A stretch of 40,067 nucleotides of DNA, from contig JAIOSL010000008.1 in assembly GCA_021107635.1 (NCBI GenBank), positions 1-40,067 of the forward strand, written 5' to 3'. The stretch is from an archaeon (GTDB lineage Archaea > B1Sed10-29 > WALL01 > JAGHAM01). Shown one piece after another: positions 1-40,067 of the stretch (position 1 is its first letter; every line of letters starts with the position of its first letter). The notes beneath the pieces are model-generated. The model made no database searches and had not been told where the DNA came from. It saw nothing but the letters and a program-made list of their open reading frames with translations. The translations under genes were made by a program, and so were the position numbers.

Positions 1-4
1 GATT

Positions 5-862
5 ATGGCAAAGTATCTAATTCAACTACCTGAAGGACTGAAAAGAAAGGCAACAAGCATAGCCACAGAACTAGAAGCTGAAGGACATGACATCATACTT
101 TCAGGCGATCCATGTTTTGGTGCGTGTGACCTGCGTTTCTTAGAAGACTATCAAACTTTGCACTACGGCCATTCAAAAATGATTGAGTGCGAGCATGTAA
201 AGTATGAGCCTTACCGAGCAGATATTGATTTAGTTCCAATAGCAATTAAAGCATTAAATCGCCTTCCTGAACGCGTTGCTTTAGCATCAACTATTCAGCA
301 CTCACATCGTTTGCCAGCAGTAAAACAAGCACTAGAAAAACAAGGCAAGAAAGTGCTGCTAATCCCGAAAGGCAAACGATGTTCTGAGGAAGGTCAAGTG
401 TTGGGATGTGATCTTACTGGAGCAGAACAAATAGAAGACAGTGTAGATGGCTTCCTTTTCATTGGTAGTGGTTTGTTCCATGCGATGGGCATTGCGTTTT
501 ACACTGAAAAGCCCGTAATTCGAGCGGATCCATACACTCAAGAAATAACTGATTTAGATGCAACCATCTGGAAAAAAGAGCGTGCGTTGAGGCAAACAAA
601 AGCGTCTGAAGCAGGAAGTTACGGAATCATAGTCAGTTCAAAACCCGGGCAAAACCAAATGGAAAAAGCCAAAGAAATCAAAGAAAAAATTGAAGCCAAA
701 AACTTGAGAGCATATCTTATACTAATGGATGAAATAACACCAGATAGGCTATTAGCCTTTGATGTTGATGCATTCATAATCACTGCTTGTCCAAGAATTG
801 TCATAGATGACTGGAAAAACTATAAAAAAGCAGTTTTACTGCCCGAAGAGGCAGAGCTTTAA
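5..862 (+). CDS. dph2: Diphthamide biosynthesis enzyme Dph2 (radical SAM-like 4Fe-4S)
   Basis: Archaeal Dph2 transfers the 3-amino-3-carboxypropyl group from S-adenosylmethionine to the target histidine of elongation factor 2, the first step of diphthamide synthesis. The family's three cluster-binding cysteines are visible: C37 in SGDPCFGACD, C135 in GQVLGCD, and C262 in ITACPRIVIDDW, with spacings close to the known archaeal enzyme. The N-terminus is about 20 residues shorter than I expect, because LIQLPEGLK normally follows a helix. The reading frame is open to the window edge, so the true start may lie upstream. The rpl15e promoter overlaps its 3' end. Identity is firm; the start is not. 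Confidence 0.93.
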   Translation: MAKYLIQLPEGLKRKATSIATELEAEGHDIILSGDPCFGACDLRFLEDYQTLHYGHSKMIECEHVKYEPYRADIDLVPIAIKALNRLPERVALASTIQHSHRLPAVKQALEKQGKKVLLIPKGKRCSEEGQVLGCDLTGAEQIEDSVDGFLFIGSGLFHAMGIAFYTEKPVIRADPYTQEITDLDATIWKKERALRQTKASEAGSYGIIVSSKPGQNQMEKAKEIKEKIEAKNLRAYLILMDEITPDRLLAFDVDAFIITACPRIVIDDWKNYKKAVLLPEEAEL

Positions 863-909
863 ATACTTGCAAAAACTTAATTTAGCCGCTTCTTCTAGAG
901 GAGATTGAA
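858..909 (+). promoter_or_regulatory. TATA box and leader of the rpl15e superoperon
   Basis: TTTAAATA at 858-865 overlaps the dph2 stop codon and lies about 48 nt before the rpl15e ATG. Transcription would start near 886-890. The leader then carries AGAGGAG as ribosome binding site at about 896-902. This is read from sequence only. Confidence 0.55.
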
Positions 910-1428
910 ATGGGAGCAAACAAAAAAATCAAAGAGAACGTACAAGCCCAGGTCAAAGACCGTACCGGTGACTACAAAGAAAAACTATTGGCGTCCAGAA
1001 GACAGCCTACAGTGCTAAGACTGGACAGACCAAGCAATTTGATCAGAGCTAGATCTTTAGGTTACAAAGCCAAGCAAGGATTTGTAGTAGCAAAAGTCAA
1101 AGTAAAGCGCGGATCAGGAATGCACACACGACCAAAAGCTGGAAGAAGACCAAAAAGAATGGGCGTAAACAAACTAACACGCGCAAAATCAAAGCAATTA
1201 ATCGCAGAAGAACGCGCACAAAGAAGATTTCCTAATCTAGAAGTGCTTAATTCCTACTGGACTTGCGAAGACGGAAGAAGTGAATGGTTTGAAGTTATCC
1301 TAGTGGATAAAAGTCACGCATCCGTAAAAAACGATAAGCAAGTAGCATGGACAGCAGACCCTAAAAACAAGAAAAAGGTTCACAGAGGAAGAACCAGAGC
1401 AGGAAGAAAAGCAGCAGGAAAACTGTAA
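910..1428 (+). CDS. rpl15e: 50S ribosomal protein L15e
   Basis: A basic 172-aa protein matching archaeal/eukaryotic L15e across its length, for example RQPTVLRLDRPSNLIRARSLGY near residues 37-58, GSGMHTRPKAGRRPKRMGV, and the C-terminal HRGRTRAGRKAAGKL. It is a large-subunit rRNA-binding protein with no bacterial counterpart. The ATG is preceded by AGAGGAG. It opens the conserved archaeal superoperon that continues with a COG1325-type protein, RNase P subunits and the proteasome/exosome genes. Confidence 0.98.
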   Translation: MGANKKIKENVQAQVKDRTGDYKEKLLASRRQPTVLRLDRPSNLIRARSLGYKAKQGFVVAKVKVKRGSGMHTRPKAGRRPKRMGVNKLTRAKSKQLIAEERAQRRFPNLEVLNSYWTCEDGRSEWFEVILVDKSHASVKNDKQVAWTADPKNKKKVHRGRTRAGRKAAGKL

Positions 1429-1440
1429 AGGTGTTAATAC

Positions 1441-1752
1441 TTGCCCAGAATGGCCTGTATAGAAGCATGTGTATATCCAACAGAAGACAAAGCTAAGGTA
1501 TCCAAAGCCTTACAGACACTAACAAGTGTTCCTCCTGAACAAACAAAAAGAGGGAACAATCTCATACTCTGTTCTATCGTTAACAAAGAAGAAGAACTAC
1601 GTGACTTGTTAATTATTCTAAATCCACTGAGCCTAGCACAATACCAAATCCAAAAAGGACTGTTTGAAATAATGCTAAGTAAACAAAGAGCGTTTCTCGG
1701 AGAAATCGTTCCCGGCAAAGGAATAAAAGTAACCATGAGAATAAAAGAGTGA
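1441..1752 (+). CDS. COG1325-type predicted exosome-associated RNA-binding protein
   Basis: A 103-aa protein between rpl15e and rpp30, the place where many archaea carry the small COG1325 protein described as a predicted exosome subunit. The N-terminal ACVYPTEDKAKVSKALQTL fits that family, and the end GKGIKVTMRIKE looks like a beta-rich RNA-binding fold. Start choice: TTG at 1441 is 7 nt after AAAGGTG, a normal spacing, while the ATG at 1450 is about 16 nt away. TTG is therefore preferred, but ATG is not excluded. The family call rests on synteny plus weak motif similarity. Confidence 0.7.
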   Translation: MPRMACIEACVYPTEDKAKVSKALQTLTSVPPEQTKRGNNLILCSIVNKEEELRDLLIILNPLSLAQYQIQKGLFEIMLSKQRAFLGEIVPGKGIKVTMRIKE

Positions 1753-1758
1753 ACAACT

Positions 1759-2280
1759 ATGTACTATGATTTGCTCGTAAGAACCTCAAAAGCAAGAGAA
1801 ACAGCAGAAGAACTTGGAATATCAACGTGTCCACATGTAGAACTAGAACCAAACCAACTAACCAGGTCCTACGAAAAGAACAAAATCGTATTCGTGAGAG
1901 GAGGCACACTAGAACAAAACAAAAAGACGGTACGCTCGCCTTGTGACGTACTACTAGATGCAACAAGAATAGATCCAAATGTTGTACAAGTAGCAAAAGA
2001 CAACAATGTCACTTTTGGTATCACTTTACACCAATTCTTATACACCAAGCAATTCAAACGTGCATCACTAATCCGTTCTTACTTCCGCTTAATCAAACTA
2101 TACAATAAAATGAACTCGTCAATTTTGCTGGTTAGCGGAGCAAACAACAATTTTGAAGTCAGGACACCAGAACAACTAGCTTCACTAGGCATCTTCCTTG
2201 GCCAAACAAAACGTCAGGCACGCTGGAGCACATCAAAAATTCCAGAAAACATCCTATCCAAAAAAGAGGTGAAAATGTAA
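1759..2280 (+). CDS. rnp3: Ribonuclease P protein component 3 (Rpp30)
   Basis: A 173-aa member of the Rpp30 TIM-barrel-like family. With Pop5 it supports the RNase P RNA that matures tRNA 5' ends. Recognisable stretches are KIVFVRGG followed by CDVLLDATRIDPNVVQVAKDN, and GITLHQFLYTKQFKRASLI. The SANNNFEVRTPEQLASLG segment corresponds to the family's conserved 'SGA...RSPxDL' loop near the C-terminus. It is shorter than many homologues (about 200-230 aa). It starts 7 nt after the upstream gene and abuts the next ORF directly (TAA-ATG). Confidence 0.9.
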   Translation: MYYDLLVRTSKARETAEELGISTCPHVELEPNQLTRSYEKNKIVFVRGGTLEQNKKTVRSPCDVLLDATRIDPNVVQVAKDNNVTFGITLHQFLYTKQFKRASLIRSYFRLIKLYNKMNSSILLVSGANNNFEVRTPEQLASLGIFLGQTKRQARWSTSKIPENILSKKEVKM

Positions 2281-2421
2281 ATGCACGGTAAAGATACTTT
2301 AGACATAATACTGTTTTTCCAAGCAATACTCGGCAGCATAATTTTCTTAGTAATCTTGGTACTCTTAATGTTTGCATCTCGCTATTTATGGAAGCGATTC
2401 AAAAAGAAGGCGAAAAAATGA
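2281..2421 (+). CDS. Small single-pass membrane protein (46 aa) between rpp30 and pop5
   Basis: Too short for the ORF track. It begins at the ATG immediately after the rpp30 stop, with GAGGTG at 2266-2271 giving 9-nt spacing. It ends in a TGA that overlaps the pop5 ATG (ATGA, 2418-2421). The product starts MHGKDTLDII and has one hydrophobic helix of about 21 residues (roughly 11-32, FQAILGSIIFLVILVLLMFA). The tail is strongly basic, WKRFKKKAKK, predicting the C-terminus in the cytoplasm. I do not recognise a family. The good ribosome binding site, membrane-like composition and stop/start coupling on both sides argue that it is a real gene. Confidence 0.75.
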   Translation: MHGKDTLDIILFFQAILGSIIFLVILVLLMFASRYLWKRFKKKAKK

Positions 2422-2831
2422 CTCCATATCCTCCAGTGTTAAGAGAAAAAAGAAGATACATCTCCTTTAAAGTACACGCAAAAATGTTATTCACAGAAAA
2501 TCAAGTAAAACACTCACTTAATAATTCAATCCTAGACCTGCTAGGAGAAAGAGGTGTAGCCTCTTCTGGCTTTAACATTGTAGAATATAATGAACAAATG
2601 ATGAGTGGCATAGCACGCTCTACAAACGAACAACTAGATAACGTGATTTTCGCTCTTACACTAATAAAAGACGTACAAGGTAAAAATGCATGGTGTCAAA
2701 TACTTGGCGTAAGCGGAACAATAGAATCATGTCAAAAAAAATTCCCTTGGACAGAAAAAATCCTAGAAAAGCCCACAAAACAAAAACTAGCCAAAAAACC
2801 AGCTGAAATCATGAAATACGCAAAAAATTAG
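2418..2831 (+). CDS. rnp2: Ribonuclease P protein component 2 (Pop5)
   Basis: A 137-aa Pop5 homologue, the RNase P subunit that pairs with Rpp30 to stabilise the catalytic RNA core. The N-terminal PYPPVLREKRRYISFKV is the typical Pop5 opening, and the body keeps the alternating strand/helix pattern up to WCQILGVSGTIESCQKKF. The ORF track starts at 2388, but that ATG lies inside the small membrane-protein gene. The ATG at 2418 matches the family N-terminus and forms a 4-base ATGA overlap with the preceding stop, so translation is probably coupled. Confidence 0.92.
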   Translation: MTPYPPVLREKRRYISFKVHAKMLFTENQVKHSLNNSILDLLGERGVASSGFNIVEYNEQMMSGIARSTNEQLDNVIFALTLIKDVQGKNAWCQILGVSGTIESCQKKFPWTEKILEKPTKQKLAKKPAEIMKYAKN

Positions 2832-2846
2832 TGGGAACGCATTAAG

Positions 2847-2900
2847 TATTTAAATACCCTTTCTCGTAAATATACGAGACGTTAAAGAGGTGTTAAACGA
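2847..2900 (+). promoter_or_regulatory. psmA promoter with TATA box and dyad at the start site
   Basis: TATTTAAATA at 2847-2856 is a symmetric TATA box. A 7-bp inverted repeat follows, TCTCGTA (2862-2868) AATA TACGAGA (2873-2879), straddling the expected start site near 2876-2880. AGAGGTG then provides the ribosome binding site for psmA. The dyad could be an operator or a leader hairpin. Confidence 0.6.
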
Positions 2901-3614
2901 ATGTATCCTCGTTCTTCTGCAGCATATGACCGAGCAATAACAGTATTCTCACCAGACGGACGACTATTCCAAGTCGAGTACGCGCGCGAAGCAGTCAAAC
3001 GCGGCACAACCGCAGTTGGAATGGTATTCAAAGATGGTGGCCTATTAGCCACGGACAAAGGAACACGTAACAGGCTAATAAAGCCAGAGTCAATCGAAAA
3101 AATATTCAAGATTGACGAACATATCGGAGCAGCGACATCCGGCCTAGTTGCCGATGCAAGAAGAGTAATCCACTCAGCAAGAGTAGAAGCACAAAGAGAA
3201 CGCGTAGCTTATGACTCTCCAATCATGGTCGGAGAACTTACAAAAGAAATCTGTGACCTACATCAAATGTATACTCAATACGGTGGCACACGACCATTTG
3301 GAACCGCGCTTTTAATCTTAGGAGTAGACGAGACTGGACCACAACTATTTGAAACAGATCCAAGTGGAGCTTTCTCAGGTGCATATGCAGCTGCTATCGG
3401 TTCAGGCAAGAAAGGAGCAGAAGCACTGTTCGAGAAACATCACAAAGAAGATGCATCAATGGAAGAAGCAGTACAACTTGCCTATAAAGCATTAAAAAGT
3501 GTAGGAGATAAGAGCACAGGCTTGGAAACCATAGACTTATACTGCATACAAGAAAAAGATTTAAAGTTCAAGAAAATAGAAAAAGACAAACTAGAAAAAA
3601 TAATTAAAAAATAG
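2901..3614 (+). CDS. psmA: Proteasome subunit alpha
   Basis: A 237-aa alpha subunit of the archaeal 20S proteasome, which forms the outer heptameric rings and the substrate gate. The N-terminal gate/helix H0 signature is intact: [20 protein letters not shown] at residues 9-28. It is followed by the NTN-hydrolase fold segments [16 protein letters not shown] and [16 protein letters not shown]. No processing Thr is expected in alpha subunits. Its own TATA box lies upstream, and SBDS follows after 8 nt. No beta subunit gene is in the window. Confidence 0.98.
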
Positions 3615-3622
3615 GTGCAAGC

Positions 3623-4321
3623 ATGATTCCTTTAGACAAAGCGGTGATAGCAAGACTTGATAGACAAGGACACCACTTTGAAATATATGTAGATCCAGAA
3701 AAATCCTGGGAAATCAGAGAAGGAAAAGACTTAAACATAGATGAAATCCTAGCATCAGACGAAATCTACAAAGATACAAGTAAAGCAGAAAAAGCATCAG
3801 AAGAAGTAATGAAGGAATCATTTGGTACCTTAGACTACAGAGAAATAAGCAAAATAATAATCCAAAAAGGAGAAATCCAATTAACAACAGATCAACGCAA
3901 AAAATTGCAAGAAGAAAAGAGGAAACAGATAATAGATATGATTGCCCGCGGCGCGATAGACCCACGAACTAATGCACCACATCCGCCAGCGAGAATAGAA
4001 AGAGCCATGGAAGAAGCCAAAGTACACGTCGACCCGTTCAAAAGTACAGAACGTCAAGTAGAAAGCACTGTCGACGCATTAAGAGAAAAACTCCCCATAA
4101 AATTTGCGAAAGCAAGAATTGCAATAAAAATACCCTCTGAATATGCAGGAAAGGCAGCGGGATACATGCATCAATTGAAAAAAACAAGAGAAGAATGGGG
4201 TAACGATGGTTCATATTTGGCAGTAATAGAAATTCCTGCAGGACAGCAATCTCAGGTTTACGACAAACTTAACTCAGTGACACACGGACAAGTCGAAACA
4301 AAACTACTCGAAACAATCTGA
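3623..4321 (+). CDS. sdo1: Ribosome maturation protein SDO1/SBDS
   Basis: A 232-aa protein of the Shwachman-Bodian-Diamond family, which releases the anti-association factor aIF6 from nascent 50S subunits. The N-terminal FYSH domain starts with [21 protein letters not shown] and includes [17 protein letters not shown]. The middle helical domain holds [20 protein letters not shown], a hallmark run. The C-terminal ferredoxin-like domain spans about 165-232. The gene follows psmA with GGTG at 3613-3616 as ribosome binding site. Position and sequence agree with the conserved archaeal order. Confidence 0.97.
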
Positions 4322-4351
4322 AAAACCTCTTTCTAACAAAAAGGTGAAAAA

Positions 4352-4969
4352 ATGAGGGAAATAGTGATCCCCGGAGAAAAATTATCAGACAAAAACCTAA
4401 AAACCGGGTATGGTGCTTACGTCAAACAAGGAAAAATCTATGCTTCCATGCATGGCGTAGCAATCAAAACAAACGATTATGTAAAAGTCGTTCCTCTGCG
4501 CGGCAAATACATGCCAAGAGAAGGCGACCAGGTCATAGGCATAATTGAAGGAATGCGATTTAAAGCAGCGTTCGTAGAGTTGAATTCAGCCTACAACGGA
4601 TATCTTTCACTAGAAAGAGAAGACGAATGTCATGTAGGTGAGTTAATCATCGCAAGAGTAATCGAAGTCTCAAACGTCAAAAATGTCACTCTTGAGGGAG
4701 CAAGACCCTTATATGATGGTAAACTGCTTGAAGTTCAACCCGTTAAAATACCTCGAATCATAGGCAAAAATGGTTCAATGATGAAAATTCTACGAGACAC
4801 AACCAAAACAACCATTTTCGTAGGAAGAAACGGACGGATATTCATTAAAGGAGAACGAAAACAAATCCTAAATGTAGAAAAAGCACTTGACATGATAGAT
4901 GAACAAGCACACACACATGGCTTAACCGCACGAGTCAAGCAATTCCTCGAACAGGAGGTAAAAGCATGA
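4352..4969 (+). CDS. rrp4: Exosome RNA-binding cap protein Rrp4
   Basis: A 205-aa cap subunit that guides RNA into the archaeal exosome ring. The N-terminal domain begins [11 protein letters not shown] central S1 domain runs about 60-130, including [32 protein letters not shown] domain with [17 protein letters not shown] lies at about 133-150. AAAGGTG precedes the ATG. The stop overlaps the rrp41 start by 4 bases (ATGA), which fits coordinated synthesis of cap and core subunits. Confidence 0.97.
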
Positions 4970-5736
4970 AAAATCCAGGAATAGAACTATTCAAAGATGG
5001 AAAAAGATTAGATGGAAGAAAAGTAGATGAACTAAGACCAATAAAAATTGAAGCTGGAGTTCTAGAAAGAGCAGATGGATCAGCATACTTAGAATGGGGC
5101 GCAAACAAAGTACTGGTAGCAGTATACGGACCTAAAGAATGTTTACCCCGACACTTATCAGACCCATACAAAGCAGTACTAACCTACCGCTATAACATGG
5201 CACCATTTTCAGTTGATGATAGAAAAAGACCAGGCCCAGACAGACGATCAACAGAAATATCCAAAATTTCTGCAGAAGCACTAGAAAAAGTTGTCCTACT
5301 AGAACAATTTCCCAATTCAATGATAAAAGTATTCTGTGAAGTACTACAAGCAGATGCAGGTACTCGATGCGCAAGCCTGACAGCCGCAAGCGTTGCCCTA
5401 GCAGATGCAGGAATTCCCATGCGAGACCTCGTTGCATCCTGTGCAGCAGGAAAAGCAGGAGGGGAAGTAATCTTAGACCTAGGTAAAAAAGAAGACAACT
5501 TCGGAGAAGCAGACGTGCCAATTGCAATCACACCACATGACGAAGAAATCGTGCTATTCCAAATGGACGGAGCACTCTCAAAAGAAGAATTCCAGAAAGC
5601 TGTTTCCCTAGCAAAACAAGGATGCAAAACAATACATGAAATCCAAAAAGCAGCACTTAAAAAGCGCTTTGAACAAGTCAAACCACCAATAAAAGCAGTT
5701 AAAACAGAAATCAAAAAATCTGAGGTGAGCAAATGA
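4966..5736 (+). CDS. rrp41: Exosome catalytic core subunit Rrp41 (RNase PH fold)
   Basis: A 256-aa RNase PH-like subunit that carries the phosphorolytic active site of the archaeal exosome, degrading or tailing RNA 3' ends. Visible are [20 protein letters not shown] near the N-terminus, the arginine-rich [17 protein letters not shown], and the acidic loop [14 protein letters not shown] that holds the metal/phosphate-proximal aspartates. This is the active rather than the Rrp42-type pattern. The start overlaps rrp4; GGAGGT lies upstream. The stop overlaps rrp42 by 4 bases. Confidence 0.97.
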
Positions 5737-6518
5737 GCAGCGAAGAAATCAAATGGGAAGTCAAAAGTGACTACATCCATGCACTAGCACAAAAAGGAAT
5801 CAGACAAGACAACAGAAAAACAGACGAATACAGAAAAATCCAAATCACACCAAATTACATTCCTCACGCACCAGGTTCTGCACTAGTCAAAATTGGAGCA
5901 ACTCAAGTACTAGTAGGAGTAAGCATGGGCGTAGGAACACCATACCCAGATAGTCAAGCATCAGGAGTACTTATGACAGGATGCGAACTAGTTCCAATGG
6001 CCTCACCCAGTTTCGAATCCGGTCCTCCAAGACCTCCAGCAATAGAACTAGCTAGGGTAGTAGATAGAGGAATACGCGAATCAAACAGCATAGATTTCGA
6101 CAAACTATGTATAACAGAAGGAGAAGCTGTTTGGATGGTAATGATCGACCTGCACATACTAGATTATGCTGGAAACCTATTCGATGCAGCAGAACTAGCA
6201 AGCATAGCAGCACTATACAATACCAAAATGCCAAAATACGAAGATGGAAAAGTCATTAGAGAAGAAACATCAGGAAAACTACCACTCTTGAAAAAACCAA
6301 TCGAATGCACTTTTGTTAAAATAGGAAACATGATCATGCTAGACCCCATGCTAGAAGAAGAAAAATCATTGGACGCAAGAATCACACTAGCAACTACAGA
6401 AGATAGCAGTCTCTGTGCCGCACAAAAAGGCGGAAACGGTTCATTCACAGAAAAAGAAATAATGGACACATTCGACATAGCAGTAGAAAAAGGAAAAGAC
6501 CTAAGAAAATTAATATAA
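5733..6518 (+). CDS. rrp42: Exosome core subunit Rrp42 (non-catalytic RNase PH fold)
   Basis: A 261-aa structural partner of Rrp41; three Rrp41-Rrp42 dimers form the hexameric ring. It has the RNase PH fold with [43 protein letters not shown] and the insert ending [10 protein letters not shown]. It lacks the catalytic arginine pair and acidic loop seen in the neighbouring Rrp41, as expected. GAGGTG sits just before the ATG inside rrp41. L37Ae follows 10 nt later. Confidence 0.96.
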
Positions 6519-6528
6519 GGTGTTACCC

Positions 6529-6810
6529 ATGGCAAAAACAAAGAAAGCAAAATCCACCGCTCGCTACGGCCCACGCTACGGAAAAGGCATTAAAGAAAGA
6601 GTCAAAAAAGTAGAAAAACAGAAAAAATTTAAATGCCCACAATGCGAACGCACATCAGTCAAACGCAAAAGTTATGGAGTATGGGAATGCAGCAAATGTG
6701 GAACCAAGTTTGCTGGAGGAGCTTACATTCCACAAACAGACGTAGGGAAAACGGCAGCAAGAATCATTAACGCACCAGAAAAAGACAAGGAAGAAGAAAC
6801 AAAGGAGTGA
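6529..6810 (+). CDS. rpl37ae: 50S ribosomal protein L37Ae
   Basis: A 93-aa zinc-ribbon ribosomal protein. The Cys4 zinc site is complete: CPQC, then 14 residues, then CSKC. The N-terminal TARYGPRYGKGIKERVKKVE and the GGAYIPQTDVGKTAARII run are family signatures. The ORF track starts at GTG 6520, which is inside the ribosome binding site GGTGTT. The ATG at 6529 has correct spacing and gives MAKTKKAKSTARYG, so it is preferred. Confidence 0.96.
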   Translation: MAKTKKAKSTARYGPRYGKGIKERVKKVEKQKKFKCPQCERTSVKRKSYGVWECSKCGTKFAGGAYIPQTDVGKTAARIINAPEKDKEEETKE

Positions 6811-6814
6811 TACA

Positions 6815-6943
6815 ATGTACATATGTCAAAATTGTCATAGGAAAATAGAAGAAACAGAAAAATCACTCACATGCCCATACTGCGGACACAAAATTTTCAG
6901 AAAAGAAAGACCACAAATAGCAAAAAAACTTAAGGCTGAATGA
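6815..6943 (+). CDS. rpoP: DNA-directed RNA polymerase subunit P (Rpo12/RpoP)
   Basis: Missed by the ORF track because it is only 42 aa. The protein has the two CxxC knuckles of the Rpb12-type zinc ribbon: C4-x2-C7 and C20-x2-C23 (CPYCGHKIF), followed by basic RKERP. AAAGGAGTG at 6801-6809 overlaps the L37Ae stop and serves as ribosome binding site. The stop codon abuts the Brix gene ATG directly. Position between L37Ae and the Brix gene is the conserved archaeal arrangement. Confidence 0.95.
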   Translation: MYICQNCHRKIEETEKSLTCPYCGHKIFRKERPQIAKKLKAE

Positions 6944-7354
6944 ATGGCATTCATAACAACATCAAAAAAAACAGCAAACAAACTCGCAGAAGCTCTAGAA
7001 CAAGTACTCCCAAGCTCTGAATACCAGCCAAGAGGAAACAAAAGCATAGATCAAATAATACGCATCGCCCGCAAAAAAGGACATGAACGAGTAATAATCA
7101 TAACAGAGAAGCCTCCAACAATCCAATTCATCAAGCTAGATCAAAACAATTGGCAATGGATTCAAAAAACAATCAAAATAAAAGAATATACAATAACAAA
7201 ACACTCAAAAATAGCTACTCTACAAAGCACTCCAGAGCTTGCACAACTATTTGACGTTCAAAATCAGCAAAGTCAAAATCAACTAATACAACAAAGCCAC
7301 TCCTTGCTATTCACACAAAACACAAAAACTCTGCTAAAAATAGAGGAAAAATAA
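6944..7354 (+). CDS. Brix domain protein (archaeal Imp4-like)
   Basis: A 136-aa archaeal Brix-domain protein thought to act in pre-rRNA processing. The features are FITTSKKTANKLAEALEQVLP, YQPRGNKSIDQIIRIARKKGHERVIIITEKPPTIQFIKL, the usual opening half of the domain. The C-terminal half is glutamine-rich (NQQSQNQLIQQ) and less conserved, and the protein is somewhat short for the family. It begins directly after the rpoP stop, and its TAATG junction overlaps pcc1 by one base. Confidence 0.82.
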   Translation: MAFITTSKKTANKLAEALEQVLPSSEYQPRGNKSIDQIIRIARKKGHERVIIITEKPPTIQFIKLDQNNWQWIQKTIKIKEYTITKHSKIATLQSTPELAQLFDVQNQQSQNQLIQQSHSLLFTQNTKTLLKIEEK

Positions 7355-7575
7355 TGAATCTGAATCTCCAAATCAACGTCCGAAACCCCAAAAAAGCACA
7401 AGCACTCGCAAAAGCCTTGCAAGACGGCAAAACTAAACGAGCTGAAGTTACAATCACAGCAAAAAAAGAAAACATTGACATTCAAGTAAACGCACAAGAC
7501 CTAATAGCACTAAGAAGTGCAGCAAACAGTTACCTACGACTGCTTGACTCATGTTTAAAAATAATCGAGGGATAA
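7354..7575 (+). CDS. pcc1: KEOPS complex subunit Pcc1
   Basis: A 73-aa protein matching the small Pcc1 fold (beta-beta-alpha-beta-beta-alpha). The C-terminal DLIALRSAANSYLRLLDSCLKII is the recognisable helix with the 'aLRaAlNSylR' motif. Pcc1 dimers hold Kae1 in the KEOPS complex that completes t6A modification of ANN-decoding tRNAs. TsaC, which supplies the threonylcarbamoyl-AMP precursor, is at 29204-29815. No Kae1, Bud32 or Cgi121 is in the window. It overlaps the Brix gene by one base. Confidence 0.88.
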   Translation: MNLNLQINVRNPKKAQALAKALQDGKTKRAEVTITAKKENIDIQVNAQDLIALRSAANSYLRLLDSCLKIIEG

Positions 7576-7578
7576 AAA

Positions 7579-7908
7579 ATGGTAGACCTAACACAAGAAG
7601 AAATGAATGAGGCAAGGATGCTCAACCAACAATTCCAAATGCTCCTCGCACAAAAACAATCACTCTCAATGAGATCATCCGAACTAGAGATCGCGCTAAA
7701 AGAAGTAGAAACTGCACAAGGCAGAGTCTTCTATGGCGCAGGAAGTGTCCTTATTGAAAGCGACAAAAACACTGTCAAAGAAAGACTTGAAAAACAAGAC
7801 AAAGAACTTAAAGAAACAATCGAAACCCTCACCGCACGCGAGGAAAGCGTCCGTAAGAAAATCAAAGAGTTCCAAACCAAGGTTGAAAAATCACCTGAAA
7901 AAGAATGA
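7579..7908 (+). CDS. pfdB: Prefoldin subunit beta
   Basis: A 109-aa beta-class prefoldin, two of which assemble with four more-or-less equivalent partners into the jellyfish-shaped holdase that hands clients to the thermosome. It consists of an N-terminal coiled coil (about 1-50), a beta-hairpin around GRVFYGAGSVLIESD, and a C-terminal coiled coil (about 65-105). It starts 3 nt after pcc1. The downstream DHH gene probably starts inside its 3' end. Confidence 0.93.
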   Translation: MVDLTQEEMNEARMLNQQFQMLLAQKQSLSMRSSELEIALKEVETAQGRVFYGAGSVLIESDKNTVKERLEKQDKELKETIETLTAREESVRKKIKEFQTKVEKSPEKE

Positions 7909-8881
7909 ACTCAAAGCCATAGCACGCGCTTTGGACGAACACCAAACATTTCTCATTCTCGTTCACAAGTGTCCGGATCCTGATGCAGCGGGAGCAGCGA
8001 TAGCTCTCGCAACCCATCTAAAACAAAAACATAAAAAAGTAATTATTGGTGTAAAAGGAGATTCGTTCTCTAAATCCACCAGACTCCTTCTTAAAAAAAC
8101 AGGTTTTAGCATAACTTCAAAGCCAACCTACAACAAAGAATGCATAATAGTAGTTGATACTAATTCTCCTGCACTATTTTCCCTTGATGAAGTCTTGGCA
8201 TCAGGAGCAAAAAAAATCATCATCGATCACCACCACCCAAAACCTGAAGTAATCAACGCTTTTGATCACTCTTTGATAGATGAAGAAGCAGTATCGACCA
8301 CTCAAATAATCTTCCATTTACTAGACTTTATGGATGCACAATTCACTCATACTGCTAGTCTAGCTCTTGCAGCAGGCATACTAACAGATTCAGCTAACTT
8401 TGTTGCAGCAACAGTAGACAGTTTTGTAGTTCTTGGCGAAGTCTTAGCGCGCGGAAAAGTCGATTTTAAAGAAGTACTAGCAAGCATTTCTGTGCCAATG
8501 GAAAAAAGCGAAAAAATTGCTAGAATGAAAGCAGCTCAACGCTTGAAATTCTATAAAAAAGGAGATTATCTTATTACTTCTACTAAAGTAAATTCTTTTG
8601 AAGGCGGTGTTGCAAAAGCAATGCTTTACTTAGGAGCAGATGTATCTTTTGTAGGTGCAACTCATTCAAGTGAAATGAGAATTAGTGCTAGAGCAAAAAA
8701 TGATGTCATCAAAAAAGGATTGCATTTAGGTAGGGATGTCCTGCCTCTTGTTGTTGATTTGATTGGTGGAGATGCTGGAGGACATGCTGGCGCGGCAGGA
8801 GCGAATGGTACGCGTCCAGAAGCATTAGATGAAGCCTTGAGGCTTTGTGTTGAGCGCACTAAAGAATTGCTTAGGGACTAG
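7883..8881 (+). CDS. DHH/DHHA1 family phosphoesterase (NrnA/RecJ-like)
   Basis: A 332-aa two-domain phosphoesterase. The DHH domain has HKCPDPDAAGAAIALATHL, VVDTNS and the eponymous IIIDHHHPKP, all metal ligands of this superfamily. The DHHA1 domain ends with GGDAGGHAGAAGA, the substrate-binding glycine loop. NrnA-type proteins degrade short oligoribonucleotides or 3'-phosphoadenosine phosphate; the exact substrate here is unknown. The track start at 7733 gives a 50-residue basic extension read out of frame from pfdB. TTG 7883 or CTG 7895 gives a family-like N-terminus and a short overlap. The start is uncertain. Confidence 0.85.
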   Translation: MKNHLKKNELKAIARALDEHQTFLILVHKCPDPDAAGAAIALATHLKQKHKKVIIGVKGDSFSKSTRLLLKKTGFSITSKPTYNKECIIVVDTNSPALFSLDEVLASGAKKIIIDHHHPKPEVINAFDHSLIDEEAVSTTQIIFHLLDFMDAQFTHTASLALAAGILTDSANFVAATVDSFVVLGEVLARGKVDFKEVLASISVPMEKSEKIARMKAAQRLKFYKKGDYLITSTKVNSFEGGVAKAMLYLGADVSFVGATHSSEMRISARAKNDVIKKGLHLGRDVLPLVVDLIGGDAGGHAGAAGANGTRPEALDEALRLCVERTKELLRD

Positions 8882-9351
8882 CTAGATTTAATTCTCTTTT
8901 CGTGCATTTTTCCTGCTAAATCAGCTGTTTTTTGGTCATATGCTATCCAACGTACTTTATGGTTGAATCCTCTCTTTGGATCTCCATACTTTTTTTCTGA
9001 GAAAAATATTATCGGTTCTCCTTTTCCACTGCCTCTTTCTCCCTTCATTGTTCTTAACATATTGTCAATTTCTTTCCGAAATCTCAGTCTAAGCTGTGTT
9101 TTAGTAAGAGTGTTATTTGGATTCCATTTTCTTGCTATGTTTTTCTCATATTTACTCCATAAGTGTTCTTGAAAAACTGAACGTGAAACACCTGTTTGTA
9201 TCCTGTTGTGCAAGTGTTCTCTTGTTTCTCTGTCAACAAAATCCATTTTTTTAATCAAAAATCTTTTCACTCCAAGCTTTTCTCCCTTTTTCAGAACGTA
9301 AAGACTACTCCTTTTCTTTTCTATTTTTGAAAGTTTTCTTCTGGTTTTCAT
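8878..9351 (-). CDS. Hypothetical basic protein, 157 aa
   Basis: I do not recognise a family. The protein is rich in Lys and Arg with scattered aromatic residues, has no membrane segment and no cysteine pairs. It contains HLWSKYEKNIARKWNPNN, TKTQLRLRFRKEIDNML and GEPIIFFSEKKYGDPKRGF. The charge and the ordered aromatic spacing suggest nucleic-acid binding, which is inference. It converges with the DHH gene (4-base overlap of stops) and is divergent from the Mre11-like gene. A TATATATA box at 9380-9387, read on the minus strand, sits about 33 nt upstream of its ATG. Confidence 0.72.
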   Translation of the reverse strand: MKTRRKLSKIEKKRSSLYVLKKGEKLGVKRFLIKKMDFVDRETREHLHNRIQTGVSRSVFQEHLWSKYEKNIARKWNPNNTLTKTQLRLRFRKEIDNMLRTMKGERGSGKGEPIIFFSEKKYGDPKRGFNHKVRWIAYDQKTADLAGKMHEKRIKSS

Positions 9352-9357
9352 CTCTAA

Positions 9358-9388
9358 CTATTATATTCCTTCTTTGAGTTATATATAC
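9358..9388. promoter_or_regulatory. Divergent promoters between the orphan gene and the Mre11-like gene
   Basis: TATTATAT at 9359-9366 is about 29 nt from the plus-strand ATG at 9392, fitting a leaderless or very short-leader mRNA. TTATATATA at 9379-9387 is about 33 nt from the minus-strand ATG at 9351. The two boxes cross over each other, so the transcripts would overlap at their 5' ends. Confidence 0.45.
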
Positions 9389-9391
9389 CGT

Positions 9392-10600
9392 ATGCGATTA
9401 GCAGTAATCTCTGATCCTCATTTAGGTTATGCGTGGGGTTCTGAACGTCAAGAAGATCCGTTTAATCAAGCAAAAGAAGCTTTTGAGAAAGCTATTGAAA
9501 GCGCAGACTTGATTTTGTTGCCTGGGGATTTGTTCGACACGCGAGTACCTAAACAAGAAATCATGGAAAAAGCAATGCGTTTGTTGAGCATGGCGCTTGA
9601 TGCTAAAGGCAGTAGCATAAAAACCATTGATTCTTTTAATGTTTCCGAACCGTCAGACTATACTCTTGGTGGAATTCCTGTAGTAGCTATACATGGTAAT
9701 CATGAGAGAAGAGGAAGCATGCTAGTTAATCCTGTGGAAACTCTTGCTGCTGGAGGATTGTTAATTCACTTGCATTTAGGAGCTATAGTATTTGAGAAAG
9801 ATGGCAAGCGCGTTGCTATTCATGGAATGAGCGCTGTTCCAGAACCTCAAGCAAAGGATGCTCTGATAGCATGGAATCCTAAGCCAATAGAAGGCGCATA
9901 TAACATTTTAGTGCTTCATCAGTCTTTCAAAGAAATGCTTTATGAAGAAATAGCTTTTTTGGAGTATTCTGATTTGCCAAAAGGCTTTGATTTGTATGTT
10001 AATGGTCATATTCATTGGAGTTCAGTAGAAGAAAAAGATGGTAAACGGGTGCTTCATCCAGGTAGCACAGTGATTACTCAAATGAAGCGCAGGGAAGCGG
10101 AAGAACCTAAAGGATTTTATTTTTTGGACACAGATTCTGGAGCTATTGATTTTGTCGCACTTGAACGACAAAGACCTTTTTTCTTTAGGGAAGTAACTTA
10201 TGAGAATGGTTCTCCTTTGAAGATTGTGGAGGAGGTGACGGGATTACTGGATTTGATTCCTGAGTCTGATCCTAAGCCACAGGTTAAGTTGAAATTGAAA
10301 GGTTCTCTTCAGATGGGAACTGTTTTAGATGTTAAACAGATTACTGACAAATTCAAGGACAGGATGCTTTTAGCAGTGGATGATGAACTTGGTACAGAAG
10401 ATTTCAAGAAGAAGATAGCTTCTTTGCGTGAATTGCATAAAGAGAAGGCCTCAGTGCTTGAGCTTGGAATGGATATTTTAAAACAGAATCTGTCTGAAGC
10501 AAAGTATGAGGGCGTGCTTGCTGAGAATATCATGCCTATTTTGGAGGAAGGCGATTCGGATAAAGCACTGGAAATAGTCATGAAAGAGCGTGTCTTATAA
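9392..10600 (+). CDS. Mre11/SbcD-like metallophosphoesterase
   Basis: A 402-aa calcineurin-like phosphoesterase. All metal motifs are visible: ISDPHLGY near the start, LLPGDLFDTR, AIHGNHERRG, LHQSF and NGHIHW. The opening closely resembles the Mre11 nuclease of DNA double-strand-break repair, including RQEDPFNQAKEAFEKAIE. A helical C-terminal part (about 270-400) replaces the usual Mre11 capping domain or is a divergent version of it. No Rad50 gene is adjacent, unlike typical archaeal mre11-rad50 operons. The track start (TTG 9374) lies in promoter-like sequence, so ATG 9392 is used. The stop overlaps the next gene (TAATG). Confidence 0.83.
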   Translation: MRLAVISDPHLGYAWGSERQEDPFNQAKEAFEKAIESADLILLPGDLFDTRVPKQEIMEKAMRLLSMALDAKGSSIKTIDSFNVSEPSDYTLGGIPVVAIHGNHERRGSMLVNPVETLAAGGLLIHLHLGAIVFEKDGKRVAIHGMSAVPEPQAKDALIAWNPKPIEGAYNILVLHQSFKEMLYEEIAFLEYSDLPKGFDLYVNGHIHWSSVEEKDGKRVLHPGSTVITQMKRREAEEPKGFYFLDTDSGAIDFVALERQRPFFFREVTYENGSPLKIVEEVTGLLDLIPESDPKPQVKLKLKGSLQMGTVLDVKQITDKFKDRMLLAVDDELGTEDFKKKIASLRELHKEKASVLELGMDILKQNLSEAKYEGVLAENIMPILEEGDSDKALEIVMKERVL

Positions 10601-11079
10601 TGCCATTCACTCTATTCCACTTGGGACCTCTCTTCCTCATAGGATTTTTGACACTATCCTTGCTTTACTTGCCTGCTCTGGTCTTAGGAGGAACCATAGT
10701 CGACATAGAACCTTTGATATCGCGTTTACAATGCCCTACCTGTCCTTCTCATGGCTTTTTTCATTCGTTTCTCGGAGCTTCGATAGGTGGCATATTCGCA
10801 GCGTTAATTGTGTTTGCTTTGAAAAAACGGGTAGACAAGGTAATGAGTTTACTTAAGCTAGAGCAGCCTGCATCCTTTAAGAAAATCATGTTATCCGGAC
10901 TGGTTGGCGCATGGTCACATGTATTTTTGGACGCGCCGTTAGATCCTAGAATGCAACCGTTCTATCCTTTGCCTGATAATCCTTTTTATGGTTTATATGG
11001 TGTGTTTGAGTGCTATGCTGCCTGTGCGGTTCTGATTGTACTTTCAGCAATTTTCTATTACTACACATTCAAGAAATAG
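10600..11079 (+). CDS. Membrane-bound metal-dependent hydrolase-like protein (DUF457/YdjM-like)
   Basis: A 159-aa polytopic membrane protein beginning PFTLFHLGPLFLIGFL. It has conserved histidines and aspartates in FHLGP, DIEPL, SHGFFHSFLGA and WSHVFLDAPLDP. These match a widespread archaeal/bacterial group annotated as membrane-bound metal-dependent hydrolases of unknown substrate. Roughly three or four hydrophobic helices can be seen. It shares a one-base stop/start overlap with the Mre11-like gene, so they are cotranscribed. A functional link is not established. Confidence 0.72.
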   Translation: MPFTLFHLGPLFLIGFLTLSLLYLPALVLGGTIVDIEPLISRLQCPTCPSHGFFHSFLGASIGGIFAALIVFALKKRVDKVMSLLKLEQPASFKKIMLSGLVGAWSHVFLDAPLDPRMQPFYPLPDNPFYGLYGVFECYAACAVLIVLSAIFYYYTFKK

Positions 11080-11083
11080 TCAT

Positions 11084-11128
11084 AAAGAACGTTCTTTTCG
11101 TGTGTTAGTACTAATGTTTTATTTTTTT
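11084..11128. terminator. Palindromes plus T-run between convergent genes
   Basis: The 39-base gap between the convergent genes holds two perfect palindromes, AAAGAACGTTCTTT (11084-11097) and TTAGTACTAA (11105-11114). They are followed on the plus strand by GTTTTATTTTTTTAG. The T-run is a plausible archaeal terminator for the plus-strand genes. The palindromes might aid termination in both directions or bind a protein. Confidence 0.45.
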
Positions 11129-12516
11129 AGTTCGTGTGGGATACTCACTGGCGCGTTCAGGAATTCTTCATAGTGTGTGAGTGCTGCCAGTGAACGTGCT
11201 GCATCTGCAAGAGTGTCGTATGTAGGAATGCCCATTTCTTCCAGCAAGCGTTTGTGCAATTGAGCGTATTCTCCTCCAGTAGAGCAAATAACAAGTGGTT
11301 TGTGGTCGTATTTGTCATTGATTTCTGAAATTACTTCCACTACTTCCGAACCAAGGTCTGCAGTTTGCATTAATAGTATGCAAATAACTGAATCTACATT
11401 TTCATCGTTCATTACTCCTTCCAGTGCGTGTCTGTACCGTTCAGCGTCAGCATCGCCTACTAAATCAAATGGATTTCTGAATACGGTGTACGTTGGCATT
11501 TTCTTTTTCATTTTCGTAAGCATTTTTTTGTCAAGTTCAGCCATGCGCAGGCCGTAATAAATTACTGCGTCAGTAGCCATTACTCCAAAACCGCCTCCGT
11601 TTGTGACAATGGCAACCCGATCTCCTCTTGGCAGTGGTTGTTCTGCGAACAGCCTGGCGTAATCAAACATTGAATCGACACGTTTTGCTTTAATAACTCC
11701 TGATTGTTTGAATGCTGAATCCCATACTTTTATTGATCCTGCAAGTGAGCCTGTGTGTGATGCAATGGCTTTAGCACCATGTTCTGTGCGGCCTGATTTT
11801 ATTGCTATAATCGGTTTGTGTTTGCTTACTCTTTTTGCCACGCGTATTAATTCTTTTCCTCTGCGCGTTCCTTCCATGTATGAGCATATGACTTTGGTGG
11901 TTGAGTCTTTTTCGAAGTATTCTAGTAAGTCAACTTCATCTATGTTTAGTGCGTTGCCATAGGAAACAAATTTGCTTACTCCGAAGCCTCTGTATCCAGC
12001 CCAGTCCATTACCACAGCGCCAACAGCGCCTGATTGGGTCATAAAGGATATTCCTCCTTTGCGCGGTCTGTGCATTTTGTAACTGGGATTGAATATGGTG
12101 TCTACACCTGAATAATTATCGAGCACTCCAAGACAATTAGGACCTATGACAGCAATTTTGTAGCGGTTTGCGACTTTCTTTAGTTTGTTTTCGAGTTCAA
12201 CGTTGCCTACTTCTTTGAAGCCGCCTGAGATAATTATAGATCCTTTAACTCCTTTTTTCCCACAATCTTGCATGATGTCTGGAACTATTGGTGCGGGCAC
12301 AGCAACTACTGCTAAATCAACTTTGCCTGGCACATCAGAAATGTTTTTGTAGCAGTCCAGTGTCATCAATTCTTTATACTTGGGGTTGATTGGATAAATT
12401 TTTCCAGGAAAACTTTTTAATAATCCTCTTAATAGCGCGTGGCCTATCTTGTTTGGTTCTGGTGACGCGCCTATTAACGCGACGCTTTTAGGTTTAAATA
12501 TTGCATCAAGGTTCAT
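11119..12516 (-). CDS. acdA: ADP-forming acyl-CoA synthetase (ACD) alpha subunit
   Basis: A 465-aa alpha subunit of NDP-forming acyl-CoA synthetase, which converts acyl-CoA, ADP and Pi to free acid, CoA and ATP. The CoA-binding domain begins IFKPKSVALIGASPEPNKIG. The two ligase-CoA domains follow, with VIGPNCLGVLD and MTQSGAVGAVVMDWA. The phosphorylated catalytic histidine is probably H254 in IASHTGSLAG. The beta (ATP-grasp) subunit is encoded separately at the start of the same operon. It overlaps the flavoprotein gene by 4 bases (ATGA). Confidence 0.95.
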   Translation of the reverse strand: MNLDAIFKPKSVALIGASPEPNKIGHALLRGLLKSFPGKIYPINPKYKELMTLDCYKNISDVPGKVDLAVVAVPAPIVPDIMQDCGKKGVKGSIIISGGFKEVGNVELENKLKKVANRYKIAVIGPNCLGVLDNYSGVDTIFNPSYKMHRPRKGGISFMTQSGAVGAVVMDWAGYRGFGVSKFVSYGNALNIDEVDLLEYFEKDSTTKVICSYMEGTRRGKELIRVAKRVSKHKPIIAIKSGRTEHGAKAIASHTGSLAGSIKVWDSAFKQSGVIKAKRVDSMFDYARLFAEQPLPRGDRVAIVTNGGGFGVMATDAVIYYGLRMAELDKKMLTKMKKKMPTYTVFRNPFDLVGDADAERYRHALEGVMNDENVDSVICILLMQTADLGSEVVEVISEINDKYDHKPLVICSTGGEYAQLHKRLLEEMGIPTYDTLADAARSLAALTHYEEFLNAPVSIPHELKK

Positions 12517-13085
12517 TTTTTGGTCTCCTTAACTATTTCCTGGCCAAGCTTTCTAGCGGATTCTATTGATTCCAAGTCTTTTTTTACGTCTCCTGGTTTT
12601 TTTCCGAATCCGATTGCGCCGAACTTGCTATAAAATTTTTGTTTATCTCCTATCATTTGAAGTCCTTGATCTGTTGACCAATTTTTTAATACGTTGAAAG
12701 CCATTTCATGTCCTCCATGTTTGTATTGTCCAACTGTTATCACTCCAAACTTTTTACCTAAAAGTTTTTTCCCGTTCATTGCTGTCCAGAGGAAGCGGTC
12801 TATAAAAATTTTGGTTAATGAGCTTACGTTGTTGGACCATACAGGAGTTGCTATTATTATTGCATCTGCTTGCTCTGCCTTTGAGTAAATTGCTTGTATG
12901 TCATCGTTTTGAGGGCATTTATCGAGGCAGGCGCTGTGGCCTTTGCATGGCATTATGTTTTTCTCGGCTAGGAGAACCAATTCCGTTTCCGTGCCGTTCT
13001 TTTCTATTTCTTCTAGCGTGGTTCTGAGCATAATCTCTGTGTTCCCTCCCCTCCTCGGGCTTCCACAAATCCCAATCACTTTCAT
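12513..13085 (-). CDS. Flavodoxin-fold NAD(P)H-dependent FMN reductase-like protein
   Basis: A 190-aa flavoprotein of the NADPH-dependent FMN reductase/WrbA-like group. KVIGICGSPRRGGNTEIML is the FMN phosphate loop, and ATPVWSNNVSSLTKIFIDRF is the second flavin-contacting stretch. A cysteine cluster, PCKGHSACLDKCPQNDD, resembles the region where iron-sulfur flavoproteins bind a cluster, but the spacing (C-x5-C-x3-C) is not the classic one. The track start at 13172 reads back into porB; ATG 13085 starts right at the fold. The gene sits inside the oxidoreductase/ACD operon, so it may pass electrons from ferredoxin. That role is inference. Confidence 0.85.
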   Translation of the reverse strand: MKVIGICGSPRRGGNTEIMLRTTLEEIEKNGTETELVLLAEKNIMPCKGHSACLDKCPQNDDIQAIYSKAEQADAIIIATPVWSNNVSSLTKIFIDRFLWTAMNGKKLLGKKFGVITVGQYKHGGHEMAFNVLKNWSTDQGLQMIGDKQKFYSKFGAIGFGKKPGDVKKDLESIESARKLGQEIVKETKK

Positions 13086-13092
13086 TTTATCA

Positions 13093-14004
13093 CTAATATT
13101 CGTCTGTTTGCCAGTATTTGCCTCCGCGGTATAGTTCCCATTCTTTGTCCACGTCTTTTTGAATTTCAGCAATGTCTTTTTTGGTTAGGTGTCTGAAGCG
13201 TTGTTGTCCTTTCAGGAAGTTTTTTACTGGCTGGAATTTTCCTGGTCCAGGGTCATAATTAATGGTCATCATGCCATTTTCTACTTCATAGAGTGGCCAG
13301 ATGCCTGTGAACACTGCTTTCATTACTATGTCTATTCCTTCTTTCGGTTCGAAACCCCAATTGGTTGGACAGTTGACTAGCAGGTCAACAAATCCAAGTC
13401 CTTTGTATTTTCTTGCTTTTTCAACTTTGCGCATGAAGTCGAGTGGTAAAGCTGTGCTTGCAGTCGCGCTGTAGCAGCCATGCGCGCCCATGATTTTAGC
13501 CATGTCTTTTCGTGATAGTGCGTTACCATGTGATTCTGAACCTGGTGGACTTGTGGTAGTGCGAGCGAATTTTGGTGTTGCTGTGCTCCATTGGTTGCCT
13601 GTATTGCCAAAGCATGAGTTGTTGTAGCAAACATAAACCATATCATCTCCTCTTGATGCTGCTCCACTAAGGCTTTGGAATCCAATATCATATGTTGCAC
13701 CATCGCCTGCATAGCAAAGAATGTTCATTTCTCTGTTTAATGCTTTTAGTGCATGCCGTATGCCTGTGGCAGTGGATGCAGCGTTTTCTATTGCACTGTG
13801 AATGAATGGTACTTTTAGTGGGCTGGTCGGCCAATTGCTAAGCAAGGTCATGCATCCAGAAGCATTGACGACAATAGTATCTTCTCCAAGCACTTTCAGT
13901 GCAAGTTTTAGTCCTAACTCTCCTCCGCAGCCTGCGCAACTGAATGAGCCGCCTTCCAGAAGATTTTCATCTGGTATGTCTTTGAATTTTTGATATTTAG
14001 CCAA
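13093..14004 (-). CDS. 2-oxoacid:ferredoxin oxidoreductase beta subunit (divergent, cluster 1)
   Basis: A 303-aa thiamine-pyrophosphate subunit. The 4Fe-4S ligands are present: CAGC in SFSCAGCGGE, then ASGCM and VNCPTNWGF. The TPP/Mg motif is AGDGATYDIG followed about 25 residues later by YNNSCFGNTGNQW. That loop departs from the DNEAYMNTGVQRSG form in the second cluster of this window. The track start at 14049 is deep in porA. TTG 14004, 7 nt after GGGGAGGTG, gives MAKYQKFKDIP and an 8-base overlap with porA, so it is preferred. The substrate (pyruvate or another 2-oxoacid) is not certain. Confidence 0.9.
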   Translation of the reverse strand: MAKYQKFKDIPDENLLEGGSFSCAGCGGELGLKLALKVLGEDTIVVNASGCMTLLSNWPTSPLKVPFIHSAIENAASTATGIRHALKALNREMNILCYAGDGATYDIGFQSLSGAASRGDDMVYVCYNNSCFGNTGNQWSTATPKFARTTTSPPGSESHGNALSRKDMAKIMGAHGCYSATASTALPLDFMRKVEKARKYKGLGFVDLLVNCPTNWGFEPKEGIDIVMKAVFTGIWPLYEVENGMMTINYDPGPGKFQPVKNFLKGQQRFRHLTKKDIAEIQKDVDKEWELYRGGKYWQTDEY

Positions 14005-15166
14005 GCCAATGCACCTCCCCTTTGCGATCTTTTTTAGCAAGTTTGACACCGTGTTTGAACATTTGAATACTTTCTGGGCTTCCTCCCAGTCCCATTACAA
14101 ATTCTGTGATTATTGGTTTTTTCTTTGTGTGATCGTAGAGTGAAGCTTTCAAGTCAGACATCATTAATCCTCCTCTGCCAGGAGAAACATTTTTTTCGAA
14201 AACAGCAATATGTTTAGCACCTTGCAGTGCTTTTGCGACTTCTTTGTGTGGCCAAGGGGTTATTGTTCTTAGTCTGAGCAAACCTACTTTGGTTTTGCGT
14301 CTTCCACCTTTGCGCATTTCATTTACTGCTGCTTTTGCTGTTGTAGAAATACTGCCTTGAGTTACAATTATGACATCCGCATCATTGGTTTTGTATTCTT
14401 CGATTAAGCCGTTGCCATAATCTCTGCCGAATTTTTTCTTGAAGTCTTTGCATACTTCTTGTATCACCTCTAGCGCGTTTAGGTTGGCTAGGTGATGTTG
14501 TCCTCTGAAATATGTGTATGCTTCCGGCTTGAGTACTGCTGCTCCTTGTATTAACGGTTTGTTTGGTTTGAAAAATGCGTGTTTTGGTTTGTATGGTGGC
14601 AAGAACTTGTCTATTTCTTTTTGTGTTGGCACGTCAATTGGTTCTTTAGTATAAGAAAGCACGTATCCATCCAGGTTTACCATTGAAGGTAACAGCACTT
14701 TTCGGTCTTCGCTTATTTTGAATGCCATTACTAGCGAATCAAACACTTCTTGGTTGTCTTGAGCATGCACTTGAACCCATCCATCTCCTTTCTGGTTTAG
14801 GAAATCTGTATGATCGCTCCACAGTGTTATTGGTGCTGAAAGTCCACGTGAAACGTTAGCCATGACAATTGGTAGTCTCATACCTGATGCGATGAATAAT
14901 ATTTCATTCATTAATGTAAGGCCTTGAGAAGAAGTTGCAGTGAATGTTCTGGCTCCTGTTGCAGAACAGCCAACAGCTGCACTCATCACTGAATGTTCGG
15001 AATCCATTGTGAAAAATTCTGCGTTTAGTTCTCCATTGGCTTTCCAGCGCGCTAGCGTTTCAATGATTTCTGTTTGTGGTGTAATTGGAAACACTGGCAT
15101 GCATGATGCTCGGCTCATTTTTGCTGCTATTGCAGCGGTTTCGTTTCCTGAAGCAAGATGTTCCAT
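13997..15166 (-). CDS. 2-oxoacid:ferredoxin oxidoreductase alpha subunit (cluster 1, VOR/POR-like)
   Basis: A 389-aa alpha subunit. The pyrimidine-binding half holds SGNETAAIAAK, PVFPITPQTEIIETLARW, DSEHSVMSAAVG and GARTFTATSSQGL. The C-terminal half holds ITPWPHKEVAKAL and VFEKNVSPGRGGL. PITPQT and the nearby IIE are like 2-ketoisovalerate-type subunits, while POR enzymes more often show PITPST as in the second cluster. The usual RDxGW is changed to KGDGW (NQKGDGWVQ). ATG 15166 follows AAAAGGAGGGG with proper spacing; the track start reads into porD. Confidence 0.92.
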   Translation of the reverse strand: MEHLASGNETAAIAAKMSRASCMPVFPITPQTEIIETLARWKANGELNAEFFTMDSEHSVMSAAVGCSATGARTFTATSSQGLTLMNEILFIASGMRLPIVMANVSRGLSAPITLWSDHTDFLNQKGDGWVQVHAQDNQEVFDSLVMAFKISEDRKVLLPSMVNLDGYVLSYTKEPIDVPTQKEIDKFLPPYKPKHAFFKPNKPLIQGAAVLKPEAYTYFRGQHHLANLNALEVIQEVCKDFKKKFGRDYGNGLIEEYKTNDADVIIVTQGSISTTAKAAVNEMRKGGRRKTKVGLLRLRTITPWPHKEVAKALQGAKHIAVFEKNVSPGRGGLMMSDLKASLYDHTKKKPIITEFVMGLGGSPESIQMFKHGVKLAKKDRKGEVHWLG

Positions 15167-15167
15167 G

Positions 15168-15455
15168 CTAGTTCCCCTCCTTTTCTTTTCCAATACATTT
15201 CACTGGACACACCTCTGCACATATCAAACAGCCTTTACAGAAAGTGTAATCAATTTTTGGCTTTCCGTTTATCCAGGATATTGCTCCGTGTGGACAGTAG
15301 GCAAAGCAGGTTTTGCATTTGATGCATTTGGAGTGGTCTATTATTGGTTTCCATAGACGCCAACTGCTTGTTTTGTTGTATTTGGCTGAAGCATTTGCTG
15401 GCATTATTGGTATTCCTTTTTCAAAATCATATTTTTGTTTGAGGTCTTTTGTCAT
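15168..15455 (-). CDS. porD: 2-oxoacid:ferredoxin oxidoreductase delta subunit (2x[4Fe-4S], cluster 1)
   Basis: A 95-aa ferredoxin-like subunit with two complete Cx2Cx2Cx3CP motifs, CIKCKTCFAYCP and CKGCLICAEVCP. It passes electrons from the TPP subunit to external ferredoxin. The N-terminal extension ending WRLWKPIIDHSKC is typical of PorD. GAGGTGG precedes the ATG, which overlaps the gamma-subunit stop by 4 bases. The alpha gene begins one base after its stop. Confidence 0.95.
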   Translation of the reverse strand: MTKDLKQKYDFEKGIPIMPANASAKYNKTSSWRLWKPIIDHSKCIKCKTCFAYCPHGAISWINGKPKIDYTFCKGCLICAEVCPVKCIGKEKEGN

Positions 15456-16003
15456 TGCATTACCACCTCTTCATAAGCTTCATGCACTGCATCCATGTTT
15501 TTTTGGATGTAATCTTCTCCAACTTTTTTGCCTATTTCATGTTGTAGTGCTTGTTTAATATGTTCAAAATCAATCAAATCGCTTATGTTTGCAAAAGCTC
15601 CAAGCATTGCAGTGTTGTACATTGGTTTGCCAAGATGTTTCATTGCGATTGTTGCTGCATCCACTGAGTAAACTTTAAAGCCTTTTTTCTTGAATTTAGG
15701 ATATTTTTTTATTGTGTTTATGATTATGATTCCATTTTTTTTCAGACCATATGTCACATCAACCAAATCTAGTAAAGTTTCATCCAAAACTATGACACAA
15801 TCAGGATCACTGATATAACCACGCTCAAGAATCTTATCCTTGTCTATGCGTACAAAAGATTCTACTGGAGCACCTCTACGTTCAGCACCATACCTAGCAA
15901 AATCTTGCACCTCATGCCCTTCAAGGAAAGCCGCGCTGCCAATTATCTTTGAAGCAAGCTTGCCTCCCTGTCCGCCTCTACCATGAATTCTAATTTTATA
16001 CAT
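15452..16003 (-). CDS. porG: 2-oxoacid:ferredoxin oxidoreductase gamma subunit (cluster 1)
   Basis: A 183-aa gamma subunit. The opening KIRIHGRGGQGGKLASKIIGSAAFLEG is the family signature and contributes to the CoA-binding region. FARYGAERRGAPVESFVRI and NTAMLGAFANI follow in the expected places. AAGTGAG at the end of acdB acts as ribosome binding site. It is the second gene of the minus-strand operon. Confidence 0.95.
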   Translation of the reverse strand: MYKIRIHGRGGQGGKLASKIIGSAAFLEGHEVQDFARYGAERRGAPVESFVRIDKDKILERGYISDPDCVIVLDETLLDLVDVTYGLKKNGIIIINTIKKYPKFKKKGFKVYSVDAATIAMKHLGKPMYNTAMLGAFANISDLIDFEHIKQALQHEIGKKVGEDYIQKNMDAVHEAYEEVVMQ

Positions 16004-16009
16004 TCTAAC

Positions 16010-16630
16010 TCACTTTATTATCCTTACATCCACTGCTGTTATGCCTTGCTCATCCACAAACAATGGATTGATGTCCAGTTCTTTTATGTTGTTTTCTTCC
16101 ATCAATTTTTGAACTTTCATGATGGTAGAAACAATCGAATTAATATTAACAGGTTTTTCTCCTCGCGCACCAGAAAGCAATTGATACCCTTTAGTTTCTT
16201 TTATCATGCTTAATGCGTCTCTTCTCGAGAATGGAGTGACTCGTAAAGCAACATCTTTGAATACTTCTACAAAGATTCCTCCTAGTCCGAACAGGACAGT
16301 TTCTCCAAATTGAGGGTCATGTTTGCCCCCAATGATTATCTCTCTGCCTTTCAAGTGTTTTTGTACAATTATGCCGTTAATTTTGGCTCTTCCCGCATTT
16401 TTTTTCACGCGTTTGAATGCTTCAATGAGTTCTTTTTCATTTTTGATGTCAAAAGCCACGCAACCTTTATCTGTTTTATGAAGAATAGCAGAAGAATCTA
16501 CTTTTATGGCGAGCGGATAACCAATGATTTTAGCGATGCGCACGGCTTGATCAGGCTTTTTGGCAATTCCTTGGTCTACAATCGGAATCTTGTACTTTTT
16601 AAGAAGTTTGAAGCCTGCTTGCATCTCCAT
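16010..16630 (-). CDS. acdB: ADP-forming acyl-CoA synthetase (ACD) beta subunit, ATP-grasp
   Basis: A 206-aa ATP-grasp subunit that completes the ACD with the alpha subunit at the operon's other end. GFKLLKKYKIPIVDQGIA begins the domain. IGYPLAIKVDSSAILHKTDKGCVAF, LKGREIIIGGKHDPQFG and ELDINPLFVDEQGITAVDVRII are family hallmarks. The track start at 16714 runs into promoter DNA. ATG 16630 lies about 25 nt after the minus-strand TATA at 16651-16660, giving a leaderless mRNA. ATG 16624 is the alternative. Confidence 0.94.
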   Translation of the reverse strand: MEMQAGFKLLKKYKIPIVDQGIAKKPDQAVRIAKIIGYPLAIKVDSSAILHKTDKGCVAFDIKNEKELIEAFKRVKKNAGRAKINGIIVQKHLKGREIIIGGKHDPQFGETVLFGLGGIFVEVFKDVALRVTPFSRRDALSMIKETKGYQLLSGARGEKPVNINSIVSTIMKVQKLMEENNIKELDINPLFVDEQGITAVDVRIIK

Positions 16631-16650
16631 GACTAAAAAAACTCTACGCG

Positions 16651-16704
16651 AATATATTAAAGTATGGGATTCTCGGAAAACCGCAGTCCAAACTCGTTTA
16701 TATA
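16651..16704. promoter_or_regulatory. Divergent promoters for the acdB operon (-) and DUF763 (+)
   Basis: On the minus strand TTAATATATT (16651-16660) sits about 25 nt before the acdB ATG. On the plus strand TTTATATA (16697-16704) sits about 24 nt before the DUF763 ATG. Both spacings fit leaderless transcripts. I see no other TATA-like box inside the minus-strand operon, so one promoter probably drives all seven genes. Confidence 0.6.
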
Positions 16705-16723
16705 GTCCAAACAAAAGTTTAGC

Positions 16724-17752
16724 ATGAAGACGGGAACCATGCAGCTACCTTTACATCCTGGTCATGCTCCTCGCTGGCTCTTCAAACGGATGGTAAAGCT
16801 GAGCAAAGGAATCAGCGGATCCATCATCGAAGAGTATGGCACGACCGAACTACTCAAGCGCTTATCCAATCCCTTATGGTTCCAATCTTTTTCCTGTGTC
16901 CTGGGTTTCGATTGGCACTCCAGCGGAACAACTACCACATCTATGGGCGCTCTTAAGCTCGCGCTGAAGGATGTGGATGGTATACAAGTCTGTGGAGGAA
17001 AAGGCAAGACCAGTCGAAAAACTCCACAAGAAATCCAGGACTCACGGATACCCGCTGATAAAGAAGCATTAATCTATGCTAGTCGCGTGACCGCAAAAGT
17101 CGACAACAATTGCATCCAAGATGGATTTAGCTTATACCATCATTGCTTGGTCTTTGATGAACACAGTTGGTGCGTAGTCCAGCAAGGCATGAACAAACGC
17201 TGGGCAAGACGCTATCACTGGTTCCAGCAAGAATTTTTAGAAGAACATCCAATAGCATGTGATCATAGTACACATGTGCTAGATTTGGTTGCAGAAGAAA
17301 GTCAAGACACGCGCGAAATCAGCGTTGACTTGATTAATGATAACCCTATTCACCTCATAGGTCAAACCACCCTAAATTCCTACCAAGAGCATTCAATGCC
17401 GGGGCAACACTTTATTGAAATAAGTCCACCCACTCTAAAAGCTCTGCAAAGAGCATACGAGTTCCAGCCAACCAGCTATGAAGAACTGGTCGCGTTAAAA
17501 GGCATTGGCGCGGCCAGTCTCCGAGCACTGGCGCTCACAGCAGAATTAGTTTATGGAGCACAGCCAAGCTGGAAAGATCCAGTAAAATACAGTTTTGCCC
17601 ATGGGGGCAAAGACGGATTTCCCTATCCTGTAAACAAAACTAATTATGATAAAACTATTGATTTTATGCGGGATACTGTTGAGCAGGCCAAGCTAGGTAA
17701 TACTGACAAAAAATTCGCACTAAAGCGGTTAGCAGAATTTATGGCATGCTAA
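16724..17752 (+). CDS. DUF763 family protein
   Basis: A 342-aa DUF763 protein, a family found mainly in archaea and some thermophilic bacteria with no settled function. It shows TMQLPLHPGHAPRWLFKRM, NPLWFQSFSCVLGFDWHSSGTTTT and the VCGGKGKTSRKTPQEI run. A helix-hairpin-helix-like stretch, VALKGIGAASLRALALTAEL, lies near residues 256-275. It is followed by YSFAHGGKDGFPYPV. The HhH and the conserved Trp/His residues suggest nucleic-acid work, which is inference. It is transcribed alone, divergent from the acdB operon. Confidence 0.92.
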   Translation: MKTGTMQLPLHPGHAPRWLFKRMVKLSKGISGSIIEEYGTTELLKRLSNPLWFQSFSCVLGFDWHSSGTTTTSMGALKLALKDVDGIQVCGGKGKTSRKTPQEIQDSRIPADKEALIYASRVTAKVDNNCIQDGFSLYHHCLVFDEHSWCVVQQGMNKRWARRYHWFQQEFLEEHPIACDHSTHVLDLVAEESQDTREISVDLINDNPIHLIGQTTLNSYQEHSMPGQHFIEISPPTLKALQRAYEFQPTSYEELVALKGIGAASLRALALTAELVYGAQPSWKDPVKYSFAHGGKDGFPYPVNKTNYDKTIDFMRDTVEQAKLGNTDKKFALKRLAEFMAC

Positions 17753-17761
17753 CAGAAGAAA

Positions 17762-17873
17762 ACTTTATAAAACGGTAACATTACAAATAATACTATAAGG
17801 GGAGAAGCTTGTGACTTTCACAAGAATTCATAATAATATAATGTAAAATATACCGTTATTTTGGGTGATTACG
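17762..17873 (+). promoter_or_regulatory. ppdK promoter and structured upstream region
   Basis: TTTATAA at 17764-17770 is a candidate TATA box, with a second AT-rich box near 17832-17841. Between them lie a perfect hairpin CTTGTGA-CTT-TCACAAG (17808-17824) and an outer dyad AACGGTA (17771-17777) with TACCGTT (17851-17857). GGGTGATT at 17863-17870 is the ribosome binding site. This 121-base gap has no convincing small ORF. The nested dyads could be operators or leader structure. Confidence 0.5.
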
Positions 17874-20495
17874 ATGGATAAAGGAATTTATTTATTTGAA
17901 GAAGGAAACGCGGAAATGGCACAACTATTGGGCAACAAAGGAGCTCAACTCAGTGAAATGACTAAAACAGGCATACCCGTACCATCAGGTTTTGTCATAA
18001 CCACAGAAAGATGCATTGAATATTCAAAAAAAGGTGAAATGACCGAAGAACTTAAAAAAGAAATAGATTCATACGTACAAAAGATAGAAGAAAAAACCGG
18101 GAAAAAATTCGGAGACAAAGAACAACCACTGCTATTCTCAGTCCGTTCAGGCGCAGCAATATCAATGCCTGGAATGATGGACACAATCCTTAATCTCGGC
18201 CTCAACGATGACACAGTGGAAGGACTAGCAAAAGGCGCGAACAACGACTGGTTTGCATACGATTCTTATCGCAGATTCCTTCAAATGTTCGGAGAAATTG
18301 TTCTAGGAGAAAAGAAAGACCAATTCGAAAACATTATCGCAGAACAAAAAAAGACAGAAAACGTTACCTCAGACCAAGAAATCTCACTAGACGGAATGAA
18401 AGCAATCGTAACCAAATACAAAGAAACCGTCAACGTTCCACAAAACCTGAATGAACAACTGTACCTAGCAGTAGAAGCAGTGTTCAAATCCTGGAACGGA
18501 CAACGCGCAAAAGACTATAGAAGATACAACAAGCTTCCAGACAACCTTGGCACAGGAGTAAACGTTCAAACAATGGTATTTGGCAACCTTGGCGAATCAT
18601 CAGGAACTGGCGTAGTATTCACACGAAATCCTGCAACTGGAGAAAAAAAACTATACGGGGAATTCCTATTAAATGCACAAGGAGAAGACATTGTATCAGG
18701 TGCAAGAACTCCACAATCCATTGACGTACTAGAAAAAGCAATGCCCGAAGCCTATAAACAACTAGTCGAACTGCTCGACAAACTAGAAAAACACTACACA
18801 GATACACAAGACATTGAATTCACAATAGAAAATGGAACACTATTTCTGCTCCAGACACGAACAGCAAAAAGGACAGTGGCAGCAGCAGTTAAAATGGCAG
18901 TAGATATGGTGGATGAAAACCTTATAACCAAAGAAATTGCATTAACCAGAATCCAAGCATCATCCGTAGAAAAACTCTTGCACAAACAACTGCCAGAAAA
19001 CTTAGACTGTAAAGTATTAACTACCGGCTTACCAGCATCACCTGGAGCAGCATGCGGAAAAATTGCATTCACAGCAGATGATGCAGAAAGGAGAGCAAAT
19101 GCAGGAGAAAAAGTCATTCTAGTTAGAACAGAGACTTCACCTGATGACGTGCATGGTATAATACCTTCACAAGGAACACTTACATTAAGAGGAGGAGTCA
19201 CATCACACGCAGCAGTAGTATGCAGAGGCCTTGGCATTCCTTGCGTATCCGGCTGCGGAGACCTAGAAATTGACATGGAAAACAAATTACTCAAACTTGG
19301 TGAAACAACTCTAAGCGAAGAAGACTTTATCACACTAGATGGAACCACTGGAAGAGTAATCCCCTCACAAGCAAAACTAACAGAACCAGAGCTATCAAAC
19401 GATTTTCTGACAATCCTAGACTGGGCAGACGAAAAACGCAAACTAAAAGTCTACACCAATGCAGACACACCAAAAGACGCAAAGAAAGCTCTTGAACTAG
19501 GCGCAGAAGGAATCGGACTATGCAGGACAGAACACATGTTTATGAGTGCAGACCGTTTGCCGAATGTCCAAGAAATGATACTCTCACAAACCAAAGAAGA
19601 AAGAGAAAAAGCACTCGCCAAACTACTACCCGAACAAAGAAAAGATTTCAAAGCACTACTAGAAATCATGGAAGACAAAAAACTTACCATCAGACTACTC
19701 GACCCACCACTACATGAATTCCTGCCAGACGAAGAAGACATCCTAAAAGACATTGCAGCAATAAAAAAAACAGACAACAAAGAAGCACTCCAACAAAAAG
19801 AAATACTGCTCAAAAAAACACGCAGCCTACACGAAACAAACCCCATGCTTGGACACAGAGGAATTCGCTTAGGACTAGTCTATCCCGAAATTTACAGAAT
19901 GCAGGTAAGAGCTATCATCGAAGCAGCATCAGAAGTCCAAAAGAACGGCGGAAAAACCAATCTTGTCATTGAACTGCCACTCGTTGCAGAAGAAAGAGAA
20001 CTATCAATCATGAAAAAAGAAATCGGCGAAGAAGCTAAAAAAGTCATGGAAGAAACTGGAGAACGCGTTGACTATCTAGTCGGAACAATGATTGAACTCC
20101 CACGAGCATGCATAATCGCAGACAAAATTGCAGAACATGTGGATTTCATCTCTTTTGGAACCAATGACTTAACACAAACCACGTTCGGCTTCTCAAGAGA
20201 CGACGCAGAAGACAAATTCTTACACTACTACTTTACCCACAAAATCCTAGACGAAGACCCCTTCATAGTTTTGGACAAAGAAGGAGTGGGCGTTCTAATG
20301 CAAATGGCAATAGACAAAGCCAGAAGCGTAAAAAGTGACATCCAAATAGTTATATGCGGAGAACAAGGCGGGGAACCAAAATCTGTAGGCTATTCCCACG
20401 AAATCAACTTAGATGCAGTAAGCTGTTCACCATACAGAGTGCCAATAGCAAGACTCGCAGCAGCCCAAGCTGCCTTAGGAAAACAACCAGCCTAA
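17874..20495 (+). CDS. ppdK: Pyruvate, phosphate dikinase
   Basis: An 873-aa enzyme of normal family length that interconverts pyruvate, ATP and Pi with phosphoenolpyruvate, AMP and PPi. The N-terminal ATP-grasp includes FSVRSGAAISMPGMMDTILN. The swivelling phosphohistidine is H445 in GGVTSHAAVVCRGLGIPC. The C-terminal PEP/pyruvate barrel has LCRTEHMF, NPMLGHRGIRLG, FGTNDLTQTTFGFSRDD and the catalytic C828 in ICGEQGGEP. The start is ATG 17874 rather than GTG 17865, because GGGTGATT overlaps the latter. Possible roles are gluconeogenesis from pyruvate or PPi-linked glycolysis. Confidence 0.98.
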   Translation: MDKGIYLFEEGNAEMAQLLGNKGAQLSEMTKTGIPVPSGFVITTERCIEYSKKGEMTEELKKEIDSYVQKIEEKTGKKFGDKEQPLLFSVRSGAAISMPGMMDTILNLGLNDDTVEGLAKGANNDWFAYDSYRRFLQMFGEIVLGEKKDQFENIIAEQKKTENVTSDQEISLDGMKAIVTKYKETVNVPQNLNEQLYLAVEAVFKSWNGQRAKDYRRYNKLPDNLGTGVNVQTMVFGNLGESSGTGVVFTRNPATGEKKLYGEFLLNAQGEDIVSGARTPQSIDVLEKAMPEAYKQLVELLDKLEKHYTDTQDIEFTIENGTLFLLQTRTAKRTVAAAVKMAVDMVDENLITKEIALTRIQASSVEKLLHKQLPENLDCKVLTTGLPASPGAACGKIAFTADDAERRANAGEKVILVRTETSPDDVHGIIPSQGTLTLRGGVTSHAAVVCRGLGIPCVSGCGDLEIDMENKLLKLGETTLSEEDFITLDGTTGRVIPSQAKLTEPELSNDFLTILDWADEKRKLKVYTNADTPKDAKKALELGAEGIGLCRTEHMFMSADRLPNVQEMILSQTKEEREKALAKLLPEQRKDFKALLEIMEDKKLTIRLLDPPLHEFLPDEEDILKDIAAIKKTDNKEALQQKEILLKKTRSLHETNPMLGHRGIRLGLVYPEIYRMQVRAIIEAASEVQKNGGKTNLVIELPLVAEERELSIMKKEIGEEAKKVMEETGERVDYLVGTMIELPRACIIADKIAEHVDFISFGTNDLTQTTFGFSRDDAEDKFLHYYFTHKILDEDPFIVLDKEGVGVLMQMAIDKARSVKSDIQIVICGEQGGEPKSVGYSHEINLDAVSCSPYRVPIARLAAAQAALGKQPA

Positions 20496-20498
20496 TCA

Positions 20499-20540
20499 CT
20501 TAAATACTCCTTGTTCCTATAGACTAACAAGGTGACCTAA
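20499..20540 (+). promoter_or_regulatory. pdxS promoter with hairpin that covers the ribosome binding site
   Basis: CTTAAATA (20499-20506) is a TATA box. An inverted repeat, CCTTGTT (20509-20515) and AACAAGG (20526-20532), surrounds the expected start site. Its right arm runs into the GGTGA ribosome binding site of pdxS (20531-20535). Confidence 0.5.
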
Positions 20541-21431
20541 GTGGCAATCAAGAAACGTGGAACAAAACGCGTAAAACGTGGCTTCGCATCCATGGTAAAA
20601 CATGGAGTAATAATGGACGTAGTCAATGCAGAACAAGCAAAAATTGCAGAAAAAGCTGGAGCAGTAGCTGTGATGGCACTAGAAAAAGTTCCAGCAGACA
20701 TACGCGCAGAAGGCGGAGTAGCCAGAATGGCAGACCCTAAAAAAATCAAAGAAATCCTTAAAGTTACAACCATACCCGTAATGGCCAAATGCAGAATAGG
20801 ACACCTTGCAGAAGCACAAATTCTAGAAGTCTTAGGCGTAGACATGATAGACGAAAGTGAAGTCCTAACACCAGCAGACGAAAAAGACCACATAAATAAA
20901 ACCAATTACCACACTCCTTTTGTATGCGGAGCAAGGAGCCTTGGCGAAGCCCTAAGACGAATCAGTGAAGGAGCCGCAATGATACGCACCAAAGGAGAAC
21001 CAGGCACAGGAGATGTATCAGAAGCAGTAAAACACATGAAACTAATCAACAAAGAACTCGCTGCACTTCCAAGAATGAGCGAAGATGAACTTGAAGAAAA
21101 AGCAAACACAAACCGTGTCCCGCTTGAACTCCTTCTAGAAACACGCAAAAAAGGCAGACTACCCGTAGTAAACTTCGCAGCAGGAGGCATTGCTACCCCA
21201 GCAGATGCAAGCATGATGATGCAACTAGGAGCAGACGGAATTTTTGTAGGCTCATGCATATTCAAATCAGACAACCCATTAAAACGCGCGAAAGCCATAG
21301 TAGAAGCAACCAACCATTACACAGACGCAAAACTGCTAGCAAGAGTATCATCTGGACTTGGAGACACAATGAAAGGCATCCAAAACAGTTCACTAACCAA
21401 AGAACAACAAATGCAAAAAAGAGGAGACTAA
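20541..21431 (+). CDS. pdxS: Pyridoxal 5'-phosphate synthase lyase subunit PdxS
   Basis: A 296-aa TIM-barrel subunit that condenses ribose 5-phosphate, glyceraldehyde 3-phosphate and ammonia to PLP. The whole chain is colinear with the family: [31 protein letters not shown], and the two active lysines in MAKCRIGHL and [33 protein letters not shown] and FKSDNP follow. MAKCRIGH has Cys where bacterial enzymes usually have Ala. GTG is the start, after AAGGTGA. pdxT follows 3 nt later. Confidence 0.98.
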
Positions 21432-21434
21432 TCA

Positions 21435-22022
21435 GTGCAAATAGGCGTGCTCGCAGTACAAGGCGCTATAGAAGAACATGTTGACACTCTCTCTCACATT
21501 CTCAATAAGAATCAAATAATGCGAGTCAAAACTCTGCACCATCTCAAACAAGTAAACGCTCTAATAATTCCTGGTGGAGAAAGTACTGCAATATCTCGAC
21601 TCATTCAAAAAAACCAATTGTACCAACCACTCAAAAAAACACAAATGCCAATAATGGGCACATGCGCAGGAACAATACTACTCGCAAAAAAAGGCGGAAA
21701 ACAAATCAAGCAAACCAAACAAAAACTGCTCGGTCATATGGACATTCAAGTAGAACGCAACGCGTTTGGTCGACAAAAGGAATCATTTGAAACTACACTT
21801 AACATACCTATACTTGGCAAACAACCCTTTCCAGGAATATTCATAAGAGCACCAGCAATAACACAAATACTCTCAAGAAAAGTACGTATTCTAGCAGAGC
21901 ATCAGGGCCTCCCTATCGCAGTACAGCAAGGCAACAAGCTCGCTCTCTCCTTCCATCCAGAGCTCTCAGACGACACACGGTTTCACGAATACTTCCTAAA
22001 CACAATGACCAAAGAATTTTAA
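21435..22022 (+). CDS. pdxT: Pyridoxal 5'-phosphate synthase glutaminase subunit PdxT
   Basis: A 195-aa class I glutaminase that feeds ammonia to PdxS. The triad is visible: nucleophile Cys in MGTCAGTILLAK, and His/Glu in SFHPELSDD. IGVLAVQGAIEEHV and IIPGGESTAISRLI are the other family signatures. GTG 21435 is used as start, preceded by AGAGGAG. It forms a two-gene operon with pdxS. Confidence 0.97.
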   Translation: MQIGVLAVQGAIEEHVDTLSHILNKNQIMRVKTLHHLKQVNALIIPGGESTAISRLIQKNQLYQPLKKTQMPIMGTCAGTILLAKKGGKQIKQTKQKLLGHMDIQVERNAFGRQKESFETTLNIPILGKQPFPGIFIRAPAITQILSRKVRILAEHQGLPIAVQQGNKLALSFHPELSDDTRFHEYFLNTMTKEF

Positions 22023-22054
22023 ACCATGACTTCCTTACTATCCTAGTTGTTTTT

Positions 22055-23338
22055 ATGGAAATCCAGTTTCTCGGAGCCGCGCGCGAGGTTGGCAGAAGTG
22101 CTATTCTCCTTCAAACCAAACAAAGTAAGCTTTTGCTTGATTATGGTCTAAAACTAGGAGGAGAAGATAACCGAACTGCACTCAGACCATTGCCAGTGCA
22201 CGGTTATCTTGATGCAGTAATCCTTTCACATGCTCACTTAGATCATTGTGGTGCTATTCCACACTTATTTCAATCAGCAGAACCAAGTGTCTACATGAAT
22301 CCTGCAACCCTGCCAATAACAGAAATGCTAATCCGAGATTCAATGCACATTGCAAGACAGAGAAAGCAAGAAACATACAATAATTCAACATTCAAACGTA
22401 TGCTGCGCAACGTCAAGCCAGTTCCCTATAACCAATTTCATAGCCCTACACAAGACATTTCATTCAAATTTTCTGATGCTGGACACATTCTCGGATCATG
22501 TATGACTCAAATTAAAACTAACGGGATGAACGTTTTCTATACAGGAGACTACAAAAACACTGACACACACATGCACAAAGGAGCCAAAAAACCCGGAGAA
22601 AGTGAAGTACTGATTATAGAAGCAACTTACGGAGCAAGAGAACACCCAGACAGAAAAAAATTAGAAAAAGATTTCATAGAATCTATTCGAGCTGTCATAG
22701 AAGCAGGTGGATCTGTTGTACTCCCTGCTTTTGCAGTAGGCAGAACACAAGAAATAGTCACTTTGCTCTACTCAAATAAGATTCATGCTCCCGTTTACAT
22801 GGATGGAATGGGCAGAGCAATAAGCGAAATATACTTAGACTATTCTAAAAATGTTAAAGACTACGATGAATTCTATGGTGCCATGAAATGGGTTAATTGG
22901 ATAACCCATCACAAACAAAGAGAACAAGTATTTAATGAACCATCTGTTGTAGTGACAACTGCAGGAATGCTTTCAGGCGGACCAGTCATGGAATACCTAC
23001 CAGAGCTTAGAACACTACGTAATTCAGCACTTTTCTTCACAGGATTTCAGGTTCCAGGCACTCCAGGCAGGATAATGCTAGAAGAAAAGAAAATGGAATT
23101 TGATGACGTTAACGTAAACTTTTCAAACATAGACATCAAATACTTTGATTTTTCAGCTCACTGCGACGAACATGGAGTCAAAAAATTCATCAGCGGATGC
23201 AATCCAAAGCTAGTTCTTGTACAGCATGGAGAAGAAGAACAATGCGAAGATGTAGTCGATTGGGTTGAACAAGAAATCGGCTGTTTTGCCTTCGCACCAA
23301 AACTAAGGGAAAAGTTTAAAGTCGAAGACTTCGTTTGA
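22055..23338 (+). CDS. Beta-CASP metallo-beta-lactamase ribonuclease (aCPSF2-like)
   Basis: A 427-aa RNA-processing nuclease. The metallo-beta-lactamase core has HAHLDHCGAIPH (HxHxDH), DAGHILGS and YTGDYK. The beta-CASP insert holds EATYG, LPAFAVGRTQEI and TTAGMLSGG, and FDFSAHCDEHG with LVQHGEEEQ closes the domain. There is no N-terminal KH region, so it is not the aCPSF1 termination factor. It fits the shorter aCPSF2/archaeal RNase J-type proteins, endo- or 5'-3' exonucleases. No clear ribosome binding site is visible; the mRNA may have a very short leader. Confidence 0.92.
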   Translation: MEIQFLGAAREVGRSAILLQTKQSKLLLDYGLKLGGEDNRTALRPLPVHGYLDAVILSHAHLDHCGAIPHLFQSAEPSVYMNPATLPITEMLIRDSMHIARQRKQETYNNSTFKRMLRNVKPVPYNQFHSPTQDISFKFSDAGHILGSCMTQIKTNGMNVFYTGDYKNTDTHMHKGAKKPGESEVLIIEATYGAREHPDRKKLEKDFIESIRAVIEAGGSVVLPAFAVGRTQEIVTLLYSNKIHAPVYMDGMGRAISEIYLDYSKNVKDYDEFYGAMKWVNWITHHKQREQVFNEPSVVVTTAGMLSGGPVMEYLPELRTLRNSALFFTGFQVPGTPGRIMLEEKKMEFDDVNVNFSNIDIKYFDFSAHCDEHGVKKFISGCNPKLVLVQHGEEEQCEDVVDWVEQEIGCFAFAPKLREKFKVEDFV

Positions 23339-23376
23339 ACCTTACTTTATACCTACAACAACCAGTTCACTAATAG

Positions 23377-23416
23377 TTTAATAAGAGAAAGTTTGCTAAT
23401 TAACACCGGTGATAAC
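23377..23416 (+). promoter_or_regulatory. nmd3 promoter and ribosome binding site
   Basis: TTTAATAA at 23377-23384 is a candidate TATA box, and CCGGTGATAAC places GGTGAT (23409-23414) just upstream of the GTG start. A second weaker box, CTTTATAC, lies near 23345. Confidence 0.4.
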
Positions 23417-24124
23417 GTGGTTGACAGATTCTGCCCAAAATGCGGAGGAACAAATAAACATTTCTTTAGAGGCTTTTGTATTGAATGTTACACTAAAGAC
23501 CACGAACTAATTGTCATTCCACCTAAAATAGAAGTTAACGTGTGCCCCTCTTGTCTTATGTTTAGAATACATGGAGAGTGGATGCCATCAACTCTAGAAA
23601 ACGCATCCAAATTTGTAGAAGAAAAAGTCAAACCAAAACAAATAGACAAAGTCAAAATACTCGCAAGTCCAATCGAACCAACAAAAAACGGTGCGTTGTT
23701 TAATGTATCTATTGCTGGCTATTTAGGAACAGATGAAATTCACTTAGAACAAGAAGTAGAACTAATCTACACAAAAAGGCAGTGCTTGATATGTGCAAGA
23801 AAACAAAGCAAATACTACAAAGCATTAATCCAAATCAGACCAAAAGATTCTGACACAACATCAAAAAGGATGCAAAGTGCATTCTATTTCATTCGTAACC
23901 AGAACAGAGAAAATGCAGTCAAGGAAAGAGAAGCAGAAATTTTCAAATTCAAAAAAGACAAACATGGAATAAACGTTTATTTTGGTTCTCTTCGTTCAGC
24001 AGGAAGCATTGTAGGACAAATGAAATCCAAGTTTGGAGCAGAAATAAAAAAATCCCGTTCTTTATTTGGAATGGATAGAACCGGAAGAAAAGATTATCGG
24101 ACTACTTATTCTGTAAGAATCTAA
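23417..24124 (+). CDS. nmd3: 60S/50S export-factor homologue Nmd3
   Basis: A 235-aa archaeal Nmd3. In eukaryotes the family binds the large subunit at the intersubunit face late in assembly; archaeal proteins correspond to the N-terminal core. Zinc knuckles are seen as CPKCGG with GFCIEC, CPSCLM and CLICARKQ. The middle part includes RMQSAFYFIRNQNRENAVKEREAE and the end DRTGRKDYRTTYSVRI. The track start (TTG 23393) lacks support; GTG 23417 follows GGTGAT closely and leaves VDRFCPKCGG as N-terminus. Confidence 0.9.
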   Translation: MVDRFCPKCGGTNKHFFRGFCIECYTKDHELIVIPPKIEVNVCPSCLMFRIHGEWMPSTLENASKFVEEKVKPKQIDKVKILASPIEPTKNGALFNVSIAGYLGTDEIHLEQEVELIYTKRQCLICARKQSKYYKALIQIRPKDSDTTSKRMQSAFYFIRNQNRENAVKEREAEIFKFKKDKHGINVYFGSLRSAGSIVGQMKSKFGAEIKKSRSLFGMDRTGRKDYRTTYSVRI

Positions 24125-24131
24125 CGTTAAA

Positions 24132-24139
24132 TTTAAATA
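24132..24139 (+). promoter_or_regulatory. TATA box of the pilin-like gene
   Basis: TTTAAATA at 24132-24139 lies 26 nt (centre) before the ATG at 24162, with no ribosome binding site between, so the transcript is probably leaderless. Confidence 0.55.
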
Positions 24140-24161
24140 GCCTACACACGTTTCTTTTTGT

Positions 24162-24530
24162 ATGGAAAAAGGTGGCATACCCATTGAAGCAGTAGCAATA
24201 GTAGGTGGAGTATTAACTCTCTTAACAATAGTCGCAGTTCTTTTAATCTCCCTGTCCTACGAAACACCTACAAATATTTCTCAACAAAGTGGAGACTGCT
24301 TGATGCGTACAATAAGACTAACCGGCTATGATAAGCTTCCAAACGATGCTGCTGATGCTTCTGCTTATGTTGAAGTGAGACATCAAGATGTGCTAGTCTC
24401 TCCTTGTTCAGTAAACAAGAATATCACTAGAGTCTTAAATTCTTGTCTAATTGGAGATAGAGACAGTATCCTACTAGAAGTCACTAAGCAATCCTGCAAT
24501 ATGAAAGACATTGAACCCAAAGAGGAGTGA
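24162..24530 (+). CDS. Exported protein with class III (type IV pilin-like) signal
   Basis: A 122-aa protein. The N-terminus MEKGGIPIEAVAIVGG leads into a hydrophobic helix to about residue 30. Cutting after the first Gly puts Glu at +5, the layout of archaeal type IV pilin-like signals processed by EppA/FlaK-type peptidases. The exposed part has four cysteines (46, 82, 95, 112) that could form two disulfides. No homologue is recognised beyond the signal. It is single-gene, leaderless and convergent with the DUF35 gene 15 nt away. A simple membrane anchor is the alternative. Confidence 0.7.
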   Translation: MEKGGIPIEAVAIVGGVLTLLTIVAVLLISLSYETPTNISQQSGDCLMRTIRLTGYDKLPNDAADASAYVEVRHQDVLVSPCSVNKNITRVLNSCLIGDRDSILLEVTKQSCNMKDIEPKEE

Positions 24531-24545
24531 CAGCAGTCTACAGAG

Positions 24546-24959
24546 TCATTCTTTAAGTTCAGGCTCAAACTTATAACCATAGTGGATAATGCCTGAATCA
24601 CCATCTTCTGAAATCTTCCTAAAAACCATTTTAACAGGCATGCCAATGCTAACATGTTCTGGTTCCGTGTTAGTTATTTCAGCAGTAAGCTTAGGGCCCT
24701 CTAACAATTCAATAATAGCCAAGATGTACGGTACCTCTAAATCAAAGCCTTGCTGAGGAACATTTACTATGGTATAAGAATGAATTTTACCTCTTCCTTT
24801 CATCTTATGCTTTTCAATCTTTCCTTTTCGTCTACATTTAGGACACCAAGGTCTAGGAGGAAAAAAATGACTTCCACACGTAAAACATTTTGTGCCCATG
24901 AGCCGGTAACGCTGAGGTATTCTCCTCCAAACAAGCCCAAGACTTTTCCTGTGAGGCAT
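24546..24959 (-). CDS. DUF35 OB-fold/zinc-ribbon scaffold protein
   Basis: A 137-aa DUF35 protein. The N-terminal zinc ribbon has CFTCG and CPKCRRKG, followed by an OB fold (GRGKIHSYTIVNVPQQGF, PYILAIIELLEGPKLTAEIT). In archaea this protein bridges acetoacetyl-CoA thiolase and HMG-CoA synthase into one complex that channels the unfavourable thiolase product. The gene order here (HMG-CoA synthase, thiolase, DUF35) is the standard one. It shares one base with the thiolase stop. Confidence 0.93.
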   Translation of the reverse strand: MPHRKSLGLVWRRIPQRYRLMGTKCFTCGSHFFPPRPWCPKCRRKGKIEKHKMKGRGKIHSYTIVNVPQQGFDLEVPYILAIIELLEGPKLTAEITNTEPEHVSIGMPVKMVFRKISEDGDSGIIHYGYKFEPELKE

Positions 24960-26125
24960 CAGTTACCACCTCTTGAAAAAACATGGACAACACAACTAGC
25001 TCCTGAACCACCAACATTATGAGTTAAAGCAATCTCTACATTTTCAACCTGACGCTTGCCTGCTTCACCTCGTAAATGTTCCGCAATTTCAACTGCCTGC
25101 TTGACACCGGTAGCACCAACAGGGTGACCACAAGCTTTTAATCCTCCAGAAGGATTAATCGAAATACTTGAATTCAAATCAAACATCCCATCTTCCATGG
25201 ATTTGCCACCTTCTCCTTTCTTCACAAAACCAAGATCTTCAATTGCGCATATCTCAGCTATAGTAAAACAATCATGCACTTCTGCTAAATCTATCTGCTT
25301 TGGAGTCACACCTGCTTGTTTCATTGCTTTTTTCCCTGCTACCACACTTGCATTCAAAGTACATATGTTTGTTCGGTCATGCAAAGCTAATGTATCACTA
25401 GCCTGTCCACTCCCATTAATCCATACTGGAGTGTCTGCGATTTTTTTGGCAGTTTCTTCATTCGCAAGGATTACAGCTGCAGCTCCATCAGTAATAGGTG
25501 AACAATCTAACAGCTTAAGCGGCTCAGCAACTTTAGGTGATTCCATCACTTGTTCAATGCTGACTTCAAACGGGAACTGAGCTAACGGATTGAGTGCACC
25601 ATTATGATGATTTTTAACAGCTACTCTAGCAAGCTGTTCTTCTGTAGTGCCATACTCATACATATGTCTCTTTGCTATGAGTGCATACAAGGAAGGAAAC
25701 GTCGCACCAAAGAAGACTTCCCACTCTTGATCTGCTGCTCCGCCTAAAGCCAAAGAAGCTTGATCCGTGTAAACATCAGTCATTTTTTCTACTCCTCCAG
25801 CAACAACCATATCATAATGTCCTCCAGAAACAGCCAAATAAGCTTCACGTAATGCTGTTCCTCCAGAAGCACAAGCATTTTCAACGCGTGTACTTGGAAT
25901 AGGCGTCAATCCCATTGCATCAGCTATCAAAGCGCCGATATGTTCTTGTCCTATCATTCTTCCTGCACTCATTGTGCCTCCATAAATAGCTTGTATCTCT
26001 TTTCCTGCGATTCCACAGTCATCTACTGCTTTCTTTCCTGCTTCTGCCATCAAATCGCGGAGGCTATACTTCCAATGTTCTCCGAACTTGGTTTGACCAA
26101 TGCCAATGATAGCCACTTTTTCCAT
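24959..26125 (-). CDS. Acetyl-CoA C-acetyltransferase (thiolase), mevalonate pathway
   Basis: A 388-aa archaeal thiolase that condenses two acetyl-CoA to acetoacetyl-CoA. Active-site elements are the nucleophile Cys in [15 protein letters not shown], His in [11 protein letters not shown], and the CGHPVGATG loop. [14 protein letters not shown] ends the fold. The track start is GTG 26134; ATG 26125 gives [15 protein letters not shown], the family N-terminus, with GATGTGAT upstream. It is five bases downstream of the HMG-CoA synthase stop. Confidence 0.96.
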
Positions 26126-26130
26126 TTTTA

Positions 26131-27156
26131 TCACATCTTTATTTTTCTCCTGTGTTTGACATATTCGCCATAATTGAGATATTTCTTATTCTCTATGTAT
26201 TTTTTTACTGGATGAGGATTTTCAATTTTCTTCAATACTTTCAGTGCGAAAGAATCACTACCAGCTCCAGAGCCAAACGAAGTTGCTAGTATCCTATCAC
26301 CTTTTTCTGCTTGATCTAGTATTGCTGCTAAGCCAAGTGGCGTAGCTCCTGAATACGTATTTCCAATTTTATTCACTAACAAGCCAGGCAACATTTTTTC
26401 TGGTGGAATTCCCAACCTTTTTCCTGCTTTCAGTGGAAATTTACCGTTCGGCTGGTGAAAAACAACAAAGTCATAATCATTAATGCTAGTACCTGTCTTA
26501 TCAAGCAAAAGTTTTGTAGCACTTATCACATGTCTAAAATATGCTGGTTCGCCGGTAAACCTGGCGCCATGCCTAGGGTACTCTTGGCCTTCTCTACGCC
26601 AAAAGTCTGGAGTGTCTGTAGTGAAAGAACAAGTATGCTCTATTTCAACTAATGGGTCTTTTCCGATTAAGAACGCTGCTCCTCCTGCTGCTGCAGTATA
26701 TTCAAGTGCATCACCTGGTCGGCCTTGTGACGTATCTGCGCCAACAGCTAAACCATACTCAATCATATCACTTTTAACAAGAGCCATACAAACTTGCATT
26801 GCTGCGGTTCCTGCTTTACAAGCAAACTCATAATCTGCACTTGTGAGTTCAGGAGTTGCATTTATTGCTTCTGCGACTATCGTGCCTGTTGGCTTAACTG
26901 CATAAGGATGGGATTCAGAGCCGACATACACAGCACCAATGTTCTGAGGGTCTATCCCAGTCATATCTAATGCATTTCTTGCGCATTGGACAGCGATAGT
27001 TGCGGCATCCTCATCAACTCCAGGAACACTTTTTTCCGCTACTTTCAATCCTTTTTTGTAATCTTCTGGATTTTTTCCCCAGATTGCTGCGATTTCTTCT
27101 ACTTTGATTCTATAGCGTGGTACATATGCTCCATATCCGACTATTCCAACACTCAT
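26131..27156 (-). CDS. Hydroxymethylglutaryl-CoA synthase (archaeal)
   Basis: A 341-aa enzyme that adds acetyl-CoA to acetoacetyl-CoA, committing carbon to archaeal lipid isoprenoids. [14 protein letters not shown] opens the fold, followed by [13 protein letters not shown]. The nucleophile is Cys 113 in [11 protein letters not shown], and the catalytic His is in [10 protein letters not shown]. The track begins at ATG 27162, but that leaves no room after GGAG. ATG 27156 has GGAGATG at 6-nt spacing and yields MSVGIVGYG. Acetoacetyl-CoA probably comes from the adjacent thiolase. Confidence 0.97.
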
Positions 27157-27171
27157 GAACATCTCCTTCTA

Positions 27172-27250
27172 CAATTGACGAAATAATGTTTGTTTATTGT
27201 CACAATTGTTGAGAGAACTAGCCTTTATAAGAGTGCTCTCGGCAATTGAC
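27172..27250 (-). promoter_or_regulatory. HMG-CoA synthase operon promoter with repeated CAATTG motifs
   Basis: On the minus strand a TTATAAAG box (27224-27230) lies about 70 nt before the HMG-CoA synthase ATG, with expected start near 27201. CAATTGAC occurs at 27243-27250 and 27172-27179, and CAATTG at 27203-27208. They fall upstream of the TATA, at the start site, and in the leader. GAGAG (27211-27215) and CTCTC (27236-27240) also flank the TATA box. The motifs are candidate operators. Confidence 0.45.
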
Positions 27251-27263
27251 TTAAAAAGAGAAC

Positions 27264-27950
27264 TTAGAGGTACTTGGCGAGTTTTTCCTGCATTTTTTCT
27301 GCTGGCATTGTTGACAGAACAATTGGAATCTTTTCTACTTCTGAAATTTTTATTGCTATCGGATCATCCATTTTTTTCAGTCCTTGATAAACAACTAGAG
27401 AAGGTTTAAATTTGGTTACTCTTATTGCAACCATTGGAGACCTTCCTACATTAACTCTAGTGAATATTACTCCTCTATTTGGTGTTGGCCCATAAATCTT
27501 TGAGAATTCATCTACTGGTAAATCTATAATTGCTTTGAATGAATCTACTAAAGAATAGCCTAACAAATGTATCTCTTTTAACTTTCTTTTGTTTGTGATA
27601 ACTTTTCCTCCGATTTTTTCGACAAATTTGTTTGCTGTTATCGGTTCTGGAAAGTCATATACTTTGAATGCTTCGCTCGGTTTCTTATCACAGCTTATTC
27701 TTTTGACAATCATTCCACCATTTTTGTGATCTATTTCGACCAATGCTTCTATGAACCGTCTAATCACATTGATTCCTGGACTTTTGCGTCGGTTGCCTTC
27801 ATAGTCACTAATGGTTGATGGAGTAATATGTAAATGTTCTGCAAGTTCTGTCTGTGTTATTCCAAAAATACCTCTCCATTTTTTCATGGATGTCCCTGGA
27901 TTTTTGGATAGGGTTATTTCTCCTGCTATTTGTCTTTCAAGTTCGTTCAT
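27264..27950 (-). CDS. HTH (XRE-like) transcriptional regulator
   Basis: A 228-aa DNA-binding protein. Residues about 22-75 form a Cro/CI-type helix-turn-helix (FGITQTELAEHLHITPSTISDYEGNRRKS). The remaining 150 residues are an alpha/beta domain (HLLGYSLVDSF, GPTPNRGVIFTRVNVGRSPMVAIRV, PIVLSTMPAEKM) that may sense a ligand. It stands directly upstream of, and in the same direction as, the HMG-CoA synthase operon. Control of that operon is a reasonable inference. A minus-strand TATA (ATTTAAATA, 27972-27980) lies about 27 nt before its ATG, so it is probably leaderless. Confidence 0.87.
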   Translation of the reverse strand: MNELERQIAGEITLSKNPGTSMKKWRGIFGITQTELAEHLHITPSTISDYEGNRRKSPGINVIRRFIEALVEIDHKNGGMIVKRISCDKKPSEAFKVYDFPEPITANKFVEKIGGKVITNKRKLKEIHLLGYSLVDSFKAIIDLPVDEFSKIYGPTPNRGVIFTRVNVGRSPMVAIRVTKFKPSLVVYQGLKKMDDPIAIKISEVEKIPIVLSTMPAEKMQEKLAKYL

Positions 27951-27971
27951 TGATAAAATAACAACCAGGAG

Positions 27972-27983
27972 ATTTAAATATTT
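27972..27983 (-). promoter_or_regulatory. TATA box of the HTH regulator gene
   Basis: AAATATTTAAAT on the minus strand is centred about 27 nt before the ATG at 27950, consistent with a leaderless transcript. Confidence 0.5.
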
Positions 27984-28000
27984 AACGAAGTCATTTTCGA

Positions 28001-28477
28001 CTATCCACTGTATTGTATCCTTGTGTTGAATGCTTTTACAGTCCTGTACTTTCCAGAAATAACTTCAACTTGACCCGTAGCATCTCCTTCAGGAGCAGTA
28101 TGCTTTATTCTAACATATACTTCCTTTTCTTCAACTATGCCAGGGGAAAGTTTTTCTAAACTTGCTTCCGCTCCGTCAAAAACATTTGAGGAAACAATCC
28201 TAATCTTTATGTCTTGTAAGTCCTCATCTCTCATATTTTGCAAACTTACTGAAATAGTGATATTATCTCCTGGAGAAGCAGTGGATGGACTAGCTGGAAC
28301 AACATTAATATCCTCTATAGGAACCGGTGATTGTGTTTCACCACCAAAAAAAACTTCATGTACTCCCATTAAAAAAAAAGAAATTCCAGTGAAAATAAAC
28401 AAAATTAACACACACAAAACCAGTAAGGAGTCTACTACAAGCCTCTTTGGTACTGAAGGCAGAAAATCAAGTGACAT
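28001..28477 (-). CDS. Membrane-anchored beta-sandwich protein, unknown function
   Basis: A 158-aa protein with one N-terminal membrane helix (about 14-38, VDSLLVLCVLILFIFTGISFF). A single extracytoplasmic domain follows, resembling CARDB/NEW3-type beta sandwiches: SPGDNITISVSLQNMRDEDLQDIKIRIV and SPGIVEEKEVYVRIKHTAPEGD. Such domains often occur in surface or cell-envelope proteins. No specific family is recognised. The gene lies 51 nt upstream of the HTH regulator gene but probably has its own transcript from the shared box at 28496-28503. Confidence 0.78.
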   Translation of the reverse strand: MSLDFLPSVPKRLVVDSLLVLCVLILFIFTGISFFLMGVHEVFFGGETQSPVPIEDINVVPASPSTASPGDNITISVSLQNMRDEDLQDIKIRIVSSNVFDGAEASLEKLSPGIVEEKEVYVRIKHTAPEGDATGQVEVISGKYRTVKAFNTRIQYSG

Positions 28478-28495
28478 GCGTGTTACACCTACTCT

Positions 28496-28503
28496 TTTAA
28501 ATA
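28496..28503. promoter_or_regulatory. Shared TTTAAATA box between divergent membrane-protein genes
   Basis: TTTAAATA at 28496-28503 reads as a TATA box on both strands. It is about 23 nt from the minus-strand ATG at 28477 (leaderless) and about 46 nt from the plus-strand ATG at 28546, which has GGTGCTGGG as ribosome binding site. Confidence 0.45.
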
Positions 28504-28545
28504 CCTTGATTCCATTACAATAATTGAGTATAAAAAGGTGCTGGG

Positions 28546-29202
28546 ATGGGCGAAAAGCCGCGAATACTCCAGGCAGTTTCTGAGATGATGGCTCAAGGAC
28601 TGTCAGATGATGAAATTGTACAGAATCTTAGAGCGGTAGGCTTATCAAATGATCAAATACGTAAAGTTATGGAAGTAGCAAAGAAAGATAGCTATACAGT
28701 ATTTAAACGGGATATGGCTCAATTTTTTGACCAGCGAATCAAATCAAATACTAACGTAATTGATAGAATGGTTGAAGAAAGTTTAGCAAGAAAAAAACAG
28801 GACAATCGCAATGATCTAAGCGATGAAGTACAAGATCTTGTTGGAGACTTTGCTAAAGAAGTTAACGAAAAGAGCCATGACATGGAACTAACAGTCAAAA
28901 AATTACGCGAAGAAAACATGAAAATGCGCAAAACGGAACAAATAAACAGAGCAGACATAGACATTTTACTTTCTGGTTCATCGCGTTACAGAATGATGAT
29001 CTCTGTTTCTTTCTTAATTACGGGGGTACTAATCTTTTTATTTGATATTTTTGCTATCCTTCCGGATGTTAAAGTCTACTTTGACAATGGCTACCCTCAG
29101 CAAGCAGCGCTACAAGCAATTTTAGTCTTTTCTTTTATTGCTTTCGCGATAGCAGCATTAGCAGTGGGCGTTTATTTCAGTGGAAGACCTGGGAGACAAT
29201 AA
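28546..29202 (+). CDS. Two-helix membrane protein with UBA-like N-terminus and coiled coil
   Basis: A 218-aa protein of unknown family. The N-terminal 45 residues contain two short helical repeats, MMAQGLSDDEIVQNLRAVGL then SNDQIRKVMEVA, like small UBA-type helical bundles. A charged helical stretch follows at about 55-140, probably coiled coil. Two membrane helices lie near 150-172 and 187-211, so both ends would be cytoplasmic. It is followed one base later by tsaC, suggesting cotranscription. A scaffold or sensor role is only inference. Confidence 0.75.
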   Translation: MGEKPRILQAVSEMMAQGLSDDEIVQNLRAVGLSNDQIRKVMEVAKKDSYTVFKRDMAQFFDQRIKSNTNVIDRMVEESLARKKQDNRNDLSDEVQDLVGDFAKEVNEKSHDMELTVKKLREENMKMRKTEQINRADIDILLSGSSRYRMMISVSFLITGVLIFLFDIFAILPDVKVYFDNGYPQQAALQAILVFSFIAFAIAALAVGVYFSGRPGRQ

Positions 29203-29203
29203 T

Positions 29204-29815
29204 ATGAAAATACTTAGCCAAGCAGTAGATTCAGAGAAACAGATAGTAGCAAGTGCAGTAAAATGTCTACTAGCTGAAGAAATTATAGTCTATCCTACAG
29301 ATACTATATATGGCATAGGTGCAGATGCAACTAACTCAAAAGCAGTCCAAAAAGTATATTCACTAAAACAACGCAATCCTCAGGACCCAATTAGTGTAAT
29401 GATCTCTGACTTTAGAATGCTCCGAAAATATGCTAAAATTGAGGAGCATCAGTTAGAATTCTTGCATGAACTGTTGCCTGGAAGAGTCTCAGTAATACTT
29501 GAATCACAAGATACCCTAGCAGAAAACCTTTCGCCCGATAGTTCTATCTCTTTTAGACTGCCCTTGCATCCATTATGCATTAAAATAGTTGAAAACTTCG
29601 GCAAGCCAATAACTACAACAAGCGCGAACAAAAGCGGCATACCGGTCTCTGAGAATTTTGATGCGGTAATAGATGAATTCCAGGAAAGCGTTGCTTTATA
29701 CATTGATGGAGGCGACTTACCTTTTAACTCGTCAACGCTTGTTGACCTGCGCGGAGAACCAAAAGTACTAAGAGAAGGTATGGGAATAGAAAAAGTAAGA
29801 GCTGTTTTGAAATGA
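29204..29815 (+). CDS. tsaC: Threonylcarbamoyl-AMP synthase (TsaC/Sua5 YrdC domain)
   Basis: A 203-aa YrdC-domain enzyme that makes threonylcarbamoyl-AMP from threonine, bicarbonate and ATP, the donor for t6A in tRNA. VYPTDTIYGIGADATNSKAVQKVYSLKQRNPQDPISVMI is the family core. Also present are ITTTSANKSGIPVS and the C-terminal STLVDLRGEPKVLREG. It lacks the extra Sua5 domain. ATG 29204 is chosen because it directly follows the upstream stop with GGGAG nearby; the track start lies inside the previous gene. Pcc1 of the same pathway is at 7354. Confidence 0.95.
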   Translation: MKILSQAVDSEKQIVASAVKCLLAEEIIVYPTDTIYGIGADATNSKAVQKVYSLKQRNPQDPISVMISDFRMLRKYAKIEEHQLEFLHELLPGRVSVILESQDTLAENLSPDSSISFRLPLHPLCIKIVENFGKPITTTSANKSGIPVSENFDAVIDEFQESVALYIDGGDLPFNSSTLVDLRGEPKVLREGMGIEKVRAVLK

Positions 29816-30501
29816 ACTTGAAAAAAGACTTTGAACTAGGCGTGCAAAGTTTCCTGAAACCAACTGAATTGGCACTACAACTTAAAAAAACCTCAACCTT
29901 CATGAAAGGTCTGAAAATACTTCTAGTTTTCATTTTAATACTAACATTCCTCTTTGACATAGATGCAGCTATTACCCTTTTCGCTTCTGGAGAATTGCCT
30001 TTAAACTTCATATCTGTGCCAGTTTTGGCTATTGGTCTTCTAGTAGTTTCAATTATCCTACTTGTTTTTTTCTTGGTCTTATTGTTGATGGATAGTTGGG
30101 TGTCTTGGTTTGTTGGAAGTCTCCTAGGCGGAAAAGCAGAATTTGGTGAATATTTTGGAGCGATTGTTTATCCTGTTGGAGTAAGTATAATTGGGATGAG
30201 TGGTTTAACCCTACTTTCTTCTTTGACTAAACTTTTTTTCATGCTTGCAAGTCCTGAATTAGGTCTTGATATCATTTTTGGGAACCTTTATGGATTAATC
30301 TATTTAGGTATCTCCTTTTGGGGTTTCTATGTTGGAGTGGTTTTCCTGAAAGAAATACACAAGATTTCCATGCTGAAAGCATTTATTTCAGCAATTTCAT
30401 TTTTTGTTATAATTGGAGTTATAGCTGTTGTATTAGCAACTACTCTATTGATGCCCTTAACTTTAGACCTAACTGGGATGATAACCGGATTAATAGCCTA
30501 A
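29812..30501 (+). CDS. Yip1-like multi-pass membrane protein
   Basis: A 229-aa integral membrane protein with about five hydrophobic helices. The opening DFELGVQSFLKPTELALQLKK is amphipathic. The arrangement of later helices, including GKAEFGEYFGAIVYPVGVSIIGM, is like the Yip1/DUF1282 family common in archaea. Substrate and role are unknown. The start overlaps the tsaC stop by 4 bases (ATGA). Confidence 0.72.
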   Translation: MNLKKDFELGVQSFLKPTELALQLKKTSTFMKGLKILLVFILILTFLFDIDAAITLFASGELPLNFISVPVLAIGLLVVSIILLVFFLVLLLMDSWVSWFVGSLLGGKAEFGEYFGAIVYPVGVSIIGMSGLTLLSSLTKLFFMLASPELGLDIIFGNLYGLIYLGISFWGFYVGVVFLKEIHKISMLKAFISAISFFVIIGVIAVVLATTLLMPLTLDLTGMITGLIA

Positions 30502-30537
30502 ACCTTTTATGTCTTCCTATTCATAATTAGTGATACA

Positions 30538-31065
30538 ATGATTTATGAACCACAAGAGGACTCTTATCTTCTGGCGGGAGAGGTCGGAAAAAGAGCAAGA
30601 GGTAGAGTCTTAGACATGGGCACTGGAAGTGGAATCCAAGCATTAACTGCAGAAAAAAGCAAGGGTGTGAATAGTGTTACTGTTGTAGATATGGACACAG
30701 AGGTGATTTCTTTTGTTTCTTCAATGCGTTTTGAAGTCATTGAAAGCAATCTCTTTGAGAATGTTTTGGATAAATACGATTTCATAATTTTCAATCCTCC
30801 TTACCTACCAAATGAACCCCGTGATCCGCAACCATGCTTAGACGGTGGGCTGACAGGAAGAGAAATACTTGACAAATTTTTAGAAAATTGTTCAATGCAC
30901 CTAGAAGAAAATGGAGAAATACTTTTTGTTCAAAGTTCCCTTACTGACATTAAAAAGACAGAAAAAAAGCTTGAAGAACTAGGCTTTGAATACGAGATTG
31001 TTGCAGAACAAAAGATTCCCTGGGAAAAACTGGCGGTATTCTCTTGTCGACTGAAGAAAAAATAA
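30538..31065 (+). CDS. HemK/Mtq2-like N5-glutamine methyltransferase
   Basis: A 175-aa class I SAM-dependent methyltransferase. EPQEDSYLLA is the usual lead-in, VLDMGTGSGIQALTA binds SAM, and FNPPYLP is the catalytic NPPY motif. This short architecture matches the archaeal/eukaryotic Mtq2 type, which methylates the GGQ glutamine of the class I release factor. The GTPase gene that follows starts inside its 3' end, so the two are translated together. Confidence 0.9.
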   Translation: MIYEPQEDSYLLAGEVGKRARGRVLDMGTGSGIQALTAEKSKGVNSVTVVDMDTEVISFVSSMRFEVIESNLFENVLDKYDFIIFNPPYLPNEPRDPQPCLDGGLTGREILDKFLENCSMHLEENGEILFVQSSLTDIKKTEKKLEELGFEYEIVAEQKIPWEKLAVFSCRLKKK

Positions 31066-32111
31066 AACAGTTGGAAGAAGAGTTACACAACACAATATAC
31101 AACAAAGCAACTCAAAAGCATATTGGCCTACTAAAAGCAAGGATAGCCAGACTTAAAGAACGTGCTGAGAAACAATCAAGCAAAGGCGGAACTGGTAAAG
31201 GTTTCTCAGTGAAAAAAACTGGTGATGCCACAATAATGATAATTGGCTTTCCATCGGTAGGCAAGAGCACTCTTCTAAACCAGATAACCAATGCTGATAG
31301 CGAAGTCGATGAATACGAATTTACTACAGTAGATGTGATTCCAGGAATGATGCACTATCGAGGGAGTAATCTCCAAGTGCTTGATGTACCTGGAATTATT
31401 CAAGGTGCTTCCAAAGGCAAAGGCATGGGGAGACAAATTCTAAGCGTTGTCATGAATGCAGACTTACTCCTAATACTATTAGACGAAATAGAACAGTTAA
31501 AATGTATTGAGCAAGAGCTCCATGAAGTAGGAGTAAGAATGAATCAACGCCCCCCACGCATCAAAATAGCCAAAAAAAGTCATGGTGGATTAAATTTAAC
31601 TTTTTCTTATGGTGTAGATGAAGACACATTCAAATATTTCAAAAAAATAATCACTGAATTTGGGTTATACAATGCTGAGGTCATAATAAGAGAAAGAGTA
31701 ACAGATGACCAACTTATTGATGTTCTAAGCGGAAACAGAAAATATGTCCCAGCAGTAATCGCACTGAATAAATGTGAATCAACCAAGAAAAAGCCTAAAC
31801 AAGTAGACATCCTCATCTCAGCTAAACACGAAAAAGGATTAGACAAGCTGAGAGAAATGCTTTTTGAGCGTTTAACACTAGCACGAATCTACTTGAAAAA
31901 AATTGGAGAAAAACCAGACCTAGACGAACCACTTGTTCTGAAAGGTGAGCGAACTGTTAGACATCTCTGCAAAAGCCTACACAAAGAATTTTTAAGAGGA
32001 TTTAATTATGCAAGAGTTTGGGGAAAAAGCGCGAAATTTGATGGACAGCGCGTTGGATTAGCTCATAAGCTAGAAGACGGAGACATAGTCGAATTGCACG
32101 TAAAACGTTAA
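31044..32111 (+). CDS. DRG-type GTPase with TGS domain
   Basis: A 355-aa Obg/DRG-family GTPase, a ribosome-associated translation factor. The N-terminal helix EEKIKQLEEELHNT and NKATQKHIGLLKARIARLK are typical of DRG. G motifs are GFPSVGKST (G1), DVPGIIQGA (G3), NKCE (G4) and ISAKH (G5). A TGS domain covers about residues 290-355. The start is TTG 31044, with GGCGGT upstream, giving a family-like N-terminus and a 22-base overlap with the methyltransferase gene. Confidence 0.94.
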   Translation: MSTEEKIKQLEEELHNTIYNKATQKHIGLLKARIARLKERAEKQSSKGGTGKGFSVKKTGDATIMIIGFPSVGKSTLLNQITNADSEVDEYEFTTVDVIPGMMHYRGSNLQVLDVPGIIQGASKGKGMGRQILSVVMNADLLLILLDEIEQLKCIEQELHEVGVRMNQRPPRIKIAKKSHGGLNLTFSYGVDEDTFKYFKKIITEFGLYNAEVIIRERVTDDQLIDVLSGNRKYVPAVIALNKCESTKKKPKQVDILISAKHEKGLDKLREMLFERLTLARIYLKKIGEKPDLDEPLVLKGERTVRHLCKSLHKEFLRGFNYARVWGKSAKFDGQRVGLAHKLEDGDIVELHVKR

Positions 32112-32848
32112 GTCTTTCTTTTTGAAACTCTAGATGCAATCTCTATAAGAACTATTAGTACCGCACCAAGAAACAAGAGCATTATTATCCCATCAATCCA
32201 AGGTAAACCGCTTACTGCCAGGCGTTTTTCAGCTTTACTGCGATGATGTTCTCCATCAAACTCATATTCAACTATTAACTGTATACTCGTGCTACCTTTT
32301 GCATTGGTACTTGCTTTTATTGTTTCAACCAAATCTCTGCTCTCCCCACCTTTCATACTACCAAGTTCACGTCTAGTGGGGTCATACATGTACATTCCGG
32401 GATTTTTAGTGACAACTACCTGATAATTAACATTATAAACCATGAATTCTCCCTGATTCTTAAGTTTAAACGCTAAATCAACACTCTCACCCTTGCCAAC
32501 ATTTCCACTAGAAAATTCCATGCGTTCAATCACCAACATAGGCTTTTCTACAATAACGTTAATATTTTCTCCTTTCGCGCTTATTGGATACTCTCCTGGT
32601 TGAGTTGGAGCTTTGAAAGAAACATTTGCATGAAATGGACTTGCACTTGCTGGAACTAACACTTCTTGTTCTTGGTCTTGAAACAAAACTTTAACCAGGT
32701 GTTCTATCTGAGAAGAACTTACACTGTAAGTAACAGTAAATGAGTCTTCCGCAAAAACGCGTTTTTGATGAACTGAAAGCGTTGCATTCGCTGGAACAAC
32801 TATACTAATAATCAGGCAAGCTAGTAGGATAGTTTTCATATTCATCAT
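32108..32848 (-). CDS. Exported beta-sandwich protein with C-terminal membrane anchor
   Basis: A 246-aa protein with a signal peptide (MKTILLACLIISIVVPANA). Two beta-sandwich-like regions follow, the second (MEFSSGNVGKGESVDLAFKLKNQGEF) resembling CARDB/NEW3 domains. A C-terminal membrane helix (WIDGIIMLLFLGAVLIVLIEIA) has a basic tail. ATG 32848 has GGAG 9 nt upstream; ATG 32839 is the alternative. Its 5' end overlaps the 3' end of the preceding exported-protein gene by 44 bases in another frame. The stop overlaps the convergent GTPase gene by 4 bases. Function unknown. Confidence 0.8.
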   Translation of the reverse strand: MMNMKTILLACLIISIVVPANATLSVHQKRVFAEDSFTVTYSVSSSQIEHLVKVLFQDQEQEVLVPASASPFHANVSFKAPTQPGEYPISAKGENINVIVEKPMLVIERMEFSSGNVGKGESVDLAFKLKNQGEFMVYNVNYQVVVTKNPGMYMYDPTRRELGSMKGGESRDLVETIKASTNAKGSTSIQLIVEYEFDGEHHRSKAEKRLAVSGLPWIDGIIMLLFLGAVLIVLIEIASRVSKRKT

Positions 32849-34151
32849 AGTAATCTTCTCCTTTTCTCTTATTCCAAAAAACAAGACCAACTAACACCAA
32901 GACTAAAATAATTACAATAATCCCCATTGGCGAGCCTATGAACTCTTGTAGTACTTCAATTAACGTTTTTTGTTCAGGGTTCGGGCCATTTTCACATTGA
33001 ACATTCTCTAATTTTGAAAGTCTCTCATTTGCTTCTTCAGCAAAACCTTTTACGTTCAAATAGTGGTCTTCTGCTGTATCATAATCCAATCTCTCGTAAG
33101 CGTCATTTCCTTCGTCCCAATGATTGATAGCTTTTTCATATCTATCCTTAAGAGTATCTAAATTTCTTTTGTCTTGATCTCCAATAGTGCAAGAAGAAAG
33201 CCTGGAAATAACTGAAGGCGCTTTCTCCAGAAGTGGTTCTAGTTCTTCTGCTGCTGCTTCCTGATAATCTAAAATACTTTTTTCTGTTTGGATTTCCCTG
33301 TACCTAGAATATAACGCAGCCATGTGTTCTGAAATAGTCTTGTTCGAAAGCTGGACACCTAAAAAAGTAGTTTTCCATTCGTTGGCAGTAGAATTTAATC
33401 CAGGTAAAGAACCTGTGTTGAGCAGACCAAGACTACTAGAAAAGTCTTCTACAGTATTAATCATTTTACTATCGTTAGATTCTTCAATGAATGCATCTGC
33501 AGCCTTTTGAAAGTCAACTTCTGCATTATCATATGCTCTTCCATTAGTAGCAATCATACCCATTTGGTTCAAAAGATCTTCAAAAGTGTCAATCCAGTCA
33601 TCAACATCTTTAGAAGTGCTAGATGAGCTATCTAGCGCAGCTTCAATAGTTTCCAAACTTTCTATCTTTGTTTTAGTACCACTTATGCTTGCTTTCAAAT
33701 CACACGTTTCATACAAAAGCGTGTTAGCATCTGCCTTCAGTTCTTCAGGAAGTTTTTCTTTGTTTGTTTCAATGAACCTCTCATGATTCTCTACATCACT
33801 CACCAAGCCAATAAGCGCAAGCTTTTGTTTTGTTGGATACTTTTCAAGAGTCTTTTGTGTTTTCATTTGTTGTATTATCCAGTGAATTCGATAGGCTCCT
33901 TTTATCGTTTCTTCTTCATCTGTCAAAATTTTTCCATTTGAGTATGCTACTGGAATCCACACGTCATCAAATTCAACAACCCAATACTTCTGATCAAGTT
34001 CAACCGGATAAGCCGGATTACTTTGAGGTTGAGTAACCAAATCAGGATATTTGAGCTTAGCAAGTGACGCTGCTTTGTTCCAAGTAATATTGCCTTCATC
34101 TGCAATAGCTAGACTTAGCAGCAAAAGCAAAAGCAGAGCAATTTTTTTCAT
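32805..34151 (-). CDS. Exported helical protein with PepSY-like N-terminus and C-terminal anchor
   Basis: A 448-aa protein. The signal peptide is MKKIALLLLLLLSLAIA. The next 75 residues look PepSY-like (ITWNKAASLAKLKYPDLV, YWVVEFDDVWIPVAYSNGKIL). A long helical region of about 270 residues then includes a TPR-like pair, NHWDEGNDAYERLDYDTAEDHY. A membrane helix (GIIVIILVLVLVGLVFW) and an acidic, tyrosine-rich tail (DYYDEYENYPTSLPDY) end the chain. ATG 34151 is leaderless relative to the TATA near 34172-34181; ATG 34160 is the alternative. Family not recognised. Confidence 0.78.
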   Translation of the reverse strand: MKKIALLLLLLLSLAIADEGNITWNKAASLAKLKYPDLVTQPQSNPAYPVELDQKYWVVEFDDVWIPVAYSNGKILTDEEETIKGAYRIHWIIQQMKTQKTLEKYPTKQKLALIGLVSDVENHERFIETNKEKLPEELKADANTLLYETCDLKASISGTKTKIESLETIEAALDSSSSTSKDVDDWIDTFEDLLNQMGMIATNGRAYDNAEVDFQKAADAFIEESNDSKMINTVEDFSSSLGLLNTGSLPGLNSTANEWKTTFLGVQLSNKTISEHMAALYSRYREIQTEKSILDYQEAAAEELEPLLEKAPSVISRLSSCTIGDQDKRNLDTLKDRYEKAINHWDEGNDAYERLDYDTAEDHYLNVKGFAEEANERLSKLENVQCENGPNPEQKTLIEVLQEFIGSPMGIIVIILVLVLVGLVFWNKRKGEDYYDEYENYPTSLPDY

Positions 34152-34169
34152 CAAAAACATTTAACGAGA

Positions 34170-34181
34170 GTTAATATAAAA
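34170..34181. promoter_or_regulatory. Shared AT box between exported-protein gene (-) and trmJ (+)
   Basis: GTTAATATAAAA reads as TTTTATATTAAC on the other strand. It is about 25 nt from the minus-strand ATG at 34151 and about 30 nt from the plus-strand ATG at 34206. One box could serve two divergent, nearly leaderless transcripts. Confidence 0.45.
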
Positions 34182-34205
34182 AACCGATGGCTTCATAAGC
34201 TCTGC

Positions 34206-34889
34206 ATGCACAGAGTAGTGTTTGTAGAACCAGAAACACCTGGAAATATAGGGGCTTTAGCAAGAACAATGGCTAATTTTGGCTTGAAAGAGCTTGTTCT
34301 AGTCAATCCATGTGAAATTGATGAAAAAGCAAAGGCCAGGGCAGTAGGTGCTTTGCCCATTCTAGAAAATGCTCAGATCATGGCATTTAACAAAGCAATA
34401 CACGGATTTGATGCAGTAATTGGAACTACTGCTAGAGTATACTCAGATTATAATACTACTAGAGCATTTGTAACTCCAAGAGAACTCTCCAAACAGTTCA
34501 AAAAAACAAAGGGAAATTACTGCTTTGTACTAGGACGCGAATCTAGTGGCCTAAAGAACAATGAGCTACGAAAATGTGACATTTCTGTACATATACCCTG
34601 TTCACCCGGGTATCGAGCATTAAATATTACACATGCAGCGGCAATCCTATTTTATGAACTTTTTTCAGAAAAAGAAAATAAAAGTCGAACAAGCACTCAA
34701 CGTCAAAAACAAGACATGCTCACGCTTTTTGAAAAACTTGCTCTTTCTGTTGATATGCGAAATCCTAAAAATGCAGTAAAACAATTCAATAGTGTCATTT
34801 CTAGAGCTTTTGTATCTGGAAGTGAAGCTCAAGGAATAAGCGGTGTTTTGAGCAGGGCTTATGACCGCATGGAAAAAAGAAACGTTTAA
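34206..34889 (+). CDS. trmJ: TrmJ-like tRNA 2'-O-methyltransferase (SPOUT)
   Basis: A 227-aa trefoil-knot methyltransferase. The three SPOUT motifs are visible: PGNIGALARTMANFG (motif 1), VLGRESSGL (motif 2) and ALNITHAAAILFYELF (motif 3). The TrmJ family methylates the 2'-OH of residue 32 in the tRNA anticodon loop. The C-terminal 70 residues are a helical extension typical of TrmJ (QDMLTLFEKLALSVDMRNPKNAVKQFNSVISRA). The start is near-leaderless from a shared TATA box. Confidence 0.92.
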   Translation: MHRVVFVEPETPGNIGALARTMANFGLKELVLVNPCEIDEKAKARAVGALPILENAQIMAFNKAIHGFDAVIGTTARVYSDYNTTRAFVTPRELSKQFKKTKGNYCFVLGRESSGLKNNELRKCDISVHIPCSPGYRALNITHAAAILFYELFSEKENKSRTSTQRQKQDMLTLFEKLALSVDMRNPKNAVKQFNSVISRAFVSGSEAQGISGVLSRAYDRMEKRNV

Positions 34890-34892
34890 ATA
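34885..34892 (+). promoter_or_regulatory. TATA box of the coiled-coil protein gene
   Basis: TTTAAATA at 34885-34892 overlaps the trmJ stop and is centred about 26 nt before the ATG at 34915, fitting a leaderless transcript. Confidence 0.55.
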
Positions 34893-34914
34893 TCCTCTCC
34901 TCGAATAACACAGT

Positions 34915-37575
34915 ATGCCCGAATCTCAAATAACTCCAGAACAGATTACCCTCAAGCTGGTTGAAGGACTTAAAATTTTGAAAGAAGAACTGAAAGCATG
35001 GCGAGCTGAAAGCAGAAGAAACGAAGAAAAAATAATAGAAATCGAAGCAAAACTTGATGAAGTCCTCAGTAAAGGGTGTGGTTCTGGCATAATGCCTGCT
35101 GAAATACAAGGACTTGAAGAAAAGGCAGCTAGGCTTTCTCAGCAGTATGTTCAAATTCAAACAGAAATGAAAAACATCATCGAATTCAACAAGAAAGTAA
35201 ATGCTTTGAAAAGAATGCTTGATGAACTAGGAGAAAAAAGCGAAGTAAGTGATGATGATTTAAACACTAAAATTGACACTCTCGAAAAAACCGTGCTCTC
35301 CATGAGTGAAAAAATAGTTGAAGTAGGCAAAATTAAATCCAGTATTTCTGATATTAAAGGTTCATCCTCTCCAGAAATAGAAGCAAAACTTTCTAGTCTA
35401 CGGTTAATGCTTGAAGAAATAGGCGATGGACTCTCTCAACTGAACCGTTTGAAAATGCAGTTAGATAAAGTAGAATCTGAAACCCAAAGAAACATGACAG
35501 AGATGACTGAAATACGTGACAGACTAGAACAAGTAGGAATGGGAGAATTTGATGCAGGACCACCAGAAGGTGTTCAGGAACTACGTGATAGAATAGATGA
35601 ACTTTCAGATAGAATGGGCAAGGGATTTGCTGCAGGATCCGAAGAAGAGTTCATGAAAAAAGTTAAGTCAGAAATGAACAAATGGCTTGAAGATACAAAA
35701 GAAAATTCTAAAGCACTTGAACAGTTCAAAAAAGATATAAAACAAGTAGAAGCAAAAGCAGGCGAGACCAAGCAACTCAAAGAACACTTAAATAAAATAA
35801 ACAAAGACATTGAAGTATTACAAAAAAAGAATGTTAAAATGGATGGTCTTGCTAACGTCTTGACAAAGCACGGAGACGAAATTGATCAAGTTTATTCATT
35901 CATAGGAAAAGAAAAACTAGACATCGAAAACTTGGAAGCATCACTAAAAGAAACGCACAACAAGCTATCTAATCGGGAAAAAGAAAGTGCTTTACGCTTA
36001 ACTCAGATAGAAAAAATGAAAGAAATGTTAAAAGTACTGAAAGCAAAAGATGATTTGTCAGACAAAGATCGTAAGAGACTAGAAGACAAAATGCAACTTT
36101 TTGCTAAAGAAATCGGTAAGGTTCATGAATTAGGTGAAATGGGTCCAAAATACTTTACAGACATAAAAACTGACTTAGATGCTTGGCATAACGAAACAAA
36201 ACATAACCAGCAAAAGCTAGTAGAAATGAGAAACAAAATTGGAAACCTCAATCAAAAAATTGAACAAGCGGTTAAACTAAAAGTAGAAGTAAGTAAGCTA
36301 GGAGAAGGCCTTTCAACAATAGTAAATGACACAGCTCAAAACTTCTCAGAACTCAAGAAAGCAATTCTCATGCATGGAGAAGAATTTGAAAGCCTTTACT
36401 CACTAATAGGTAAAGAAGAACTAGACATAGAAAAAATGGGCATGCGACTGACTGACTTCAGGAAAAAACTTGCTGAATGGCGATTACTTAACGATGAAAG
36501 CATAAAGCAAAGTAAATATCTTCAATCCAAACTTGATGACTTGCGAGGCAAAGTAAGCGGAAAGAAAGGATTACCCATAGTAATAAATGAGTTGGAAGAA
36601 GTTACAAAAGAGATTGAACTCTTGAAAATGGAAGAACAACGCATGGACAAAATGGAAGTAGAACTTGAAGAACTACGCAAGAAAATTGTCCAAATCCAAG
36701 GAATGAAAACAGAAGTAAAAGACTTAGAAAATACTCTAGCAACAATCGCAGATAACATGAAAAGCTTCCAGGAACTACGCAAAGACTTATCCAGACATGC
36801 AGATGAGCTTTTAGCAATTCATGCAGCAGTAGGCAAAAAAGACATAGAAATAAAGCGTTTGGATGCTACTGTAAGCGGTTTCCATTCCAAGCTTAAAGAT
36901 TGGGAAAAAGCAACATATCATGCAACCAAGCAAACTCAAGTAGTAGCACAAAAACTAGAACGTCTTTCACATCGCTTGACTGGAAAAGAAGGCATCCCAA
37001 AGCTTTCCAGAGAATTATATGACTTAACAAAAGAGATTAAGCTATTGGAAAGAGAATACATTTCTCTTGACAAGAAACAAAAAGACATGCTACTCTTTGA
37101 TGATAAAATTGAGCACACAGTACAAAAAGCACTCAGAGATAAAATCACTAAAAAAGAACTGGAAGACGAATTTAACAAGATACAAAGCATAAAAAAGAAA
37201 ACATTTCCTTTCAGTTCAATCAAAGAAGGAACAAAAGAAGCAGCACGTTTGACCTCAGGAAAACAATCACCAAACATTAAATCAAAACTAACTCAGTTCC
37301 TAAACAAACTAGAAAAAGCATCAAAACAAGACAAAGATCTGGTTTGGGAAGAATACGAGAAAAAAATACTCAAATCTATTGACAGTACACTAAGGAAAGA
37401 AAAAACGAGAATAAAAAAAGCCAGGTTATCCGGCAAAGACGTTTCCAAACAAAATCTCATCTATGCTAAAGCAGAAATGCGTTTTGTTACATTAGAAAAC
37501 GCGTTTTCTTCTAGAGACCTAAAGAAAGTAGCAGCACTCATCGGAAAAATAGCAGAGCTGAAAGCCCATCTATAA
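34915..37575 (+). CDS. Large cytoplasmic coiled-coil repeat protein (886 aa)
   Basis: An 886-aa protein of unknown family, charged and almost wholly helical, with no signal peptide, no membrane helix and no Walker A motif. It is therefore not an SMC/Rad50 ATPase. A repeated module is visible: HGDEIDQVYSFIGKEKLDIE at 319, HGEEFESLYSLIGKEELDIE at 487 and HADELLAIHAAVGKKDIEIK at 628. These are spaced about 168 and 141 residues apart. A Trp-containing helix recurs ahead of it (LKAWRAESRRN at 26, MNKWLEDTKEN at 254, LDAWHNETKHN at 421). The last 120 residues look globular and basic. A structural or chromosome/cytoskeleton-like role is inference. Confidence 0.85.
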   Translation: MPESQITPEQITLKLVEGLKILKEELKAWRAESRRNEEKIIEIEAKLDEVLSKGCGSGIMPAEIQGLEEKAARLSQQYVQIQTEMKNIIEFNKKVNALKRMLDELGEKSEVSDDDLNTKIDTLEKTVLSMSEKIVEVGKIKSSISDIKGSSSPEIEAKLSSLRLMLEEIGDGLSQLNRLKMQLDKVESETQRNMTEMTEIRDRLEQVGMGEFDAGPPEGVQELRDRIDELSDRMGKGFAAGSEEEFMKKVKSEMNKWLEDTKENSKALEQFKKDIKQVEAKAGETKQLKEHLNKINKDIEVLQKKNVKMDGLANVLTKHGDEIDQVYSFIGKEKLDIENLEASLKETHNKLSNREKESALRLTQIEKMKEMLKVLKAKDDLSDKDRKRLEDKMQLFAKEIGKVHELGEMGPKYFTDIKTDLDAWHNETKHNQQKLVEMRNKIGNLNQKIEQAVKLKVEVSKLGEGLSTIVNDTAQNFSELKKAILMHGEEFESLYSLIGKEELDIEKMGMRLTDFRKKLAEWRLLNDESIKQSKYLQSKLDDLRGKVSGKKGLPIVINELEEVTKEIELLKMEEQRMDKMEVELEELRKKIVQIQGMKTEVKDLENTLATIADNMKSFQELRKDLSRHADELLAIHAAVGKKDIEIKRLDATVSGFHSKLKDWEKATYHATKQTQVVAQKLERLSHRLTGKEGIPKLSRELYDLTKEIKLLEREYISLDKKQKDMLLFDDKIEHTVQKALRDKITKKELEDEFNKIQSIKKKTFPFSSIKEGTKEAARLTSGKQSPNIKSKLTQFLNKLEKASKQDKDLVWEEYEKKILKSIDSTLRKEKTRIKKARLSGKDVSKQNLIYAKAEMRFVTLENAFSSRDLKKVAALIGKIAELKAHL

Positions 37576-38472
37576 GACTTTCAGCAAACTAATTTCACTA
37601 TTTTCCAATTCAAGTAAATGGTCAAAGCGTTGTTTTGCATGTTTTTCAATCTTTTTGATATCTTCTTCTTTAAGATGCTTGAACCTTCTCTGGCCACGTA
37701 GATATTCTTCAGCAGGCTTGAGTTCAGACGGTTTAGTGTTGAGTTTTAATTTTCCTTCCTCAATCTCATATAATGCCCACAAACCTGTTTCTACAGCAGC
37801 TTTAGCATACTTGATTGTTTTAGCTCCATCGCAACCCCATCCTACTGGGCAAGGACAGTGCACATGAAGATATTTTGGTCCTTTGATTGATAGAGCTTTC
37901 TTAATCTTTGCTTGGAAATCTTCTGGATATGCAATGCTTGCTGTAGCAACGTACTTCAATCCATGTGCAACAGCTATGAAAGGCACGTTTTTCTTCCATT
38001 CTTGTTTGCCGGCGATTTCAGTTCCTGCTGGAGATGTAGTAGTTGCAGCACCAAAAGGTGTTGCTCCGCTTCTTTGCACTCCAGTATTCATATATGCTTC
38101 ATTGTCGTAGCATAAGAAGAGCACATCATGTCCTCTTTCCATTGCACCGCTTAATGCTCTAAAGCCTATATCAACCATTCCTCCGTCTCCTGCTAGTGCG
38201 ATGACTTTAACATCGTCTTTTCCTTGCTTGATAAGAGCTTCTTTGACTCCAGATGCAACAGAAGAAACATTTTCAAAAAGTACGTGAATCCATGGCACTT
38301 TCCAGGATGTTTCCGGGTATGCAGTGGATGTTACTTCCATACAGCCAGTTGCTTCACAAATAACAACGTTTTTGCCTGTTGCTCTAAGCATTTGTCGTAT
38401 TGCTATTGCTGGTCCACATCCTGCACAAGTACGATGTCCAGGAGCCAAAAGTTCATTTTCTGGTTCATTCAT
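37570..38472 (-). CDS. porB: Pyruvate:ferredoxin oxidoreductase beta subunit (cluster 2)
   Basis: A 300-aa TPP and 4Fe-4S subunit. Cluster ligands are CAGC in HRTCAGCGPA, ATGCM and CPCPVGWGC. The TPP motif AGDGGMVDIGFRALSGAMERG is followed by CYDNEAYMNTGVQRSGATPFG, the canonical archaeal POR form. ATG 38472 follows GAGGTGATCC, a perfect archaeal Shine-Dalgarno sequence inside porA; the track start at 38505 has no support. The stop overlaps the convergent coiled-coil gene by 6 bases. Confidence 0.96.
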   Translation of the reverse strand: MNEPENELLAPGHRTCAGCGPAIAIRQMLRATGKNVVICEATGCMEVTSTAYPETSWKVPWIHVLFENVSSVASGVKEALIKQGKDDVKVIALAGDGGMVDIGFRALSGAMERGHDVLFLCYDNEAYMNTGVQRSGATPFGAATTTSPAGTEIAGKQEWKKNVPFIAVAHGLKYVATASIAYPEDFQAKIKKALSIKGPKYLHVHCPCPVGWGCDGAKTIKYAKAAVETGLWALYEIEEGKLKLNTKPSELKPAEEYLRGQRRFKHLKEEDIKKIEKHAKQRFDHLLELENSEISLLKVL

Positions 38473-39613
38473 TTGGATCACCTCTAAGGAACTCAATTTT
38501 ATCATTTTGGTCTTTCATTCTGTCAACAAAATTACTGATATTCTTTTTTGTTGTGTCAATGCCGCCTAAACCACCAACCACGTTATTGATTCTGACATTT
38601 TTCCCAGCCAAGATGCTTTTTATTTCATGGTATAGTGCGCCACTTGCCATTCCTAGAGCAACATCCTTTTCGAATACTATGATGTTTTCTTTTCCTTCCA
38701 GTGCTTTCACAAGTTCTTCTTTTGGGAATGGTCGATAGCATCGTATCCGAACAAGTCCGATGTCATCGCGTTCGTCCACAACTTCTTTTATTGTGCCACA
38801 AACTGAACCCATAGCCACTATCACTGTTGGTTTATCACTCTTGTATTCTTCAATGATACCATCACCATACGCTCTTCCGAATTTTTCAGCGAATTCGTTA
38901 TGAACTTTTTTGACCACTGTTTTTGAGTTCATTATCGCATCGCTTAATTCTTTTCGCATTGCTGCATATGGCTTTGGATATGCAAATGGTCCTTGTGTTA
39001 TTGGTTTGTTAGGATCAAGAAATGCATGTTTTGGTGTGTATGGTGGCAAGAATGCATCAACTTCGTTCTGTTCTGGAACTTCTAGTGGTTCATATGTATG
39101 GCTTAGCACGAATCCATCCATGCATACAAATACTGGGAGCAATACTCCGGCATCTTCTGCGATTTTGTATGCTTGTATTGTTGTATCAAGTGCTTCCTGG
39201 TTAGTTTCGCAGTAAATCTGCAGCCATCCTGAGTCACGTTCAGCGAAAGTGTCTTGATGATCATTCCAAATGTTGATTGGTGCAGAAATTGTGCGGTTGA
39301 CTATTACAGTTACTATTGGCAATCGCATTCCTGCTGCTGCATAGACTACTTCAGTCATCAAAAGAAGTCCTTGAGAGGAAGTTGCTGTGAATGCACGAGA
39401 TCCTGCTGCAGAAACGCCTACACAAGCACTCATTGCAGAAAATTCTGATTCTACTGTGATGAATTTTGTATCCATTTTTCCATCTGCAATTAATTGTGCT
39501 AGTCCTTCAGGGATGTGTGTTGAAGGTGTAATCGGATACATTGCTAGTACATCTGGTTTGCATAGTTTGACTGCGTGAGCAACGCCATGAGATCCTTCCA
39601 TTACTTCACTCAT
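38465..39613 (-). CDS. porA: Pyruvate:ferredoxin oxidoreductase alpha subunit (cluster 2)
   Basis: A 382-aa alpha subunit with the canonical signatures MYPITPSTHIPEGLAQLI, VESEFSAMSACVG, GSRAFTATSSQGL, WNDHQDTFAERDSGWLQ and RCYRPFPKEEL. The intact RDSGW and PITPST favour pyruvate as substrate. The enzyme oxidises pyruvate with CoA to acetyl-CoA, CO2 and reduced ferredoxin. It overlaps porD by 4 bases and porB by 8. Confidence 0.96.
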   Translation of the reverse strand: MSEVMEGSHGVAHAVKLCKPDVLAMYPITPSTHIPEGLAQLIADGKMDTKFITVESEFSAMSACVGVSAAGSRAFTATSSQGLLLMTEVVYAAAGMRLPIVTVIVNRTISAPINIWNDHQDTFAERDSGWLQIYCETNQEALDTTIQAYKIAEDAGVLLPVFVCMDGFVLSHTYEPLEVPEQNEVDAFLPPYTPKHAFLDPNKPITQGPFAYPKPYAAMRKELSDAIMNSKTVVKKVHNEFAEKFGRAYGDGIIEEYKSDKPTVIVAMGSVCGTIKEVVDERDDIGLVRIRCYRPFPKEELVKALEGKENIIVFEKDVALGMASGALYHEIKSILAGKNVRINNVVGGLGGIDTTKKNISNFVDRMKDQNDKIEFLRGDPNE

Positions 39614-39870
39614 TTTTTCTCAACCTCCATTGTAATAGCTTTGAAAGGACATTCTTCAGCACAGATTCCGCAACCTTTACAATAATCCATGTTTGCTTTT
39701 GCGCCTTGTTCATTTATGCTGATGATTCCTTCCGGGCAAAATTTTTGACAAATGCCACATCGCTTGCATTTTTCATTGTCAAAAATAGGTTTGAATGTTC
39801 TCCAGTCTCCTGTTTTAGTTTTTGCTGAGCTTCCTGGTTCGTATATGATTCCCCCAATAGTAGTTTCCAT
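39610..39870 (-). CDS. porD: Pyruvate:ferredoxin oxidoreductase delta subunit (cluster 2)
   Basis: An 86-aa ferredoxin-type subunit with two full cluster motifs, CKRCGICQKFCP and CKGCGICAEECP. WRTFKPIFDNEKC in the N-terminal extension is typical of PorD. The track start is GTG 39879; ATG 39870 follows AAGTGATT with better spacing and gives METTIGGIIYEPG. It overlaps porA by 4 bases (ATGA). Confidence 0.95.
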   Translation of the reverse strand: METTIGGIIYEPGSSAKTKTGDWRTFKPIFDNEKCKRCGICQKFCPEGIISINEQGAKANMDYCKGCGICAEECPFKAITMEVEKK

Positions 39871-39875
39871 TATAA

Positions 39876-40067
39876 TCACTTTGTTTCCTCATATGTACGT
39901 TTGATTGCACTTGCATTCTTTTCTCCTATAGATCCGGGATAGCGTTCTTTTATGGTTTCTACAACACTATCAATGTTTACTATGCCAGTGGCTTTCACGA
40001 GCGCGCCTAGCATTGGAGTGTTAACGAAAGGTTTTCCAATTTCTTCTAGGGCTATCTTGGTTGCATA
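39876..40067 (-). CDS. porG: Pyruvate:ferredoxin oxidoreductase gamma subunit (cluster 2), partial at window end
   Basis: Not in the ORF track. The minus strand is open from the window edge to TGA at 39876-39878, giving the last 63 residues: ATKIALEEIGKPFVNTPMLG, ALVKATGIVNIDSVVETIKE and a terminal RTYEETK. This is the C-terminal part of the gamma subunit, matching the other PorG of this window (KHLGKPMYNTAMLGAFA). The start lies beyond the window. It is the most upstream visible gene of the second POR operon. Confidence 0.9.
   Translation of the reverse strand, partial: YATKIALEEIGKPFVNTPMLGALVKATGIVNIDSVVETIKERYPGSIGEKNASAIKRTYEETK

Follow-up and report, generated by a model that had tools for sequence, protein, structure and literature searches.

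The window analyzed here, a 40,067-nucleotide stretch of archaeal DNA, raises the question of why a 46-codon open reading frame (ORF) for a putative membrane peptide should lie between rpp30 and pop5, two genes for RNase P subunits, and whether its product might tie that enzyme to the membrane.

Gene structure and translation signals

The window lies on contig 23 of 60 of a 1.2-Mb draft genome whose closest named relatives are records of Candidatus Diapherotrites. Its genes run in the order dph2-like, L15e, an RNA_binding (PF01877) protein, rpp30, the 46-aa ORF, pop5, proteasome alpha, SBDS, and exosome genes, with the dph2, SBDS, and exosome names having been assigned by reading the sequence rather than by profile search. 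Adjacent RPP30 and POP5 genes have been described in the archaeal exosome/proteasome superoperon (PMC4919917), and the sequence-only reading of this locus, which took such adjacency to be usual in archaea, agrees both with that report and with the gene coordinates in the genomes surveyed. The window shares with the superoperon all of the listed genes from L15e to the exosome genes, but it adds a membrane ORF between rpp30 and pop5. The source genome also encodes an archaeal RNase P RNA; therefore, the ribonucleoprotein form of RNase P exists in this genome.

Direct reading of the sequence bore out the gene structure that had been proposed. The ATG of the ORF (2281-2283) begins on the base directly after the rpp30 TAA (2278-2280), a GAGGTG motif lies within the last rpp30 codons at a spacing of 9 nt from this ATG, and the ORF TGA (2419-2421) shares bases with the pop5 ATG (2418-2420) (Table 1). 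The upstream signal of pop5 itself is a weak AAGGCG, and translational coupling from the ORF to pop5 is plausible.

Table 1. Features of the rpp30-pop5 junction in the window
Feature	Position	Strand	Evidence
rpp30, RNase P protein p30, 173 aa	1759..2280	+	PF01876, E = 2.1e-15
GAGGTG Shine-Dalgarno-like site, end of rpp30	2266..2271	+	Sequence
46-aa ORF, predicted single-pass membrane peptide with basic C-terminal tail, orphan	2281..2421	+	
Predicted membrane helix, residues 9-31	2305..2373	+	Best 23-residue hydropathy window; AlphaFold helix
Lys/Arg-rich tail, residues 34-46, predicted cytoplasmic	2380..2418	+	Sequence, K/R count, positive-inside rule
Run of six A	2413..2418	+	In-silico insertion
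ATGA overlap, ORF stop/pop5 start	2418..2421	+	Sequence
pop5, RNase P protein component 2, 137 aa	2418..2831	+	PF01900, E = 8e-17; relatives' start agrees

This arrangement could be explained without any function for the peptide, if inserted DNA had been kept open only so that ribosomes are handed on from rpp30 to pop5. The weak Shine-Dalgarno signal of pop5 points in this direction, as does the fact that ATGA-type rpp30-pop5 overlaps are common in relatives and are restored by the ORF; however, a relay has no need of a membrane helix, and hydropathy such as that reported below is rare among open random frames. We consider a pure relay unlikely.

Two further explanations concern the reading frames. 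The ORF is in the same frame as rpp30, with the TAA alone separating them, so that readthrough of this stop codon would give some Rpp30 a C-terminal membrane helix. It is very improbable that this is what the ORF represents: it has its own Shine-Dalgarno site and ATG, a shared frame is expected by chance in one case in three, and TAA is an efficient stop codon. pop5, on the other hand, lies one frame away, and the in-silico addition of one A to the run of six joins the ORF to it in frame; the product would comprise the helix, the basic tail, and a complete Pop5, as in the archaeal order described below. The ORF could then be the N terminus of a membrane-helix Pop5 that is made by -1 frameshifting or is concealed by a single A missed in the assembly. 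However, the pop5 ATG and the N-terminal motif of the relatives, M-x-P-[YF]-P, are retained, ATGA is the usual junction in relatives, and GAAAAAA is not a canonical slippery heptamer. Because the pop5 start and the ATGA are preserved, a real split is favored, and a fused Pop5 at this locus is quite unlikely.

Farther along the superoperon, a 136-aa ORF (6944-7354) with no significant Pfam match precedes Pcc1 (7354-7575) and, by position, is possibly a diverged Brix-like protein. Two stretches of approximately 0.6 to 0.7 kb each (12517-13092 and 32112-32804) contain no convincing gene, tRNA, or Rfam match.

Properties and distribution of the peptide

The proposal that the ORF encodes one hydrophobic helix and a Lys/Arg-rich tail held up by three measures. 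The most hydrophobic 19-residue window of the peptide spans residues 9 to 27 (mean Kyte-Doolittle value, 2.95), 7 of the final 12 residues are Lys or Arg, and AlphaFold, with single-sequence input, predicted one continuous helix over residues 4 to 45 (mean pLDDT, 87.5). According to our chance estimate, a random 135-nt stretch with a composition like that of the ORF is open in approximately 3 to 5% of cases; of the open stretches, 0.6 to 8% attain a TM-like score of 1.6 and no more than 0.05% attain 2.95. Since the ORF is more hydrophobic than nearly all open random frames, it is unlikely to be a chance frame, although translation is not thereby implied. In synonymous codon bias, the ORF ranks at the 6th percentile among windows of real genes from this contig and at the 46th percentile among off-frame windows, and its codon-phase periodicity is not significant (p ~0.13 among open shuffles); these statistics, which draw on only 43 informative codons and are weak evidence, fit a young gene and not an old or established one. 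We infer that the ORF is translated, that its translation is coupled to that of pop5, and that its product is inserted into the membrane.

The distribution of the ORF contradicts the view that it is a conserved partner of RNase P. Including the source, 17 genomes of the phylum have both rpp30 and pop5, and the ORF is absent from all 16 others. In these genomes, the gap between the Pfam matches of the two genes is 59 to 83 nt, compared to 230 nt in the window, and rpp30 abuts or overlaps pop5, often by ATGA, which leaves no space for an ORF. Only one other genus of the family was available for comparison; its two genes lie within approximately 14 nt of each other, and its Rpp30 is 69% identical. 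The original reading was held to be refuted if close relatives keep the synteny but show frameshifts, stops, or no hydrophobic pattern in this interval. As far as conservation is concerned, this was largely borne out, in that the synteny is kept and the whole feature is missing.

No homologue of the peptide was found in Pfam, NCBIfam, PHROGs, PDB sequences, phage and plasmid DNA (tblastn), or 61 archaeal genomes. Known small-protein families in the first four of these collections gave only hydrophobic matches below threshold, membership being defined by a score over the curated cut-off or, where no cut-off exists (PHROGs and PDB), by a significant E-value. The best match in another genome (G021) was rejected, since its frame contains a TAG and is only 39% identical. 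No source of the ORF DNA was found elsewhere in its own genome, no insertion scar was found at the ORF, where the flanking repeats consist of a single 18-nt imperfect A-rich pair, no RNA family was found in the ORF region or the window, and no viral contig with rpp30 was found. Among 123 distinct Pop5 loci, there was no second separate membrane ORF just upstream of pop5 other than the candidate at L121, which was rejected as a split helix/Pop5 case because it looks like the last part of an rpp30-like ORF. Three other archaea (L071, L072, and L073) carry genes for soluble proteins of 107, 177, and approximately 132 aa between rpp30 and pop5; the 177-aa protein looks HD-domain-like by sequence.

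As judged from these searches, the 46-aa ORF is a lineage-specific singleton of its genus, and no homologues under purifying selection, by which an established gene would be recognized, were found. In size, single helix, basic tail, and lack of homologues, it resembles the orphan single-pass membrane microproteins of prokaryotes, but unlike them it lies between two conserved genes whose products are subunits of a single complex. It may simply be a young small membrane protein that has no role in RNase P and whose ORF originated within, or was inserted into, a constitutively expressed operon, from which it borrows its translation signals. We regard this explanation as a tentative but serious one. 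Its singleton status within the phylum, the lack of homologues, and the weak coding signals all speak for it, and hydrophobic peptides are common among young ORFs; the very exact fit between rpp30 and pop5 speaks against it, as does the location of the ORF exactly where another archaeal order has a membrane helix in Pop5.

Pop5 with an N-terminal membrane helix

The occurrence of that helix across a whole order is a more valuable result than the window ORF. The first clue came from a survey of long rpp30-pop5 gaps, in which the Pop5 ORFs of two archaea turned out to include a membrane helix. In almost every genome sampled from one order, the members of which are of the Sulfolobus, Desulfurococcus, Pyrolobus, and Ignicoccus types and the phylum of which we take to be Thermoproteota, an in-frame membrane helix lies at the N terminus of Pop5 and is followed by a Lys/Arg-rich linker. 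At a hydropathy cut-off of 1.8, 62 distinct Pop5 loci of the order qualified as helix bearing. Helix-bearing loci include L145/L165 (G308), L139/L166 (G401), L125 (G301), L135 (G365), L140 (G335), L144 (G419), L171-L175, L177, L179-L188, L190-L192, L194, L197, L198, L200, L202-L205, L207, L208, and L210-L216. The exceptions within the order are one truncated contig, one borderline score of 1.44, and two genomes of one genus (L199 and L209, from G436 and G452), which have neither the Pop5 helix nor a separate ORF; other members of their family have the helix, and in this genus it was either lost or never present. Families that belong to this phylum but not to the order lack the helix, and two flagged loci (L023 and L142) that lie outside the order and have no clear start were not counted.

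One genome of the order encodes a proteasome alpha subunit that matches PDB 6z46, presumably the Sulfolobus acidocaldarius proteasome, over all 242 residues; in this genome, the 3' end of rpp30 and the gene for a 140-aa Pop5 with the helix overlap, and the genes of the operon follow one another as they do in the window. Other genomes of the order are, we assume, those of S. tokodaii, Pyrolobus fumarii, Ignicoccus hospitalis, Desulfurococcus mucosus, and Thermosphaera aggregans. For Pop5 proteins of known structure from other archaea, the alignment begins only at residues 31 to 41. No description of the helix was found in the literature searched, outside which many subscription papers fall, and it may be described or annotated elsewhere; a paper comparing the protein subunits of RNase P among archaea says nothing of membranes.

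The Sulfolobus-type Pop5 and the window ORF are alike in that a helix and then a Lys/Arg-rich stretch are encoded after the rpp30 stop and ahead of the Pop5 core, within the same superoperon. They differ in that the Sulfolobus-type helix is in frame with the Pop5 core and forms one polypeptide with it, whereas the window, from an unrelated phylum, has a separate ORF that ends at 2421, one frame away. The window ORF also lacks the clade-wide conservation of the Pop5 helix, with which it has no detectable sequence similarity, and its tail is unlike the linkers in detail.

A possible membrane anchor for RNase P

Because the Pop5 proteins of the Thermoproteota order have a membrane helix that is encoded at this operon junction, the original suggestion that RNase P is tethered gains indirect support, and because this helix is the rule there, the idea is no longer idle; nothing supports the accompanying suggestion that the peptide tethers the ribosome or the exosome. 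A membrane anchor beside Pop5 is a real archaeal arrangement, although this does not imply that the window peptide binds Pop5. It can be envisioned that, in one genus of Diapherotrites, DNA inserted or extended where rpp30 meets pop5 gave rise to a gene for a 46-residue single-pass membrane protein, which would be translated from the Shine-Dalgarno site in the last codons of rpp30 and pass its ribosomes to pop5 via the ATGA. By the positive-inside rule, the basic tail of the peptide would lie on the cytoplasmic side. By analogy with the Sulfolobus-type protein, the most likely role of the peptide would be to anchor freshly synthesized Pop5-Rpp30, and hence some RNase P, to the membrane in trans, and the ORF may possibly be a split Pop5 anchor; binding of the peptide to Pop5 or RNase P is conjecture.

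We tentatively put forward such a young, lineage-specific peptide, coupled to pop5 and anchoring Pop5-Rpp30 in trans, and judge it equally plausible to a young peptide unlinked to RNase P. In its favor are the exact fit of the ORF, with its Shine-Dalgarno site and ATGA, hydrophobicity beyond that of chance open frames together with a single predicted helix, the RNase P RNA in the genome, the approximately 62 helix-bearing Pop5 loci, and the shared operon order in the genome with the PDB 6z46 match. Its absence from every other genome of the phylum, the lack of a homologue, codon bias and periodicity unlike those of an established gene, and the difference in detail between its tail and the Pop5 linkers count against it.

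In archaea, RNase P is usually regarded as soluble. That it has become tied to the membrane more than once, by the Pop5 helix across the Thermoproteota order and by a separate coupled peptide in a Diapherotrites lineage, is a somewhat doubtful generalization; if it is true, the window ORF would represent the Pop5 arrangement in a split form that arose independently. The order-wide helix, if it holds up, would place the maturation of tRNA 5' ends at the membrane in model archaea such as Sulfolobus, a case that can be tested in a genetically tractable organism.
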